A stretch of 64,000 nucleotides of DNA from Fimbriimonadaceae bacterium (GTDB taxonomy: Bacteria > Armatimonadota > Fimbriimonadia > Fimbriimonadales > Fimbriimonadaceae): positions 1 through 64,000 of the forward strand of contig JAHCHO010000014.1 of the NCBI GenBank assembly GCA_026129685.1, read 5' to 3'. A program made the translations under genes and the position numbers. The notes below the pieces were generated by a model. That model did not search any database and was not told the DNA's origin. It was given only the letters and a program-made list of their open reading frames with translations. Shown here piece after piece: positions 1 to 64,000 of this stretch; positions within the stretch are counted from its first letter, which is position 1, and the number at the start of each line of letters is the position of its first letter.

Positions 1-17
1 CCGCCCCCGGGGGGGCC

Positions 18-34
18 CGCCCCCACCGGGGGCG
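18..34 (-). terminator. GC-only hairpin downstream of the first gene
   Basis: A perfect 7-bp inverted repeat (CGCCCCC / GGGGGCG, 3-nt loop) lies 17 bases beyond the stop codon of the leftward gene ending at 51, inside a stretch made almost only of G and C. No T-tract follows, so it is at best a weak or factor-dependent terminator. It could also be part of a repeat cut by the window edge. Confidence 0.3.
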
Positions 35-50
35 CGCCCCGACGCGCATG

Positions 51-2881
51 CTAAGCGTCCCCGGTTCGGCCAAAGTTGCGTCGGAGGATGAGGAAGTCGG
101 CAATGTTCACGGATCCGTCGCGGGTCAGGTCGGCTCCCTCGCGGAAGTTCGGGGATCCCGAGGACGTGCCGAAGGCCGACCGAAGCACGAGGAAGTCGGC
201 GATGTTCACCCGGTTGTCGCCGTTGCAGTCGCCGTTGAAAAGATGGAAGTCGGCGTTCGCAATCTCGCCGGTACGGGTGTCGAAGGTCTGGGTCTTTCGG
301 AGCCAGACCAGTTCCTTGACGGAAACGTCGAACTCCCGGTTGCTCGGGGCATCGGTCTGGTACCGGCCCTGAGCGTCTACCGCGACCCGTTTGGTGATCA
401 GGACGTCGGGGCGCGACTTCTCGCGAAACTCGAGGTCCACCGTGCTGGGTCGTCCGGCGCCGTTGCCTCCGTCGAAGTCGAAGAGGCCGCCGAAGGACGG
501 TGCGTGGATGTGGACGACGGAGGACTGGACGCGCCCGTTCCAGTAGGCGCTCAGGGTCACGTCCATCGAAGAGAGAACGTCCTGGGGGTAGGCCAGGAAG
601 GTCGCCCAAGTCTGGCCGCTCGGCACGACCACGCTGGGGGGGACGATGAACCGGCTCGAACTTGAGCCAAGTTGGACGGTGATATCGGTCGCGAGCGGCC
701 CGCTGATGGGGACCACGCCGAGGGCGCTCGCCCCGGGGGAAAGTGCGGCCGGGTCGGTGAACGGAGCCTGCAAGGTCGTCGGCATGAACTTGGTGACCAA
801 GCCTTCCGCCCAGGTGCCGGACCCCACGACGTCCCGGTCGGACGCATCGCTCGTGATCGGCAGTCCCGCCGCGGCGGTGTGTCCCACCGCGAAGCCCTCG
901 TCCTCGTAACAAGACACCGCCGAGAAATCCTGGTCGCCGGACCGGCCGTAGAAGGTGAGGTATCGAACGGCGCTCGTTGTGATCGGATTGTCATAGACGG
1001 GCATCGTCGCGATGCGGGCGTAGAACCCGTCCAGACCTCCGCCGTTCGTCGGCTGGTAGGCGTCTGGGGTTGTGGCGACCCCGCCGCTCGCACTGCCGAC
1101 GATGTGCGCTTGGCCGAACGAGTCCACGTCGATCGCCTTCGGATGCGACGTCCCCGTCGTTCCGCCGAAGAAGGAGAGCACGTTGACTACCGAACCGCTG
1201 TAGCGGCCCCAGAAGGGGGTCTGGGCGCCCGAAGAAGCCGTGCTTTGGAAGGCGTTCCGGAATACGATATTGGCTGCCGAAGTCCCGTAGCCGGTGACGT
1301 GGATCTGGTCTCCAGGACCGATCGCGACGCCGGTCACGTCCTCCTCGCCGTCGCCCCCGACATAGTTCCAGCCCTTGAGCGCGAAGTAGAGTTGCATCTG
1401 GAACCTCAGAAAGAAGCCCTCGGAATCTCCACCGAACGTTCCGTCCGACGGGCCAGCCAGGTCGAGGCCTTCCGACGGGCTCGAGTAGGTACGTCCGCCA
1501 ACGACAACCAGGTTCGAAACCTCGCTCGCGTCCACGTCGCGGGGGAGGTCGCTGTCGCTTCCCCCGATGAAGTAAACGAAATCCAGAGTGCCGAATCCGG
1601 CGGTGAGGAAAGCGACGAAGATATCGGTTCCGCCCAGGGAGCCGCGGGTGCTGCCCAACGTCCACGCGGGCCAGTCGGCCGTGGTGCCGGTGGTTCCGAG
1701 GACGACGATCCGGTCACCTAAGGTCGCCACGCCTTCGATCGAGTCGCTTCCGCTGCCTCCGATGTAGGTTCCGGCGACCAGATAGGCGCCTAGCGATGGA
1801 TCCAGTATCGAGAGGTGGCCCTCGGTGCCCACCCGGGTTGTGTCGAACACGCCGCCCACCGTCCCGACGTTTCCGCCCGTCGTAATGCCGAGTACAAGGG
1901 ACCCGTTCGATCGCATGGCCAGGCCGCCAAACGAATCGGTGGCCGTCGAACCGATGTACATCGCGCGGAGGAACCGGTGGTCGCGGGCGAATCGAGCCAC
2001 GTACACATCCCAACCGGCTTGGTAATCGGTGAGCGACGGGATGTTGCTCGAGGTCGTGTCGCCTCCCAGGAAATAGCCGTCCGCCGTCGGGATCACCTTC
2101 TGCACCGTGTCGCTCGAGCTGCCGCCGAAGTAGGAGGCGTACACTAGGGGGTCGATAATCAGACCGCCGGATCCGCGCCGCTGAACGTCGAAGCCGACCG
2201 AGCCGTCGGGACGAACAAAGGGACGGATCTTGACGTCTCGAGCGCCCCGCGCGGTTGGCTCGTAGGCGGCGATCGTCCGTGGATCGAGTCGCCGAAGCGG
2301 GTGCCTATCCGAAGCCTGGCCCCGGAGTCCACCGCCACTTCGCTCGCCCCCTCGAACCGTAGTCGGATGGACGATGGATCGGCGCCAGCTGAGAGGTCGA
2401 AATCGTAACGGAGCCGGCCGCCTTCCGTGCGCAACAGCACGTCCACGCCGGGATACACGCTCTGGAGGCGCAACTCTGCGAACCGGCGAACCATCGGCGC
2501 GTGTCGCTCCTTGGGGCCGACGAAGTAACCGAGGGTCCCTTCGAGTGGTTCGGCCGCGACCGGCCGAAGCGGGGACCCGCCGTCGAAGCGCAGGGTCACA
2601 AGGTCCCACTCGGTCCGAAGAACCGGCGGGCTCGGCGGACTCTCGGGTTCCGGCCCAAGTCTCGTACGCGCGACCTCCTCGGTTCTCCGGTAGGCGAACA
2701 GCAGGCCATCGTCGAGGACCCATAGGTCGAATCCGGGGAAAGAAGCGCGGTAGCGGCCTTGGGCGTCCCACTGCCCTCGATTCTCGATGAAGCAACCTTC
2801 GTCGAAGCCGGTGGCTTGTGTCGGGATCGGGGGCGTTGGAACGATCGCTACCAGCGTTGAGGCGACGATCACGGTAAGCAT
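51..2881 (-). pseudogene. SBBP-repeat exported protein with dockerin-like tail, frameshifted
   Basis: The gene opens at ATG 2881 with a signal peptide (MLTVIVASTLVAIV) and an N-terminal domain beginning ENRGQWDAQGRY, typical of SBBP-repeat proteins. This frame runs in register to about 2280. From there the natural continuation (TIAAYEPTARGARDVKIRP, then DPLVYASYFGGSSSD) is found in another minus frame, which stays open to TAG at 51. One missing base (or two extra) near 2270-2285 explains the break. The repeats (YIGGSGSDSIEG, FIGGSDSDLPRD and similar) suggest a beta-propeller. The last 60 residues hold two calcium-loop repeats (GDCNGDNRVNIADF, DLTRDGSVNIADF) like a type I dockerin. The role is probably secreted or surface-bound but unknown. 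The break may be a sequencing error or a real lesion. Confidence 0.8.
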
Positions 2882-2963
2882 GACCTGACTATAGGCGCGG
2901 AGTCACGCCCGGAATCAGCCGGTTTTCCGGCAGATACGAACCTGGGTCTATGGTCCCTACGAA

Positions 2964-4115
2964 TCAGGCGTAGGCGAGTTCGACGATCTTCGCGGCCGCT
3001 TCTTGCATCGTGGTCGTCGGCACGATAATGGAATCGGCGAGGATTGCCTTGCCTTCCTCGGCGGCGGTGCCCTCGATGCGCGCCACGACGGGAATCTTGA
3101 GATCGAGGCTGGCGAACGCCTCCTTGAGCCCCTTCGCAACTTCGTCGCCCCGGGTGATGCCGCCAAAGATGTTGATGAGGAGTCCCTTCACGTTCGGGTC
3201 CATCAGGATGAGTTCGACGCAGGAGTGAACCCGCTCCGCTTGGGCGCCGCCGCCGACGTCCAGGAAATTGGCGGGCCGTCCGCCCGCCGCCGTCACCTCG
3301 TCGAGCGAGCACATGACGAGGCCCGCACCGTTGCCGATGATGCCGATGTCGCCGCCAAGGCGGACGTAGGCGATGCCGCGCCGGGCTGCTTCAGCCTCGA
3401 GCGGGTCTTCCGCGCTGTCGTCCGAGGTCGAGCGGTACTCCGGATGCCGAAAGAGCGCGTTGTCGTCGATCGCGACCTTCGCGTCCGCCGCGATCAGCTT
3501 GCCCTGGGGCGTCCAGGCGCAGGGGTTGATCTCGACGAGTTCCGCGTCGTTCTCGACGAACGCTCTCGCGAGCCGCTTGACCATTTCAACCATCTGGCGC
3601 TGGGCGGGGACAGGGATGTGGGCGTGCTTGACCGCCTTGCGCAACTCGAAATCGGCGAGGCCCCACTTCGGATCGATCTCGAGTTTGACGATCGCCTCGG
3701 GGTCGGTCTTGGCGACCTCTTCGATGTCCATCCCGCCCTTGGCGGAGAGCATGACCACGTTGCGTTCGCTAGCCCGGTCGGTCAGAACCGCCACGTAGTA
3801 CTCCTCCGCGATGTCGATCTGCTCGGCGACCAGCACCTGCTCCACGACCATTCCTTGAGGGTTCTGGATGCTGACGAGACGCTTGCCGATCAGTTCTCCC
3901 GCGAACGAACCCGCGCTCGCCGCGTCGTCGAACAGCTTGACGCCCCCCGCCTTGCCGCGCCCGCCCATCAGGACTTGGGCCTTGACGACGACCTTGCCGC
4001 CGAGTTCTTCGGCGATCGTGCGCGCGTCGGCGCCGTTCTGGGCGACCCGGCCGCCGGGGACGGGGACGCCGTAACGGGCGAGCAGGTCTTTCGATTGGTA
4101 CTCGTGGAGCTTCAT
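2964..4115 (-). CDS. sucC: Succinate-CoA ligase (ADP-forming) subunit beta
   Basis: A 383-aa protein of the usual SucC length. It starts MKLHEYQSKDLLARYGVPVP, the standard opening of the family, followed by an ATP-grasp domain (KAQVLMGGRGKAGGV, EINPCAWTPQGKLIAADAK) and the C-terminal CoA-ligase fold (FLDVGGGA, NIFGGITRGDEVAKG). It makes succinate and ATP from succinyl-CoA in the TCA cycle as a complex with SucD. The frame extends 71 codons further upstream into lepB, but that part is low-quality sequence, so ATG 4115 is the start. lepB lies 56 nt upstream on the same strand. sucD, usually next to sucC, is not here: the next gene downstream is the SBBP-repeat protein. Confidence 0.95.
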   Translation of the reverse strand: MKLHEYQSKDLLARYGVPVPGGRVAQNGADARTIAEELGGKVVVKAQVLMGGRGKAGGVKLFDDAASAGSFAGELIGKRLVSIQNPQGMVVEQVLVAEQIDIAEEYYVAVLTDRASERNVVMLSAKGGMDIEEVAKTDPEAIVKLEIDPKWGLADFELRKAVKHAHIPVPAQRQMVEMVKRLARAFVENDAELVEINPCAWTPQGKLIAADAKVAIDDNALFRHPEYRSTSDDSAEDPLEAEAARRGIAYVRLGGDIGIIGNGAGLVMCSLDEVTAAGGRPANFLDVGGGAQAERVHSCVELILMDPNVKGLLINIFGGITRGDEVAKGLKEAFASLDLKIPVVARIEGTAAEEGKAILADSIIVPTTTMQEAAAKIVELAYA

Positions 4116-4171
4116 GGGGTGGCGATCCCCATGGTACCGCCCGCGTCGCCCGACGATCCGGGCAAGGCGGC

Positions 4172-4606
4172 TTAGTGCAGGAAGACCTTGCCTCGCACCC
4201 TCGTAACGGGAATGGCGCCGAAGTCGCGGCTGTCGATCGAGTTTGCCAGGTTGTCGCCGAGGACGAACACGGTTCGCTCGGGGACGAGGCTCCGGCCCGC
4301 AACGGTGGTGGCCCCGGGGTCGGCCCAATCCACCGCCTGCCCTCCCTCCCGAAAGACGCGCTTGATCAGGAGGTCGCCGTTGGGTGCCTGGATCAGTACC
4401 AGGTCCCTCCGCTGGACCGGTCCGACGAGCCAGTAGGCGTTGGTAACCCAGACGCGCTGACCATCGCGTAGGGTTGGCTCCATCGAGACGCCCTGAACGA
4501 TCACCGGGCGCACCGTCGCGCGGATGCCCGCGACGACGCCCAGGACGACAAACAGCACAAGGGTCGCCTTGGAGACCATCGTTCGTTTGCGTCCGCGTTG
4601 CGCCAT
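4172..4606 (-). CDS. lepB: Signal peptidase I
   Basis: A 144-aa protein with one N-terminal membrane segment (about residues 12-30) and the S26 peptidase boxes: the catalytic serine in GVSMEPTLRDG (Ser41), the catalytic lysine in LLIKRVFREGG (Lys82), and the C-terminal GDNLANSIDSRDFG box. It cleaves signal peptides from exported proteins at the outer face of the cytoplasmic membrane. It is shorter than the E. coli enzyme, as many non-proteobacterial forms are. ATG 4606 is chosen because the conserved protein begins just before the membrane anchor; longer upstream frames add arginine-rich nonsense. It probably heads a two-gene unit with sucC. Confidence 0.93.
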   Translation of the reverse strand: MAQRGRKRTMVSKATLVLFVVLGVVAGIRATVRPVIVQGVSMEPTLRDGQRVWVTNAYWLVGPVQRRDLVLIQAPNGDLLIKRVFREGGQAVDWADPGATTVAGRSLVPERTVFVLGDNLANSIDSRDFGAIPVTRVRGKVFLH

Positions 4607-5026
4607 TGTCGTTTCCTCGTTCGCTTCTATTCTTGACTGGGTAGTAGAGTATCGGTCGCTACCCTCGGGCGACTCTAGGAGGGAATCGCGATCGGTATAG
4701 GCACGAACGTTTCCGCGTACGTCTCGTTCTCCCAGAGGGTCGTTCGTCCCTTGCTTCTGGTATCGGGAAGACGGGTTCGCCGCTTCGGCGGGTAGGCAAC
4801 AAGTCCCGACTGGGGCTCGAAGGTCCCGTTTCGTCCCGCCTCTCCTTGGGCGGTTGTGGGAAGGTAGCGGTAAGCGTACGGACGCCATCGGGCGCGCAGC
4901 GAGGGTCGAAAAGACCTCGCTTTGGGGATTTCCGCCCCCTTCGCGAAGCGGCATTCAGTGTCGAATCGCCGTGCCGTTGCCGCCTCGCCAAAGGCCCCGT
5001 ACCCCTGGCCCCAGGAGGCCCGATTA
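4607..5026. other. Divergent intergenic region between lepB and nifJ
   Basis: About 420 bases without a convincing gene; the short frames here have the composition of non-coding shadows. It must hold the promoters of the leftward lepB-sucC unit and the rightward nifJ unit, but no clear -35/-10 pair was recognised. A strong hairpin (4898-4921) and further GC-rich inverted repeats lie in its right half, so the nifJ transcript probably has a long structured leader. Confidence 0.6.
4898..4921 (+). promoter_or_regulatory. Hairpin in the nifJ upstream region
   Basis: AGCGAGG-G-TC pairs with GACCTCGCT (nine base pairs with one bulged G) around a GAAAA loop, followed by TTTGGGGATTT. The 3' flank is somewhat T-rich but interrupted. 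It sits about 105 bases before the nifJ start, in the sense orientation. It could be an attenuator, a terminator for an upstream transcript, or an RNA-stabilising leader. The sequence does not say which. Confidence 0.35.
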
Positions 5027-8000
5027 ATGAGCCGATGGATCACGATCGACGGTAACGAAGCCGCGGCGCGCGTCGCCTACAAAGTCAGCGAGGTTATCGC
5101 CATCTACCCGATTACTCCTTCATCGAACATGGGGGAGTCCTGCGACGAGTGGAGCGCGAAGAAGATGCAGAACCTGTGGGGCCAGGTCCCCACGGTCCAG
5201 GAGATGCAGTCCGAGGGAGGTGCGGCGGGCGCGGTCCACGGGGCGTTGCAGGCGGGTTCCCTCTGCACGACCTTCACCGCGAGCCAAGGGCTGTTGCTGA
5301 TGATCCCCAACATGTTCAAGATCGCGGGCGAACTCACGCCCACGGTTTTCCACATCTCCGCGCGGACGGTCGCGACCCACGCGCTCTCGATCTTCGGGGA
5401 CCACAGCGACGTGATGGCCACCCGCACCACGGGCTGGGGCATGGTTTTCGGCGGGTCGCCCCAAGAGGTCCAGGATATGGCGCTGATCGCCCACGCGGCG
5501 ACCCTGAAAGCGCGCATCCCGTTCCTGAACTGCTTCGACGGCTTCCGGACGTCGCACGAGGTCCAGAAGATCGAAGCGATCGAGGATGACCAGATTCGCG
5601 CGATGATCGATGAAGATCTGGTGCGCGCGCATCGCGAGCGCGCCCTCAGCCCGGATCATCCGGTGCTGCGCGGGTCGGCCCAGAACCCGGATGTGTTCTT
5701 CCAGGCTCGCGAAACGGTGAACCCCTACTATGACCGAGCCGCCGACCTCGTTCAGGAAACGATGGACCGGTTCGCCGAGGTCGTGGGCCGTCGATACGGC
5801 CTGTTCGACTACGTCGGTGACCCCAAGGCGGAGCGGGTCGTCGTGCTGATGGGTTCCGGCGCGGAAGCGGCGGAGGAAGCCGTCGAGGCCCTCGTCGCCA
5901 AAGGAGAGAAGGTCGGCCTGGTCAAGGTCCGGCTGTACCGACCCTTCGACGTCGCCCGTTTCGTGGCGAGCCTGCCGGACACCGTCAAGGCGATCGCCGT
6001 CCTCGACCGAACCAAGGAGCCGGGTGCGATCGGCGAGCCGCTCTACCAGGACGTCGTAACCGCCCTGAGCGAGCGTCCCCACCCGCTTCGTCCGCTGGTC
6101 ATCGGCGGTCGCTACGGCCTTTCGTCCAAGGAGTTCACTCCCGCGATGGTCAAGGCGGTGCTGGACGAACTCACCCGGACGGAGCCGAAAAACCACTTCA
6201 CCGTCGGCATCGTGGACGACGTGGGCCACACGAGCCTCGGCTACGACCCCGAGTTTCAGACCGAAGACCCCCAGGGCTTCAGCGGCGTATTCTGGGGCCT
6301 TGGCGCGGACGGCACCGTCGGCGCGAACAAGAACTCGATCAAGATCATCGGCGAGGGCACCGACTTCTACGCCCAGGGCTACTTCGTTTACGACTCGAAG
6401 AAGTCGGGCTCGGTGACGGTTTCGCACCTGCGCTTCGGGCCGAATCCCATTCGCAGCACCTACCTGGTCCAGAAGGCGAGCTTCGTCGCCGTCCACCAGT
6501 TCGGGCTGATGTTCCGGTACCCGGTTCTGGATCAGGCGGCCCCCGGGGGGACCGTTCTGATCAACAGCCCATACGGGCCGAACGTGGTGTGGAACCACCT
6601 GCCTCGCCACGTGCAGGAGGCGATCGTCGAGCGGGATCTGAAACTGTACGTGATCGACGGCTACGCGGTCGCTCAGGCCACCGGCATGGGCGTGCGCATC
6701 AACACGATCATGCAGACGGCATACTTCGCCCTCAGCGGCATTCTGCCGAAAGAAGAGGCGATCGACAAGATTCGGACGGCGATCGAGAAGACCTATGGAC
6801 GGCGCGGTCCGAAGGTCGTCGCCCAGAACTTTGCGGCGGTGGATCAGGCGCTCGCGCACCTCTTCGAGGTACACGTCCCGGGCGTCGTGAACAGCCACGT
6901 CGGCCTGCGCGATCCGGTTCCCGGCACGGCGCCCGCGTTCGTCAAGGACGTGATCGGCGAGATGATCGCCGGTCGCGGCGACCTGTTGCCGGTGAGCGCC
7001 TTGCCCGTAGACGGCACCTTCCCAACGGCGACCACCCAATACGAGAAGCGGGGCATCAGTCTCGAGATCCCGGTTTGGGAGCCGGACATCTGCTCGCAGT
7101 GCGGCAAGTGCATCCTCGCCTGCCCGCACGGGGTGATCCGCGCCAAGATCGTGCCCAAAGAGGCGGTCGCGAACGCCCCAGAGGGGTTCAAGATGGCCCC
7201 CGCCAAGTTCCGTGGCGCGGAAGACGCGATGTACGTCCTCAAGATCTCGGTCGAAGACTGTACGGGTTGCGCTCTCTGCACCGACGTCTGCCCCGAGTTC
7301 GACAAGTCGGAGACGAGCCGGCGCGCGGCCAACATGGTGCCGTTCCACGAGTTGCCGGACATCGAGCGCGAGCGCTGGGAATACTTCCTAACGTTGCCGG
7401 ACGAGCCGTCCTTGCCCGAGCCGCCGATCTACGACAATGCGAAGGCCCTTCAGCTGTTGCGCCCGCTGTTCGAGTTCAGCGGGGCTTGCGCAGGGTGCGG
7501 CGAGACCCCGTACCTGAAGATTCTCAGCCAGTTGTACGGGGACCACCTCATGGTCGCCAATGCGACGGGTTGCTCGAGCATCTATGGTGGCAACCTTCCG
7601 ACGACGCCCTGGGCGCAGGACTCGGAGGGACGCGGCCCGGCTTGGAGCAATTCGCTCTTTGAGGACAATGCCGAGTTTGGACTTGGCATGCGATTGGCGC
7701 TCGACGCGCAACGATCGCAGGCCCTCCGGTTGCTCGAGAAGAGTTCCGGCGTCGTCGGGTCCGACGTGGCCGAGCCGCTTCTTGCCCCCGAAAAGGACGA
7801 TCCGATCGCGCGCAAGGAACGGCGGACGAAGGTCGAAGAACTCAAGAAGCGCTTGGCGGGTCGCCAAGAGCCGGACTTGGTCGCCCTCGCCCAAGTGGCG
7901 GATGCCCTCGTTGACAAGTCGGTGTGGATCATCGGTGGCGACGGATGGGCGTACGATATCGGCTACGGCGGGTTGGACCATGTGCTGGCGAGCGGCCGCC

Positions 8001-8563
8001 GGGTCCGGTGCCTCGTGCTGGACACGGAGGTCTACTCGAACACCGGTGGCCAGATGTCCAAGGCGACGCCTCGCGGCGCCGTCGCGAAGTTCGCGGCGGG
8101 AGGGAAGCCGGGTCCGAAGAAGGACTTGGGCCGCATGGCGATGACGTACGGCAACGTGTACGTCGCGGAGATCGCGATGGGCGCGGACGACAACCAGACG
8201 ATCAAGGCGATCCGGGAAGCGGAAGCCCACGACGGACCGTCGCTGATCATCGCCTACAGCCATTGCATCGCCCATGCGATCGACATGCGGCAGGGCTTCC
8301 TCCAGCAGAAACGGGCCGTCGAAACGGGCTACTGGCCGCTCTACCGCTACAATCCGGCCCGGGCGGTCAAAGGTCGCAATCCGATGCAACTCGACAGCAA
8401 GGCCCCGAGCGCTCCCCTCACGGAGTACATCGAGCGCGAGGGCCGGTACCAGATGCTACGACAGACCGATCCCGAATCGGCGGCCCGCCTCACCGTCGAG
8501 GCCCAGCAGGACGTGGACCGGAAATGGGCCGCGTACGCGAAGCTCGCGGCGAAGGAGGTCTGA
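5027..8563 (+). CDS. nifJ: Pyruvate:ferredoxin (flavodoxin) oxidoreductase
   Basis: A 1178-aa single-chain enzyme of full family length. It oxidises pyruvate to acetyl-CoA and CO2 and passes electrons to ferredoxin or flavodoxin. Seen in order: the N-terminal pyruvate-binding domain (YPITPSSNMGES near residue 24), the middle domain (VDDVGHTSLGY near 405), two 4Fe-4S clusters (CSQCGKCILACPHG near 688; CTGCALCTDVCPEF near 744), cluster ligands CAGCGE near 820 and TGCSSIYGGN near 846, and the thiamine-diphosphate site (GGDGWAYDIGYGG near 970, NTGGQMSKATPRG near 1004). ATG 5027 is preceded by CAGGAGG at a good distance, and the family sequence begins right there. The next two genes follow closely and make a redox operon. 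Confidence 0.97.
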   Translation: MSRWITIDGNEAAARVAYKVSEVIAIYPITPSSNMGESCDEWSAKKMQNLWGQVPTVQEMQSEGGAAGAVHGALQAGSLCTTFTASQGLLLMIPNMFKIAGELTPTVFHISARTVATHALSIFGDHSDVMATRTTGWGMVFGGSPQEVQDMALIAHAATLKARIPFLNCFDGFRTSHEVQKIEAIEDDQIRAMIDEDLVRAHRERALSPDHPVLRGSAQNPDVFFQARETVNPYYDRAADLVQETMDRFAEVVGRRYGLFDYVGDPKAERVVVLMGSGAEAAEEAVEALVAKGEKVGLVKVRLYRPFDVARFVASLPDTVKAIAVLDRTKEPGAIGEPLYQDVVTALSERPHPLRPLVIGGRYGLSSKEFTPAMVKAVLDELTRTEPKNHFTVGIVDDVGHTSLGYDPEFQTEDPQGFSGVFWGLGADGTVGANKNSIKIIGEGTDFYAQGYFVYDSKKSGSVTVSHLRFGPNPIRSTYLVQKASFVAVHQFGLMFRYPVLDQAAPGGTVLINSPYGPNVVWNHLPRHVQEAIVERDLKLYVIDGYAVAQATGMGVRINTIMQTAYFALSGILPKEEAIDKIRTAIEKTYGRRGPKVVAQNFAAVDQALAHLFEVHVPGVVNSHVGLRDPVPGTAPAFVKDVIGEMIAGRGDLLPVSALPVDGTFPTATTQYEKRGISLEIPVWEPDICSQCGKCILACPHGVIRAKIVPKEAVANAPEGFKMAPAKFRGAEDAMYVLKISVEDCTGCALCTDVCPEFDKSETSRRAANMVPFHELPDIERERWEYFLTLPDEPSLPEPPIYDNAKALQLLRPLFEFSGACAGCGETPYLKILSQLYGDHLMVANATGCSSIYGGNLPTTPWAQDSEGRGPAWSNSLFEDNAEFGLGMRLALDAQRSQALRLLEKSSGVVGSDVAEPLLAPEKDDPIARKERRTKVEELKKRLAGRQEPDLVALAQVADALVDKSVWIIGGDGWAYDIGYGGLDHVLASGRRVRCLVLDTEVYSNTGGQMSKATPRGAVAKFAAGGKPGPKKDLGRMAMTYGNVYVAEIAMGADDNQTIKAIREAEAHDGPSLIIAYSHCIAHAIDMRQGFLQQKRAVETGYWPLYRYNPARAVKGRNPMQLDSKAPSAPLTEYIEREGRYQMLRQTDPESAARLTVEAQQDVDRKWAAYAKLAAKEV

Positions 8564-8567
8564 AGCG

Positions 8568-9578
8568 ATGAACCTCAACACACGATATCTCGGACTTGAA
8601 CTCAAGAACCCCCTGGTCCCGGCGGCGTCGCCCCTTTCTACGAACATCGACGGTTTGTGTCGGCTCGAAGACGCGGGCGCGGCGGCGGTGACCCTCTTCT
8701 CGGTGTTCGAGGAGCAGATCGAACACGAGATCGAGCAGATGGCCCACTATCTGGACTACGGTTCGGACAGCTACGGCGAGGCCACCAGCTATTTTCCCGA
8801 GCCGACGGACTACCACCGAGGCCCGGAGGACTACCTCGAACTGATCCGCATCGCGAAGCAGCGCCTGTCCATCCCGGTGATCGCCAGCCTCAACGGCTCG
8901 TCGAAGGGCGGCTGGGCGAAGTACGCAAAGGAGATCGCGGCGGCGGGGGCGGACGCGCTCGAACTCAACGTGAACTGGATCGAAACCGACCCGACGAGCA
9001 CGGGCGCCGAGGTCGAGGCCCGCTACACGGACGTGGTTCAGCTGGTGGCGAACGCCGTCGCCATTCCGGTGACGGTCAAGGTGGGGCCGTACTTCAGTGC
9101 GCTGGCGAACCTGGCGAGGCGCTTCTCCCAGGTTGGCGCCAAAGGCCTCGTCCTGTTCAACCGGTTCTATCAACCGGACTTCGACCTCGAATCCCGCACC
9201 GTTAGCCCGAACCTCACCCTGAGCAATCCGGCCGAGATGCGGCTTCCCCTGCACTGGATCGCGATCCTGTACGGACGGGTGGACCTGAATCTCGCCCTTT
9301 CGACGGGCGTTCATTCCGCCGCCGACGTCATCAAGGCGATGATGGCGGGCGCCCGCGTCGCGACCTGCGCGTCCGCGCTCCTGGCGAACGGCCCGGGCCA
9401 CTTGCTCACGATGCTCCGCGAGATCGAGGCTTGGATGGTCGTCCACGAGTACGAGTCCATCCAGCAGATGCAGGGCAGCATGAGCTACCAGAAGGTGCCC
9501 AATCCCTCCGCCTACGAACGGGCGAACTACATGAAGGAGCTGCAGTCCTTCCGCCCCGACCCCGTCTTGTTGCGCTAG
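8568..9578 (+). CDS. Dihydroorotate dehydrogenase-like flavoprotein
   Basis: A 336-aa TIM-barrel flavoprotein related to class 1 dihydroorotate dehydrogenase (MNLNTRYLGLELKNPLVPAA at the start; ELNVNWIETDP and KVGPYFSALANLARRF in the barrel; STGVHSAADVIKAMMAGA near the phosphate-binding end). It starts 4 nt after the nifJ stop, with GGAGG overlapping the end of nifJ, so the two are translationally close. Proteins of this subtype often sit beside nifJ and are probably not the pyrimidine-pathway enzyme. An electron-transfer or reductase role linked to pyruvate oxidation is an inference; the substrate is unknown. Confidence 0.85.
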   Translation: MNLNTRYLGLELKNPLVPAASPLSTNIDGLCRLEDAGAAAVTLFSVFEEQIEHEIEQMAHYLDYGSDSYGEATSYFPEPTDYHRGPEDYLELIRIAKQRLSIPVIASLNGSSKGGWAKYAKEIAAAGADALELNVNWIETDPTSTGAEVEARYTDVVQLVANAVAIPVTVKVGPYFSALANLARRFSQVGAKGLVLFNRFYQPDFDLESRTVSPNLTLSNPAEMRLPLHWIAILYGRVDLNLALSTGVHSAADVIKAMMAGARVATCASALLANGPGHLLTMLREIEAWMVVHEYESIQQMQGSMSYQKVPNPSAYERANYMKELQSFRPDPVLLR

Positions 9579-9611
9579 ACTCACCCACCCCACACAGGAA
9601 CACACCCACCC

Positions 9612-10115
9612 ATGGAAGTCAAACTCTTTTACGGAAGCACCACCGGCAACACCGAGAAGGTCGCCAAGAAGATCGCCGACGCGATGAAGGGAAAGATCGC
9701 CGAAGTCGTGGACATAAAGAAGGCGAGCGTCGACGACTTCGACTTCTGCGACGGCTACATCCTCGGCCTGTCCACCGTCGACGAAGGCCTGCTCCAGGAA
9801 GACTGGCGGCGGTTCTGGGACAACATGGAGGACATCGACTTCGACGGCAAGCCGGTCGCGATCTTTGGTCTGGGCGACCAGGTGAAGTACGGCAAGTGGT
9901 TCGTCAGCGCCATGGGCGAGGTGTATGACAAGGTCACCGAACTGGGGGCGAATGTCGTCGGCGCCTGGCCGACCGACGGTTACACGTACGACGATACGAC
10001 CGCCGTCCGAGACGGGAAATTCGTGGGCCTGGTGATCGACGAGGACAATCAGGCGGACAAAACCGACGCTCGCATCGCGACGTGGGTCGGACAGATCGGA
10101 TCGGCGTTCTCTTAA
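9612..10115 (+). CDS. Flavodoxin
   Basis: A 167-aa long-chain flavodoxin. The FMN phosphate loop is GSTTGNTEKVA (residues 8-18). The two isoalloxazine loops are LSTVDEG and GLGDQVKYGKWF, and a long-chain insertion follows (AWPTDGYTYDDTTAVRDGK). It carries single electrons in the cytoplasm and is the likely acceptor from the nifJ product encoded 1 kb upstream. The ATG lies 33 nt after the DHOD-like gene and has CAGGAA upstream. It is the last gene of the unit and is followed by a strong hairpin. Confidence 0.95.
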   Translation: MEVKLFYGSTTGNTEKVAKKIADAMKGKIAEVVDIKKASVDDFDFCDGYILGLSTVDEGLLQEDWRRFWDNMEDIDFDGKPVAIFGLGDQVKYGKWFVSAMGEVYDKVTELGANVVGAWPTDGYTYDDTTAVRDGKFVGLVIDEDNQADKTDARIATWVGQIGSAFS

Positions 10116-10121
10116 GCTAGG

Positions 10122-10152
10122 TTCGCGAGGGGCGTCGACCGCCCCTCGCGAA
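10122..10152. terminator. Perfect 13-bp hairpin between convergent genes
   Basis: TTCGCGAGGGGCG and its exact complement flank a five-base loop, starting 6 bases after the flavodoxin stop and ending 3 bases before the stop of the leftward VanW gene. The placement between two convergent genes suggests a bidirectional terminator. Neither side has a clear T-tract beyond the AA/TT ends of the stem. Confidence 0.65.
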
Positions 10153-10155
10153 AAC

Positions 10156-11607
10156 CTATCCGCCGATGGCGCGCCGCGCCGGAGCGGGGCCGGATCGGAC
10201 GACCTGGGCTTCTGCCGGAGGGGCCACCGGGGTGACCGCCGGTTGCTCTGCGGGCGTCGGGGGATCGGTCTGGCGCGTAGCGCCGCTGGGCGCGGGAGCC
10301 GGAGTCACCGTTGCGTTCGCGTTGCGAGCCACGATCCGGGGTCCACCCGGATAACGGCTGGTACCGAGCGGTTCGCGAACGACGACCTTGCCGTCCTTTT
10401 TGACCACGCGGAACGTCGTGACGGCGTGTCCGCCGCTACCTTTTTCCACCACGCGGGTCTTGCCAGGAGGGAGAGACGCGTCGTGGACGACCTTTTCCGG
10501 TCTCGCCCACGAGGAGCGGCCGGAGGACTCGATGGCCACCTCGAGAGACGGGTCCTTTGTGCCGAGGATGCGGGCGGTCAGCTTGCCCGGCTCGTACTGC
10601 ATCGCGATGGCGACCGGCGTCTCAAGGGTGTTCTTGAACTGGAGGTCGAGCGACCCGTAGTCCACCGTCGCGTCGCGGCCGACCGGCACGTAGGCGACGG
10701 GCATGGAATGGTTCGACCGCCGCAGAATCTTGAGGTTCGCGAAGAGGGCCGCGTTGTAGAGTGTCGTGCTCACTTGGCAGATGCCCCCGCCGACGCCCGT
10801 GTCGTGCCGGCCGTTAACGTAGACGCCGGCCACCTTGAAGCCGCGCGCGATCGTTCGACGGCCGACCCGCTCGTTGAAGCTGAACGTGTCGCCGGGCATC
10901 AGGACGGCGCCGGACAAGATCTCGCTCGCCAACTTTATGTTGGAGGTGCGGGGCGGGTTGCGCGGAAACTTGGTCGAAAACTCCGTGACGACTTCCTTGA
11001 TCGCGTCCAGCGCGTCGTCGGGAACGTGCTTGTCCGTCTCCTTGATGGGCAGTTCGGCCGTACGGCCCTGTTCCATCGCCTGGGCGAGAACCTCCGGCAA
11101 TCGGTCCTTGTCGAGTTCGAGTCCGCCGATCTCGGGTTTGCGGACGATCTGTCCCGCCACCCAGTCCACACGGGCGGGAGTCGGCTTGGGTAGGGCGCTC
11201 GCGAGGGCCTTGTCGAGGGCGCTCGTGCTCGCCTCGACGTAGCGAAACTTCAGCGGAACGTCGGTGGTGCCGCTTCCGCTCGGAGCGAGGGAGCCCCAGA
11301 AGTCCCGCAAGGGGATCGAGGCGATCGTGCCGACGACGTCCAACTCGACGCCAAGTTCCTTCGGTTTGGCGGCAAACTCGCCCTTCGGCAGGAACTTGCT
11401 CTTGAGCACCACGTCATCCTTCTGGCCTTGGTCGCTCCACCAGTACTTGAGCCGGCCCTCCGCCTCTTGGCGTGTCAGGTTTCCGACCGGGAGGTTGCCG
11501 ATAAAGGTGTTCGGCGGGATGGTCGGCTCGTGACGGGAGGCCATCATGGGCAACGCAACGCCCATGCCCAAGATGGGTACGCAGAGGATGCCGACCGCTT
11601 TCTTCAT
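10156..11607 (-). CDS. VanW-family exported protein
   Basis: A 483-aa protein with an N-terminal signal or anchor (KKAVGILCVPILGMGVALPM), a peptidoglycan-binding-4-like region (GNLTRQEAEGRLKYWW), and the VanW domain (PGDTFSFNERVGRRT, GVGGGICQVSTTLYNAAL, DATVDYGSLDLQFKN). After that comes a G5-like stretch (KTRVVEKGSGGHAVTTFRVV) and a Pro/Ala-rich tail. VanW proteins are envelope proteins of poorly defined function, first named from vancomycin-resistance clusters; nothing here implies resistance. ATG 11607 is chosen because the signal peptide starts there. The gene stands alone, with a 137-nt gap to the next gene upstream. Confidence 0.88.
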   Translation of the reverse strand: MKKAVGILCVPILGMGVALPMMASRHEPTIPPNTFIGNLPVGNLTRQEAEGRLKYWWSDQGQKDDVVLKSKFLPKGEFAAKPKELGVELDVVGTIASIPLRDFWGSLAPSGSGTTDVPLKFRYVEASTSALDKALASALPKPTPARVDWVAGQIVRKPEIGGLELDKDRLPEVLAQAMEQGRTAELPIKETDKHVPDDALDAIKEVVTEFSTKFPRNPPRTSNIKLASEILSGAVLMPGDTFSFNERVGRRTIARGFKVAGVYVNGRHDTGVGGGICQVSTTLYNAALFANLKILRRSNHSMPVAYVPVGRDATVDYGSLDLQFKNTLETPVAIAMQYEPGKLTARILGTKDPSLEVAIESSGRSSWARPEKVVHDASLPPGKTRVVEKGSGGHAVTTFRVVKKDGKVVVREPLGTSRYPGGPRIVARNANATVTPAPAPSGATRQTDPPTPAEQPAVTPVAPPAEAQVVRSGPAPARRAIGG

Positions 11608-11744
11608 TCCGTGTCTACTTGAACGCACTCGGAAACGTCCTTGTTTCCGGGAGGAAACTTCGTCGCTACGCATTATGACGGATCGACAAGGATGGGGTTC
11701 CCGGCGGACCCACCGTTGCCGTCCGGAACCCTTGACGGCAACGG

Positions 11745-12401
11745 CTATCCGCCCGGAGGCGGCTCGAGGGAGTCCGCGACCGCACGGTCGAGCGTTCGCT
11801 CATCGACCTTGCCGACCCACTCCGCCACGATCCGCCCGTTTCGAACGAGGAAGAGACTGGGAATGGTCTTGACGCGCCAGGCCGACCAGGTCTGGGCCGT
11901 ATCGTGGAGCACCGGATTTGGGAACGCGCCCTTCCGAAGGAACCTCTCCACGTCGGCGGCCTCCTCGTCGATGCTAACGCTCAACATCTCGAAGCCCCGA
12001 TCACGGTGTTTGGCACGGACTCGGTCGAGCATGGGTTTCAGTTTGTGACACGGACCGCACCACGACGCCCAGAAGTCCACGAGGATGGTGCGGCCCTTGA
12101 AGGCGTCCCCGTTCCAGCGGACCCCTACGCCGTCGCTCAGGTCGAAGGCCGGCATGGAGCGTGGGAGAGGCAACGGCAGGAACGACTCGGGATCGGCGGC
12201 GAACGCGACCGACTCTTTCGAACTGCAGAAGTAGTACGCCGTTCCTCGGTAGCGCAGGCCGGCCACGATTCGCTCCTCGCCATGGTCGCTCGAGGTTGCG
12301 GCACAGACGACGCACCTCCCTCGCTTGGGAAGCTCCGCTTTGGGGATGGCTTGGGAAGCGGCTTGCGCGGCGATCGTCAGAACCAATACGGCGAGACTCA
12401 T
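11745..12401 (-). CDS. Exported YHS-like/thioredoxin fusion protein (TlpA-like)
   Basis: A 218-aa protein with a signal peptide (MSLAVLVLTIAAQAASQA), a YHS-like domain (RCVVCAATSS...GTAYYFCSSKESVAFAADPESF, residues about 27-75) and a TlpA-type thioredoxin domain with the active site WASWCGPC and the cis-proline region KTIPSLFLV. It should act in the periplasm as a thiol reductant or metal/redox carrier. The start ATG 12401 is 10 nt after the stop of the gene at 12412, and both share the promoter at 13223-13251. Its partner gene carries two in-frame UGAs arranged like UxxU, which makes a redox partnership plausible but unproven. Confidence 0.85.
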   Translation of the reverse strand: MSLAVLVLTIAAQAASQAIPKAELPKRGRCVVCAATSSDHGEERIVAGLRYRGTAYYFCSSKESVAFAADPESFLPLPLPRSMPAFDLSDGVGVRWNGDAFKGRTILVDFWASWCGPCHKLKPMLDRVRAKHRDRGFEMLSVSIDEEAADVERFLRKGAFPNPVLHDTAQTWSAWRVKTIPSLFLVRNGRIVAEWVGKVDERTLDRAVADSLEPPPGG

Positions 12402-12411
12402 GGTTGGCACC

Positions 12412-13056
12412 TCAAAAGCCCCAGCCGAGGCTGAGGCCGAGTTTGGGTCGCTGCAAGTCCACGGCGAGCAGCGACACATTGAACGACGCCTGCTTGTAGG
12501 TCAGCAACAGATGGCTCCGCCGACCGTCGTTCATGGGCAAGAGATCCCACTTGGGGTGAAGCGCAATGTTCACGCCGAACGGAAAGTTGAGGCCGCGCTC
12601 GAAACCCGAGTAGTTCAGGCTGACGTAGGGGGCGAGTGGGGTGCCGTGGAAGGCCTTCGCGAACGTCGCATAGTACGCCTGGTTCCCCTTCGGCGTGAAG
12701 ATGCGGTCGCTGCTCGTCCCGAAGGTCACGAGCGGACTCGTGGCGGTCTCGGGCGAGGCGATCCAGTTGGCGGTCGGCGAGAACTCGCCGACGACGAGGT
12801 TGTACTCGAAGCCGAGGCTGAGGCGCGGTCCGAGACGACGCGCCAGATTCAGGCGCCAACGAGGCCTCGCAACCGTGGTGTCCACGTAGCGCAGAGTGAG
12901 TTGCCAATCGAACTTGATGTCCCTCGAACCGAGGAACCGGCCCTCGCCGGGTCACCCGGTTCACGTGGGCACCGCCACGTTGGGACGCTGGATTTGCTGA
13001 CCGAGGGCGACCGCCGCGAGAGCAGCCGCGAACGGCAGGGCGAGATATCGTGTCAA
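12412..13056 (-). CDS. Exported beta-strand-rich protein with two in-frame UGAs (candidate UxxU selenoprotein)
   Basis: From TTG 13056, preceded by GGAGG at six bases, the frame encodes a clear signal peptide (MTRYLALPFAAALAAVALG) and QQIQRPNVAVPT. It then meets UGA (12961-12963), Thr-Gly, UGA (12952-12954), and continues open to TGA 12412 (PGEGRFLGSRDIKFDWQLTLRYVD and on). Read through, it is 214 aa with residues 32 and 35 as U-T-G-U. The rest has alternating, aromatic-rich strands ending LGLSLGWGF, like a small outer-membrane barrel. A SECIS-like hairpin follows the second UGA. No stop-free shorter version keeps both signal peptide and barrel. Alternatives are a pseudogene, a pair of compensating sequencing errors, or a shorter protein from an internal GTG (12885). 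The family is not recognised. Confidence 0.5.
12919..12937 (-). promoter_or_regulatory. SECIS-like hairpin after the double UGA
   Basis: In the mRNA, GUUCCUCG pairs with CGAGGGAC (8 bp, one G-U) around a 3-nt apical loop GUU. The loop starts 22 nt after the second UGA and 31 nt after the first. Both distances, the small loop and a G in its first position fit the published description of bacterial SECIS elements. GC-rich coding DNA forms hairpins easily, so this supports but does not prove selenocysteine insertion. Confidence 0.45.
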
Positions 13057-13211
13057 GGGTGCCTCCGATGGAATCGAGCGATCAGGGACGAGTCGGTTGA
13101 CGCGGCGGTTGGATGGATACGGCCCCGTTGGCGAGCCGAGTGGGCTCGATCGGCCAACCGGCCCACGAGACCGACGAGCGCCAGGACGAACGGCATGAGC
13201 GAGCGGGGCAT
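13053..13211 (-). CDS. Possible 52-aa leader peptide
   Basis: A short frame (MPRSLMPFVLALVGLVGRLA at its start, then an Arg-rich tail) whose TGA overlaps the TTG start of the next gene in a TTGA arrangement, as in translational coupling. The GGAGG of the downstream gene lies inside it. Its own ATG is only about 5 nt from the predicted transcription start, so it would be nearly leaderless. It may equally be just untranslated leader. Confidence 0.22.
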   Translation of the reverse strand: MPRSLMPFVLALVGLVGRLADRAHSARQRGRIHPTAASTDSSLIARFHRRHP

Positions 13212-13222
13212 GAGCCGATCCA

Positions 13223-13251
13223 ATTATGCGCTCTTAGTCAGGATTGGACAA
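13223..13251 (-). promoter_or_regulatory. Sigma-70-type promoter for the thioredoxin/UxxU unit
   Basis: On the minus strand TTGTCC (4/6) is separated by 17 bases from CATAAT (5/6). Transcription would start near 13216, about 160 nt before the TTG start at 13056, and cover the genes at 12412-13056 and 11745-12401. It lies between divergent genes, 74 bases from the rightward aminotransferase start. Confidence 0.5.
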
Positions 13252-13324
13252 GGCGGGGCGCACAGCCGCCGCGGTGAAGCCCGCACACCGAGGTTGGGCG
13301 AGGGGGGTGGAGTAAAATGCCGTC

Positions 13325-14221
13325 ATGCCCAAAGTCGTCTGGCTCAACGGCGAACTCTCCCCGCTCGAATCGGCAAAGGTCAGCGTGGCGGATCACGCCC
13401 ATCTGTACGGCGACGGCCTGTTCGAGGGCATCCGCATCTACGGGCGTCGCGTCTTCAAACTCGACGAGCACCTGGAGCGTCTCTTTCACGGGACCCGGTA
13501 CCTCGGTTTTGAAATGACGATGACCCTTCCCGAGATGCGGGCCAAGATCCTCGAGGTCTGCCGCGCCGCCGACATCGACGAGGGGTACATCCGGTTGAAC
13601 GTCACGCGTGGCACGGGCCTGGGCCTTGATCCCAAGAAGATCGACCGGCGCCCGAACGTGATGATCATGGTCGGGTCTCTCAACCTCTACGCCCCAGAGG
13701 CTTTTGAGACCGGCCTGCACGTCGTCTCGAGTTCGTACCGGGTGATGACGGCGGACAGCATGGATCCCCGCCTGAAGTGCATCGGCCGGTACGGCGCGAA
13801 CATCCTGGCCAAACAGGAGGCGAACGCAAAGGGTGCGGGCGAAGCCCTCATGCTCAACGCGCAGGGCTACCTGGCGGAGTGTACGGGCGACAATCTCTTC
13901 CTTGTTCAGAACGGCATCGTGCGAACGCCCAACCCGGCGTGCGGCATCCTGAAGGGCATCACGAGGGACACCGTAATGGGTTTGGCGCGCGAACTTGGCT
14001 ACGAGGTAACGGAGGAGTTCCTCACGTCGTTCGACGTGTTCACCGCCGACGAGGCTTTCCTAACCGGCACCGCCGCCGAGGTGATCCCGATGGTCAGCCT
14101 CGACGACCGGGCGATCGGCGACGGACTGCCCGGACCGGTCACCCGTTCGATCATGCGCCGGTTCCGCATCGAGACAACCCGTGGCGTGCCGTTCGACGTG
14201 GCCGAACCGGTGCCCGCCTGA
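13325..14221 (+). CDS. ilvE: Class IV aminotransferase, probably branched-chain (IlvE type)
   Basis: A 298-aa PLP enzyme of fold type IV. It opens VWLNGELSPLESAKVSVADH and YGDGLFEGIRIY, typical of branched-chain aminotransferases. The PLP lysine is expected in MDPRLKCIGRYGANILAKQEA's leading half, near residue 154. The phosphate-binding segments are GYLAECTGDNLFLV and LTGTAAEVIPMVSLDDRAIG. It would transfer amino groups between glutamate and the 2-oxo acids of Leu/Ile/Val. D-amino-acid transaminase or aminodeoxychorismate lyase belong to the same family and cannot be fully excluded. The next gene starts 2 nt after its stop. Confidence 0.8.
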   Translation: MPKVVWLNGELSPLESAKVSVADHAHLYGDGLFEGIRIYGRRVFKLDEHLERLFHGTRYLGFEMTMTLPEMRAKILEVCRAADIDEGYIRLNVTRGTGLGLDPKKIDRRPNVMIMVGSLNLYAPEAFETGLHVVSSSYRVMTADSMDPRLKCIGRYGANILAKQEANAKGAGEALMLNAQGYLAECTGDNLFLVQNGIVRTPNPACGILKGITRDTVMGLARELGYEVTEEFLTSFDVFTADEAFLTGTAAEVIPMVSLDDRAIGDGLPGPVTRSIMRRFRIETTRGVPFDVAEPVPA

Positions 14222-14223
14222 GC

Positions 14224-14850
14224 GTGGACGAGGGCCGGATCGGCGTGGACGAGAGCGGCAAGGGAGACTTCTTCGGTCCTCTTGTCGTTGCGGCGTGTTA
14301 CGTCGGACCGGAGCATCTGGCCGAACTGGACGGCGTGATGGACTCGAAGAAGCTTAGCGACAAGCGCGCGCTGGCTTTGGCGACCGTCATCAAGCGCACG
14401 TGCCCGCACTCGGTCATCGGCATCAATCCCGCCAAGTACAACGAGTTGTACGAGAAGATGCGAAACCTCAACCGGCTCCTGGAATGGGGCCACGCGCGGG
14501 CGATCGAGAACGTGCTCGAACAACAACCCGCCCGCTTGGTTATCTCCGACCAGTTCGCGAACCCCGCCGGCCTGAAAAAGAGGCTCTTCGAAAAGGGCGC
14601 GCAGGTCGAACTTCGCTCGATGGTGCGGGCGGAGAGCGACATCGCGGTCGCCGCCGCCTCGGTGCTCGCCCGAGCGGAGTTCCTGCGTCGGCTCGAATCG
14701 CTCGGGAGAGAAGTGGGGACCGAACTGCCCAAGGGTGCGACCAATGTAATTCTGGTGGGCAAGCGCATCCTCCGTGACAAGGGCTTGCAGGCCTTGCGCG
14801 GGGTGTGCAAGACCCATTTTAAGACCTACGGGCAAGTCGTCGACGGCTGA
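14224..14850 (+). CDS. RNase HIII-like ribonuclease lacking the N-terminal domain
   Basis: A 208-aa protein starting at GTG 14224, only 2 nt after the aminotransferase stop. The motif GVDESGKGDFFGPLVVAAC is the RNase HIII version of the type 2 RNase H active site (Asp-Glu pair). Further conserved pieces are DSKKLSDKRA, LVISDQFANP and RAESDIAVAAASVLARAEFL. It would cut the RNA strand of RNA-DNA hybrids. Classical RNase HIII is about 300 aa with an N-terminal TBP-like substrate-binding domain; here the catalytic domain begins almost at residue 1. It may be a truncated HIII or an HII with an HIII-like active site. No ATG is available between the genes. Confidence 0.82.
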   Translation: MDEGRIGVDESGKGDFFGPLVVAACYVGPEHLAELDGVMDSKKLSDKRALALATVIKRTCPHSVIGINPAKYNELYEKMRNLNRLLEWGHARAIENVLEQQPARLVISDQFANPAGLKKRLFEKGAQVELRSMVRAESDIAVAAASVLARAEFLRRLESLGREVGTELPKGATNVILVGKRILRDKGLQALRGVCKTHFKTYGQVVDG

Positions 14851-14940
14851 TCCGTCGTCCCGCGATGGGCCGGTGTGGCGGAGGGCCCAACGTCCCGTTG
14901 TCGCGCCGGCAGACCCGTAGACTTGGTTCCGGAGGTACCC

Positions 14941-16503
14941 ATGAACGCAGCGTTGCGTCTTGGCTCTTGGCGGCGAGTCTTGCTCGTCGTCCTCTCCTTG
15001 TTCGGCACCCTTGGCAAGGTGCCCGCCCAGGTCTCCACCGGCTGGGGATGGGGCTGGAACGCGAGTGGTCAGCTCGGCGACGGCACCACCAACGACGTGC
15101 AATCGGCGCAGATGGTCGGCGGCGTCACCGCGTTGAGAGCCGTCGCAGCCGGCGCGCAGCACAGCCTGTTTCTTCGAACGGACGGGTCCGTCTACGCCTG
15201 TGGTTTCAATGCCTTTGGCCAACTCGGCGATGGAACGAGCACGGACCGGCGCTTGGCGGTTCCGATTCCGAATTTGGGTGGCGTCGTCGCCATCGCCGCC
15301 GGAGATCTGCACAGCGTCGCGCTCAAGGCGGATGGAACGGTGTGGACCTGGGGGGGAGGCGCCTTTGGACGGCTCGGTTCGGGAGGCTATACGGATCGGT
15401 TCGTTCCGGGCGCGGTCATCGGGCCAACGAGCATCGTTGCCATCGCCGCCGGTGCCCGTCACACCTTGGCCCTTCAATCGGACGGCACCGTTTGGGCATG
15501 GGGCGGTTCGGGCGACGGTCAGGTAGGAGACAACTCGCTGATCGACCACCCGAACCCGACGCATTTGACGACGATCGGCGGCGTGAGCGCGATCTCGGCC
15601 GGAGGCTACAACAGCCTGGCGTTGAAGACCGACGGGACGGTATGGAAGTGGGGGCGCCATGTCAGCGGGGTCCGTCATCTGGTCCCGACTCAGACGCCGG
15701 GTTTGTCCAACGTCGTCTCGATCGGGAGCGGCTACTGGCACTCGCAAGCCGTCAAGGCGGACGGGACGGCCTGGTCCTGGGGCAGCAATCCAGACGCCCA
15801 ACTCGGCGATGGAACCCAGGCGGATCAGGCGACTCCGGTACAGATAGCCGGCCTCGCCAATGTGGTTCAGGTGAAGGGTGGCTACTACCACGGCATGGCG
15901 CGCAAGTCGGACGGAACGGTCTGGACTTGGGGGACCAACGTCTCCTGGGTGCTTGGCTCCGGCCTCCTTGGCACGCAGTTGTTGCCTGCTCGGGCGCTGA
16001 CTTACGGGGTTTCGAACCTGGACACGAGCTACGTCCACTGTCTCGTCGTCCGTGACGAGCGCGACGTGTCCCTCGTTCTGGGGCGGAGTGAGGTCCCCGG
16101 CTCCATCGAGGGCATCCCCTTTGAGGTCCGCGTTCGTCCGGGGGGCAGCGCCGATTGGCTCGACCTCTACTCGCAACCACTGGCTTCGGGGGGGTTGGTT
16201 CTTAGAGTCTACGGTGCCCAAACCCTCGATCTTTGGCTCAAAGGCGGCAGTTGGCTCGCCAAACGACTGACGGTGCCCGCCGGTACCGGGAACGCCAACC
16301 TCGGCACGATCACGCTCTTCAGTGGTGACGTGAACGGCGACAACACGATCAACATCGCGGACTTCATCTTGTTGCGCCGCGCCTTTGGGTCGTCGTCCGG
16401 TTCCTCCAACTGGGATGAGAGGGCCGACCTCAATCGCGACGGGAGCGTCAACGTGTCGGACTTTCTGGTTCTTCGGAAGAACTTTGGTCGTTCCGGCGAC
16501 TAG
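14941..16503 (+). CDS. Exported RCC1-repeat protein with dockerin-like tail
   Basis: A 520-aa protein. ATG 14941 has GGAGG upstream and opens a signal peptide (RRVLLVVLSLFGTLGKVPAQ). About seven RCC1-type repeats follow (GWNASGQLGDGTTND, AAGAQHSLFLRTDGSVYACG, GFNAFGQLGDGTSTD), which fold as a seven-bladed propeller. The C-terminus (from about residue 455) has two calcium-loop repeats, SGDVNGDNTINIADFILLRR and DLNRDGSVNVSDFLVLRK, nearly matching those of the protein encoded at 51-2881. It is probably secreted or surface-attached; its partner is unknown. Its last four bases overlap the convergent nitronate monooxygenase gene. Confidence 0.85.
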   Translation: MNAALRLGSWRRVLLVVLSLFGTLGKVPAQVSTGWGWGWNASGQLGDGTTNDVQSAQMVGGVTALRAVAAGAQHSLFLRTDGSVYACGFNAFGQLGDGTSTDRRLAVPIPNLGGVVAIAAGDLHSVALKADGTVWTWGGGAFGRLGSGGYTDRFVPGAVIGPTSIVAIAAGARHTLALQSDGTVWAWGGSGDGQVGDNSLIDHPNPTHLTTIGGVSAISAGGYNSLALKTDGTVWKWGRHVSGVRHLVPTQTPGLSNVVSIGSGYWHSQAVKADGTAWSWGSNPDAQLGDGTQADQATPVQIAGLANVVQVKGGYYHGMARKSDGTVWTWGTNVSWVLGSGLLGTQLLPARALTYGVSNLDTSYVHCLVVRDERDVSLVLGRSEVPGSIEGIPFEVRVRPGGSADWLDLYSQPLASGGLVLRVYGAQTLDLWLKGGSWLAKRLTVPAGTGNANLGTITLFSGDVNGDNTINIADFILLRRAFGSSSGSSNWDERADLNRDGSVNVSDFLVLRKNFGRSGD

Positions 16504-17477
16504 AATCCCGATTCGGGACGACCTTGTGCCTCGGCCCAAAGCCGGCGCACGAGGTCGCCTGCCGGAGGCAGGTCGTGGATTGCCCCAACCGACGTGCCCG
16601 CGTAAAGGCACATGTCGAGGACGTCGCCCGTCACACCGTGGGTGGGATGGTCCATCGCGTAGCGTAGGGCCACGTCGCCGTCGGGGTAGCGGCCGACCAC
16701 CTCGCCCTCGCCCGGGCGCCCGTCTCGCGGTTCGCCTGCGGCCCGCCATGCGCGCAAGGTGCCGTTGACGAGCACTCGATGGGGTGTGTCGGGCCAACCG
16801 CCGTCGAAGCAGTCGGTCACGGCGGTGTCGTCCGGCTTGGCCTCGAGCAACCTGGCTTTGAGCGCGTCGTGCGCCCGACTCTCGTGGGTTGCCAGGAATC
16901 GCGTGCCGAACACGCCGCCCGCCGCCCCGAGGTCGAGCGCCCGACGGAGGTCTTTTCCGGTAGCGAGACCACCGGCGGCGAAAACCGGGATGCTCGTCGC
17001 GAGGTCGAGAACCTCGGCCAGGACGTCTCCAAGCGCCCGATCCGATTGGAGATGCCCGCCCGCTTCGACGCCCTGGCAAATCAGAAAATCGGGTTCGAGG
17101 CCGACCATGCGGCGTGCCTCGGCGGCGCTGCCAACCTGGATGCCGAGGAACGCGCCCGCAAGGCGGACGGCGTCAACCCAAGGGGACGGATCGCCGAACG
17201 AGAACGTGACGCAAGGAAGGCCGGCGGCGAGGGCGGAGACGAGGGAAACCGGTTCGAACGCGAGCGCGAAATTGCCGTAGAAGAGCCGGTCGGTGAGGGC
17301 GCGGGTGGTCAAGACCTTGTGGGACGAAGCCGTTGGGTCGGACCAACTGAGGGCGAGTGCGCCAAGGCCGCCGGCATTCGAGACGGCCGCCGCGAGTTCG
17401 GGGCAGGTCGAACCCCCGATCGGCGCTTGCGCAATGGGGATTCGGAGGTCAAGGGGGTGCGGTCCGGTCGATTCCAT
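16500..17477 (-). CDS. Nitronate monooxygenase family flavoprotein
   Basis: A 325-aa TIM-barrel FMN protein of the 2-nitropropane dioxygenase/nitronate monooxygenase family. Seen are the N-terminal IPIAQAPIGGSTCPELAAAVS with NAGGLGALALSW, the signature QGVEAGGH, and the FMN phosphate site (VFAAGGLATGKDLRRALDLGA, GTRFLATHES). Members oxidise alkyl nitronates to carbonyl compounds and nitrite, but many have other roles, including enoyl-reductase-like activity, so the substrate is uncertain. Its stop overlaps the RCC1 gene's stop, and it lies 47 nt downstream of the UxxC thioredoxin gene on the same strand. Confidence 0.85.
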   Translation of the reverse strand: MESTGPHPLDLRIPIAQAPIGGSTCPELAAAVSNAGGLGALALSWSDPTASSHKVLTTRALTDRLFYGNFALAFEPVSLVSALAAGLPCVTFSFGDPSPWVDAVRLAGAFLGIQVGSAAEARRMVGLEPDFLICQGVEAGGHLQSDRALGDVLAEVLDLATSIPVFAAGGLATGKDLRRALDLGAAGGVFGTRFLATHESRAHDALKARLLEAKPDDTAVTDCFDGGWPDTPHRVLVNGTLRAWRAAGEPRDGRPGEGEVVGRYPDGDVALRYAMDHPTHGVTGDVLDMCLYAGTSVGAIHDLPPAGDLVRRLWAEAQGRPESGF

Positions 17478-17524
17478 GGACGATCGCTTCTGATCGTACC
17501 GACCGAGCGGACCGCACGCGAAAC

Positions 17525-18490
17525 CTACTTGATGAGGCCCTTCAGTTCCCCGATGAACGCCGGAGCGGGCTGATATCCAACCATCTTGTGGATGACCGAC
17601 CCAGTCTTGTCCATGATGATCCCGGTCGGAAGCCCGATCACACCGTAGGCGTTTTTCAGGTTCGGGTTGTCGTCCGCGTTGATCTTGACGAAGACGAAGT
17701 GCTTGGCGAGGGATTGGAACTCTTTGGTGCTGAAGACTTCACGGTCCAGCTGTTTGCAGTAGGTTCACCAATCCGCGTAGAAGTCCACGAAGATCAGCTT
17801 GTTCGTCGCCGCCGCGATCTTCTTGGCCTCGTCGATGCTCGCCAGCCACTTGAACGCGACGACCTCGTCCTCGGTCAGCTCCCGCGAACCCTCGGGCGCT
17901 CTGAACGCGAACGCGCTCGCGTCCACCTGGTTCAGATCCAGCGACTTCGTGTTGAGCACGTAGGTGAGGGGCTTGGCCGGATCCTTGACCGCGATCTCGG
18001 CTTGGCGCGGGAGCCTATCGCTCGCAAGAACGTACAGCGTCGCGATCTTCTTGCCCTGCGCGTCGAGTGGGACCTCGAGGACGTCGAGGACCATGCCCCG
18101 GCGGTTCTTGGTGCCGAGGTTTCGCCCCGTCATCCCGAGCTTCTGCCCAAAGAACGGGGACCAGACGCGGGTCTCGTCGCCTGCCAGCAACGTGGTCAGG
18201 TCGGCGTCGGTCTGAGCCCGGCGGAAGAAGGTCCTCTCTTTCTTGTCGAAGGTGGTCACGGTCTTGCCGTCGGCGACCACCAGTTTGTCGGGGGAGTCGA
18301 TCGTCGCGAGGTTGGGCTTGGCAAGGGTGACGCGGTACTCCGCGCTCAGCCCTCCTAACTCCGTCACGACGTACTCCACGCGGAGCGATTTGGCGTCGGC
18401 CATCGCCTTGGACACGGTCTCGAGCGAGACTTGGCCCAGAGCGCCCGACGCCAACCCGACCGCAAGGATGGTGAGCAGCGTCTTGTTCAT
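17525..18490 (-). CDS. Exported thioredoxin-domain protein with UGA in the CxxC motif (candidate selenoprotein)
   Basis: From ATG 18490 (signal peptide MNKTLLTILAVGLASGALGQ) the frame runs through a LolA/DUF2092-like domain (residues about 20-205) into a thioredoxin domain. It reads FVDFYADW, then UGA at 17765-17767 (residue 242), then TYCKQLDREVFSTKEF and on to GLPTGIIMDKTG and TAG 17525, 321 aa in all. In related thioredoxins the motif is WCxxC, so UGA replaces the first, nucleophilic Cys: WUTYC. The sequence after UGA is complete thioredoxin fold in the same frame, and a SECIS-like hairpin lies 21 nt downstream. TTG 18499 is an alternative start. It probably reduces periplasmic substrates. 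A Cys-to-stop mutation is the main alternative. Confidence 0.75.
17729..17750 (-). promoter_or_regulatory. SECIS-like hairpin after the thioredoxin UGA
   Basis: In the mRNA, GCUGGAC pairs with GUC-UU-CAGC: seven base pairs with a two-U bulge and a six-base apical loop CGUGAA. The loop starts 21 nt after the UGA. A bulged U, a small apical loop with G in the first two positions, and this spacing all match known bacterial SECIS elements such as that of formate dehydrogenase H. Confidence 0.55.
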
Positions 18491-18558
18491 CTTCGTCAAT
18501 CCCTCTGACCTCCGTGGGTCAGCGCACCCTCATCATAGCGGAACCGGCAAGGAAACGG

Positions 18559-19863
18559 TCATGAACCGTCCCGTTGCCGGCGTCGATCGCGAATCCGCGC
18601 TTCGTATCCTTGTTCGGTCGGCCGGTAGTACGGAACGGCGAGGCCGTCGTCGTCCGGCAGATACTGGAAACTCACCCAATGTCCCGGGAAGTCGTGCGGG
18701 TACCGATAGCCCTCTCCGTGGCCCAGTTCCTTGAGGCCCGACACCGGCGCGTTGCGCAGTGGCATCGGGATGGCTGCGAGCGGTCGCGTCCGAACGTCGC
18801 CGAGCGCCTTGTCGACCGCCAGGCAGGCCGCGTTGCTCTTGGGGGCCTCGGCGAGGTAGGTCGTGATCTGGCCGAGTACGATCCTTCCCTCGGGCATGCC
18901 GATCCGCTCGACCGCCTGGGAAGCCGCGACCGCGAGGACGAGGCTCTGCGGGTCGGCGTTGCCGATGTCCTCGCTCGCCAGGATGATCAGCCGACGCACG
19001 ATGAACCGGGGATCTTCGCCCGCCTCGATCATCCTCGCAAGGTAGTGAAGGGCGGCGTCGGCGTCGGACCCTCTTACCGACTTGATGAAAGCCGAGATCG
19101 TGTCGTAGTGATAATCGCCCTGCCGATCGTAGCGGACGGCCGGACGCTGAAGCACTTCCTCGATTTGGGCAAGGGCAATCGCCGTCCCGTCCGGCACGAG
19201 GGCGGAGGCGGTTTCGAGGGCGTTGAGCACCAGGCGCGCGTCTCCGTTCGCGCAACGCACGAGATGCGTCAACGCGTCCTCTTCGAGGCCAAGTCGTCGG
19301 CCCCCGAGGCCTCGTTCCTCGTCGGCAAGAGCGCGCCGGGCAAGCTCACCCAATTCCTCGTCGCCGAGAGGTTTGAGGGGCAGGACCCGCGCCCGCGAAA
19401 GCAGCGCGGGCGCCAGCACGAAGAACGGGTTCTCGGTGGTGCATCCCACCAACTCGAACGTACCGTCCTCCAAGTATCCCAGTAGCGAATCCTGTTGGCT
19501 GCGGTTGAAGTGGTGGATCTCGTCGAGGACGAGCAACGTGGGATGGCCGGTGGTCTGCCGGCGCAACCTCGCCGCCTCTGCGATCTTGCGCACGTCCGCG
19601 ACCCCCGCGGTCACGGCGCTCCGCGTCTCGACGGTCGCCTGCTTGTAGGCTGCGATCAGGTAGGCGAGGGTGGTCTTGCCGCAACCCGGTGGCGCCCATA
19701 GGACGACCGACCCCAGCGCTCCTGCCTCGATCGCCGGACGGGTGGGGCCGCCGGGCCCGAGCAGGTGGACCTGGCCGACGAACTCCGCCAGCGAACGGGG
19801 GCGCATCCGCGCGGCCAAGGGAAGGGAGGCCGACGCCGATTCGGCGAACAGGCCGGGTTGCAT
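18559..19863 (-). CDS. rarA: Replication-associated recombination protein A (AAA ATPase)
   Basis: A 434-aa AAA+ ATPase of the RarA/MgsA/WRNIP1 family. It begins with a short N-terminal peptide resembling a clamp- or SSB-contact segment (MQPGLFAE), then ARMRPRSLAEFVGQ. Walker A is APPGCGKTT, Walker B LLVLDEIHHFNRSQQD, sensor 1 CTTENP, and the C-terminal tetramerisation domain holds YDRQGDYHYDTISAFIKSVR and LASEDIGNADP. It acts at stalled replication forks. The length and order match the family. It is a single gene between the thioredoxin-like and YHS lipoprotein genes, on the same strand. Confidence 0.95.
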   Translation of the reverse strand: MQPGLFAESASASLPLAARMRPRSLAEFVGQVHLLGPGGPTRPAIEAGALGSVVLWAPPGCGKTTLAYLIAAYKQATVETRSAVTAGVADVRKIAEAARLRRQTTGHPTLLVLDEIHHFNRSQQDSLLGYLEDGTFELVGCTTENPFFVLAPALLSRARVLPLKPLGDEELGELARRALADEERGLGGRRLGLEEDALTHLVRCANGDARLVLNALETASALVPDGTAIALAQIEEVLQRPAVRYDRQGDYHYDTISAFIKSVRGSDADAALHYLARMIEAGEDPRFIVRRLIILASEDIGNADPQSLVLAVAASQAVERIGMPEGRIVLGQITTYLAEAPKSNAACLAVDKALGDVRTRPLAAIPMPLRNAPVSGLKELGHGEGYRYPHDFPGHWVSFQYLPDDDGLAVPYYRPTEQGYEARIRDRRRQRDGS

Positions 19864-19903
19864 CGCTTCGTAGCTTACTTCCCGGCCCGGTCGCGATCGC
19901 GTC

Positions 19904-20263
19904 TTAGCCCTTGTCGGCGGGCTTGACGGCGTACTTCTCGGGGTTGGCGCGGAACTTATCCGGGCACATGCCGCAGCAAATGTAGTACTGCACGCCTTCG
20001 TGCTCGATGACCTCGAACGCCTTGTCCTTGCTCTCGACGACGCTCCCCATCACCGGGCAGACCGGCTTCCCTTCGGCGTTGCAGCACACCCCGTCGATGA
20101 CCTGGTAGGTCGAGGCGACGGTGCTTTCGGCGGCGGCGCTTTCCTTGCCGGCCTCGGTTCCGGTGGCGGGGGCGTCGGTCTTGGGCTCGGTCTTTTCCGA
20201 CCCGGAACAGCCGACGAGGGTCATCGCGGCGGCGACGAAGAGAATCCAGAGATGTCGTTTCAT
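19904..20263 (-). CDS. YHS-domain lipoprotein
   Basis: A 119-aa protein with a lipoprotein signal (MKRHLWILFVAAAMTLVGCS, Cys19 being the lipidated residue), an acidic/Ala/Thr-rich linker, and a YHS-like domain rich in cysteine: GVCCNAEGKPVCPVMGS and YYICCGMCPDKFRANPEKY. YHS domains are often metal-binding, so a copper or other soft-metal role in the periplasm is possible. The longer upstream frame overlaps the tRNA region and is not used; ATG 20263 starts the signal peptide. It is one of three exported YHS/thioredoxin-type proteins within 9 kb. Confidence 0.85.
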   Translation of the reverse strand: MKRHLWILFVAAAMTLVGCSGSEKTEPKTDAPATGTEAGKESAAAESTVASTYQVIDGVCCNAEGKPVCPVMGSVVESKDKAFEVIEHEGVQYYICCGMCPDKFRANPEKYAVKPADKG

Positions 20264-20362
20264 GGTGCGTGAATCGCGGTCGGGCACGTTCGGGAACGCT
20301 CGGCAGGACGCCTCGGTTCCCTGGGCACGGCGCGATCGCCTATGGTATCCTATGGGGGCCAT

Positions 20363-20439
20363 CGGGATGTGGCTCAGCTTGGTAGAGCGCTGCGTTCGGG
20401 ACGCAGAGGTCGCTGGTTCGAATCCAGTCATCCCGACCA
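20363..20439 (+). tRNA. tRNA-Pro (anticodon CGG)
   Basis: A 77-nt cloverleaf. The acceptor CGGGATG pairs with CATCCCG, followed by discriminator A and encoded CCA. The D-arm is GCTCAGCTTGGTAGAGC. The anticodon stem CTGCG/CGCAG encloses the loop TTCGGGA with anticodon CGG. The T-arm has GGTTCGAATCC. It is encoded between a leftward lipoprotein gene and a rightward DUF2961 gene. Confidence 0.95.
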
Positions 20440-20560
20440 CCTTCATTCGCTTTCCGGTTCGCGTCGCCACCCGATCTAGAGCGGGCGTCCTCCGAGACGA
20501 TCCTCGTGTGGACGATCCCTTGACTTGATCCTCGCGACCCAAGAACGGCTAAGGTAGGCC

Positions 20561-21661
20561 ATGGCGTTCAACGGCCTCGGCCTCCACCTCGGCAACCTCT
20601 CCCGCCTCTCCGACGCGAAGACCCGCTCCATCTCGCCCGAAAACTTTACCGGCGAGAAGGGGAGGGCGGGAATGGCGACGGAGGGCACGGGCGAACGTTG
20701 CGCCCGCGAACTCGGCCCCAAGTGGAAGATCTCCCCGAGCATCCGCATCGAGGCGGGCGAGGAACGCGTCGTTGCCGACATCGAGGGGCCCGGTGCCATC
20801 CAGCAGATCTGGATGACTCCGACGGGCGCCTGGCGCATGACCATCCTCCGCATTTATTGGGACGACCAAGAGCAACCCTCCGTCGAGTGTCCGGTCGGTG
20901 ACTTCTTCGCGTGCGGCTGGCAGAAGTACGCCCACGTCTCCTCGCTCCCCGTCTGCGTCAACCCGGGTAGCGCCTTCAACTGCTACTGGGAGATGCCGTT
21001 CCGCAGGCGATGCCGGATCACGATGACCAACATCGGATTCGACCCAATGGTGCTCTACTACCAGATCAACTACACTCTGACCGAGGTGCCGGAGGACGCC
21101 GCGTACTTTCACGCCCAGTTCCGGCGCCAGAACCCCCTGCCGTATAAGGAGGACTACACGTTGCTCGACGGGGTGCGGGGCAAGGGCCACTACGTTGGGA
21201 CCTATATGGCCTGGCAGGTGAACCACAACGGCTGGTGGGGCGAGGGGGAGATCAAGTTCTTCCTGGACGGCGACGGCGAGTATCCTACGATCTGCGGCAC
21301 GGGCACCGAGGACTACTTCTGCGGCTCCTACGACTTCGACACCGAGCAGGTCAGCCGGTACGGCGTGAAGACCATCGAGTACACCGAGTTCGCCACGCCC
21401 TACGCGGGCATGCCCCAAGTCATCCGGCCGGACGGGCACTACGTCGCCAACACCCGCTTCGGTCTCTACCGCTGGCACATCATGGACCCCGTCCGGTTCG
21501 AGGAGGACCTTCGCGTGACGATCCAGGCTCTCGGCTGGCGCTCGCACGGTCGGTACCTGCCCCTTCAAGACGATATCGCGAGCGTCGCCTACTGGTACCA
21601 AGTACTGCCGACCGCGCCGTTCCCAACCTTGCCGGGACGCGACGAACTCGAAATCGTCTAG
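20561..21661 (+). CDS. DUF2961 protein (GH172-like)
   Basis: A 366-aa protein without a signal peptide. It matches the DUF2961 pattern: SRLSDAKTRSISPENFTGEKG at the start region, then ADIEGPGAIQQIWMTPT, YWDDQEQPSVECPVGDFFACG, and GTGTEDYFCGSYDFDTE. Some DUF2961 proteins were characterised as glycoside hydrolase family 172, acting on fructofuranosides and arabinofuranosides as multi-subunit jelly-roll enzymes. The substrate here is unknown. The central acidic residues in GTEDYF and DGDGEYP are present. The membrane protein gene begins 5 nt after its stop. Confidence 0.88.
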   Translation: MAFNGLGLHLGNLSRLSDAKTRSISPENFTGEKGRAGMATEGTGERCARELGPKWKISPSIRIEAGEERVVADIEGPGAIQQIWMTPTGAWRMTILRIYWDDQEQPSVECPVGDFFACGWQKYAHVSSLPVCVNPGSAFNCYWEMPFRRRCRITMTNIGFDPMVLYYQINYTLTEVPEDAAYFHAQFRRQNPLPYKEDYTLLDGVRGKGHYVGTYMAWQVNHNGWWGEGEIKFFLDGDGEYPTICGTGTEDYFCGSYDFDTEQVSRYGVKTIEYTEFATPYAGMPQVIRPDGHYVANTRFGLYRWHIMDPVRFEEDLRVTIQALGWRSHGRYLPLQDDIASVAYWYQVLPTAPFPTLPGRDELEIV

Positions 21662-21666
21662 AGTCG

Positions 21667-22353
21667 ATGAACGTTCCGCCCGTCTTTCCAGAGCAGATCG
21701 TGATCCCCGGCAACGTGGCCGAGGAGCGTTACGCGGTTCGGCTTTGGTTTCTTCGATGGGTCGTCGCCTTGCACTTTGGTACGGTGGCCGTCCTGTTCGT
21801 GGTGGCATGGGCCAAGCCGTTCGCCCTCTCCGTTCCGTCGGCGGCGCTTGGCCTGCTCGGCGCGCTGCTGGCGTTAAGCGCGGTTCGGCAATGGCATAGG
21901 GAGCGGCCCGAGTGGGACGCCCGCCTTTCCTGGGTCTTGCTTCCGGTCGTCGTGGTCCTCGCGGGAACGGTCCTCGGGGGCCTACCCTCGGTCGGCTGGC
22001 CCTACGAGGGGGTGGCGGGAGCCGTTCTTGGCTGGGTCGCGTACACGTGCCTTTGCGGCCGGGACTTCAGCTTCATGGGGTTAGGGTTCGTGGCAGGGAT
22101 CGGGGCGTTGGCGGGTGCGATCGGCGGCGTCTTCTTCGAGCGGTATACGGCCGCCGACGCGGGCCGTGCCGCCTGCTTGGGATTGGGCTTCGCTTTCTTC
22201 TTTGTCTACGACCTTGCGGCGCTCCTGACGCGGCGACGTCGCCAGGATGCCTTCGCCGCCGTCGCCGACCTGTACCGCGACGTGCTCAACGCGTTGACCT
22301 ACTCGGGTCGCGTCTACCGGCACTGGAAGAAGTACCCCTTCCGCGTGCTCTGA
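21667..22353 (+). CDS. Multi-pass membrane protein, possibly Bax inhibitor-1/YccA-like
   Basis: A 228-aa protein with about six to seven hydrophobic segments (WFLRWVVALHFGTVAVLFVV, ALGLLGALLALSAV, VLLPVVVVLAG, GFVAGIGALAGAIGGVFF, CLGLGFAFFFVYDLAALL). The ending VADLYRDVLNALTYSGRVYR resembles the LYLDxxNLFLxLLR end of Bax inhibitor-1 family proteins, and FFVYDLAAL resembles the preceding conserved Asp segment. That family includes proton-sensitive calcium-leak channels, but function in bacteria is unclear. The similarity is by eye only. ATG 21667 follows the DUF2961 stop closely. Confidence 0.6.
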   Translation: MNVPPVFPEQIVIPGNVAEERYAVRLWFLRWVVALHFGTVAVLFVVAWAKPFALSVPSAALGLLGALLALSAVRQWHRERPEWDARLSWVLLPVVVVLAGTVLGGLPSVGWPYEGVAGAVLGWVAYTCLCGRDFSFMGLGFVAGIGALAGAIGGVFFERYTAADAGRAACLGLGFAFFFVYDLAALLTRRRRQDAFAAVADLYRDVLNALTYSGRVYRHWKKYPFRVL

Positions 22354-22439
22354 ACGCCACCGTCGTCGATCGTCCCGGTGGGTATGGGCCCGTTGGGCAG
22401 GGAGGACACCGGCGGAGTCGAATCGTCGTCATAGACCAT

Positions 22440-23324
22440 ATGGTGTGTCCGGTGTGCGGTACGAAGATGGACGCGGTCGCGCGGTTCTGCCCGTCGTGCG
22501 GGCGACCGTTCGGGGCGTCCGTTCCTCCCTCGGCGAGCGCAGGCGCGTTCCCGACGCCGAAGGCAGGGGTACCGCCCTGGGTCTATTGGTCCGGCGGGGC
22601 GGCGCTCGTTTTGGTCGCTGTGTTCCTTGGCCTGTCGGCGGCGGGAATGTTCCGCGCCAAAGCTCCCGAAACGCCGAACTCGACCTTGCGCGCTCAGGGC
22701 TCGGCCCCCACTCCCATCCTGCAGGCGCAGGGCGCGGCCCCGGACAGCCCTCTTCGCGCGGGCGCGGAGCATCGCGAGATGCCCGCCCACATCAGGGACT
22801 GGCTGGAGCACCTGCGCAAGACCGAAGAGCGCCGGGTGAAGGCCAGCATGGACCAACTCGCGGACGCGATGGTGCTCTTCACCACCGCCAAAATGGGGGA
22901 CTCGTTCAACGTTGGCGAACTCATCGACCCCGAGTCCAACATGAGCACCTCGCCCACCCTCAAGCGAACTAAGATTGGGACCGAGCAGATGGACGAGACC
23001 TGGAAGGGGGTCGAGGAGTTCTTCCACTCGGTGCCGCCGCCCGCCGAGTGCGTGCCCATTCGTGACGAATACCAGGGCGTCCTCGAAAACACCCGCGTGC
23101 TGTTGCTCGACATCGTCGAGGCGCTCAATCGCTCCGACGAGAACCCGCAGGAGGCGATGAAAACGCTCTTCGCGATGCAGGGCAAAAGCACCTCGAAAAT
23201 CGATCAGCCGGCGATGCGGACCGACACCCTGGTGAGCGACGTCTGCCGATCCTACGACACCCAGAAGTGGTTCTCGATCACCGGGGACGTTGGCCAGTCC
23301 GTGTTTTCGAAGTTCGGGTTCTAG
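22440..23324 (+). CDS. Zinc-ribbon membrane protein of unknown function
   Basis: A 294-aa protein. The N-terminal zinc ribbon is MVCPVCGTKMDAVARFCPSC (four Cys), then a Pro/Ala linker, one membrane segment (VYWSGGAALVLVAVFLGLSA, near residues 47-67), a short imperfect repeat (TLRAQGSAPTPILQAQGAAP) and a helical soluble domain of about 200 residues. This domain has two predicted helical pairs and no recognised motif. The ribbon-plus-single-TM layout is common in proteins that scaffold at the membrane. The frame is open far upstream, but the zinc ribbon marks the start at ATG 22440. Confidence 0.7.
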   Translation: MVCPVCGTKMDAVARFCPSCGRPFGASVPPSASAGAFPTPKAGVPPWVYWSGGAALVLVAVFLGLSAAGMFRAKAPETPNSTLRAQGSAPTPILQAQGAAPDSPLRAGAEHREMPAHIRDWLEHLRKTEERRVKASMDQLADAMVLFTTAKMGDSFNVGELIDPESNMSTSPTLKRTKIGTEQMDETWKGVEEFFHSVPPPAECVPIRDEYQGVLENTRVLLLDIVEALNRSDENPQEAMKTLFAMQGKSTSKIDQPAMRTDTLVSDVCRSYDTQKWFSITGDVGQSVFSKFGF

Positions 23325-23366
23325 GACCTCCGCAGGAGTCGTCGCGCCTCCGCCGAACGGGACTCC

Positions 23367-24350
23367 ATGGCCCTTCGGATCGGTTTTCTCGGCGTCACCC
23401 ATATGCATGCGTGGGGCTACGCCTGGGGCTTGCGCGGTCGCGGCGACGCCGAAGCCATCGGCGTCCATGAACCGGATCGCGATCACGCCGGCCGTTTCTC
23501 GAGCGACTTCCAGGTTCCCGCCTTCGAGACCGCCGAAGCGCTCCTCGACGCGTGCGACGCCGTGATCGTGTGCAGCGAGAACACCCGCCACGCCGAGTGC
23601 GTCGAACTCGCCGCCGCCGCCGGCAAGCATGTGCTCTGTGAGAAGCCCCTCGCTCCCAACGACGAGCACGGGCGTCGGATTCTTGCCGCCGTCGAGCGCA
23701 GCGGCATCAAACTGATGACCGCCTTTCCGTGCCGCTTCTCGCCCGCGTTCCGACGCCTCAAGGACAAGGTCGGGGCGGGGACGGTCGGCACCGTGCGCGG
23801 AATCTGCGCGACGAACCGAGGCTCTTGTCCCTTCGGCTGGTTCGTGGAAAGGGACAAGTCGGGCGGGGGGGCCATGATCGACCACGTCGTCCACGTCGCC
23901 GACCTCCTTCGGGCGCTCTTGGAAGAGGAGCCGGTTCGCGTGCAGGCGCAGATCGGGCACAACGTGTACGGACAGGACTGGGAGGACACCGCGATGGTAA
24001 CGATCGAGTTCGGGAGCGGGGTGTTCGCCACCCTCGATTCGAGTTGGTCGCGACCCAAAAGCTACAAGACGTGGGGCGACGTGACGATGAACGTCGTCGG
24101 CGACACCGGCGTCCTCGAGATGGATATGTTCGGCTGGAGCGCCGACGTCTACCGCAACGAGACGATGCGTTACGGACTCTCCGGGTTCGGCTCGAACATG
24201 GACGCCGGCCTCACCGCCGCGTTCATCGAGGCGGTTTTGGAGGACAAGGAGCCCGTGCCGAACGCTTACGACGGCATCCAGGCGGCGCGGGTCGCCATCG
24301 CCGGCTACGAAAGCGTCCGGCGGGGCGGCGAACCGGTCGCCTTGGCCTAG
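23367..24350 (+). CDS. Gfo/Idh/MocA family oxidoreductase
   Basis: A 327-aa NAD(P)-dependent sugar-type dehydrogenase. The N-terminal Rossmann fold begins RIGFLGVTHMHAWGY, with the family signature HVLCEKPLAPNDEHG near residue 93. The C-terminal alpha/beta domain carries GGGAMIDHVVHVADLLRALL, with the catalytic-type D-x-x-x-H residues. The dinucleotide loop (GFLGVTHMH) is an unusual variant of GxGxxG. The substrate is not predictable. The next gene, for a membrane protein, starts 9 nt after the stop. Confidence 0.88.
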   Translation: MALRIGFLGVTHMHAWGYAWGLRGRGDAEAIGVHEPDRDHAGRFSSDFQVPAFETAEALLDACDAVIVCSENTRHAECVELAAAAGKHVLCEKPLAPNDEHGRRILAAVERSGIKLMTAFPCRFSPAFRRLKDKVGAGTVGTVRGICATNRGSCPFGWFVERDKSGGGAMIDHVVHVADLLRALLEEEPVRVQAQIGHNVYGQDWEDTAMVTIEFGSGVFATLDSSWSRPKSYKTWGDVTMNVVGDTGVLEMDMFGWSADVYRNETMRYGLSGFGSNMDAGLTAAFIEAVLEDKEPVPNAYDGIQAARVAIAGYESVRRGGEPVALA

Positions 24351-24358
24351 GAGGAGCG

Positions 24359-24859
24359 ATGGCGCCGAGCCGGGCCGAGGCCTTGAGGTTGGTGATCGGC
24401 AGCGTCCTCTGGGCGTGCGCCCTCGGTCTCGCGGTGGACATGGTGACCGCCCATGTCGCGGTGGAGTACTTCACGGTCCATCACCCGAAAGTGGTGGCGA
24501 GCCAGGAGCCGGTCGTGATGGCCCTGGTGTGGGGGATCGGCGCGTCCTGGTGGTTCGGGCTGATCGCGGGCGTCGTGTTGGCCTTCGTCAACCACCGTCT
24601 GCGTCCCTCTCTTCCGGCGAGGACGGTTCTCCGAACGGTCGGCTGGGCCTGCCTCGCGATCTGGCTGGCGATGATGCTGGTTCTCGTCGGGGTCTACCTG
24701 TTCGCGGGCACGATCCCGATGGCGCAACGGCGGCCGACTTTCGAGTCGGACCGTCGGCTGATGGCGGTCGCGCTCGCGCACGCGGGCGAATACGCGATGG
24801 GAACGGCCGCGATGATCGTGGTCGCGTTCCGAATGCGCCGCCTATCGCGACGCGCCTAG
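24359..24859 (+). CDS. Four-helix membrane protein of unknown function
   Basis: A 166-aa protein with about four hydrophobic segments (LVIGSVLWACALGLAVDMV, WGIGASWWFGLIAGVVLAFV, GWACLAIWLAMMLVLVGVYL, MGTAAMIVVAFRM). ATG 24359 has GGAGG directly upstream (AGGAGGAGCG) and lies 9 nt after the oxidoreductase stop, so the two are probably co-transcribed. No family is recognised. Its end overlaps by 4 nt the end of the convergent response-regulator gene. Confidence 0.75.
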   Translation: MAPSRAEALRLVIGSVLWACALGLAVDMVTAHVAVEYFTVHHPKVVASQEPVVMALVWGIGASWWFGLIAGVVLAFVNHRLRPSLPARTVLRTVGWACLAIWLAMMLVLVGVYLFAGTIPMAQRRPTFESDRRLMAVALAHAGEYAMGTAAMIVVAFRMRRLSRRA

Positions 24860-25518
24860 GCTTCGGTCACGAGTTTGGCCTTGAGGGCCATGATCGTGAG
24901 TTCCGTGCGGCTGTTGGCCTGCAGGGCCTTCAGGATGTTGCTGACGTGGTTCTTCACGGTCTTTTCGGCGATGCCGAGCTGGCCGGCGATCTCCTTGTTC
25001 CGCAATCCCTGGGCGACGAGTTTCAGGACTTCGAGTTCTCGGTCGCTGAGGACGTAGAGCCAGGTGTCGTCGATCTCCTCTTCGCGCTGGGGCTTCTGCG
25101 TGAAGTACTCGATCATCTTGGCGGCGATCTTGGGGGTGACCTTGGCCTCGCCGGTTTCGGCAAGGCGCACCGCCTCGATCACGTCCTTCGGGCTGGACGT
25201 TTTGAGGAGGTAGCCCTTCGCGCCCGCTTTGAAAGCCTCGTAGACCGTCTCGTCGTCCTCTTGGACGGTGAGGATGACGGGGACGATCCCCTTCTCTTTC
25301 GTGAGAATCTTCTGGATCAGCTCGATGCCGTTCATCTTCGGCATGTTGATGTCGGTGAGCAGCACGTCGGGCGGATCGGCGAGGCAGGCGGCGAGGGCTT
25401 CCTCACCGTCCTTGCAGATGGCGATCACCTCGGCGTCCGGAGCGAGCCCCATGGTTCGCTTGAGTACCTCTCGGTACGCCTCTTCGTCGTCCGCGATGAC
25501 CACCCGAATCTTGTTCAT
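24856..25518 (-). CDS. NarL/LuxR-family response regulator
   Basis: A 220-aa two-domain regulator. The receiver domain (RVVIADDEEAYREVLKR, phospho-acceptor Asp in VLLTDINMPKMNG near residue 55, conserved Thr and Lys in LTVQEDD and GYLLKTSSP) is followed by a LuxR helix-turn-helix (LSDRELEVLKLVAQGLRNKE, VKNHVSNILKALQA). It would bind DNA when phosphorylated by a histidine kinase. No kinase gene is adjacent, so it is an orphan in this window and its targets are unknown. Confidence 0.93.
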   Translation of the reverse strand: MNKIRVVIADDEEAYREVLKRTMGLAPDAEVIAICKDGEEALAACLADPPDVLLTDINMPKMNGIELIQKILTKEKGIVPVILTVQEDDETVYEAFKAGAKGYLLKTSSPKDVIEAVRLAETGEAKVTPKIAAKMIEYFTQKPQREEEIDDTWLYVLSDRELEVLKLVAQGLRNKEIAGQLGIAEKTVKNHVSNILKALQANSRTELTIMALKAKLVTEA

Positions 25519-25561
25519 GACGCCGCATTATGGCACTTCCGCGGCCGGTCGATTCGGCGTT

Positions 25562-26578
25562 CTAAGCGGCGGCGGCGAGGGCCTCTTCGGCCTCGATGAC
25601 GGCCTTGAGGGAGAGGATCGCGACCTCCATCTGGCCGGCGTCCGGTTCGGCGGTCGTGACGTACTGGGTCATCAAGCCGGGCCAGAACACGACGTGGACC
25701 CACTTCTGTCGTCGAAACTTGCCCGCGATCCGGATCAGCTCGTAGCCGATCCCGGCGACGATCGGGAGGACGACCAGTTCGATCCCGAAGCGCACCAGCA
25801 CGTTCACCACCAGAGGGAGTCCGGGAATCGGGTACCTCGGGACAAAGGTGAAGAGCACGATGCTGATGAGCAGCACGACGATGGCGAAGCTGGTGCCGCA
25901 ACGGGGGTGCAGGCGGGTCTGCTTGAGGCAGGCGTCCACGGTCAAGGGTTCCCCCATTTCGAGGGCGTTGATCGCCTTGTGCTCGGCCCCGTGGTACTGG
26001 AACACGCGGCGGATCGCCTCCATCCGCGAAATGAGGAGCAGGTAGCCGATGAAGATGACCAGTTTGAAGAGCCCGCTCACGAGGTTGATCGCGGTCGGGT
26101 TCATGCCCAGGTTGCGGAACGGCTCGGCGAGGAGGTTGGGGACGAAGACGAAGAGCCCGAGGCCCATCGCCACGCCGAAGACCATCGCGACCCCGACCTG
26201 CATCGAGCGGATCGTGTCGGGTTTGCCGCCGGCCGGCTTGACCACTTCCGAATCGCCCTCGGCGGGCGCCTGGCCGTAGATCGCGGTTTTGCCGTCGGCT
26301 CCTTCCGGCAGGTACTTCTCGTCGAGTTGGATGTGGGAGGCGAAGTTCATCGCCTTGATGCCGAGCGACATGGCGTCGAGCAGGGCGAAGGTGCCCCGCA
26401 AGAAGGGCTGGAGCAACCACTTCTGCCGGAAGAGCCAGGACTTGGAGAGGGGTTCCTGCTGAAGCACGACCTGGCCGTTGGGGGCGCGGACGGCGACCGC
26501 GAAGTGGTTGCGCGACCGCATCATCACGCCTTCGACGATCGCTTGGCCGCCGAACGTGGTGGGATCCTGAGCGGGCAC
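25562..26578 (-). CDS. DUF1385 family membrane protein (YqhQ-like)
   Basis: A 338-aa protein with the DUF1385 signature GGQAIVEGVMMRSRNHFAVAV at its start, KYxx-type soluble inserts, several membrane segments (MVFGVAMGLGLFVFVPNLL, LVIFIGYLLLISRM, FAIVVLLISIVLFTFVP) and the conserved YHGAEHKAINALE and HPRCGTSF motifs. The His/Glu/Cys residues suggest metal binding, but the function in bacteria is unsettled. It is 43 nt upstream of the response regulator on the same strand. Confidence 0.88.
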   Translation of the reverse strand: MPAQDPTTFGGQAIVEGVMMRSRNHFAVAVRAPNGQVVLQQEPLSKSWLFRQKWLLQPFLRGTFALLDAMSLGIKAMNFASHIQLDEKYLPEGADGKTAIYGQAPAEGDSEVVKPAGGKPDTIRSMQVGVAMVFGVAMGLGLFVFVPNLLAEPFRNLGMNPTAINLVSGLFKLVIFIGYLLLISRMEAIRRVFQYHGAEHKAINALEMGEPLTVDACLKQTRLHPRCGTSFAIVVLLISIVLFTFVPRYPIPGLPLVVNVLVRFGIELVVLPIVAGIGYELIRIAGKFRRQKWVHVVFWPGLMTQYVTTAEPDAGQMEVAILSLKAVIEAEEALAAAA

Positions 26579-26640
26579 GGGGCGGAGTATAGCGCACGAA
26601 CGGCCACGACGGTCCGGGGAGACGGGTTCGCCTTCGCGAT

Positions 26641-26769
26641 TCCCGTCATTCCTGTTCTCCCCACCCCTCGCGCCTTCGCGTCATTCCCGTCACTCCCATT
26701 CTCTCCACCCCTCGCGCCTTCGCGTCATTCCCGTCACTCCTATTCTCTCCGCCCCCTCGCTCCTTTCCG
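26641..26769. repeat. Tandem repeat, about three copies of a 44-bp unit
   Basis: Units at 26641-26680, 26681-26724 and 26725-26769 share a core TCATTCCCGTCACTCC-ATTCTCTCC-CCCCTCGCGCCTTCGCG with scattered changes; the outer units are more diverged. The DNA is pyrimidine-rich on the plus strand and non-coding. It lies just upstream of the DUF1385 gene, about 60 nt before its start. Confidence 0.7.
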
Positions 26770-27177
26770 TCCCACTCATCACGCCCGTCATTTCGGCCGC
26801 ACCCGTTGCACCCGGGGGCGACGCGCGCGCCAGTCGGCCGATTCGAACGGAGTCCTCGTGGGAACGGGCGGGGTTTTGGGCGGCGTCGTTCTCGGTCCAC
26901 GACTTCTACGACTTGGCGGGGCCCGACGTCAACCGAGGGGAAAGGGGCCGACGAGTCTCGGTGAGACGACGGCCGGACGGGGGAGGCGGGGATCGATGGG
27001 GTCGGCTCCAGCCTCGGTTCCCTCCGCTGCTCCGGCCGTGGCGGACCCGGAGCCGGGGTCGAGATCCGCGGGCCCTGCCGCCGCCTCATCCGACCCATGG
27101 GCGGAGCGTTGGCCGGGGCGCGCCCCTACCCCCCCCCCCCGGTGGCCCATCGCCCGCCCTAGGCGCGCCTCCGGCGA
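26770..27177. other. Non-coding GC-rich stretch left of the CRISPR array
   Basis: About 400 bases with no credible gene on either strand; open frames are long only because of composition. It contains a run of about 12 C near 27130. On the inferred array orientation (transcribed leftward) this is the trailer side. No cas gene or remnant was seen. Confidence 0.5.
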
Positions 27178-27601
27178 ACCCTCCGCCCCTTGCGGGGTGA
27201 GGGGGGGTTGCAACGAGAACGAACGGGCCGACCGCATCCGAGCCCACATCGTTTCAATCCCCTTGCGGGGTGAGGGGGGGGTTGCAACCGGCTGGAACGG
27301 CGTTCTTCCGATCTCCGGAAGAACTTTTTGTTTCAATCCCCTTGCGGGGTGAGGGGGGGTTGCAACTGGAGGCCCTTAAAACCAAGGCGCCCGAGTTGTT
27401 CGGCGGGTTTCAATCCCCTTGCGGGGTGAGGGGGGGTTGCAACGACCGTCGTATCCGACTTTCGGTTTGGCGGTGGTCACCGAGTTTCAATCCCCTTGCG
27501 GGGTGAGGGGGGGTTGCAACCCGTCGGCTCCGACGGCGATCGAGGACCTCATGGACGAGGCCGAGTTTCAATCCCCTTGCGGGGTGAGGGGGGGTTGCAA
27601 C
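27178..27601 (-). CRISPR. CRISPR array, six repeats and five spacers, no adjacent cas genes
   Basis: 37-nt repeats occur at 27178-27214, 27251-27288, 27330-27366, 27407-27443, 27484-27520 and 27565-27601, separated by spacers of 36, 41, 40, 40 and 44 nt. Read on the minus strand the repeat begins GTTGCAACCCCCCC and ends GCAAGGGGATTGAAAC. The ATTGAAAC end is the usual 5' handle of type I and III crRNAs, so transcription is leftward. Supporting this, the leftmost repeat is degenerate in its first eight or so bases, as expected at the trailer end, and a strong promoter lies just right of the array. The repeat contains a small hairpin (CCCC-GCAA-GGGG). The second repeat has one extra G in its G-run (38 nt). 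The subtype cannot be fixed without cas genes. Confidence 0.97.
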
Positions 27602-27618
27602 CCTGCCCTTCGAAGACC

Positions 27619-27647
27619 ATCATAGCACGAAAACCCTCGTTTGGCAA
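27619..27647 (-). promoter_or_regulatory. Promoter of the CRISPR array
   Basis: On the minus strand TTGCCA (5/6) and TATGAT (5/6) are spaced by 17 bases. The predicted start, near 27612, is about 10 bases before the first transcribed repeat (27601). This gives an independent reason to read the array leftward. Confidence 0.65.
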
Positions 27648-28123
27648 GGGTTTGGGATCGCGTTTTCGAGGCTCGAGTTTGTCCACCTGTCCGTAGAAAC
27701 AGCGATGGCACACCCCCCGGGGCCTTTTTGGCGGGACGACCCGTTCGAACCCGCGACCGGGGCGCTATCCCCTAAAAACGGCGTCGATTAGCCGGGTTAC
27801 CGGGGGGGGTCGCCAGATTCGACGTGCCGTTTAAGGCCACCGGTAGCCGTCTAGGTCGCCGCTTTTCGGGGGGGTCGCCACAGAATATTCTCAAAACGAC
27901 CGATTTTCGGTTGTCAAGGGGCGGATCGGGTGCATTCTAGCGCGTTTTCTCGCAAACCGCCAGTAGACGAGCGTCGGGGTTTGTCGGGTATCGAAAAGAG
28001 GGTCGGTGCGGCGAAGGGAGGGGGAAAGGAGCGGACTCTCCCGAAGCCGGAGCGTGCGCCCGCGAATCCGACTTCCTTGGTGCAGATTGCGCATCGCGGG
28101 GGCGAAGCGTCTATTCTTGCGCC
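27648..28123. other. CRISPR leader side and intergenic region
   Basis: About 480 bases without a gene. Two copies of a G-run followed by GTCGCCA (near 27802-27814 and 27868-27880), an A/T-rich inverted repeat CAACCGA-AAA-TCGGTCG (near 27897-27914, read on the minus strand) and several G or C runs are visible. The part next to the array is the likely leader. The right end must hold the aldo/keto reductase promoter, which was not resolved. Confidence 0.5.
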
Positions 28124-29101
28124 ATGCGGTACCGCGCGCTCGGAAACACGGACGTCCAGGTCTCGGAGATCGGTTTCGGTTGCTGGACGATGGGAGGCCG
28201 GAACTGGGTGGACGGCCGGCCGAACGGTTGGGCGGACGTCGACGAAGACGAGGTGGTGGAAGGCATCAAGGTCGGACTCGACGCGGGGGTCAACCACTTC
28301 GACAACGCCGACGTGTACGGCAACGGGCGCGCGGAGCGGATGCTCGCGCGGGCGTTCGACAAACTGGGCGTTCCGAACACGCGCGTGGTGATCGCGAGCA
28401 AAGTGGGCCACTTTCCCGGCACCGCCCCCCATTCGTACGCGGCGGCCCACATCCGCCACCAGTGCGAGCAGTCGTTGCTCAACCTGAAGCGGGACGCCCT
28501 GGACGTGTACTACTTCCATCACGGCGACTTCGGGCCGGACGACCGTTACTTGCCGGAGGCGGTCGAGACGATGGATCGGCTGGTCGAGGAAGGCAAGGTG
28601 CGGGCGAAGGGGCAGAGCGCCTACTCGAACGACGACTTCTTGCGGGTCGTGCCGCACGTTCGTCCGGCGGTGCTGCAGAGTTGGGCGAACGCGCTGGACG
28701 ACCGTTACATCGCGGCCGGCTCGCCAGTCCAGAAGCTGCTGGTGGAGCGGGGCATCAGCTTCGTGGCGTTCAGTCCGTTGGCGCAGGGCCTGTTGCTGGA
28801 CAAGTACGACCCTTCGAATCCGCCGACCTTCGAGGAGGGGGATCACCGGCGGGGTTCGTCGTCGTTCGGGGCGGAGCGGCTGGGCGGTCTGAAGCCGAAA
28901 CTGGCGGCGCTCAAGGCCCGGTTCGGCGAGACGACGGAAGACTTGGCGGGGGCGGCGCTCGGCTACGTGCTGGCGCATCCGTGGGTCTGTTCGGCGATCC
29001 CGGGTTTTCGGAACTCGCGGCAGGCCCGGTGCAACGTGGCGCGGGCGGACCGGCGGCTGTCGCCGGAGGACGTGGGGGCGATCCAGGCGATCCTGGGGTA
29101 G
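28124..29101 (+). CDS. Aldo/keto reductase
   Basis: A 325-aa NADPH-dependent oxidoreductase with a (beta/alpha)8 barrel. Seen are MRYRALGNTDVQVSEIGFGC, the catalytic tetrad in FDNADVYGNGRAERML (Asp, Tyr), VVIASKVGHFPG (Lys) and YYFHHGD (His), and the C-terminal cofactor region (CSAIPGFRNSRQARCNV). The type is like plant/bacterial aldo-keto reductases acting on aldehydes or sugars; the substrate is unknown. It stands alone between the CRISPR leader and pheA. Confidence 0.92.
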   Translation: MRYRALGNTDVQVSEIGFGCWTMGGRNWVDGRPNGWADVDEDEVVEGIKVGLDAGVNHFDNADVYGNGRAERMLARAFDKLGVPNTRVVIASKVGHFPGTAPHSYAAAHIRHQCEQSLLNLKRDALDVYYFHHGDFGPDDRYLPEAVETMDRLVEEGKVRAKGQSAYSNDDFLRVVPHVRPAVLQSWANALDDRYIAAGSPVQKLLVERGISFVAFSPLAQGLLLDKYDPSNPPTFEEGDHRRGSSSFGAERLGGLKPKLAALKARFGETTEDLAGAALGYVLAHPWVCSAIPGFRNSRQARCNVARADRRLSPEDVGAIQAILG

Positions 29102-29121
29102 GCAAGGCGGGGGAACCGGGG

Positions 29122-29150
29122 TCCTTCGCGTTCGCTCAGGACGACAGGGA
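29122..29150 (+). repeat. Dispersed TTCGCTCAG-type repeat, single copy
   Basis: CCTTCGCGTTCGCTCAGGACGACAGG closely resembles the three copies at 35941-36100. It sits in the 61-base gap between the convergent aldo/keto reductase and pheA genes. Confidence 0.55.
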
Positions 29151-29162
29151 CGGGGAGGTCGG

Positions 29163-30254
29163 TCACTGGAGCGGGTCCGCGTAGGGGTAGCTGCCGAGGA
29201 TGGTGGTCTCGAGGGCGTACTCCTTAAGGGTCTCGATGCCGGCGCGGAGGTGGTCGTCGACGCGGTGGCCGGTGCAGTCCACGTAGAAGATGTACTCGAA
29301 GGTGGCGCGCTGGGCGGGTCGGCTCTCGATCATCATCAGGTTGACCCCGTGCTTCTCGAAGGCGCTGAGGGCGCGGTAGAGCTCACCGGGCCGGTTCTTC
29401 AGGTTGAACATAAGGCTCGTCTTGTCGCGTCCGGTCTTGGCGGGTTCGTTGTATCCGACGACCAGGAACCGGGTGCGGTTGTGGGGGTTGTCCTCGATGT
29501 GCTCGATCAGGATGGGGATGCCGATGGTGTCGGCGCCGAGGCGATTGGCGATCGCGGCGCCGGTCGGATCGGCGAGGGCGCGTTCGGCGGCTCTGGCGGT
29601 GGGGACGGTCTCGACGATCTGGGCGTTGGGGACGTTGGCGCGAAGCCAACGCTTGCACTGCTGGGAGGGCTGGGGGCCGGCGTAGACGCGTTCGATCTTC
29701 TTGAGGGAGTCGGCGACGGTGACGAGGTGGTGGTGGATCGGGACGTAGGTCTCGGCGCAGATTTTGACGTTGGTCTGCGGAAACATGTCGAGGGTTTCGG
29801 GGACGACGCCGGCGACGGAGTTTTCGACGGGGACGACGCCGTAGTCGGCATGGCCGTGCTCGACGCTGAGGAACACGTCCTCGATCGCGTCCACCGGAAG
29901 GTAGCCGCTGCTCGCGCCGAAGGTCTGGAGGGCGGCCATGTGGCTAAAAGTGCCGGGGGGGCCCCAATAGGCGACGGTGAGGGGCTTTTCGGCGGCGCGG
30001 GCGGCGCTGATGATCTCGCGGAAGATGGCGGTGAGTTGGCGATGCTGGAGCGGGCCGGGGTTGATGAGGGCGAGCTTCTCGTGGATGGCTCGCTCGCGCT
30101 CGGGGGTGAAGAACGGGCGGCCGTCGAATCCCTTGACCTTGCCGACCTCGATCGCAAGCTCGGCGCGTCGGCTGAGGAGTTCGACGAGGGTGGCGTCGAG
30201 GGCGTCGATCTCGACGCGAATCTCGTCCAGGGGTCGAAGCGGTTGGTCCGGCAT
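29163..30254 (-). CDS. pheA: Bifunctional chorismate mutase/prephenate dehydratase
   Basis: A 363-aa P-protein for phenylalanine synthesis, converting chorismate to prephenate and then to phenylpyruvate. The N-terminal chorismate mutase helix bundle spans about residues 8-90 (RVEIDALDATLVELLSRRAE, GKVKG). The dehydratase domain starts AYWGPPGTFSHMAAL and has VPVENSVAGVV and the catalytic HNRTRFLVV segment. The C-terminal ACT domain (KTSLMFNLKNRPGELYRALS, MIESRP) is the usual phenylalanine feedback site. The length and order match the family. No leader peptide or attenuator was seen. Confidence 0.96.
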   Translation of the reverse strand: MPDQPLRPLDEIRVEIDALDATLVELLSRRAELAIEVGKVKGFDGRPFFTPERERAIHEKLALINPGPLQHRQLTAIFREIISAARAAEKPLTVAYWGPPGTFSHMAALQTFGASSGYLPVDAIEDVFLSVEHGHADYGVVPVENSVAGVVPETLDMFPQTNVKICAETYVPIHHHLVTVADSLKKIERVYAGPQPSQQCKRWLRANVPNAQIVETVPTARAAERALADPTGAAIANRLGADTIGIPILIEHIEDNPHNRTRFLVVGYNEPAKTGRDKTSLMFNLKNRPGELYRALSAFEKHGVNLMMIESRPAQRATFEYIFYVDCTGHRVDDHLRAGIETLKEYALETTILGSYPYADPLQ

Positions 30255-30436
30255 GGGGGCGGCCTCCCGGCGCTCCGGTCCGCCGTTGGACGCGGGGGCG
30301 TGGGGCGTTCAGTTTACTATGGCCCTTGGGGAAGTCGGCGGCGGGCCGGGGGACCCTGCAAGATTGCCGGGTTTCTGCCGATACCTTGGGTAGCCGGACC
30401 CACGGGGGACGGCGATCACCGAGAACGACGAGAATC

Positions 30437-30700
30437 ATGGCCCGACCGCGCGTTTCGCCCCAATCCGTTTCGATCAGCGTCGCGAGCACCATCACCGGCG
30501 TCGAAGTCCACACGCTGCGGTACTGGGAGAAGGAGTTCGCGGAGTTCTTGGACCCGGATCGGACGTCGGGGGGCCAGCGGCGGTACCGGCCGGAGGACAT
30601 CCAGACGGTCTTCATGATCAAGCGTCTTCTTCGGGACGAGATGTTCTCGATCGCGGGCGCCCGCCGCCACCTCGAGCGGATGATGCGGCGCGCCGCCTGA
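30437..30700 (+). CDS. MerR-type DNA-binding protein (HTH domain only)
   Basis: An 87-aa protein made almost only of a MerR-like winged helix: SVASTITGVEVHTLRYWEKE followed by SGGQRRYRPEDIQTVFMIKRLL. It lacks the long dimerisation helix and any effector domain. It may be a small regulator or the DNA-contact part of a dimer. ATG 30437 is chosen because the HTH starts just after it. The glycosyltransferase gene follows after 15 nt, so the two are likely co-transcribed. Confidence 0.85.
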   Translation: MARPRVSPQSVSISVASTITGVEVHTLRYWEKEFAEFLDPDRTSGGQRRYRPEDIQTVFMIKRLLRDEMFSIAGARRHLERMMRRAA

Positions 30701-30715
30701 GCCACAAGGAGCCCT

Positions 30716-32779
30716 ATGAACCCATCCGCCGACATCGCCGGCCTGGCCCGGGAGCACTTTGACGAGGGACGGTACGCGGAGGCGGAACGGATTCTCAACG
30801 ACGCCCTCGCCCAGGGTCTGGAGGACCCGGAGGCGACCGCCGTCCTGGGCCTGGTCTGCCTCTACAGCCAACGCGAGGGGGAAGCGCTGGCTTGCCTGGA
30901 GCAGTCGGAGGGCGCCCCCAGCGCGAGCCGACTCGCGGGGCTGCTCGGGGAACATCTCGCCTGCCGCGCCCGTCTGGCGCGGAAGCTCAAGACGCCGGAC
31001 CCGGAGGGGACGGAGGCGATCAAGCGGTTCGAGCGACTGGGTTACCGGCTCGGCGACGAGGCGGGGATTCGGGTTTCGGCCTGCCTGATCGTCAAGGACG
31101 AGGCGAAGACCCTCGACCAGTGTCTGGCCTCGGTCAAGGGGGTCGTGGACGAGATCGTGGTGGTGGACACGGGTTCGACCGACGGCTCGAAAGAGATCGC
31201 GGCGCGGCACGGCGCGAAGGTCCTGGACTTCCGGTGGTGCGACGACTTCTCGGCGGCGCGGAACGCCTCGCTGGAGGCGGCGACGGGGGACTGGGCGCTG
31301 TGGATCGACGCGGACGAGGAGTTGACCCCTTCGAGCGGGGCGGCGATTCGGGAGGCGGTCATCCGGCCGCAGTTCGGCGGGTTCTTCGTACGCATCGTGA
31401 ACTACCTGGCGGACGAGTCTTCGGCGGCGCAGTACATCCACCGTCCGATCCGTCTGTTCCGCCTTACCCCGGAGACCCGGTTCACGGGCCGGGTTCACGA
31501 GCAGATCTCGCCCGCGATCCTCGCCCTGGGGCGCCCTTGCGCGAACCTCGACGGGGTCGAACTGCTGCACTTCGGGTACCTGCCTTCGGCGATGCGGGAG
31601 AAAGGGAAGTTGGAGCGCACGATCGCGCTGCTCGAGCGGGAGGTCGCGGAGCGGCCGGACGATTCGTTCCAGTGGTACAACCTCGCGAACGTTTACAGCG
31701 TGGCGGGACGGTACGGGGACGCGGAACGGGCGGCCCGGGAATCCATGCGCGGATTCCCGCCGAAGGCCAGCTTCATCGCGACGGTCCACCATCTTCTGGC
31801 GGTGGCGCTCGTCGAACAGGGCCGACCGGAGGAAGCGCTCGGCGTGTGCGACGCGCTGACCGCGCGGGGCATGGACAACGTGATCAACCGCTTCAACAAG
31901 GCGCACGCCCTGTTACGGGCGGGAAGGCCGCTCGAAGCGCTCGCGGAGACCGAAGGTCTGTTCGGGATGGCTTGGGACCCCGACTTGACGGGCGATTACG
32001 GGATCGTGACCCACAAGAAGTGGGTGTTGCGCGGGCAGATTCTGGCCCAACTCGGGCGCCTCGACGAGGCGGTCGAGGACTTTGACGGGGCGCTGGCGGT
32101 GGACCCGACCTTCAACGTGACCCGGTTCTCGAAGGCCACGGTCCTCGAGGCGATGGGGCGGCACGCGGAGGCCCTCGAGCTGTTCGAGAGCGGCTTCGAC
32201 GGTTCGCCTCTGGAATTCCCTTGCCGGCGGGGCGCGGTGCGCGCCCGGATGGCGATCGGCGACGCGGCGGAGGCCATTCGGCTGGGCGAGGAGACTTGGG
32301 GGCGGTACCGCAACCACGACGCGTGGATCCTCTGGATGTCGGCGATCGAGCGGGGCGAGGACGCTTCGGCGGCGGTGCGGGCGTACGACGCCTTCCAGGA
32401 AGTGGGCGAACTCACCCCGCAGATGCTGGTGAACTGGGGTCGGGCGCTGGAACGGGTGGGGCGACTCGACGCGGCGTTGCAGTGCATGGGCGAGGCGATG
32501 AAGCGGGCGCCTCACGACGCGAACGCGCACTTCAACTGCGCCGACCTGCTGTACCGGATGGGGCTGTTCGCCGATGCGGCTCACATCTACCAGGCGGGCC
32601 TGCGCGAGCAACCGGCGAACGCCCAGGCTTGGTTTTGCCTCGGCAACGCGCTCGCCCAACTGGAGGTTGCGGACGGGGCGAGAATCGCCTATCAGAAGGC
32701 GCTCGAACTCGAGCCGAGCCACGCGGAAGCGCGCCACAACCTTGCGATCGTGGCGGGCTCGCGAGAGGCGGCGGCCTGA
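30716..32779 (+). CDS. Glycosyltransferase family 2 protein with TPR repeats
   Basis: A 687-aa cytoplasmic protein. An N-terminal TPR-like region (REHFDEGRYAEAERILNDAL) precedes a GT-A glycosyltransferase (VSACLIVKDEAKTLDQCLAS, VVVDTGSTDGSKEIA, WIDADEEL, residues about 120-300). The rest is a long array of TPR units (FQWYNLANVYSVAGRYGDAE, AWFCLGNALAQLEVADGA). Such proteins transfer sugars to proteins or surface glycans; donor and acceptor are unknown. The DADEE motif supplies the metal-binding acidic residues. AAGGAG precedes the ATG. Confidence 0.9.
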   Translation: MNPSADIAGLAREHFDEGRYAEAERILNDALAQGLEDPEATAVLGLVCLYSQREGEALACLEQSEGAPSASRLAGLLGEHLACRARLARKLKTPDPEGTEAIKRFERLGYRLGDEAGIRVSACLIVKDEAKTLDQCLASVKGVVDEIVVVDTGSTDGSKEIAARHGAKVLDFRWCDDFSAARNASLEAATGDWALWIDADEELTPSSGAAIREAVIRPQFGGFFVRIVNYLADESSAAQYIHRPIRLFRLTPETRFTGRVHEQISPAILALGRPCANLDGVELLHFGYLPSAMREKGKLERTIALLEREVAERPDDSFQWYNLANVYSVAGRYGDAERAARESMRGFPPKASFIATVHHLLAVALVEQGRPEEALGVCDALTARGMDNVINRFNKAHALLRAGRPLEALAETEGLFGMAWDPDLTGDYGIVTHKKWVLRGQILAQLGRLDEAVEDFDGALAVDPTFNVTRFSKATVLEAMGRHAEALELFESGFDGSPLEFPCRRGAVRARMAIGDAAEAIRLGEETWGRYRNHDAWILWMSAIERGEDASAAVRAYDAFQEVGELTPQMLVNWGRALERVGRLDAALQCMGEAMKRAPHDANAHFNCADLLYRMGLFADAAHIYQAGLREQPANAQAWFCLGNALAQLEVADGARIAYQKALELEPSHAEARHNLAIVAGSREAAA

Positions 32780-32802
32780 GTCGCGGGATACACTGAACGC
32801 CT

Positions 32803-33225
32803 ATGCGGGCATTGGCGTTCGTGACGGGTTGCGTGTCGGTGCTCCTGATCGTCGCGGTCGCGGTGGCCTACGGGAGCGTGCCGGAACCCTTGCGCCAGCC
32901 GGGTTCGCCGATGTTCTACTACCTGCTGGTGCCGGTCTTGGCGGCGGCGCTGCTGATCGGGGCGGCGATTCCGGCGGGGGCGATGTTCGCTCCCTTTCGG
33001 TTCGCGTTCCCGCTCAATCTGACGCTGCCGATCGTCTACGGGGTGTTGTTGCTGGTGTCCGCCTCGATGGTCACCCAGATGCCGTCGGCGATCGAGCGGC
33101 TTCCGCCACAACTCTTGCCCGCCCTGAACTGGTTTCAAGCGGAGTTGATCGCGAAGGTGGCGGGCGCGCAGTGCGGCGTGCTGACGGTGTTCGCGCTGTT
33201 CGGGCGCAAGCCGCGTCAGCGGTAG
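32803..33225 (+). CDS. Small membrane protein of unknown function
   Basis: A 140-aa protein with about three to four hydrophobic segments (ALAFVTGCVSVLLIVAVAVA, YYLLVPVLAAALLIGAAI, LTLPIVYGVLLLVSAS). No family is recognised. It starts 23 nt after the TPR-glycosyltransferase and could be part of that unit. Its last 10 nt overlap the end of the convergent yajQ gene. Confidence 0.65.
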   Translation: MRALAFVTGCVSVLLIVAVAVAYGSVPEPLRQPGSPMFYYLLVPVLAAALLIGAAIPAGAMFAPFRFAFPLNLTLPIVYGVLLLVSASMVTQMPSAIERLPPQLLPALNWFQAELIAKVAGAQCGVLTVFALFGRKPRQR

Positions 33226-33707
33226 TTGACGAAGTCGACCGGGTAGGGAAGGTCGAGGCCCTTGACGAACTGGATGACCTTCTGGAGGTCGTCCTTCACC
33301 TTGGCGGAGACGCGGACCTCTTCCCCCTGCATCTGGGCCTGGACCTTCAGTTTGGTGTCCTTGATCTTCTTGATCAGGTCCTTGGCCTGGTCTTGGGGGA
33401 TGCCGACCTTGAACTTGAGGCGCTGGCGGAGGGTCATGCCGCCCGCCTTCTCCGGCTCCTGGAAATCGAGCTGGCGGATGTCGACGCCGCGGCGGATCAT
33501 CTTGGTCTCGACGATGTCGCGCAGTTGGCCGAGTCTAAAGTCGTCGTCGCAGACGAGGGTCACCTCGTCCTTCTCGAACTCGATCTCCGTTTTGCTGCCG
33601 CGGAAGTCGTAGCGGTTGGCGAGCTCTTTGCGGGACTGGTCCACGGCGTTGCGGACCTCTTGCATGTCGACGCGGGAGACGATATCGAAGGAGTAGTTGT
33701 CGGCCAT
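33216..33707 (-). CDS. yajQ: YajQ family nucleotide-binding protein
   Basis: A 163-aa protein of the usual length. Seen are the N-terminal SFDIVSRVDMQEVRNAVDQS, RYDFRGSKTEIEFEKDEVTL, and the C-terminal KIKDTKLKVQAQMQGEEVRV and LPYPVDFVNYR, all typical of the family. Members bind nucleotides (cyclic di-GMP in one characterised case) or RNA. The function here is not certain. It lies 4 nt downstream of the gene at 33712-34050. Confidence 0.95.
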   Translation of the reverse strand: MADNYSFDIVSRVDMQEVRNAVDQSRKELANRYDFRGSKTEIEFEKDEVTLVCDDDFRLGQLRDIVETKMIRRGVDIRQLDFQEPEKAGGMTLRQRLKFKVGIPQDQAKDLIKKIKDTKLKVQAQMQGEEVRVSAKVKDDLQKVIQFVKGLDLPYPVDFVNYR

Positions 33708-33711
33708 GGGA

Positions 33712-34050
33712 TCAGTCGGCGATGCGCTCGAGGTCGGCGGTGCGCACGAGGATGACGTAGTTCGCGCCGAATTCGAGTTCCTCTTTGGTGAGCTGCTTCT
33801 TCTGCTCCTCGCTGACGGCGCTCAGGAACTTGGCGCGCATCCGATCCACCGCCGTCTCGTGGACGTCGCGGGCGACCTTGAGGAGCATGTCCGGGTCCAC
33901 CTTGACGGCCAGTTCGCCGGTCTCGTAGACGTTTTGGACGGTGCCGGTCAGACCCGCCATGTGCGGGTAGTAGCGGTGAGCGGCCCGGTCCTCGGCGGTG
34001 GTTTCACGATCGACGACGCGCACGCGCTCGCCCTCTTTGAACTTGGGCAT
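33712..34050 (-). CDS. Conserved-looking hypothetical protein, SH3/KOW-like start
   Basis: A 112-aa acidic/basic soluble protein. The first half (FKEGERVRVVDRET, YYPHMAGLTGTVQNVYETGE, LAVKVDPDML) looks like a small SH3-type or KOW-like barrel; the second half is helical with many charged residues. ATG 34050 begins the compact protein, and the longer upstream frame is Arg/Pro-rich noise. It is probably co-transcribed with yajQ (4-nt gap), which could hint at a nucleic-acid-related role, but this is speculation. Confidence 0.7.
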   Translation of the reverse strand: MPKFKEGERVRVVDRETTAEDRAAHRYYPHMAGLTGTVQNVYETGELAVKVDPDMLLKVARDVHETAVDRMRAKFLSAVSEEQKKQLTKEELEFGANYVILVRTADLERIAD

Positions 34051-34124
34051 CGATGCGATTGTACCAGTCGCGCCGGGTCCCGGCCTTGGCGCGCACCGGC
34101 GAGGCGGTCGGATATGCTGACGGG

Positions 34125-35414
34125 GTGACCGGCCTCGCCTTGCTCGTTCTCGCCATGAACAACCCTCGCTTCGAGGTCGTCCGACCGGTTCGGACCGAGG
34201 TGATCGCACCGATCCACGCCGAGACCTTCAACAAGGGCGGGACCGCGAAGAACCGGCGGCAGGGAGGGAACCCGCGGGTGCTGGACGGACGGCTCGTGTT
34301 CGACGGGTCGGCGGACGGCAACCGGCAGGTGGACCCCCAGATCGCGGTGGGGGGCGGGTACGTGCTCCACGGTACGAACAGCGGCCTCGTGATCTACGAC
34401 AAGAAGGGGAACTACGTGGACGGGGTGCCGCAGTCCGAGTTCAACGGCGGGATCGACCCGAAGCTGTTCTTCGACCCCAACAACCGCGTCTTCGGTTTCG
34501 ACCTCTGGAACCCGTGGGACGAGGCGAAGAAGAAGCCGGTCAACGTGTCGGTTTCCGAGTCCGCCGACCCGACCCAGGCTTGGAACACCTACCCGGTGCC
34601 GGTACCGAACGGGGTGGACGGGGGCGGCATCGGCTTCAGCAGGAAGTGGATCGGCTACTCCTTCCCGGGGGGCGAGGAGCGCACCTTCGTCCTGCGCATG
34701 GCGGAGGCGAAGGCGGGCAAGCCCGCGACGGTCTATCACTTCGCGGGGAGCCTGGGGCATCCGGTCGCCACCCAGGACGCGACCGACGACCTGCTGTTCG
34801 TCGAGTTGACCGACAAGGAGATCGTGCTCACGACGGTGGGCCAAGGTCCCGGCAACGAACCGGTGGTCAAGTCGGTCGTGCGGGCGCCGCACGCGTTCCG
34901 CTATTTCGGCTGGCCGCCCGCCTCGGCGATGAAGGGGACGACGGCGAGGACGGCGTCCGGCGACCGGAACCCGAAAAACCTGGTGGTCCAGAGCCGAAAC
35001 CTCTGGTTCTCGCACACGGTGAACGTGGAGGGTCGGGCGGGGGTCCAGTGGCACCAGGTCCGGCTCGACGGCACGTTCGTTCAGAGCGGCTTGATCGCTC
35101 ACCCGGTCAACAGCTACATCCAAACGACGCTGGCGGTCAACCGGCAGAACGACGTGCTGGTCGGATTCCAGGAGACCGGGCCGGAGATGTTCGTCTCGGC
35201 CCGGTGCGCGTGGCGCAAGGCGGGGGACCCGCGCGGGAAGATGCGCGAGATCCTCGCCTTCGGCGAGGGGCTGGCGGCGACGGAGGGCGGCGCGTGGGGC
35301 GACTACAGCGGCTCGGTGATGGACGGGGACAACCGGAGCGACCTTTGGACGATCCAGAGCGTGGCGAACGAGAAGGGACGCGGGAGCACCGTCATCCTGC
35401 GTTTCCGACCCTGA
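34125..35414 (+). CDS. Probable exported beta-propeller-like protein
   Basis: A 429-aa protein. The start is uncertain: GTG 34125 gives a short hydrophobic N-terminus (TGLALLVLAMN), and ATG 34155 is the alternative. The body has repeated beta-rich segments (QVDPQIAVGGGYVLHGTNSG, NGGIDPKLFFDPNNRVFGFD, GSLGHPVATQDATDD, GDYSGSVMDGDNRSDLWTIQ) as in exported propeller proteins of unknown function. No enzyme motif is recognised. Neighbours are unrelated and convergent or divergent, so the context gives no clue. Confidence 0.6.
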   Translation: MTGLALLVLAMNNPRFEVVRPVRTEVIAPIHAETFNKGGTAKNRRQGGNPRVLDGRLVFDGSADGNRQVDPQIAVGGGYVLHGTNSGLVIYDKKGNYVDGVPQSEFNGGIDPKLFFDPNNRVFGFDLWNPWDEAKKKPVNVSVSESADPTQAWNTYPVPVPNGVDGGGIGFSRKWIGYSFPGGEERTFVLRMAEAKAGKPATVYHFAGSLGHPVATQDATDDLLFVELTDKEIVLTTVGQGPGNEPVVKSVVRAPHAFRYFGWPPASAMKGTTARTASGDRNPKNLVVQSRNLWFSHTVNVEGRAGVQWHQVRLDGTFVQSGLIAHPVNSYIQTTLAVNRQNDVLVGFQETGPEMFVSARCAWRKAGDPRGKMREILAFGEGLAATEGGAWGDYSGSVMDGDNRSDLWTIQSVANEKGRGSTVILRFRP

Positions 35415-35418
35415 GCGC

Positions 35419-35811
35419 TCAACTCTCGAGCGGGGCGAAGAGGTCCACCTGGTTGCCGTCCGGGTCGGCGATCTGGGCGTACCGCTGACCCCAGAACGCG
35501 TCCCAAGGGGCCTTCACGCTCCGGTAACCGAGGCTCGTCAGGCGATCATGGTTCGCGTCCACTTCGGCGGGCGACGCGCACCGGAACGCCAGCCCCATGC
35601 GGTAGCCGACCGGTTCGACCCAATGACCGTCGATCTCGGCCGTCATGGCGACGGTGTTCCAGGAGACGCGAAGTCCGTTGGGAAGCGTGGTTTCCACATA
35701 GGGGCTTCCGGGCTCGAAGTCCGGGACTTCGACGCCGAGAGCCCGATAGAAGGCGACGGATCGCGGGACGTTCTCGACGACGAGGCCGATCATGTCGAGT
35801 TTGGGTTGCAT
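35419..35811 (-). CDS. VOC superfamily (glyoxalase-like) protein
   Basis: A 130-aa protein of one glyoxalase/bleomycin-resistance-type unit: DMIGLVVENVPRSVAFYRALGV at the start and the closing RYAQIADPDGNQVDLFAP, typical of the second half of the fold. Usual metal ligands (His/Glu) are only partly visible, so the enzymatic role is unclear. It could be a dioxygenase, an isomerase or a binding protein. It is a single gene, facing the exported protein upstream in the window. Confidence 0.85.
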   Translation of the reverse strand: MQPKLDMIGLVVENVPRSVAFYRALGVEVPDFEPGSPYVETTLPNGLRVSWNTVAMTAEIDGHWVEPVGYRMGLAFRCASPAEVDANHDRLTSLGYRSVKAPWDAFWGQRYAQIADPDGNQVDLFAPLES

Positions 35812-36159
35812 GGGAGGTTCCTGTCTTGACGAATAGTAGCATTGCGTCTACGTGTTGTCAAGAGGCACGGCGGGGCCTTTGGTTCTGGCGGTCTTTCCTC
35901 TGCGTTCCATGGGACAGGGGGGTTTGGGCGTTTGCGGGGCTCTTCGCTTCGCTCAGAGTGACAGGGCGTGGGAGTCGTTTCCGTAACGTGGTGATGGGTC
36001 GGTCGTGGCCGTGCCTTCGGGATTCTTCGCTGCGCTCAGAATGACAGGGGCGGGGGTGCTTGGGCGTGTCGGGACTCTTCGCTTTGCTCAGAGTGACAGA
36101 GGGGGGTCCGGGGGCGGCATATGCCAACATAGCCGCGTGACGCCCGAGGTGCGCAACCC
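35812..36159. other. Intergenic region between the VOC gene and the pilus locus
   Basis: About 350 bases with no credible gene. The right half contains three copies of a dispersed repeat (35941-36100). The VOC and pilD promoters must lie here, but none is clear. Confidence 0.55.
35941..36100 (+). repeat. Three copies of a short dispersed repeat
   Basis: TCTTCGCTTCGCTCAGAGTG (35941 on), TTCTTCGCTGCGCTCAGAAT (36023 on) and CTCTTCGCTTTGCTCAGAGT (36075 on), each followed by GACAG, recur within 160 bases. A fourth relative is at 29122. The internal GCG..CGC pairing lets each copy form a small hairpin. They resemble REP-type intergenic repeats; mobility is not evident. Confidence 0.7.
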
Positions 36160-37206
36160 GTGATCCTGCCCGCGTGGAGTTGGGCGTTCGGCTTCCTCCT
36201 GGGAGCGATCATCGGGAGCTTTCTGAACGTGGTGATCTACCGGGTGCCGCGCGGAAAGTCGCTCTCGAACCCGCCGAACTCCTTCTGTCCGCGTTGCGAG
36301 CACGGGCTCGGGCCGGCGGACCTGATCCCCCTGCTGAGTTGGCTGATGCAGCGGGGCCGATGCCGCTACTGCCACGCGCCGGTCGCGCCTCGGTATTTCC
36401 TCGTCGAGCTGTTGAACGCCGCGATTTGGGCGGCGATCTGGCACCAGTATCTGCAGGTCGCCTACGAGCCCGGGAAAGCGGTGGCGTACCTGCTGGCGGC
36501 CTCGACGCTGGTGGCGATCATCTTCATCGACTGGGAGCTGTACATCATCCCGGACCAGATCAACGCCTTCCTGCTGTTCGTGGGGATCGGGCTGAACGTC
36601 TGGCAGTACGCGCAAGGCTCGCCCGCCGCCACGATCAACGGATTGCCGAGCGCGCTCGTCGGGGCGGTGGTCGGGGTGGGCACGATCTGGGGGATCGCCC
36701 TTTTCGGGCTGTTGCTGTTCAAGAAGGACGCGATGGGGCACGGCGACATCAAGATGGCGCGGGGAATCGGGGCGGTCTTGCTTCCTCAGATGGCGCTCGT
36801 CAGCTTCGGGCTGGCGGTGTTCGCGGGGGCGATTCTCGGGGTCGTACAGGTAGCATTAAGGAGCGCGGCGACGAGCCGGGGGTCGGGCGCGGAGGTCGCG
36901 ACGGGTGGAGAAGGCCCCGACGAGCCGGACCCGGAGCCGGAGTCGGTCGCCTCGCTGATCAAGTGCGGCCTCGGTTACCTGCTGTGCCTGGACGTGATCG
37001 GGCTCGCCGTTCCGATCTTCTATGAGGGGTTCTTCGGTGAGAACCCTTACAGCGTCGAGGACATTGGCGACGAGGAAGTGGAACGAACGATGATCCCGTT
37101 CGGTCCATATCTTGCGATCGGCGCGATTGGGGCGGTGGTTTTCGAGGGTCCGTTGCGGAGCGGGCTCGACGCCTACCTGCGCTGGGTCGGGGGAGGTTCC
37201 CCGTAG
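36160..37206 (+). CDS. pilD: Prepilin peptidase/N-methyltransferase
   Basis: A 348-aa A24-family aspartyl peptidase in the inner membrane. The N-terminal methyltransferase part has GSFLNVVIYRVPRGKSL and the zinc tetracysteine set (CPRC, CRYC). The two catalytic aspartates lie in IIFIDWELYIIPD and in MGHGDIKMARG. It cleaves prepilin leaders and methylates the new N-terminus. It carries extra length near residues 230-270 (acidic, Glu/Pro-rich loop) and a C-terminal membrane segment. The start is GTG 36160; no ATG fits. It heads the pilus locus, so the prepilins downstream are its likely substrates. Confidence 0.93.
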   Translation: MILPAWSWAFGFLLGAIIGSFLNVVIYRVPRGKSLSNPPNSFCPRCEHGLGPADLIPLLSWLMQRGRCRYCHAPVAPRYFLVELLNAAIWAAIWHQYLQVAYEPGKAVAYLLAASTLVAIIFIDWELYIIPDQINAFLLFVGIGLNVWQYAQGSPAATINGLPSALVGAVVGVGTIWGIALFGLLLFKKDAMGHGDIKMARGIGAVLLPQMALVSFGLAVFAGAILGVVQVALRSAATSRGSGAEVATGGEGPDEPDPEPESVASLIKCGLGYLLCLDVIGLAVPIFYEGFFGENPYSVEDIGDEEVERTMIPFGPYLAIGAIGAVVFEGPLRSGLDAYLRWVGGGSP

Positions 37207-37282
37207 AAATTCAGGAACAATGGTCGCCGCCACCGGGTCAAAGATCGAAGGGCGGACTGTGCGGTCGCGAAGGAACGTAGGC

Positions 37283-38122
37283 ATGGGCAAACGAGCGGGT
37301 TTCACCCTCATAGAATTACTGACGGTCATCGCGGTGATCGCCATCTTGGCGGCGATCATCTTCCCGGTGATGGCCCGGTCGAAGGACAGCGCGTACCGCG
37401 GGTCGGACATGTCGAACATGAACGCGATCCGCACGGCGCTGCAACTCTACAAGGTCGATCAAGGCGGCTATCCGCCCGCCCTGCTCGGCTACGCCACGCT
37501 CTACCAGACCGGCCCGAACATGGGTTCGGTGGTTCCGGCGGACAAGGTCCAGGGCTTCCTCTATCCCAAGCGGCTGAACTCGTTCTCGACCTTCAAGCCC
37601 GCCTACAACCGGTTCGCCAACGCCGACGTCACGACGGCGGTGTGGCCCCGGATGGACCCCCGGGCGATCGGACAGGGAGCGATCCGCGACCTGAACGGCG
37701 ACGGCGGGATCGACGCGAACGACGATCCGCTGGGCGCGCGGCAGGCGTACGGGCCGAACGACGGTTTCGTCGCCCCCGGAGGGGTGACGAACGACGCGAA
37801 CCTGGCGACGAAGTTCTATGCGGTCAGCGGCTACGACGTTTCGGAGGAGGCCAACCCGGCGGGCGGCAAGATGTACACGCTCCGCTACGCGCTGTTCTGG
37901 ACCAACTGGGGTCTGGGGAGCGGGAACGGGATGGACGATCCCCGGCAACTCGGTTACGCCGAGCCGCCCGACGACACGGTCGTGACCTGGAACTCGATGT
38001 TCCGCGACGCCACGGCGAACCTCCAGGGCCAGAAGCGGGACCTTGTGCTGTTCTTGGGCGGTTCGGCGCGCACCTACGACTCGGCCGCGCTCGCCGAACG
38101 GTCTTGGCGCGTCCAGCCCTGA
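37283..38122 (+). CDS. Type II secretion/pilin-like major prepilin (GspG-like)
   Basis: A 279-aa prepilin with a short leader GKRAG and the class III prepilin motif FTLIELLTVIAVIAILAAII, with Glu at +5 after the cleavage site. The body holds SDMSNMNAIRTALQLYKVDQ followed by a large C-terminal domain, which resembles GspG-like proteins with an extended head. A calcium-loop-like LNGDGGIDANDDP is seen in the middle. It would form fibre subunits after processing by PilD. The longer frame upstream overlaps the end of pilD and is not used; ATG 37283 has AAGGAA upstream. Confidence 0.88.
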   Translation: MGKRAGFTLIELLTVIAVIAILAAIIFPVMARSKDSAYRGSDMSNMNAIRTALQLYKVDQGGYPPALLGYATLYQTGPNMGSVVPADKVQGFLYPKRLNSFSTFKPAYNRFANADVTTAVWPRMDPRAIGQGAIRDLNGDGGIDANDDPLGARQAYGPNDGFVAPGGVTNDANLATKFYAVSGYDVSEEANPAGGKMYTLRYALFWTNWGLGSGNGMDDPRQLGYAEPPDDTVVTWNSMFRDATANLQGQKRDLVLFLGGSARTYDSAALAERSWRVQP

Positions 38123-38170
38123 CGGCACCCTACGAGTGACGATTTGATTCGCACCACACCACACACGAAC

Positions 38171-40003
38171 ATGAAGGCGATCACGACGCGCGTCGGGGGC
38201 AGGCGGAACGCGGGAACCTCGCTCGTCGAGGTCTTGGTCGTCATCGTCATTTTTCTGGTGGGCATCCTGGCGATCGCGCAGGTGTTTCCCGGAGGCTTCC
38301 GGGTTCTGAACCAGAGCCGGGACACGGCGATCGCCACCCAACTGGCGCAGGCGGAACGCGATCGGCTGCTCGGGCTGGAGCGGTCCATCCCCGGCGACGT
38401 CGTCTCGGCGCGCACCATCGTCGACCGTTTCGTGCCGGTGATCGAAGCGGACACCGAGCGGCGCCTCGGCGACTACGGTCTTCTCGGCACGGCTCTGACG
38501 AACGAGGGGATGGTGAACGCGCCGGGCGGGAACCGGTACTGGCCGTACGCGAGCGGCCCGAACAACACGCGGCGCATCGTCGGCGAACGGGCGCTGCTCT
38601 CCCCGCCTCGACCGACCTATGGCTTGTTCGCGACGCCCATCCAACTGCTGTTCGCCCCGCTCGATCCGAACGGTCGGGTCACCGTCGGCGGTCTTCACTT
38701 GGAGCGTCGGATCGGGGTCCCGGGCTCCTTCGCGACCGCAGCCTCGGGCCGACCGCACTTCTATGTCAACCGCGAGGGCACCCTCCTCTACGTTCCGAGG
38801 CGGTCCATCCGCCGCGTCTACGGGCTGAGAATGGCCTTCCGCAACGGGGACCAGGCCTCCAACGTGATCGACGCGGAGGTCGCCGTCTTATCCGGTACGG
38901 GGTACGCCGAAGTGGATCTCGCCCTGTACGGCCCGTCCGGCGGCACCTTCCGCGCCTCGCCGGGTTCGGTCCAGTTGGTGGGCGGTTTCACGCAGTTGGC
39001 GGCCGGCGCGCCGTTCTCGTCCGATCCCTACGAGTTCAAGGTGGTGGACGTGGTGCTCGGGCGGATCGCCCTCAACCCGCTGGCCTACGACGCGATCGCC
39101 GCCGAGTCCGAAGACCCGACGCGGATCGACGTCAACTACGACGTGTTCGACTGGCGCATCCTGCGCGACGACTTCCGGGTGGCGGAACAGATTCCGGCCC
39201 GGCAGAAGACGCGGATGCGCAGCCTGAAAGTGCTCGGCAACCCCGGCCCGGACGGTCGGCCCTACGGCGGGCTGGGTTTCTCGGTCCCGGCGCGGGACGG
39301 AACGCCGATCGCGACGGACGTGGCGATCGTGGACATGGAGTCGGGACGCTTCCTTCTTCCGGGAACCTATGTGGTCGACAAGTCCATCGGCCTGATCACG
39401 TTCTACGATGAGGACGCGAGCCGGGCGGGTCTGCAAGGACGCGTGTGGGACGCGGTCGGCGGCCAGACGGTCATCGACTTGGGCGGGCGACGGGTTCGGG
39501 CGCTGTACGAGGTCGTCGGCGAATGGGCGGTGCACTTTTCGAAGTCGGCCGACGCGTACGTGGCGACCGACGGTCGGCCCTCGCTCGGCGAATTCTTGGT
39601 GGGTGGTCCGCTCAGCGGGCTGGGACGTCCGACACGGCTCTACTTCGCGCGCTCCGAACTCGGCAAAACGGTCGTGGTGGGCGAATGCTGGTACCGGGAC
39701 TCGGCGAACAATCTGCGCCGGTTGAGCGGTCAGAGTTTTGTGATCCGCGAATCGTCCTCCGACATTCTGCCGTACCTCGACATCGCCGAGGCGGCGCCGG
39801 ACGCGGTCGGCTTTGACACCGATCTGACCTACGGGTACGTGGCGCGAGAGGTTCGCGGCGGCTCGATGCGGATTCTGGTGAGTCGGAACGCGGAGTCTTT
39901 CCACCTGTCGAACGACTCCGCGGAGAACGTCCGAACCTTCGAGGCCTGGGGGCGCAACTGGCGGCGCACCGCCTCGGAGACGTTTGTGGGAGGCGACCGA
40001 TGA
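38171..40003 (+). CDS. Large minor prepilin (GspI/PilV-like)
   Basis: A 610-aa protein with a prepilin N-terminus: RRNAG, cleavage, then TSLVEVLVVIVIFLVGILAI with Glu at +5. The remainder is a long, mostly beta, extracytoplasmic region with no recognised domain. Minor pseudopilins are usually 120-350 aa, so this is unusually large. The start is ATG 38171; TTG 38144 is also in frame and would add nine residues. The next gene's ATG overlaps its TGA (ATGA), so translation is coupled. Confidence 0.8.
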   Translation: MKAITTRVGGRRNAGTSLVEVLVVIVIFLVGILAIAQVFPGGFRVLNQSRDTAIATQLAQAERDRLLGLERSIPGDVVSARTIVDRFVPVIEADTERRLGDYGLLGTALTNEGMVNAPGGNRYWPYASGPNNTRRIVGERALLSPPRPTYGLFATPIQLLFAPLDPNGRVTVGGLHLERRIGVPGSFATAASGRPHFYVNREGTLLYVPRRSIRRVYGLRMAFRNGDQASNVIDAEVAVLSGTGYAEVDLALYGPSGGTFRASPGSVQLVGGFTQLAAGAPFSSDPYEFKVVDVVLGRIALNPLAYDAIAAESEDPTRIDVNYDVFDWRILRDDFRVAEQIPARQKTRMRSLKVLGNPGPDGRPYGGLGFSVPARDGTPIATDVAIVDMESGRFLLPGTYVVDKSIGLITFYDEDASRAGLQGRVWDAVGGQTVIDLGGRRVRALYEVVGEWAVHFSKSADAYVATDGRPSLGEFLVGGPLSGLGRPTRLYFARSELGKTVVVGECWYRDSANNLRRLSGQSFVIRESSSDILPYLDIAEAAPDAVGFDTDLTYGYVAREVRGGSMRILVSRNAESFHLSNDSAENVRTFEAWGRNWRRTASETFVGGDR

Positions 40004-42066
40004 CCCGAATTCGACGTGGCTTCACGCTGATCGAACTGCTGACGGTGATGGCCATCTCGGCGATCCTGCTCGGGCTGATCATCGTCCCCCTTATCCAAAG
40101 CTTCAACCTGACGCGTCTGGCGCAGACCTACGCGGCGGTGCAGTCCACGGCTCGGCAGGTCGCCGACCGCATCGCGCGGGAGATTTCGAACGGCTCGAGC
40201 GTGCGCGACAACAGCGGCGCGGCGGGGATGGTGGCGGTGGTGGTTCCCGGCCAGGACGGGACGCCGACCGAGGTGCTGTTGCCCTACGCGAAGATCGACA
40301 TCGTGGACCCGGCGGCGGGAGACCCTTCGGCCGTTCGCGACGGCGCGTTCGTCAACCCGGACACGGGGAAGGCGGACCCGACGATGTCGGTGCCGCGCGG
40401 ACAGCCGGTTTTGCCCGCGATGCCGGGCCTTTCGCTGACCCGCTACTTCGTCGGTCTGGCCGATCCTTTGCAGACGGCGCCCGACGGAACCGTCGGACCG
40501 GGTCGCTACACGAACCCCTACGACGGCTTGCTCATGGTCAAGAGCGGCGCGAAGGACAATTTGTACGTCCTCTACCGGGCGCAGGTGCCGGTGTACCGCC
40601 GCAACGCGACGACGGGCCGGGTGGAGCCGAACACCGACCTGTTCGACTTCGACGGGACGGGCCAGCCGGTGCTGGACGACCCATTCTTCTTCGTCTTGCG
40701 GGACAGCGAGGTCGGCACCGGCGCCGCGGCCGCCAAGATCGCGCGGATTCGCCAGTGGCTCCGGTACGCGAACGTCGTCACCGAATTGAACCGCTTCGAC
40801 AGCATCCAGCCCGTCTACAACAAGGCCACGCGCGCGGTGTCCTACGACGGCAACGTCCCGCGCCTGATTCCGCTCGTCCAGTTCAAGCCGACGCAACTCT
40901 CGAAGGAGCCGGCGACGGGGATGGTCTCGATTCGGTTGGGCGAGGAGTCCGACTCGATGACCTCGTACGGACCGGACGTCTACCGGACCGAGTTCGGCGC
41001 TTGGGTGGACGCCTCCATTCGGCACTACGCCTACGACGCGGGGCAGACGACCGGACCCTACCAGGTCGGTCGTTTCGGCGGGGGAGTTCCGGGATTCAGC
41101 GTGTTCGCCTACGACCCGACTTCGGGAGGGAGCGACCTGACGGGAGGCACCGAACTGTTCGACGTCAGCGCCTACAGCGACGCGGTCGCCACCGGCTCGC
41201 CCTACCCCTTCGGCAACGCCGTCGCGGCGGCGAACGGGCGATCGGGCTGGATGTCCGACGTCAATCTGCGGAATCTTTTCGCGCCTTTCACGGTGAACGC
41301 CAAGACGGGTCGGATTCTCACGAGCTTCGGAGTGGACGAGATCGGCGACTGGGACCATGGCGGAACCAACAACTGGCCGACGACGAGCACGGGCGACACG
41401 GTGGGTCCGGCGGGAGCGGCGGCCAACGCCCAGTTCACCGACCCGACGCGCGGCATCAACAACGCGTTCAACAAGCACTACCTCGAGAACGAGAACCTGC
41501 GCGGCGTGCTGCACCGGTTCATCGATCTGCGCGTGACCCCGGGCGCGGGATCGGTGGCGAGTCCGCTCCATCCGGACCCGACAATCGGGTTCCGAAAGGC
41601 ACGGATCGTGCCGGGATCGGAGGTCGTGATCGGACCCGACCAGAACCCGGGCGCGAACTACGGACGGCCCGTCCGGTACACCCGCACCACGCGGACGCCC
41701 GGCCGGAACCAGTACCGCATCAACTACAACGATCTCGCGGAGCCGGACTACTCTCTGTTCGGCCTCTCGAACCCGCCCGCCGACTACGATCCCAACGACT
41801 TCGTGTCGGCGGTGTTCCAGCCTCGCTTCAAGGTCGGATACCTGCAACTGAACTCCGACCCGGCGACCCCGCTTCCGAGCGGGAACATCGAGGTGTACTA
41901 CCGATTCCAGTTCTCTCAACGGCGCGACGTGTTCGAGGTCGACTACGACACGCGCCAGGTCATGTCCGTGTTGCTGACGATCCGGAGCTACCCGCAGAGC
42001 AGCTACCCGGAGCCCCAGGCGGTCACCTTGACCGCGACCGGGACGGTGCGGAACTTTACGCGATAG
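40000..42066 (+). CDS. Large minor prepilin (GspJ/PilW-like)
   Basis: A 688-aa protein with a short leader (MTRIRRG), cleavage, then FTLIELLTVMAISAILLGLI (Glu +5), followed by the long helix (TRLAQTYAAVQSTARQVADR). The helix is characteristic of GspJ/PilW-type pseudopilins. The remaining 600 residues are beta-rich and unassigned, much larger than typical relatives. Its ATG overlaps the previous stop by four bases, and the next gene starts 4 nt after its own stop, indicating one operon. Confidence 0.82.
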   Translation: MTRIRRGFTLIELLTVMAISAILLGLIIVPLIQSFNLTRLAQTYAAVQSTARQVADRIAREISNGSSVRDNSGAAGMVAVVVPGQDGTPTEVLLPYAKIDIVDPAAGDPSAVRDGAFVNPDTGKADPTMSVPRGQPVLPAMPGLSLTRYFVGLADPLQTAPDGTVGPGRYTNPYDGLLMVKSGAKDNLYVLYRAQVPVYRRNATTGRVEPNTDLFDFDGTGQPVLDDPFFFVLRDSEVGTGAAAAKIARIRQWLRYANVVTELNRFDSIQPVYNKATRAVSYDGNVPRLIPLVQFKPTQLSKEPATGMVSIRLGEESDSMTSYGPDVYRTEFGAWVDASIRHYAYDAGQTTGPYQVGRFGGGVPGFSVFAYDPTSGGSDLTGGTELFDVSAYSDAVATGSPYPFGNAVAAANGRSGWMSDVNLRNLFAPFTVNAKTGRILTSFGVDEIGDWDHGGTNNWPTTSTGDTVGPAGAAANAQFTDPTRGINNAFNKHYLENENLRGVLHRFIDLRVTPGAGSVASPLHPDPTIGFRKARIVPGSEVVIGPDQNPGANYGRPVRYTRTTRTPGRNQYRINYNDLAEPDYSLFGLSNPPADYDPNDFVSAVFQPRFKVGYLQLNSDPATPLPSGNIEVYYRFQFSQRRDVFEVDYDTRQVMSVLLTIRSYPQSSYPEPQAVTLTATGTVRNFTR

Positions 42067-42070
42067 CCCT

Positions 42071-45000
42071 ATGAACTCCCCCCGGACCTCTTCCCGAAAC
42101 CGCGCGCGATCCGGCCAGACGCTGGTCATCGCGATTCTGACGCTGGGAGCGATCTTGGCGGTCGGACTCGTGTTCCTCGGGTTGATCGCGAACAACGTCG
42201 TCAACACCGGGGCGAGCCGACGGCTCTCGGTGGCGGCCCAACTGGCGCAAGCCGGGGCGCGCTACGCCCACGAGCAGCTGCTTTCGAGCGACGCGGGAGC
42301 CGACTGGCGCCCCACACCGACGGACTTGGGAGCCGGCAACGTGACTCGCGACCCGGACGCCCTCTACCTGCGCCCTGGCAGTGGCTTCGGTTGGCGAGAC
42401 GACGCCGACCCTCAGGTCGACCTTGGCGGTCCGGACGGTCTGGGCCCGTTCAGCCGAACGAATTTCGACTCCGGGCGCGCGCTCGTCCGGGTGCGCTACG
42501 CGCCCGCCGATCCGAGCGTGTTCCTGACCTCGACCGGTGCGCTGCGCGATCCGTCGAAGGTGCGTCCGTACCTGATCATCGAAAGCGTGGGTCGCCCGGG
42601 CGACATCAACCTGAACGACCCGACGACGCTGCCCGCGGGCGGCGCGGTGACCTACCGGGGCTTCGCTTCGAGCGAGGAGTTTCGCGCCAGCCTCGGCGAG
42701 TTGCGGCGGCGCGACGGGCGCATCGCGAACACGAACAAGACGCTCGCCTTCGTGACGATCGGTCTCGTGGAGCGGGCCCGCTCGGTCTACAACAAGTTCG
42801 ACGTCTCGACCCCGGTCGAGATCGGCGTGCCGGAGTCCATCGGGGTGCGATTCCTCGGCGCGGACGTGGCGTTCCCGATTCAGTACGGCAACAGCGCCCC
42901 CGTCCCCAACCTGGGGAACCCGGGTCTGCTGACCCCGAACGTGCCCTTCGGCGCCTCGACCCACATCAACGGCAACGCGGTGTTCTACGGGGAGTCGGTC
43001 TACAACCTGAACGCGACCCTCGGCGAGATGCTCACGGTGAGCGGCACGCTCAAGGGGGCGAACGACGACGCGCGCTTGACGATTCGGAGGGGATTCTACA
43101 GTGGAAGCTGGCAGACGCAGGTCACGAGCGTCGGCAACGCGACCTCGCCGAGCCTCGACAGCCGTTCGAACGACTTCCAAACGATCGAAGGCACGGTGCG
43201 GGACGGCTACGTGAAGCCGGACGCGGGCGGGTTCTCCCGAGGCGTCGGACGCATCGAGCCCCCGACCATCCTGCGTCGCGACCCCAACACGGGTTCGACC
43301 CGCTACGACCGGCTCACCAAGGAGAGCGGCAACGGCGACGCCGGCCTCTACGGGCACGGGCAGGGTGTGTTCGTGAACAACGGTTCGGACCGGCAGATCC
43401 GGTCCGCGCGGAACGATCGGGAACGCGCCGGCTCCGAGGAGTCCATGGTCTACGACTGGCTGAACCCGAACAACGGCCAGCAGGGGTCCGGGTGGCAAGG
43501 TCCGTATTATGTGCCGCGCGGCGCCTTCCTGAACCTGTTGCCAGACGGATTCACGATCACCCGCGATACCCGTGGTCCCGAGGAGGAGCGTGTTTGGCAT
43601 CGCCCCGACGGGACTCCGAGCGCCCTCGTGACGATTCGCTACCGCGTCGGCAGCGTCGGTGGACGGCCGTACATCGTGAACAGCCTGACCCCCGGGGTGG
43701 ACATCAACCAGGCGTCGATCGACTACACGCGGGGACAGCCCTTCAACGGGGTCCTGCTGTTCGACGGCAACGTTCGGGTGCGCGGCGTGATCCCGACCGA
43801 CCTGCAGATGACGGTCGTGTCGAACGCCACCATTTACATCGAGGGCAGCATCGTGAAGGGCGTCTCCGTCGGCGGGGTTCGGCTGAACCGACCGAGCCGG
43901 TCCGCGATCGCGCTGTTGGCCAAAGACTACATCGCCCTCAACACGACCCAGTTGTTCGCGCCGTTCGTCGGCCAGACGATCCGGACGAAGCAGGAGCAAG
44001 AGAACCCGTCCGGCTACAACCCGGTCGAACTTCGCGTTTCCGACATCCTGCACCTGCAAGCGGAGATGCTGCTCGATCCCAACTCGGCGGGCGTCCCGTC
44101 GATGTGGACGGCCTACGCGGCGGGTTATCGCCCGATCGACAACCCCACCCTGCCGATGAACCCGGCGCTGTTGTTGACCCATACGGCGGACAACTCGGGG
44201 CCGACGTTCCTTTCGATGGACGTCAACCTCGGTTCCGGCAACAGCACCTACAGCTTCTACCGAAGCCGGTTCCTGGGGGGGACGCCCGCCGGCACGTCGG
44301 TGGCGGACGGCGTTTACGCGTTCCCAGCGACCTCGTCGGCCGCGACGATTACCCCGAACTACGCGAGTTCGCTGATCGGCGGCACCGATCCCCGGATCAC
44401 CGTCTACGGACTCGGCGATCCGGGCGTGCAGGTGTACCCAAGGTTCGAAACGGTCGGATTCCCGATCCTCATGAACGGCCCGACCCCCCAGGAGAACTAC
44501 GCTCTGCGGCCGCACGAGACGAACTCGTTCTCGTTGCGCGTGAACCCGATCGGCACCGACCCGGTCAAGGAGTACCTGTTGGCGCGGGCGGCGATCGTTC
44601 CCCACGACGTCCGGATCGAGGCGACGCTCTACGCCGAGGACGGTTGCTTCTTCGTCATCCCCGGCCTGTGGTTCAACCCGAACCCGAACGATCGGCGAGA
44701 GAATTACAGCGAGGGGTCCACCGAGGAGTCCCGCATCCAAGCCCGAATTCGGCGCTACCAGGACTTCGGCGCCCTGCCGGAGGCCCCGTTCTACGGCGAG
44801 CCGCTCGACGTCAAGGTCTCCATCGTTGGCGCGATCTCCGAGAACATGCCGCCATCGATCGGCCAGCAGGCGCTCTGGCTTCAGAAGTGGGGCTGGATTC
44901 CCAACAAGCTCGGCGCGAGCGGGATATCCATTCCGCAGGGCCACGTGCCGGCCTGGTACGACTCGAACAGCCGACCTTACGTGCCGAACCTGACCCTCAC

Positions 45001-45157
45001 CTTCGATCCGGCGCTGGCGACGGGACGGGTGAACGGTTTCGACCTTTCGCCCGCGAACCCCTACGTCCGTACCGACGACTTCGGGCGGCCGCTGGCCCCG
45101 ATGCCCAACCTGCCCGTGAGTCCAACCCTGGCCTACTTCGGCGAGGTGACCCCGTAA
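42071..45157 (+). CDS. Very large minor pilin-like protein (PilX/GspK-like)
   Basis: A 1028-aa protein with a basic leader (RTSSRNRARSG), then a hydrophobic helix QTLVIAILTLGAILAVGLVF lacking Glu at +5, as in PilX/GspK types. The helix continues RRLSVAAQLAQAGARYAHEQ. The rest is a large extracytoplasmic region rich in Asn/Gly/Ser loops, with VDLGGPDGLGPF and LNPNNGQQGSG stretches and no recognised enzyme motif. GspK-like proteins cap the pseudopilus tip. Typical ones are 300-400 aa, so the size is notable. The stop and the next ATG overlap by one base (TAATG). Confidence 0.72.
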   Translation: MNSPRTSSRNRARSGQTLVIAILTLGAILAVGLVFLGLIANNVVNTGASRRLSVAAQLAQAGARYAHEQLLSSDAGADWRPTPTDLGAGNVTRDPDALYLRPGSGFGWRDDADPQVDLGGPDGLGPFSRTNFDSGRALVRVRYAPADPSVFLTSTGALRDPSKVRPYLIIESVGRPGDINLNDPTTLPAGGAVTYRGFASSEEFRASLGELRRRDGRIANTNKTLAFVTIGLVERARSVYNKFDVSTPVEIGVPESIGVRFLGADVAFPIQYGNSAPVPNLGNPGLLTPNVPFGASTHINGNAVFYGESVYNLNATLGEMLTVSGTLKGANDDARLTIRRGFYSGSWQTQVTSVGNATSPSLDSRSNDFQTIEGTVRDGYVKPDAGGFSRGVGRIEPPTILRRDPNTGSTRYDRLTKESGNGDAGLYGHGQGVFVNNGSDRQIRSARNDRERAGSEESMVYDWLNPNNGQQGSGWQGPYYVPRGAFLNLLPDGFTITRDTRGPEEERVWHRPDGTPSALVTIRYRVGSVGGRPYIVNSLTPGVDINQASIDYTRGQPFNGVLLFDGNVRVRGVIPTDLQMTVVSNATIYIEGSIVKGVSVGGVRLNRPSRSAIALLAKDYIALNTTQLFAPFVGQTIRTKQEQENPSGYNPVELRVSDILHLQAEMLLDPNSAGVPSMWTAYAAGYRPIDNPTLPMNPALLLTHTADNSGPTFLSMDVNLGSGNSTYSFYRSRFLGGTPAGTSVADGVYAFPATSSAATITPNYASSLIGGTDPRITVYGLGDPGVQVYPRFETVGFPILMNGPTPQENYALRPHETNSFSLRVNPIGTDPVKEYLLARAAIVPHDVRIEATLYAEDGCFFVIPGLWFNPNPNDRRENYSEGSTEESRIQARIRRYQDFGALPEAPFYGEPLDVKVSIVGAISENMPPSIGQQALWLQKWGWIPNKLGASGISIPQGHVPAWYDSNSRPYVPNLTLTFDPALATGRVNGFDLSPANPYVRTDDFGRPLAPMPNLPVSPTLAYFGEVTP

Positions 45158-48100
45158 TGCGACGCTTCCTCGGTCTCGTCATGGCGGCGGCGTTGACGGC
45201 CGCCTCGTTCGGTCAGATCGGCTACGCGAGGCGCTCGGAGACGATCCGGGCGGGCGTGGTCGTGATCGGAGGCCAAGTTCGCGGCGGGGTCCCGGCCAAC
45301 CTCTATCCCTACGTCTGGTTCAACCTGGACAACAATCGCACCGCGAAGCCGGCGGGTTGGAGCTTCGCGAACCCGCGCCCCGCGACGATCGCGACCTCGG
45401 CGATGGCGGCGCGTTGGAGCGCGATCGCTTCCGTCGTCGGCGGTCCGGGTCTCGCGGTCGGCGACCGGCTGACGAAGCGTCACGCGGCCTACTGGGAGGT
45501 TTCCCTGGCCGACACAAGCGAGGAGCAGATCGCGGACTACGACATGCTGTACCTGGCGATGCGGGCGGGCGCGAGCCTCAACCCGTTCGAAAGGGAGCGC
45601 CTACGCAAGTTCGTGGACCAGGGCGGCGTCCTTTGGGTCGAGATCGTCGAGGGCGCGGGCGCGGGCACCCCGGACGTTCTGAACGGCCTGCCGATCCCGG
45701 TCCGTCCGCGCGCCGTGTCGACGAGCGACTACGGCATCGACCTGGCTCAGCCGCTTCTTCGCTACCCCAACCGGATCAGCCCGACGGAGGCGCTCGCCCT
45801 CAACTACGGCGAAACCGGCACCGCGATCCTGCCTTTCACGCTGGACGATGCGGGCATCGACGCGCTCCGGCCGCAGCAGACCACGATCGAGGCGGACGCG
45901 CGGAAACTCCGTCCGATCGCCGTCGGCCTCGGCGGGTCGCTCGTGGTCGGCTCGATCGGCGACGGTCTGATGGTCGTGTCGAACCGGGGCGAGTCGCGCA
46001 TCCTGAACCGTGGCGTCGTTGGGAACGGATCGCCGGAGGCCAACGCCCAAGCAATCGCGGGCGAGACGATCCGAGACGCCTTCCACAACGCGGCGGCGAA
46101 GCTCGCGCTCAACATCGTCTCCCTGCGGACCGGGTTCGGCTCGGTTTCGGGCGGCTCGCAGAAGACGGGCAGTTCCCCCATCGACGCGGGCGCGCCGATG
46201 CTCGGCAGCTTCACCACGCCGAACCCCTCGATCGGGGCCGGAGAGTTTCATCCTCCCGCGCTCTACAAAGGACTCCTGGTCGTGACGAACGGCAACCGGC
46301 TGTACGTTTACGACGCGAACCCCGGCAACGACGTGGACGGCGACGGTGACCCGGACGACGGCGAACGGGACTACGCGCGGGGGTTTGGATACGACCTGCT
46401 TTGGTCGTCCGCGGCGGGCGGCGGAACGCTCTCGTCCCCCACCTGCGCCGAGGTGCCGGGCGCGCCGGTGAAGGACCAGATTCTGGTGACGACGGTCGCG
46501 GGCGAACTGGTCGCCTTCGACGCGTTCAACCTGGGTGCCGACGGTCGGGTGCGCCCGGGACCGGCGACGCCGCTTTACACGGTCAGCCCCCCCGGCGGGG
46601 CGGGCACCTCCACCGAAGCCTACGCGCCGACGGTACAGGAAGGCTACGCCTATGTCGCCGACACGGTCGGGTCCTCCAACCGGGTCGCCCGGGTCTGGGC
46701 CGCCGATCTCGCCACGGGCACGAACGTTCGCTCGACCACCGACTGGATCGTGGGCGGGGCGGGCACGAACCTCCTGCGCGAGACGGGCGGTTCGCCGACC
46801 GTCGGCTACGTTCCGGTCCGGGACAATTCGGGCGCGATGGACCGAGTTTTGTACCTCGCGACGAAGCCGCGTCCGGGCGGCGGCGGACCGAGCGCGACGG
46901 CGGGGATCAGCAGTCTGTGGCTCGGTGCGCGCGGGGAAAGCCCGACGGAGTGGCAGACGCGCACGGTGGGAAGCACGACCGAACTCATCGTGACGACGCG
47001 GGCCGCGCTTCAGGGGCTAACCATTTACCGTCCCGACGCGACGAGTGGCCTGGGGCTCAAGCTCACGCTGCTCAAACCGACGGGCGATCCTTATACCGCC
47101 GCCGAGATGAACGCCATGTTCACGGGCGCGGTGAGCCAGCCGTCGCCGGGCACCCTCGTGTTCGGGATGAACTCGACGTCGGTCATCCCGCCGGAAGCGG
47201 GCGTTCGGATCGACTACACGCTCGATTGGGGTACCGGAAACCCGGGCGCGACCAACCTGCTCGTGCGCGGCCAGATCTACCTGCCCGACGACGCCGACCT
47301 GACGCGCACCATCTTCCCGAGCGTCGCCCTCGCCCCGAACGGCAACCTGTTCGCGGTGTCCGGCGCGCCGGGCAAGGGCGGCTCGCTTTTCTGCCTGCGC
47401 GAGGAAGGGCGCGGCACGTTCAACCTGCTCTACCGCTGGGACCTCTATCCCGAACACACGATCCGGTTGAACCAGGCGAACCCGGTCACCTACGCGGAAA
47501 CCCTGTTCGACGAGGATCCGGTCGCGCAACTGGCGGGGCCGTTCTTGGCGGGGCGCCTGGCGAACCTGGCTTTCAAGAGCGGGCCGGCGGTTCGCGGCGA
47601 TACCGTGTACGTCGTCGCATCTGCGACGAAGAACGTCTTCGTCGACATCACGATCGTGCTCGCGTTCGACGCCAACCCGGGGCCGCGCGAGATCACCGTC
47701 GGAAGCATCCCGGATCGGTTCAGCATCGTCCAGCCGGACATCGCGCGAAGCGCGACGCGGAACGATCCGCGCACCTTCAACAGCTTCCAGATGAACCAGT
47801 TCCGTTACGAGAAGAGCGACGACGGAACCAAAGGGGTCGTCCGCTTCGACACGCTGATGACGACGAACCGGGGGCCGATCACCAACGCGCTGAGCACCAG
47901 CCAACCGGTGGTGATCCGACGCGCCGGCGCTCCGGACCAACTCGTCGAGCCGGGCGCGACGGGCGGAAACTGGAGTCCGTTGCGTTGGTACATGGTTTTG
48001 AACGGATACCGCAACAACAGCGCGCCGTTCGTCTCCGGTCACACGCTCTTCATTGCGGGCGACAGCGTCGTTCCCTCCCTCTTCGAGAACGGTTTCACGG

Positions 48101-49692
48101 CTCCGCCCAGCCGACGGGACGGCCTCGTGTTCGCGCTCGCGGCGGCGATGAGCCCGAACGACGCGTTCCTCGCCTCGAACTCGCAACGGGCTTGGATGAA
48201 GCAGGCCTACACCCTCAAGGTCGGCGGACCGGACGTCATCGACCCCAACCCGGCGATCCTGTGGCCTCAGTACAAGGGCTCGTCGTCGCTGGCCGACTTC
48301 ATCGTGCGTTTCCGGCAGACGGTGTTGAAGGGCTCGTCCGACGCGTTCGGGATCATCGGCGGCGAGGGCGGCGTGTACTCCTGGACCTCGCAAGGCGTGT
48401 ACGGCTTCCGCAAGGCGGACCTCGTCATCGCCGACGAGGGCCGGGTCGGTCGCTACGACACCGTGGGCAACCCCGAGTTCTCGATCGACAGCACCTACTA
48501 CGGCGGCGAGACGGCGGAGAACGCGGCCACGAACAAGACGCCCCTCGTCCGTCCCACCCGCGCCTACCCGGTCGGCTCGAACGAGTGGCTGATCGTGGAC
48601 ACGGGCGCGAACCGGATCGTCCGCGTGGACGCGACGGGCAAGGAGACCCGCGCGATCGAGGGGTTCCGACTCGATCCGGCGCGGACGGTGGACGGCTTTG
48701 CGCCGAACGATCCCCAGACCCTGAATCGGCCCCGCGACGTGGCGGTTTACACCAGCTACGAGACCAACCCCACGGGCGTGACCTCGCCGCAACCGCTCGA
48801 GTTCTGGGAACGCTACGTCGTCGCCGACACGGGCAACCATCGGATTCTCGAGATCGTGGACCGGTACGCGGTCGACCCCACGACGCGCGGCATCACCGGC
48901 GTCCTCGCTCGGGGCGTTCTCGTCTGGCACAGCCCGGCGACCCTGACCGGCAAGCGGTTCGAGTACACGAACGTGGCAAGGGCGTGGATCGAAGACGGGG
49001 CGAACAGCCGATTCGTCTTCGCCGCCGGAGTTTCGAACGTGCGTCCGACGGCGGCCGACTTCGGCCTGACGCCCCCGGGCGGGATCGCGCAGGAAAGCAC
49101 GGGCAATGGCGGGGTCGTGATCTTTGACGGCGCCAACTCCCAAGTGGTGGGTGAGATTCAGGTACCCGCGGTGGCGGCCGGCACCTACTTCGTCGCGAGC
49201 GACGGCGGTTTCACCTCGTTGCCGCAGGAAGCGCGCGCGAAGCCGTTGGCCAACCTGCAGAGCCTGACCATGCGGGTGCGCCGCATCGGGGGCAACCCGG
49301 TCCTGACGATGATGATCGCGGACGGGACCGGCTTTTACGAGGTCGCGCAGACCGCGCCCGGAGTTTGGACCACCACTTGGATGATGCCGCGCGAGGCGTA
49401 CCTTGCGTTGCGCCGTTCCGGGACCGACGTGCCGCTCGACAACAACCCGGTCGAACTCAACGCCGTGTACGCGCGACGATTGGACTCGGGCGACCTTCTC
49501 CTGGTCAACGGCTATGCCGGACGGACCCGCGGCGGGAGCCGGTTCCTGGGCGAAGTGATCCAGATCGCCGAGGAAGACTACGACCCGACGAAGCGAAACC
49601 TCGGGTTCAAGACCTCGAGCCTCGTGTTCGAGCTGCCGCCGATCACCGGTGCGCGGGGACTGTCGAGCCCGGTGTTCGCCGATCGACGATAG
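45157..49692 (+). CDS. Very large exported protein of the pilus locus (beta-propeller/NHL-like)
   Basis: A 1511-aa protein with a signal peptide (MRRFLGLVMAAALTAASFGQ). The N-terminal 250 residues look like a Rossmann-type domain of the DUF4159/GATase-like kind (YDMLYLAMRAGASLNPFERE, RKFVDQGGVLWVEIVEG). The middle has PQQ/propeller-like repeats (LVVTNGNRLYVYDANPGNDV, VTTVAGELVAFDAF), and the C-terminal third NHL-type motifs (DTGANRIVRVDATG, ADTGNHRILEIVDRY). Its location between the prepilins and the pil alignment genes suggests a secreted or pilus-tip protein, comparable in role to PilY1, but without recognised homology to it. Confidence 0.75.
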   Translation: MRRFLGLVMAAALTAASFGQIGYARRSETIRAGVVVIGGQVRGGVPANLYPYVWFNLDNNRTAKPAGWSFANPRPATIATSAMAARWSAIASVVGGPGLAVGDRLTKRHAAYWEVSLADTSEEQIADYDMLYLAMRAGASLNPFERERLRKFVDQGGVLWVEIVEGAGAGTPDVLNGLPIPVRPRAVSTSDYGIDLAQPLLRYPNRISPTEALALNYGETGTAILPFTLDDAGIDALRPQQTTIEADARKLRPIAVGLGGSLVVGSIGDGLMVVSNRGESRILNRGVVGNGSPEANAQAIAGETIRDAFHNAAAKLALNIVSLRTGFGSVSGGSQKTGSSPIDAGAPMLGSFTTPNPSIGAGEFHPPALYKGLLVVTNGNRLYVYDANPGNDVDGDGDPDDGERDYARGFGYDLLWSSAAGGGTLSSPTCAEVPGAPVKDQILVTTVAGELVAFDAFNLGADGRVRPGPATPLYTVSPPGGAGTSTEAYAPTVQEGYAYVADTVGSSNRVARVWAADLATGTNVRSTTDWIVGGAGTNLLRETGGSPTVGYVPVRDNSGAMDRVLYLATKPRPGGGGPSATAGISSLWLGARGESPTEWQTRTVGSTTELIVTTRAALQGLTIYRPDATSGLGLKLTLLKPTGDPYTAAEMNAMFTGAVSQPSPGTLVFGMNSTSVIPPEAGVRIDYTLDWGTGNPGATNLLVRGQIYLPDDADLTRTIFPSVALAPNGNLFAVSGAPGKGGSLFCLREEGRGTFNLLYRWDLYPEHTIRLNQANPVTYAETLFDEDPVAQLAGPFLAGRLANLAFKSGPAVRGDTVYVVASATKNVFVDITIVLAFDANPGPREITVGSIPDRFSIVQPDIARSATRNDPRTFNSFQMNQFRYEKSDDGTKGVVRFDTLMTTNRGPITNALSTSQPVVIRRAGAPDQLVEPGATGGNWSPLRWYMVLNGYRNNSAPFVSGHTLFIAGDSVVPSLFENGFTAPPSRRDGLVFALAAAMSPNDAFLASNSQRAWMKQAYTLKVGGPDVIDPNPAILWPQYKGSSSLADFIVRFRQTVLKGSSDAFGIIGGEGGVYSWTSQGVYGFRKADLVIADEGRVGRYDTVGNPEFSIDSTYYGGETAENAATNKTPLVRPTRAYPVGSNEWLIVDTGANRIVRVDATGKETRAIEGFRLDPARTVDGFAPNDPQTLNRPRDVAVYTSYETNPTGVTSPQPLEFWERYVVADTGNHRILEIVDRYAVDPTTRGITGVLARGVLVWHSPATLTGKRFEYTNVARAWIEDGANSRFVFAAGVSNVRPTAADFGLTPPGGIAQESTGNGGVVIFDGANSQVVGEIQVPAVAAGTYFVASDGGFTSLPQEARAKPLANLQSLTMRVRRIGGNPVLTMMIADGTGFYEVAQTAPGVWTTTWMMPREAYLALRRSGTDVPLDNNPVELNAVYARRLDSGDLLLVNGYAGRTRGGSRFLGEVIQIAEEDYDPTKRNLGFKTSSLVFELPPITGARGLSSPVFADRR

Positions 49693-49714
49693 GGCCAATC
49701 CTGAAACGAAGAAC

Positions 49715-52700
49715 ATGCTAGAACGCTTTGCCAGCAGTCGCAGTCGGTGGATCGCGGGCCTCTGCGCCCTCGTGGCGGTCGCCGTCGGGTTCGCCCAGGA
49801 CTACCCGAGCCTGCGCGGGAACAACCAGGGTCAGGGGCGCAACGCGAATCCGGCTCTCTATGGACCCGGGATCGCGAACCTGCGCTGGTTCCACCCGAAC
49901 GCGAACGACCCTAGGGGCGGACGCATGATTCTGGACAACGCGAGCACCACCGCAGCGCCGTGGACGGCTCCGGCCGGTGTGTCAAGAACCGGGGTCTGGC
50001 TCGACCCGACGGCGGCGGAGGACTCTCCGTTCGGCTACCGGCCCACGATGTTCCCGTCCTACAGCTATGCGACGACGGTCGCGACGTCGGACCAGACCGA
50101 CCCCACCGTGGGTTCGACCGCCACCTTCGATTGGCTCTTCGATCCGTCGGTGCTCTTGCCGGCGGTCAACAACATCCCCCAGAACTACGAGATCTGGGTG
50201 TGGCTGCCGATCGGGCCGACGACGGTGGGCGGCGCGCTGCGGTACTCGCAACGCTACTACGTCTACGAAATCCAGTACGAGAGCGGAAAGCGGTGGGTCG
50301 AGGTCCTCGACTCGTACCTGACCGGGCCCGGCTGGGCTCGGTTGGGCAACGGCGGCGCGACGACGAACCAACTCTTCGCCTACGACGGCACGAACCCCAT
50401 CCGGGTGCGGCTCCACAACACGGTGTCGCGCAACCCGAACGGTGGCCTCAGCGACACGCCGGGGGAGACCCTCGTCTACGCCGACGCCGTCATGCTCGTC
50501 CCGCAGGTGGGTTCCTACGCGGCCTCGCCGGTGGTGGGCGCGATCGACGCACCGGGCGGCGGCACCGAGACCCGGGTCGTCGCGGCCTTGAACGAGCAAA
50601 GCCTCGGATTGCGCGAGGGGAGCTCGGTGACCACGACCCGTGGCACCGTCACCTCCTATTCCTACAACCATGCCGGACTGCCCAACACCTGGGCGCCTTG
50701 GTCCTTCACGCCGTTGCTGGAATCGGAGAACACGATCCAGATGGACAACGGCGGCGCGGGCGTGACGTTCGCGCCCCCTTGGCAAGCCGAGACCATCGCG
50801 TCGGGCTTCTTCGGCACCGGGTACCTGGCCGCTCCGACGACGAACACGCTCGGGTCCGCGACCAACGTTCGCTACAAACCGACGCTCGAGGACGGCGAGT
50901 TCGAAGTGTGGATGTGGCTCCCCGGCGACTCGAACGGCGAGCAGTTCGGACAGGCCGTGCTCGTGCAAGTCTACGAAGGCGCCACCCTCGCCTCGAGCAA
51001 CACGGTGGACATGAGCCTCAATCGGGGCTGGGTGCGCGTCGGGTCGCAACGTTTCCGACACTCCGACGACGACCCGATCGAGGTCGTGGTGACCAACTAC
51101 TCCGCCGATCCGGGGGACGTCGGCAAGAAGGCGTTCGCCGACGCGGTTCGATTTGTCGGCGCCTCGAACCTGGCGATCAACTCGACGCCGGTGCAGACCA
51201 AGGCCCTTGTCCGGACGACGAACGGCGGGCCGACGGTCGAGAAGGACGTCGTGATCGTCGCCGCCGAGAACGGGCGCATCTATTGCCTGGACGCCTACGG
51301 CAACGGCGACGGAAGCACCAACGTTTACTGGACGTACCCCAGCACCCCCGACCCGGACAACACCGGTTGGACGGATCCGAACCAGGTGGCGGGCCTAGAC
51401 GGACCGGGGGGCGTCGCGACGATGCCGACGGGCTTCGACCTCAGTTCGGCGATCGTCCAGCGGATCAACGGTTCCGACTTCCTGTTCATCGCGTCGACCA
51501 ACGGCCGGGTCTATTGCCTCGATATGGCGGGCCGCGGCGACATGAACTTCGCGACGCGCCGTCCGGGGACGACCACCCGCGTGTGGTCCTATCCGAACGA
51601 CTATCCGGCGGCGGCGCAGACCTCGAACCTCGGGGCGTTCTCCGGCTCCCTGGTCTTCGAGACGACCGCCCAGGGTCCCACGATCTTCGCGGCGACGACC
51701 CAGGGAAGGTTGTACGCGCTCAACGCGGTCGGCGGTCCGAACCGCACCACGAACGTTCGTTGGGCCTTCCCTAAGGTCGCCCAGCCGACGATCGGCGCCA
51801 TCCGCCACACGCCGTTGATCGAGTTCGGCAACGTGTATTTCGGGACGGACCGGTTCGTGCCGGACGGATCGGCGGACGGTGTCCCCAAGGGCCGGTTCTA
51901 CTGCCTCGACATGGACGACGGCACCCTTAAGTGGAAGTTCGAGAGCCTGTCCGGCAACGCCCCCGGCGACTGGGGGACCTCCGGACCGACCTCGGCCCCC
52001 TCCGCGATGTTGAGCGACGCCGGGATGAGCGACACGGTGTTCGCGCAGAACCAGGACGGCACCCTCTACGCTTTCTCGGCTAACGGCGACGGATCCGGCA
52101 ACGCCCAGGTCTACTGGTCCACGAACGAACTTGCGACGGGGGCCACGGGAAGCCTGACCTTCACCACGATGAGCGTGTACGATGGAACGGGCTTGGGCAC
52201 GCACCTGACGAGCCCGGTCGTCCTCGTGCCAACCGCGGACGGGCGCTTCACCGCGATGTTCGCGAGGCTGAGCGACGTGAACCGGTTCGGCACGCGCCGC
52301 GCTTGGGAGTACGTCTCCGCCTCCGATTCGCTCGTCGCCTCGATGGCGCAGGGGAACGGCTGGCTCTACGGCGGCGACCCGGCGGGCAACCTCTACGCAT
52401 GGAACAACGAAGCGGGCGCGCCGATCACGCCCGGTGACGTGCCGGGCCAGCAGACGATCGTCGAAAACGACCCGGTGGGCGACGACTTCCGCGAGTCGAA
52501 GATCAAGTTCATCACGCGGGACGCCTACAACCAATTGCGGCAGACGCCGGCCGGGCTGAGCTACGCCCAGGCGCTTCTGCCCGCCAACGAGTCTCCGTCG
52601 GGCGTGTTCGAATGGGGCCAGACGATCTACATCCTGGTCTACGACTTCCCGTACAGGACCCAGGACGAGGACGGAAACCCGGTCGCCCCGCCCGCCGTGA

Positions 52701-55700
52701 ACTTCCAGTTCTCGAGCGACGGCCGGTCCAACCGGAACCTGACGGTCGAGAGTCGGCAGTTCGCGGTGCCGGGACCCCTTCCCGACAAGGACGGTTACGC
52801 GATCCTGTCGTTCACGATCCAGGGCGGCGGCGTGAACGCCCTTCCCCCGGGCGACGGACGGGTTTCGTTCTCCATCAGCACCGCTTCGGTGAACACCGAG
52901 GGCCAGCGCCAGAACATCGTGATGCGCCAGAGCGACTCGGTCATCGCCTTCCAGGTGGCGAACCCGCTGGCTCTTGTCATCCGTCGGCTTGGGAACGGCA
53001 ACCCGGATCCCCTGCGCTCGATCGGGGCGACGACCGACGCCGCCGACCCGCAGAACCTGGTCAACGGCTCTCCCGACATTCCCGCGACGACGGCAAGGGA
53101 GGATCTCCTGACCGCCACCACCGGGATCGCCTACCATGGACAGGCCGCCAACACCCAAATCGAGGTGATCGACCGGAGCCTGATGAGCTTGTTGCGCGGC
53201 CCGGGACGGGGCCTCGACAACGTGCGCGTCGAACGTGGCGATCTGGCTTGGACGGGCGGAGCGACGACCGTCATCAAGCCCCTTGCGGCGGGCATCTTCA
53301 CGGGCTTCGAAGAACTGCCGAACCTCTATCCGAACACGAGCTTGGACTACCCGGACGTGCGCGCCGCGCAGGTCAAGGTGACCAAGGAACTCCTCGGACA
53401 GACCGAGAATCCGGTTTTCGGGCCGGTCTCCCTGAACCCGCCGACGAACGTGGATCTCAACACGCCGAGCAACCGGACGCTTCGACCCACCGCGTTCGAC
53501 CTCGAGGTGGACGTGCCGAAGTACCAGCCCGCCAACCTCTCGACGGGAGTCGACTCGGCGGCCGCGACCATCCCGTACGGCTACCGGGGCAGCGTGCTCG
53601 TCTACGTGGACACCAACGGAAACGGCAGCCTCGAGCGAGGTGGTCGCGCCCGGGAGGCGTTCCGCGAGATGTGGCTGACGACGAACGTCGCGCCCGACGA
53701 GCGTTTCTACGTCGGCACCCCGACGGTGGACCTGGGCTCACTGGCTCAGGGAGCGGGCTATGCGCCGACCCAGCCGCTCGACCTCGACAGCGGCTTCACG
53801 CCTTGGGACGGACCCTTCCGGACGATGTTCCAAACGTTCACCGTGCTGAGCGAGAGCAACGTCAACCTGCTCAATCTTCGCTTGGCGAAGGCCACGACCC
53901 CGAACGGATCGGCCTTCGAACCGTGGCAGTTGTTCGGCGTGGACCTCGATCCGAACGTTTGGGTGAACGGAATGCTGAATCTGCACTCCGACATGGACGA
54001 CGGGTTCAGCGTTACCAAACGGGTGATGCTTCAGAAGCCGCGGGTCGGAGACGGCGGTCCGACGAACCTTACCGTCAACCCGATTCGCCGGGCGAACCCG
54101 AACCTGGGCGTGGCGCAGGGTCCCCTCAACACCAACCCCAACTTCGCGCCCGCGCCCCCGAGAGTGACGGTTTCGGTCCCGCTTGGCATGCCCGTCGGCG
54201 CTTACCAGCAGCTGTTGCGCGTGATCGAGGACACCGACGACGACAGCGCGCTCGCGCTCTCGCCGACGCAAGGCCCGCTCGAATCCTACTCCGACCCGGG
54301 CTTCCAGGTCCGGTTCCGAGTTCGCGAAGGTCGTCTGACGTCGGGGGCGTCGACGTTCTCCGCGCCGATGATCGACGGCGCGGGAAGCGGTTCGACGTTC
54401 CGCTTCGCCAACGACCAGCCGGCGGGCGCGCGCGACGGCTTTGGGAACCTGGTTCTGATGTTCGCGTCGACTCGGCCCTCGTTCGCGGCGGCTCCGCCGA
54501 CGGAGCCCTCGCGCAACGACGCTTGGCGTCTCTACCTGAGCACGATTCAGGGGATGAACCCGACGAACGGCCCGAGTCCGCTTCGCGACCTGAACGCGTT
54601 CGTTTCCGGAACGAAGACCCAGTGGTGGAAGAATTCGCTCGGGCCGTTCCCGAGTCAGCCGGCGGACACGCTGTTCGACTCCCTTCCGGGTGAGACGGTG
54701 ATCGCCAACACCGTTCGGTTCGGCGCGCCATCCTTGCCGACGAACGCCTTCAAGGACGCTTTCAGCCTCGCGGCGCGGACCGACTCCTTCATCGGCTATC
54801 TCGGCACGGCGCAGAAGCTGACCGCTTCCGGACGGGTGGTGGACAACCGCCTTTACGTCCAGCGCATCCGACTGAACGATCTCGGCGTGCCAACCTTCTA
54901 CAAGGCGGGCGGCGGCGACGCGTCCATGCCCTGGACCTTGCCGTTCGACCCGAATCTCGCCAAGGGCAAGCCCTCTTTGTTCCAAGTCGGCGACACGGTG
55001 ATCGTGATGTTCGCGGCGGTCGGCCCGAGCGAATCGTCGCTTTATGTGACGACGCTGCTCGACGGCGCGTCCGGCAGCCCTTGGGGCCCGGTCGTGAAGT
55101 TGGACCTCGGCACCGGATTCGAGTACGTCGGGTCGCCCTCGATCATCGGTCGCACGACGAGCGGCGGGGTCAACGTGGTCGAGTTCGCCTTTGAGGGCAA
55201 GCAGCGCGGACGAACCTACAGCGCGATCTACTTCGGGCGCGCCGCGATCACCGCCCTCGGCGGCTCTTCCAGCCTCAGCGACCTTCCGACTCGAACCACC
55301 GAGCGGCTCGGCTCGGTCGGGAACGCGACCTTTGCGGCGAGGGGCATCCTGTGGAACGCGGCGCAAACGATCGAGCTGGGGATTCGGGTCGGCACGGGCG
55401 CTTACCAGAACCTCGAGACGGCGGGCACGCGCCAGACGGACGCCTCGGGCGTGATCTCGTTCGACACGAAACTCGGCGGCAAGGCCTACCTCGACCCGAG
55501 CCGAGGGACCGTGCGATTCGCGGGGACCGTTCCCCCGAACAACGCCACCCTGTTCCTGAGCTACACGCCGAGGGCGCTTCGCGCCAGTGCGGACGTGGCG
55601 GCGAACTACTTCGGGCCGACCCTGTTGCTCGACCGCCGCTACGTGGCGGACACGAGCTACTGGGCTCGCCCCAGCGGGGCGCCCGCGCAGACGTCCGACG

Positions 55701-56212
55701 CCATTCGCGCCGATCGCTACCTTCTCGGCTACGTTCGCGGGACAGCGACGACGGGCGAGGCCACGCGGCCTTACCTCCAGACCTACCGGTACGGAGTCCA
55801 GTTGCCGCAACCCGTCGCGACCAACCAGGACGGCTCGCTCGCCGGCTTCACGCTCTCCGGCGCGACCGGCTTCTACCAGGTGGATCCGGCCAACGGGCGC
55901 GTTTACGTCCAGCAGGTGGACGAGGGCGCGACGCTGACCGTGAACTACACCGGGACCCAGGGGGTCGTGAGCTTCCAGGCGCCCGTCACCCTGATGACGG
56001 AGAAGGCCGAAGCCCCGATTCCGATGGACGAGGCGATGAACGAGACCGGCCTCTCGATGTCGCTCGACCCGTTCGACCCGACGGGCACGGCGGACGCGAA
56101 CCGTCGGCCGCCGCTCGTGTGGATGTTCTGGCGAAGCACCCGATTCGGTTCCTCCGATCTGTTCTTCCAGACGATCGCGCCGCGGTTCGCGCCGACGCCG
56201 GGAGGAAGGTAG
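49715..56212 (+). CDS. Giant exported PQQ-repeat-like protein of the pilus locus
   Basis: A 2165-aa protein. ATG 49715 starts a signal peptide (RWIAGLCALVAVAVGFAQ) followed by DYPSLRGNNQGQGRN, typical of PQQ-repeat proteins. Propeller-type repeats include VVIVAAENGRIYCLDAYG, LFIASTNGRVYCLDMAGRG and IFAATTQGRLYALNAVGG. Later parts contain Ig-like or carbohydrate-binding-like beta regions (VLVYVDTNGNGSLERGGR), and the C-terminus ends in VWMFWRSTRFGSSDLFFQTI. No catalytic motif is seen. It is presumably secreted by, or displayed on, the apparatus encoded around it. The following pilM has its own promoter. Confidence 0.75.
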   Translation: MLERFASSRSRWIAGLCALVAVAVGFAQDYPSLRGNNQGQGRNANPALYGPGIANLRWFHPNANDPRGGRMILDNASTTAAPWTAPAGVSRTGVWLDPTAAEDSPFGYRPTMFPSYSYATTVATSDQTDPTVGSTATFDWLFDPSVLLPAVNNIPQNYEIWVWLPIGPTTVGGALRYSQRYYVYEIQYESGKRWVEVLDSYLTGPGWARLGNGGATTNQLFAYDGTNPIRVRLHNTVSRNPNGGLSDTPGETLVYADAVMLVPQVGSYAASPVVGAIDAPGGGTETRVVAALNEQSLGLREGSSVTTTRGTVTSYSYNHAGLPNTWAPWSFTPLLESENTIQMDNGGAGVTFAPPWQAETIASGFFGTGYLAAPTTNTLGSATNVRYKPTLEDGEFEVWMWLPGDSNGEQFGQAVLVQVYEGATLASSNTVDMSLNRGWVRVGSQRFRHSDDDPIEVVVTNYSADPGDVGKKAFADAVRFVGASNLAINSTPVQTKALVRTTNGGPTVEKDVVIVAAENGRIYCLDAYGNGDGSTNVYWTYPSTPDPDNTGWTDPNQVAGLDGPGGVATMPTGFDLSSAIVQRINGSDFLFIASTNGRVYCLDMAGRGDMNFATRRPGTTTRVWSYPNDYPAAAQTSNLGAFSGSLVFETTAQGPTIFAATTQGRLYALNAVGGPNRTTNVRWAFPKVAQPTIGAIRHTPLIEFGNVYFGTDRFVPDGSADGVPKGRFYCLDMDDGTLKWKFESLSGNAPGDWGTSGPTSAPSAMLSDAGMSDTVFAQNQDGTLYAFSANGDGSGNAQVYWSTNELATGATGSLTFTTMSVYDGTGLGTHLTSPVVLVPTADGRFTAMFARLSDVNRFGTRRAWEYVSASDSLVASMAQGNGWLYGGDPAGNLYAWNNEAGAPITPGDVPGQQTIVENDPVGDDFRESKIKFITRDAYNQLRQTPAGLSYAQALLPANESPSGVFEWGQTIYILVYDFPYRTQDEDGNPVAPPAVNFQFSSDGRSNRNLTVESRQFAVPGPLPDKDGYAILSFTIQGGGVNALPPGDGRVSFSISTASVNTEGQRQNIVMRQSDSVIAFQVANPLALVIRRLGNGNPDPLRSIGATTDAADPQNLVNGSPDIPATTAREDLLTATTGIAYHGQAANTQIEVIDRSLMSLLRGPGRGLDNVRVERGDLAWTGGATTVIKPLAAGIFTGFEELPNLYPNTSLDYPDVRAAQVKVTKELLGQTENPVFGPVSLNPPTNVDLNTPSNRTLRPTAFDLEVDVPKYQPANLSTGVDSAAATIPYGYRGSVLVYVDTNGNGSLERGGRAREAFREMWLTTNVAPDERFYVGTPTVDLGSLAQGAGYAPTQPLDLDSGFTPWDGPFRTMFQTFTVLSESNVNLLNLRLAKATTPNGSAFEPWQLFGVDLDPNVWVNGMLNLHSDMDDGFSVTKRVMLQKPRVGDGGPTNLTVNPIRRANPNLGVAQGPLNTNPNFAPAPPRVTVSVPLGMPVGAYQQLLRVIEDTDDDSALALSPTQGPLESYSDPGFQVRFRVREGRLTSGASTFSAPMIDGAGSGSTFRFANDQPAGARDGFGNLVLMFASTRPSFAAAPPTEPSRNDAWRLYLSTIQGMNPTNGPSPLRDLNAFVSGTKTQWWKNSLGPFPSQPADTLFDSLPGETVIANTVRFGAPSLPTNAFKDAFSLAARTDSFIGYLGTAQKLTASGRVVDNRLYVQRIRLNDLGVPTFYKAGGGDASMPWTLPFDPNLAKGKPSLFQVGDTVIVMFAAVGPSESSLYVTTLLDGASGSPWGPVVKLDLGTGFEYVGSPSIIGRTTSGGVNVVEFAFEGKQRGRTYSAIYFGRAAITALGGSSSLSDLPTRTTERLGSVGNATFAARGILWNAAQTIELGIRVGTGAYQNLETAGTRQTDASGVISFDTKLGGKAYLDPSRGTVRFAGTVPPNNATLFLSYTPRALRASADVAANYFGPTLLLDRRYVADTSYWARPSGAPAQTSDAIRADRYLLGYVRGTATTGEATRPYLQTYRYGVQLPQPVATNQDGSLAGFTLSGATGFYQVDPANGRVYVQQVDEGATLTVNYTGTQGVVSFQAPVTLMTEKAEAPIPMDEAMNETGLSMSLDPFDPTGTADANRRPPLVWMFWRSTRFGSSDLFFQTIAPRFAPTPGGR

Positions 56213-56292
56213 TTACGCTCCGTCGAATCGGGTCGTCTGATGTCGTGAGGCTCGTGCGAGACCCCAAGAAGGCTCACGCCCGCGAACTTGCG

Positions 56293-56322
56293 TTGACACC
56301 CCTCGCGAAGGGGAAGTAAGAT
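56293..56322 (+). promoter_or_regulatory. Promoter of the pilM operon with internal inverted repeat
   Basis: TTGACA (6/6) and TAAGAT (4/6) are spaced by 18 bases. The spacer contains a perfect 5-bp inverted repeat CCCCT-CGCGA-AGGGG that could bind a regulator. The predicted start near 56329 leaves a leader of about 25 nt before pilM, whose ATG at 56354 follows AGGAT. Confidence 0.6.
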
Positions 56323-56353
56323 AGCGACGGCCCAGGATTGCGGAAGTCAGGAT

Positions 56354-57577
56354 ATGGCGAAAAAACTAAGCAGCGTCTTAGGCGTCGACATCGGATGTCA
56401 CCAGGTTAAGATCGCCGAGATCAAGATGCAGGGCAAGCAGCCCGTGGTCACGGCCTTGGGCATGGCGCCGACGCCCGCCGGGTCGGCGGATCACACGGGC
56501 ATCTTCAACGCGGACGCGATCAGCGCGGCGGTGAAGCAGGCCATCAAGCAGTCGGGGGCAAGCGTCGGCGCGGTCGTGGTGTCGCTCGCGGGCCAGTCGG
56601 CGGTGCTCGTTCGAACGCTGGAAGTGCCGCGCATGACGGACGACGAGTTGCGCGAGCACATGCAGTGGGAGATCAACCGCAACATTCCGTTCACCGAAAG
56701 CACGATCGTCAGCGACTACAAGGCCATCCCGAACGGCAATCCGAACTCCGCCAACATGGACGTGGTGATGGCGATCGCCCCGCAGTCCGCGATCGACGCG
56801 GTGATCGCGTGCGTGCGGAAGGCGGGTAAGACCGTCGCCGCCATCGACGTCGAACCGCTCGGGCTCGCCCGAACCCTCCACTCGAACTACGACGACATGG
56901 CGGACAAGACGGTTTGCATCGTCGAAATCGGCCACAAGACCAGTTCGATCAACATCTACAAAGGCGATCATCTGATGATGCCGCGCCAGGTGTTGCTGGG
57001 CGGCGAGCTGTTCACCCAGGAGATCGCCCGCGAGTACGGGATCGGCGAGGAAGAAGCGGAGGCCGTCAAGCGCGAGAAGGTGGACCTGAGCGGATACAGT
57101 TCGGTTCCCGCCCCCATGTACGGCGCGGCGGAACCCACGCAGTTTGGCGCGGACCCCGGGCAGTTCACCGCCTACAATCCTTTCGCCGAGGTCGAGGCGG
57201 ACGAGCCCGCCCCGGTGGAAGAGCCGGTCGAGGCGCCGATCGATACGACCCCCCAGATCGACAACTCGGATCGAGGACGGACGTACCGGGCGCTCCAGCC
57301 GTTGCTCGACGAGTTGGTCTCCGAAATCCGGCGCTCGATCGACTACTATCGGAGCCGTGGGGACGATGTGGACCTCCTGCTGGTGTGCGGAGGCGGGGGC
57401 AAGCTCAAGGGACTCCCCCGGTTCATCCAGGCCAGCACCGACATCGCGTGTGACGCGATGGACCCGATGCGGCGTCTCAATGTAAACGCGCGCAAGCTCC
57501 CCGCCGGGTTTGTGGAAGAGAACAAGGCGGACTTTGCGGTGGCCGTTGGGAACGGCCTGCACGCCTTCTACGACTAG
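56354..57577 (+). CDS. pilM: Type IV pilus assembly protein PilM
   Basis: A 407-aa actin-fold protein. Seen are the phosphate-1 motif LGVDIGCHQVKIAEI, LEVPRMTDDELREHMQWEIN, adenosine-loop LLVCGGGGKLKGLPRFI, and the typical ending ADFAVAVGNGLH. It forms the cytoplasmic part of the pilus alignment complex and binds the N-terminus of PilN. An acidic insertion (EVEADEPAPVEEPVEAPID, residues about 275-295) is unusual. It is the first gene of a unit whose genes follow at 9, 2, 5 and 48 nt. Confidence 0.93.
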   Translation: MAKKLSSVLGVDIGCHQVKIAEIKMQGKQPVVTALGMAPTPAGSADHTGIFNADAISAAVKQAIKQSGASVGAVVVSLAGQSAVLVRTLEVPRMTDDELREHMQWEINRNIPFTESTIVSDYKAIPNGNPNSANMDVVMAIAPQSAIDAVIACVRKAGKTVAAIDVEPLGLARTLHSNYDDMADKTVCIVEIGHKTSSINIYKGDHLMMPRQVLLGGELFTQEIAREYGIGEEEAEAVKREKVDLSGYSSVPAPMYGAAEPTQFGADPGQFTAYNPFAEVEADEPAPVEEPVEAPIDTTPQIDNSDRGRTYRALQPLLDELVSEIRRSIDYYRSRGDDVDLLLVCGGGGKLKGLPRFIQASTDIACDAMDPMRRLNVNARKLPAGFVEENKADFAVAVGNGLHAFYD

Positions 57578-57586
57578 GACGATCGA

Positions 57587-58558
57587 ATGAAGCTTAATCT
57601 TCTTCCGAAGACCATCTCGGAGGCGAAGGCGGGCCGCGCCGCCATCGTCTTCTCGATCCTGCTTTTCATCATCCTGCTCGGGGCGGGAGGCGCGCTCTAC
57701 GCCTACTCGGACCAGCAGTTGAAGCAGGCTCGGGATCGGGTCGCCGCGCTCAAGCCAGACTACGATCGGGTCGTCGCGAACGCTCGCGTCGCCGAGACCA
57801 AGATGGCGGACGCGTCGCAGCTCTACCGCAACGCCTCGCTCGCCGAGGCGATGCTGGCGCACAACACGAAGTACCCGGACCTCTACGACGAGCTGTTCCA
57901 GTACATCCCGTCGTACTACCGGCTGATCTCGATGTCCGCCGCGCCGATCGGGTCGGGCCAATGCCAGGTCACCCTCGTCGGCACGCTCCAGACCTTCCAG
58001 CAGTACGCCGATATCACGCTGGCGCTCCGGCGATTCCCGGACGTCGTCAGCGTGCAACGAAGCGGCTACCAGATTATCGAGCGGTACGTTCCGAACCTCC
58101 AGATCGGCGACCAGGTCGCCTATCCGATTCGGCCCGGCGAGGCGCCGATCCCGACCGATCCCATCGACCGGATGAACTACCTCATCGCCAACGCGCAGGG
58201 CAGTTCCGGTTTCCAGGGGATCGGGGGTTTCGGTAGCGAAGACTCGTTCACCCCGCGCGGAGCGATGCTGGACTGGTCCGTGGTCACGATGACGTTGATC
58301 GTCTCGAGGGACCTTCAGGTGCCCGACCCGAACGCGACCCTCGGGGCGCCGGCGGGTGGGAGCGCCGGTGGCGGCGGGTTCGCCGGCGTGCCGGGTGGAC
58401 GCATTGGTGGCCCTCCGGCAGGGGTCGGTGGTCCCGGAGGACCTCCTCCCGGGTTCGGCGGGCCGCCGGCCGGGAGCATCCCGCGGGGGATCGGCAGCAG
58501 TTCGGGTCCGCCCGCCGGATTCAGCGGTAGCACGGGCGCCCCGCGAGGTGGTCGGTAA
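57587..58558 (+). CDS. pilN: PilN-like inner-membrane protein
   Basis: A 323-aa bitopic protein. The cytoplasmic N-terminus MKLNLLPKTISEAKA matches the INLLP motif that docks into PilM. One membrane helix (AIVFSILLFIILLGAGGALY), a coiled-coil stretch (DQQLKQARDRVAALKPDYDR) and a periplasmic ferredoxin-like domain follow. The last 90 residues are Gly/Pro-rich (GGPPAGVGGPGGPPPGFGG), absent from typical PilN. The pilO gene begins 2 nt after its stop. Confidence 0.88.
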   Translation: MKLNLLPKTISEAKAGRAAIVFSILLFIILLGAGGALYAYSDQQLKQARDRVAALKPDYDRVVANARVAETKMADASQLYRNASLAEAMLAHNTKYPDLYDELFQYIPSYYRLISMSAAPIGSGQCQVTLVGTLQTFQQYADITLALRRFPDVVSVQRSGYQIIERYVPNLQIGDQVAYPIRPGEAPIPTDPIDRMNYLIANAQGSSGFQGIGGFGSEDSFTPRGAMLDWSVVTMTLIVSRDLQVPDPNATLGAPAGGSAGGGGFAGVPGGRIGGPPAGVGGPGGPPPGFGGPPAGSIPRGIGSSSGPPAGFSGSTGAPRGGR

Positions 58559-58560
58559 CC

Positions 58561-59388
58561 ATGAAGCTTTCGCGCTGGACCATTCTCTCGATCGGTTTCT
58601 TCCTTGGGCTGACGGGCGTCGCCTTCGCCTTCTTCCAGTACTTCATGCCGAACATCGAAGACGCGAAGAACAACAACGAGTTGGCCGAGCAGTACCGAGC
58701 CGAGATTCAGAAGAGCGGCCAGGCCAAGAAGCGGGTCGAGAACGTCGTGGCCCAAATTCGGGCCAAGGCGGCGGAGTGGAATCGGGTGATGTCGGTTCAC
58801 TCCTTGCCCGCTTCGTTGGGCGCGGGCGGGATCGACCTGTCGGTGAACCCGTACCAACTCACCGTCGACGCGCCGAAGTTCCGCAACAGCGTGCAGCGGC
58901 AACTCAACAAGCAGCTGAAGGTCGGAGGGGTCGAGGTGCAGGGTCCGCTCATCCCGTTCCCGAGCGACGACGCTTCGTCCATTCAGGCGGCATACTTCAA
59001 CATGTCGGCCTTCGGGTTCCCGGCCGTGCTCTACAATCTGGGACAGGTCACCGTGCGCGGGACGTACGCGCAGATTTGTGAGAACGTCCGAGCTTGGAGT
59101 CGGATGCCGAACTTCCTGGCCGTCGCGGACGGATTGACGCTCACCGGCACCTCGCCGAACATGACGGGCACCTACAACCTGACGATCCTTGGTTTCATCC
59201 AGGAGGATCGCGTGTTCCCCTCGAGCGCTCTGGGCGGCGGCGGCGCGGCCCCGGCGGCGGGGAACGCGCCCCCGGCCGCCGCGGGCGGCCGACCGACGGG
59301 TCCCCCGGCGGGAGTCGGGATCACCGACGGCGGCGCGGGCGGTCGTGGCGGTCGCGGCGGACGAGGCGGGGCGGACGAGGACCTCTAA
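58561..59388 (+). CDS. pilO: PilO-like inner-membrane protein
   Basis: A 275-aa bitopic protein. The N-terminal helix (TILSIGFFLGLTGVAFAFFQ), a short coiled coil (NNNELAEQYRAEIQKSGQ, QAKKRVENVVAQIRAKAAEW) and a periplasmic domain with SAFGFPAVLYNLGQV and FLAVADGLTL match PilO. The Ala/Gly-rich tail (GGRPTGPPAGVGITDGGAGG then repeats of GGRGGR) is unusual. PilO pairs with PilN in the periplasm. The position between pilN and pilP supports the call strongly. Confidence 0.87.
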   Translation: MKLSRWTILSIGFFLGLTGVAFAFFQYFMPNIEDAKNNNELAEQYRAEIQKSGQAKKRVENVVAQIRAKAAEWNRVMSVHSLPASLGAGGIDLSVNPYQLTVDAPKFRNSVQRQLNKQLKVGGVEVQGPLIPFPSDDASSIQAAYFNMSAFGFPAVLYNLGQVTVRGTYAQICENVRAWSRMPNFLAVADGLTLTGTSPNMTGTYNLTILGFIQEDRVFPSSALGGGGAAPAAGNAPPAAAGGRPTGPPAGVGITDGGAGGRGGRGGRGGADEDL

Positions 59389-59393
59389 ACGAA

Positions 59394-60095
59394 ATGGCGA
59401 CCATGCGAACACCTTTGGGACTTCTGGCGATCGCGACGCTCGGCGCGGCGCTCGCGGGATGCGACGTCGGCCCCGTGAACGACGATCCGGTGGCGGTGAC
59501 TCCGCTCGGCAACGAGCTGACCGAGTTCAAGCCGGACGTGCAGGTCGGCCTTCCGGTCGAACCGGATCCGACGCTGGCGGTCGCGCTCGCCGAGCAGATT
59601 CAGTCGGGCCGTACCCAGTACCGGCCGAACCCCTTTGCGCTCCTGCCGGCCGAAAGGAAGTACGAGTCCGACCAGGGCGCAGCGCGCCTCATCAGTTCGA
59701 TCGGCTTCTACACCTTCCTCCCGCCGGAAGTGAAGGAAGAGGCCCAGCCGATGACCGAGCCGCAACCGTATCGCCGGCTTAGTGGGATTCTCGTCGGCCA
59801 GTCGGTGACGGGCATTCTCGAGGACGACAGCCGGCCGGGCGAGGGTCTTCTGATTCGGCCTGGGATGGCGATTCCCAATTCGCCGTGGCGGGTCGCGTCG
59901 ATCGATTCGGAGAAGGCGGTTCTTCGGCGAACGGGTCCGAACGCGGAGAACACGTTCCCGCGCGAGGTGACGGTACGCCTGGAGAGCCGGCCGGGCGGGA
60001 CGGGATTCACGCCGGGCGGCGTGCCCGGCAGGGCGCCCGGCGGAGCGGCCGGAGGCGGTCGCGGCGGCGGCGTCGGCCAGTCCGACGATTTCTAG
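59394..60095 (+). CDS. pilP: PilP-like lipoprotein
   Basis: A 233-aa lipoprotein. Signal and lipobox are MRTPLGLLAIATLGAALAGC, with the Cys at residue 23 if ATG 59394 is used (ATG 59403 is the alternative). A disordered linker and a beta domain with RRLSGILVGQSVTGILEDDS and LIRPGMAIPNSPWRVASID follow, comparable to the PilP domain that contacts the secretin. The tail is Gly/Arg-rich (GGAAGGGRGGGVGQSDDF). It is called by position and lipoprotein layout more than by motif. Confidence 0.78.
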   Translation: MATMRTPLGLLAIATLGAALAGCDVGPVNDDPVAVTPLGNELTEFKPDVQVGLPVEPDPTLAVALAEQIQSGRTQYRPNPFALLPAERKYESDQGAARLISSIGFYTFLPPEVKEEAQPMTEPQPYRRLSGILVGQSVTGILEDDSRPGEGLLIRPGMAIPNSPWRVASIDSEKAVLRRTGPNAENTFPREVTVRLESRPGGTGFTPGGVPGRAPGGAAGGGRGGGVGQSDDF

Positions 60096-60143
60096 CCTGT
60101 AACGTTTTCGAAGGAAACGCATCTGATCAGAGTACAGAGGTTC

Positions 60144-60890
60144 ATGAGCATGAAAAACCTGACGAAATTCATCGCGATGGGCGCGTTCGGGCTATGCCTG
60201 ATGATCGCGTCGCCCCTTGCGAACGCCCAGCCCAACGACCCGAGCAACCAAAAGATCCCGTCGCTCGAACTCGATCAGGCGGACATCCGCGACGCGTTGC
60301 GGCAACTCTTCAAGAACGTCGGCGACGTGTCCTACACTTTGGCGCCGGACGTGGTCGGCGTGGTGACGGTGCGCCTCAAGGACGTTTCCTTCGAAACGGC
60401 CCTTCGCAACGTTCTCCAGCAGGTGGACGCGACGTACCGCATCGAAGGCGGCGTCTACCAGATCATCCGCAAAGAGCAACCGATCGTGACGGGCGGCAAC
60501 GACAACACGGAACTGCCCACGACGCCGACGGACAACAAGGTCACGGCGCGCATCAAGATTCGGCACGCCGACCCGCAGTACATCATCGGAATGCTGAACG
60601 GGAGCCTCGGCCCGGGCACACCGCCTGAGATCAGCGGCCTCTCCGGCATGTTCGGCGGCGGCTTCGGCGGCGGCATGGGTGGCGGTTTCGGCGGCGGCAT
60701 GGGCGGCTTTGGCGGAGGTCAGGGCGGCTTCGGCGGCGGCGGATTCGGAGGCAGCGGCGGCTTCGGCGGCGGCGGCTTCGGCGGTAGCGGCGGCTTCGGC
60801 GGCGGTCGTGGCGGCGGCTTCGGCGGCGGCGGCTTCGGCGGAGGCAGCGGCGGCTTCGGCGGCGGCGGTTTCGGCGGCCGGGGATTTTAG
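60144..60890 (+). CDS. Separate STN/N0-domain protein with Gly-rich tail
   Basis: A 248-aa exported protein. After the signal peptide (NLTKFIAMGAFGLCLMIASP) it carries one secretin/TonB short N-terminal domain (IPSLELDQADIRDALRQLFK, VTVRLKDVSFETALRNVLQQ, YRIEGGVYQIIRKE). A small linker follows, then about 90 residues of FGGG/GGFGGS repeats. It has no secretin pore domain. It may assemble with the secretin encoded 90 nt downstream, supplying an extra ring, or be a pilotin-like or spacer protein. The ATG lies 48 nt after pilP. Confidence 0.82.
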   Translation: MSMKNLTKFIAMGAFGLCLMIASPLANAQPNDPSNQKIPSLELDQADIRDALRQLFKNVGDVSYTLAPDVVGVVTVRLKDVSFETALRNVLQQVDATYRIEGGVYQIIRKEQPIVTGGNDNTELPTTPTDNKVTARIKIRHADPQYIIGMLNGSLGPGTPPEISGLSGMFGGGFGGGMGGGFGGGMGGFGGGQGGFGGGGFGGSGGFGGGGFGGSGGFGGGRGGGFGGGGFGGGSGGFGGGGFGGRGF

Positions 60891-60898
60891 GCTAGAAT

Positions 60899-60940
60899 GA
60901 TCGGACGACCCGCGTTCGCGGAATCGCGGGTCGTCCGATC
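60899..60940 (+). terminator. Perfect 16-bp hairpin between the STN gene and pilQ
   Basis: GATCGGACGACCCGCG and its exact complement flank a 10-nt loop, 8 bases after the STN stop. A second smaller hairpin (GTTCTC/GAGAAC) follows at once. No T-tract is present. It may partly terminate or protect the upstream transcript and set the secretin level, or be a processing site. Confidence 0.5.
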
Positions 60941-60980
60941 GGTTCTCAAACCGAGAACGGACGAGGGTATAGGAGCTTAG

Positions 60981-62681
60981 ATGATGCGTTTTGGATGGAC
61001 ACGGCTTGCGCTCGCGCTCGCTGTCTCAGGGATGAGTGTTGCGGCGTCGAATCTGGCCTTCGCGCAAGCGGAGCAGACCGATCTGCGAGTCAACCTCAAC
61101 CTTCGTGACGCCGACCTGCGGGCAGCGACGGCGATGCTGACGAAGATAACGGGCGTCCAGTTCATTATCCAACCCAGTAGCGAAGGGTATGGGCGCGTGA
61201 CCCTGAACCTCAGCGACCAGCGTCCGGACGACGCGATTCGCTATGTGTGCATGGCGGCGGGCGCGACCTTCCGGCGGGACGACAACGGCATCTACATTCT
61301 GAGCCCGGGGAAACTCGAGCCGGAAGCCGTCAAGCCGACGTTCCCGGTGATCGAGGCCCCGCGCGTCCTGAAGCGCCTGCGCGTCATCAAGGGCGACTCG
61401 CAAGAGGTCTACGAGCGCATCGTCTACGGGCGGCCGCTCGACCCCCTGCGCGGCTGGAAGGAGCTTCTGAACTTCCGGGCGATGATGGAGCGCGGTTCGA
61501 TCGGCGGCAAGATCAACACGCCCTCCTTCGTCAACCAGAACCGCGAATTCTACAACCCGGTCAGCACGGCGGCGCCCGTCAGCGAAACCCCGATGCCCAC
61601 GACGGGCGCGGAGTCCGGTAACGACGTGACGCTTCCCGGCGAGTCGGCGGGCCAGATTGGCGGCTTCGGCGGCGGACGCGGCGGCGGCGGCCAGATCGGC
61701 GGCGGCGGCATCGGCGGCGGCGGAATCGGTGGCGGCATTGGTGGCGGCGGTCTCGGCGGCGGCCAGTTCGGCGGCGGCTTGGGCGGTGGTCTGGGCGGTG
61801 GCCTGGGTCAGGGCGGCGGCGTCCAGCTCCAGGGCGGCCAAGGTCTCGTTCCGACGGGAATCGACTTCGTGTACTACGATCCGGCGACCAACGACCTGAT
61901 CGCGCGAGGGACCGAAGAGGCCATCCAGCAACTCCAGCAGATGGTCACGATGTTCGACGTGGCGCCGCGCCAGGTCGAAATCAAGGTCGAGTTCATCACG
62001 ACCTCGTCCTCGGTCAGCAAATCGCTGGGCTTCGACTGGCTCTACCAGCGCGGCACGATGTTCATGGGGAACCGCCCCGGCTCGTTCGCGCGCTCGGGCG
62101 ATCCGTTCTTCCTGAACTACTCGACGGGCAACGTGACGGCCCGAGTCCGGGCGCTCCTCCAGGAGGGCTTCGGCAAGGTCGTCAACGCGCCGATGGTTCG
62201 CACGTTGAACAACCAACCCGCGTCGGTGTTCGCGGTCACCCAGACCACGATCTTCACCAACCAGGTGGTTTCGAACACGGGCGGCCAAGTCATCATCGTG
62301 CCGGTGCTGCAACAGGTCCCCGTCACGACCGGTCTGACGGTCACGCCGCGCATCAACGACGACGACACGATCACGATGGGCCTGGCCCCGACGATCGGCG
62401 ACTTCGGCCAAATCCGGCGCGGCCCGGACGGCACGGAAGTCCCCGACTTCCTTCAGCAGTCCATTTCGGTCGTGGCGCGCGTGAAGAACAATCAGACGAT
62501 CGCGCTGGGTGGCATCACCCGCAACCAGGACCTCGGGACGCACACCCGCTTCCCGATCCTTGGCGACCTGCCGATCATCGGTCAGTTCTTCCGGCAGAAC
62601 ACCCGCGACCGGAACACGAGCGAGCTCATCATCTTCGTCACGCCTCGCATCCTCGAGGACGACGAGACGGGCGGCGGCTAG
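60981..62681 (+). CDS. pilQ: Outer-membrane secretin (PilQ/GspD family)
   Basis: A 566-aa protein with a signal peptide (LALALAVSGMSVAASNLAFA), an N0/STN domain (VNLNLRDADLRAATAMLTKI, YVCMAAGATFRRDDNGIYIL), a Gly-rich insertion of about 65 residues (GGGQIGGGGIGGGGIGGGIG) near 225-290, a single N-domain (TNDLIARGTEEAIQQLQQMV) and the C-terminal secretin pore (GKVVNAPMVRTLNNQPASVF, TIALGGITRNQDL, PILGDLPIIGQFF, ELIIFVTPRI). It forms the pore through which the pilus or secreted proteins pass. The promoter or leader is the 90-nt region with hairpins; AGGAGC precedes the ATG. Confidence 0.95.
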   Translation: MMRFGWTRLALALAVSGMSVAASNLAFAQAEQTDLRVNLNLRDADLRAATAMLTKITGVQFIIQPSSEGYGRVTLNLSDQRPDDAIRYVCMAAGATFRRDDNGIYILSPGKLEPEAVKPTFPVIEAPRVLKRLRVIKGDSQEVYERIVYGRPLDPLRGWKELLNFRAMMERGSIGGKINTPSFVNQNREFYNPVSTAAPVSETPMPTTGAESGNDVTLPGESAGQIGGFGGGRGGGGQIGGGGIGGGGIGGGIGGGGLGGGQFGGGLGGGLGGGLGQGGGVQLQGGQGLVPTGIDFVYYDPATNDLIARGTEEAIQQLQQMVTMFDVAPRQVEIKVEFITTSSSVSKSLGFDWLYQRGTMFMGNRPGSFARSGDPFFLNYSTGNVTARVRALLQEGFGKVVNAPMVRTLNNQPASVFAVTQTTIFTNQVVSNTGGQVIIVPVLQQVPVTTGLTVTPRINDDDTITMGLAPTIGDFGQIRRGPDGTEVPDFLQQSISVVARVKNNQTIALGGITRNQDLGTHTRFPILGDLPIIGQFFRQNTRDRNTSELIIFVTPRILEDDETGGG

Positions 62682-62706
62682 ACTCCGTCGCGCATCATCG
62701 CGTCGC

Positions 62707-62745
62707 CAACGGCGGCAGGAACCCTTGGGAGTCCTGCCGCCGTTG
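62707..62745 (+). terminator. 14-bp hairpin after pilQ
   Basis: CAACGGCGGCAGGA pairs perfectly with TCCTGCCGCCGTTG around an 11-nt loop, 25 bases after the pilQ stop. It probably ends or attenuates the pil transcript before aroK. There is no T-tract. Confidence 0.6.
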
Positions 62746-62762
62746 CGTTGCATGAAGGAACC

Positions 62763-63278
62763 ATGGCCGAGCGGTGCTGGATTCTGGTGGGAATGATGGG
62801 GGCCGGGAAATCGGCCGTCGGACGCGACCTCGCCTGCCTCGCCCAACGCGAGTTCTGGGATACCGACCTGATGCTCCAGCGTCGAGTCTGCCACTCGATC
62901 CCCACGATCTTCCGACTCTACGGCGAGGACACCTTTCGGGCCCACGAGACCACCGTGCTGAGAGGGCTGTCCCCCGGGGCGGCGGTTCTCTCGACGGGAG
63001 GGGGCATCGTGACGCGGCCGGAGAACTGGGCCGAACTGCGCCGGTTGGGCACCGTCGCTTACCTACGGGCCTCGCCGGAGGGTCTGATCGCGCGGCTGTC
63101 CCAGAGTCGCAAGAGGCGACCGTTGCTCCTAGAGGAGTCCTGGGAAGAGGACCTGCGACGGCTCCTCGCTCGGCGCGCGCCGTTGTACGAGCAAGCGGAC
63201 GTGATTCTCGACGTGGACGGGCTCGAGATCGCCGAAGCCGCCGCCCGCCTGAAGGAGCGATTCGAATCATGGACCTGA
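62763..63278 (+). CDS. aroK: Shikimate kinase
   Basis: A 171-aa P-loop kinase of family length. It has Walker A GMMGAGKSAVGRDLA, the DTD shikimate/Mg site (FWDTDLMLQRRV), the conserved GEDTFRAHETTVL segment, the STGGGIV motif and the lid RKRRPLL. It phosphorylates shikimate in the aromatic amino-acid pathway. ATG 62763 is preceded by AAGGA; the upstream TTG in frame is less likely. The aroB start overlaps its end by 10 nt, so the two are coupled. The pilQ-aroK-aroB order is also found in proteobacteria. Confidence 0.95.
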   Translation: MAERCWILVGMMGAGKSAVGRDLACLAQREFWDTDLMLQRRVCHSIPTIFRLYGEDTFRAHETTVLRGLSPGAAVLSTGGGIVTRPENWAELRRLGTVAYLRASPEGLIARLSQSRKRRPLLLEESWEEDLRRLLARRAPLYEQADVILDVDGLEIAEAAARLKERFESWT

Positions 63279-64000
63279 TCGTCGAGCACGAGGGAAAGCC
63301 TTACCCGGTCGCTTTCCGAAGCCTTGTGCAGATCAAGGACGCCTTGCCGACTTCGCGCGCGGTCGTGACGGACGAGAATCTGGCTCGGCTCTACCCGGGC
63401 TTTCTCGAGGGGGAACGGGTCGTGACGGTCGCTCCCGGCGAGGCGTCGAAGGGTCTTGCGACCTACGAGCGCGTCGTCCGCGAGTTGGCGCAATCGGGCG
63501 CGGACCGCAAGACGGCGATCGTCGGTTTTGGGGGCGGCGTGGTGGGCGACCTCGCGGGATTCGTCGCCGCCACCTACCTGCGGGGGGTGCCGTTCGTCCA
63601 GATTCCGACGACGCTGCTGGCGCAGGTCGACTCTTCGGTGGGCGCCAAGGTGGGCATCGACCTGCCCGAGGGCAAGAACCTGTTGGGTTCGTTCTGGCCG
63701 CCGATCGCCGTCTATGCCGATCTCGGGACGCTCCGAACCCTCCCCGCACGCGAGTTTCGAAACGGGCTGGCGGAGGTCTGGAAATACGCCTACATCATGG
63801 ACGCACCCCTTGCCTCCGCCCTGGAGGGCCTGACCCAACCCGGCGACCCCCGGCTCGAAGGCGTCGTGCGCCGTTGCGTCGAACTCAAGGCGGAGGTGGT
63901 GGGAGAGGACCCGTTCGAGCGATCCGGACGCCGCGCCATCCTGAACTTCGGGCACACGATCGGCCACGCGATCGAGGCGGTGACGGGCTACGGAGCGGTC
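63269..64000 (+). CDS. aroB: 3-dehydroquinate synthase (partial, cut by window end)
   Basis: The frame from ATG 63269 stays open to the window edge (244 codons; the full protein is about 350 aa). It has the NAD-binding signature GFGGGVVGDLAGFVAATYLR, the IPTTLLAQVDSSVGAKVGID segment, the EFRNGLAEVWKY stretch and the metal-binding NFGHTIGHAIEA. It makes 3-dehydroquinate from DAHP in the shikimate pathway. The start overlaps the aroK stop by 10 nt. The C-terminal quarter lies outside the window. Confidence 0.95.
   Translation, partial: MDLIVEHEGKPYPVAFRSLVQIKDALPTSRAVVTDENLARLYPGFLEGERVVTVAPGEASKGLATYERVVRELAQSGADRKTAIVGFGGGVVGDLAGFVAATYLRGVPFVQIPTTLLAQVDSSVGAKVGIDLPEGKNLLGSFWPPIAVYADLGTLRTLPAREFRNGLAEVWKYAYIMDAPLASALEGLTQPGDPRLEGVVRRCVELKAEVVGEDPFERSGRRAILNFGHTIGHAIEAVTGYGAV

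Follow-up and report, generated by a model that had tools for sequence, protein, structure and literature searches.

A probable exported double-selenocysteine β-barrel with a thioredoxin partner, encoded in a Fimbriimonadaceae genome and in relatives from about ten bacterial phyla

The window analysed here, a stretch of 64,000 nucleotides from a Fimbriimonadaceae bacterium (contig JAHCHO010000014.1), carries on its minus strand a gene apparently broken by two stop codons. We conclude that this is a real gene and that both UGA codons almost certainly encode selenocysteine (Sec). The product would be an exported selenoprotein in which the motif U-T-G-U stands shortly behind the signal peptide and ahead of a 12-stranded outer-membrane β-barrel; a thioredoxin encoded by the adjacent gene would be its partner. 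We place the probability of this reading at about 0.87; the value excludes any role in metal handling, and neither the protein nor its selenium has been measured. Computation lends good support to Sec at both UGAs, to the hairpin, to the fold of the barrel and to the linkage with thioredoxin, while the location of the UxxU centre, the identity of the electron donor, the metal role and the function overall are inferred. In the absence of direct evidence for selenium, the double-Sec coding appears about as firm as comparison alone allows.

Conservation and decoding of the two UGA codons

The features of the locus are given in Table 1. The original prediction described GGAGG with a TTG start, a signal peptide, the sequence UGA-Thr-Gly-UGA and a long open frame, and all four were recovered on the minus strand. 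From the TTG at 13056, the frame runs through the signal peptide and AVPT-UGA-Thr-Gly-UGA-PGEGRFLGS, then remains open to the TGA at 12414-12412, for a precursor of 214 residues in which U occupies positions 32 and 35. The signal peptide is supported by the hydrophobic N-termini of the relatives, many of which have A-Q at the end.

Table 1. Features of the double-Sec locus in window coordinates
Feature	Position	Strand	Basis or remark
Double-Sec selenoprotein gene (predicted)	12412..13056	-	Read-through ORF; full-length homologues with UGA at both sites
First Sec codon UGA (U1)	12961..12963	-	Cys in this column in L007, clade C, most of clade D and L154-L160
Second Sec codon UGA (U2)	12952..12954	-	Cys in this column in clades B and C, L051, L053 and L154-L160
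Ribosome-binding site GGAGG	13062..13066	-	5 nt before TTG; read directly from the sequence
Signal peptide, residues 1-19 (LTRYLALPFAAALAAVALG)	13000..13056	-	Cleavage before QQ judged by eye
SECIS-like hairpin, 8 bp stem, GUU loop at 12929-12927	12919..12937	-	Inside the coding sequence; covariation in 62 sequences
12-stranded outer-membrane β-barrel domain (predicted), last residue Phe	12415..12906	-	AlphaFold2 and fold matches (FapF, KdgM)
Partner gene, exported YHS/TlpA-ResA-like thioredoxin (CGPC)	11745..12401	-	ATG at 12401, 10 nt after the selenoprotein stop
YHS-like segment of the partner, residues 50-76	12174..12254	-	Pfam PF04945, E 9e-5, sub-threshold

Homologues were collected with a query carrying X at both UGAs from 85 genomes of the same family, 41 of which gave matches. 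About 32 close relatives have both UGAs, at 44-65% identity, and one member of the same group reads C-A-G-U. A wider scan, in which an alignment of the clade was run against a genome collection of 84,980 species, returned 137 relatives, and 80 were kept. Their MAG labels comprise Armatimonadota, Acidobacteriota (Thermoanaerobaculia, Pyrinomonadaceae), KSB1, Eisenbacteria, Krumholzibacteriota, Latescibacterota, Poribacteria, Gemmatimonadota, Calditrichota and others, about ten bacterial phyla in all. One MAG, labelled Akkermansia muciniphila, has a UPVU form (L137); its label or its binning may be wrong. One of the two patterns used in the wide scan had Cys at both positions, so that any bias would favour the Cys forms.

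The motif U-x-x-U-PGEG is present in 78 of the 79 readable loci, as UTGU (31), USGU (16), UPLU (12), UVGU (10), UAGU (3), USAU (3), UPGU (2) or UPVU (1); the remaining locus has CAGU, a C-x-x-U form. The alignment spans the whole protein, and UxxU, CxxU, UxxC or CxxC falls at exactly these columns, with PT before U1 and PGEG after U2 conserved and no gap between them. The argument that two UGAs so placed exceed chance was borne out by the same in-frame pair in relatives from dozens of genera. In a profile search across the phylum (291 genomes), TGA was the in-frame stop within the matches, apart from TAG in two marginal fragment matches (E 2e-5 and 3e-4).

Two stops close to each other in one frame could also mark a pseudogene, or a sequencing or assembly error, the UGAs then being damage to a once intact gene. 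The homologues rule this out: dozens of independent genomes, at 40-65% protein identity, have the same two UGAs in the same frame, and the in-frame stops are almost exclusively TGA. In particular, an assembly error is excluded because the pair recurs in independent genomes across phyla.

Cysteine was the sole replacement of UGA observed among the relatives. Among the more distant relatives, clade B reads PT-U-A-G-C, and clade C has YHS domains fused to PT-C-A-G-C; clade D contains C-P-L-U, C-P-L-C and U-P-L-U, and further relatives have CPIC, CPVC, CPGU, UPIU or UPMU. A tree of 125 proteins, a quick one with some long branches, holds 90 UxxU, 16 CxxU, 16 CxxC and 3 UxxC forms and requires at least six U/C changes at the first column and at least three at the second. 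Cys can occupy either column on its own, and each UGA therefore represents a Cys-like residue. Conservation of an in-frame UGA in homologues, together with its exchange for Cys, is a criterion for selenoproteins and is met here. The clade D paralogues (CPLU, UPLU, CPLC and similar; L050, L052, L055, L056, L067-L070 and L161-L173) make up another, divergent branch of this selenoprotein superfamily and often share a genome with a UxxU form.

The genome of the window encodes the Sec machinery, a point on which the double-Sec reading could have failed: SelA (484 bits), SelB (75.5 bits), SelD (356 bits, with one in-frame TGA) and a tRNA-Sec with anticodon tca. This SelD (L152) reads HCAGUAGK, with a GTT-loop hairpin after its UGA, and is predicted to be itself a selenoprotein. 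We then compared the occurrence of the UGA forms with that of full-length SelB, defined as 580 aa or more (a cut-off chosen after the lengths had been seen), in the 85 same-family genomes. Full-length SelB accompanies UGA-bearing forms in 37 genomes and is missing in two, which are merely 75% and 68% complete. It is present in 5 and absent in 6 of the Cys-only genomes, and present in 9 and absent in 26 of those without a homologue, making 14 with and 32 without among all non-UGA genomes pooled. The difference is significant against all the rest (p 3.5e-10) and against the Cys-only genomes alone (p 7e-4).

These data bear on two other readings of the UGAs, both very improbable. The first holds that UGA is a normal stop and that the barrel is made separately by re-initiation. 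Gene finders would split the gene in this way, and some internal GTG codons exist. The separate barrel piece would, however, be without a signal peptide, and the reading is rejected on the gap-free conserved flanks of the UxxU, the replacement of U by Cys at both columns and the tracking of full-length SelB by the UGA forms. The second supposes that UGA is read as another residue, by a reassigned code or by generic read-through; the frame alone cannot show which residue goes in. It is rejected as well: TGA terminates the window gene itself and 39 of the 80 relatives, only Cys takes the place of UGA, and tRNA-Sec, SelA, SelB and SelD are present, the latter of Sec type. We retain selenocysteine at both positions, where both UGAs would be read by SelB and Sec-tRNA.

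A SECIS-like hairpin probably common to both UGA codons

The hairpin GTTCCTCG-GTT-CGAGGGAC (12937..12919) forms a stem of 8 bp, and its loop begins 22 nt past the second UGA and 31 nt past the first, the very distances initially proposed. The claim that it is of the SECIS type is strengthened by a covarying stem in the relatives. In 62 ungapped sequences from clade A and other phyla, a 7-bp stem is paired at 97.2%, and five of its pairs show changes on both sides. Doubly changed cells number 94 versus 39 in shuffles, and the covariation reaches 0.63 versus at most 0.27 for slid partners. RNAalifold found the same stem independently. The loops, 22 nt after U2, are mostly GUU, GUG or GGG.

In clade D, a hairpin of unrelated stem (GGAGCCG-GTT-CGGCTTC) occurs at exactly the same offset, and clade B likewise has one at the common offset. 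Relatives with a single U, in either column, retain the hairpin at the same place: it occurs with U1 only in clade B and with U2 only in L007 and clade D. Because a hairpin at one place accompanies U1 only, U2 only or both, the decoding of both UGAs most likely rests on a single element; one hairpin would then serve two UGAs nine nucleotides apart. Among the CxxC relatives the hairpin is mostly lost. Two CPLC proteins (L051 and L053) have kept the GFGASS peptide, yet only 1 and 3 of 7 positions pair.

A SECIS hairpin closely following the UGA, its small loop containing G/U, is a further criterion for selenoproteins and is present, with one group left unresolved: in the Pyrinomonadaceae UPLU group, no 7-bp hairpin was found at the common offset. 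Conserved Gly/Ser codons could be the source of part of the pattern. Taken singly, sequences gave an only modestly better hairpin than their codon-resampled versions (group medians 0.06-0.15), and the strength of the evidence lies in the comparison across sequences, not in single ones.

Predicted barrel and thioredoxin partner

The body of the protein, previously called only barrel-like, is predicted to be a 12-stranded outer-membrane barrel, the location itself being a prediction. AlphaFold2, run with 95 relatives, gave a model with pLDDT 93.6 and pTM 0.87, in which 12 long strands follow about 30 residues; over these first 30 residues the pLDDT is 70-83. The best fold matches are outer-membrane barrels, namely FapF (Z 17.5), KdgM (15.9) and COG4313 (15.7), followed by autotransporter and FadL barrels; Foldseek was also used. 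For the first three, the fold match comes at merely 11-14% identity, and no Pfam link was found; to our knowledge, no UxxU motif is known in FapF, KdgM or COG4313 channels. Phe is the last residue in 71 of the 80 relatives. The signal peptide (by eye), the even number of strands and the C-terminal aromatic residue together satisfy the criteria for an outer-membrane barrel.

Nearly invariant charged residues (R37, R49, E65, E84, D98, R99, K115, D158 and H163, mature numbering) suggest a functional interior and not a plain pore. Several fold alignments take in model residues 13-30, and the FadL and autotransporter segments that match this part lie in or near the pore. The UxxU may be situated at the periplasmic mouth of the barrel or inside it; this is an inference, as the model coordinates were not inspected. 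The Sec pair would constitute a periplasmic redox centre, either diselenide/diselenol or metal-bound, carried on the barrel's N-terminal segment.

The exported CxxC thioredoxin proposed as electron partner is encoded directly downstream, and the link is conserved in the relatives. Its gene exceeds the Pfam cut-offs for Redoxin (1e-14), AhpC-TSA and Thioredoxin (8e-15), with YHS at 9e-5, below the cut-off, and it meets the criterion for a TlpA/ResA-like protein, an exported CxxC thioredoxin fold; against NCBIfam ResA it scores 70.7 bits (cut-off 170). The YHS segment is clearer in relatives, where 11 flanking ORFs reach E <= 1e-5. The conserved neighbour or fused partner is of the same kind as the TlpA/ResA-type thioredoxins; it has Cys, not Sec, at its own active site, plus the YHS-like segment in front. 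Of the 79 loci, 57 have a YHS/TlpA-type thioredoxin as neighbour or fusion partner (immediately downstream in 43, upstream in 3, and fused in 11, all Pyrinomonadaceae). No recognised thioredoxin was found next door in the other 22 loci, some of which are on short contigs. In Pyrinomonadaceae (L132-L135, L140-L143, L146, L147, L149 and L150), a thioredoxin-like domain behind a VCCAECWAEADR segment is fused to the UPLU barrel. Clade C (L043-L049) consists of YHS-CxxC barrel fusions, and the downstream thioredoxin, where readable, is without the YHS segment. We infer that the YHS/TlpA thioredoxin is likely the electron donor and would act as reductant of the UxxU centre. On the other side of the thioredoxin gene, 71 bases after it, a VanW/G5-domain gene (10156-11673, minus strand) was not seen in the conserved neighbourhood.

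Possible function and relation to known selenoproteins

Several Fimbriimonadaceae have an ArsR/SmtB-type regulator (75.8 bits, LCVCE motif) upstream of the selenoprotein. A tiny Cys-rich metallothionein-like ORF (e.g. MSETTCPCCANGPCACPPCQDGECKCPCCANGNCPCTENCPNCDCC) lies directly upstream in L014, L020, L024-L029 and L058, often behind an ArsR-type regulator. Such neighbours suggest thiophilic metal or metalloid stress; they were found in part of the Fimbriimonadaceae only, not beside the window gene, and none was seen in other phyla. Profile searches of the flanks gave mixed neighbours elsewhere. Cation-efflux genes (PF01545) occur near three flanking sets.

The job that we rank first, still tentatively, is an outer-membrane redox step in which thiophilic metals or metalloids are involved. 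The double-Sec barrel might be a binder or an exit route for a soft metal or metalloid of the Cu, Hg, Cd and As class, the Trx/YHS protein reducing the selenols and handing over the metal. This remains possible but unproven: thiol-motif ArsR-family regulators and metallothionein-like ORFs directly upstream in several relatives speak for it, as does the YHS fusion of clade C. The evidence for a metal role is nevertheless weak because such genes are restricted to some members of a single family and are absent beside the window gene, the neighbours of the other loci being mixed.

Alternatively, the thioredoxin could supply the electrons for the same barrel to reduce oxidants at the outer membrane (peroxides, lipid hydroperoxides or wrong disulfides), with no part played by metals; we hold this to be somewhat less likely. 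Most uncharacterised selenoproteins are judged to be likely redox proteins (PMC13188914), and the thioredoxin linkage is far more general than the ArsR or metallothionein neighbours. Two observations do not fit this reading well: the recurrence of YHS segments, whether fused to the barrel or within the partner, and the ArsR/metallothionein-like genes of some operons. The function is left open between metal- or metalloid-linked redox and the reduction of oxidants at the outer membrane.

No curated family was matched by the 95 members in Pfam or NCBIfam (best stray E 0.0065 and 0.045, respectively), and the window protein hits none in either collection. A census of 2026 lists 119 prokaryotic selenoprotein families, with nothing like a double-Sec barrel: FmdB, a Prx-like and a metal-binding protein are its only UxxU entries, and its outer-membrane barrels have only one Sec (PMC13188914). 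The suspicion that the family was unrecognised holds for all three sources. In the open-licence literature, we found no earlier report of UxxU proteins, Armatimonadota selenoproteins, outer-membrane selenoproteins or bacterial diselenide proteins.

The closest known systems differ in several respects. The metal-binding UxxU family NF041115 and the FmdB-type selenoproteins likewise have two Sec in UxxU (PMC13188914, Table 1), but none of the 95 members matches them (stray NCBIfam E 0.045 or worse) and ours are exported barrels. The GSU2204/MtrB-PioB family NF041027 and the TonB receptor of FCYxU type, NF049945, are, like ours, outer-membrane barrels with Sec (PMC13188914, Table 1); they have one Sec each and belong to other families, without NCBIfam match to ours, whose barrel is small by comparison (12 strands, about 165 residues). 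The YHS domain (seleno)protein NF041384 shares the YHS-type segment with clade C and the partner; the match is far below the NCBIfam cut-off (22 vs 70 bits), and there the Sec is in the YHS protein, not in a barrel.

Three features probably explain why the family escaped notice: gene finders halt at the first UGA, Cys forms are outnumbered and the two UGAs lie near each other; the authors of deep-Sep give the lack of Cys homologues as a limitation of their tool. In many genomes, the public annotation of these genes is likely to be truncated.

The YHS-like segment of the thioredoxin, the span of about ten phyla and the ArsR/metallothionein-like genes of some operons go beyond the original prediction. 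As a tentative picture, for which we would not claim even odds, the family may be an old outer-membrane redox system of these phyla, with a UxxU selenium pair as its normal state, one SECIS for two UGAs and reduction by the YHS-thioredoxin; it would act as a diselenide switch, possibly gating or binding soft metals. These results add an unlisted, widespread selenoprotein family in the outer-membrane barrel, a place and fold with few listed selenoproteins. Most members found have Sec at both positions and a minority have Cys, the reverse of the pattern on which homology-based Sec finders rely. The UxxU, CxxU, UxxC and CxxC forms, with and without hairpin and SelB, offer a clean natural set on how one SECIS may serve two UGAs.
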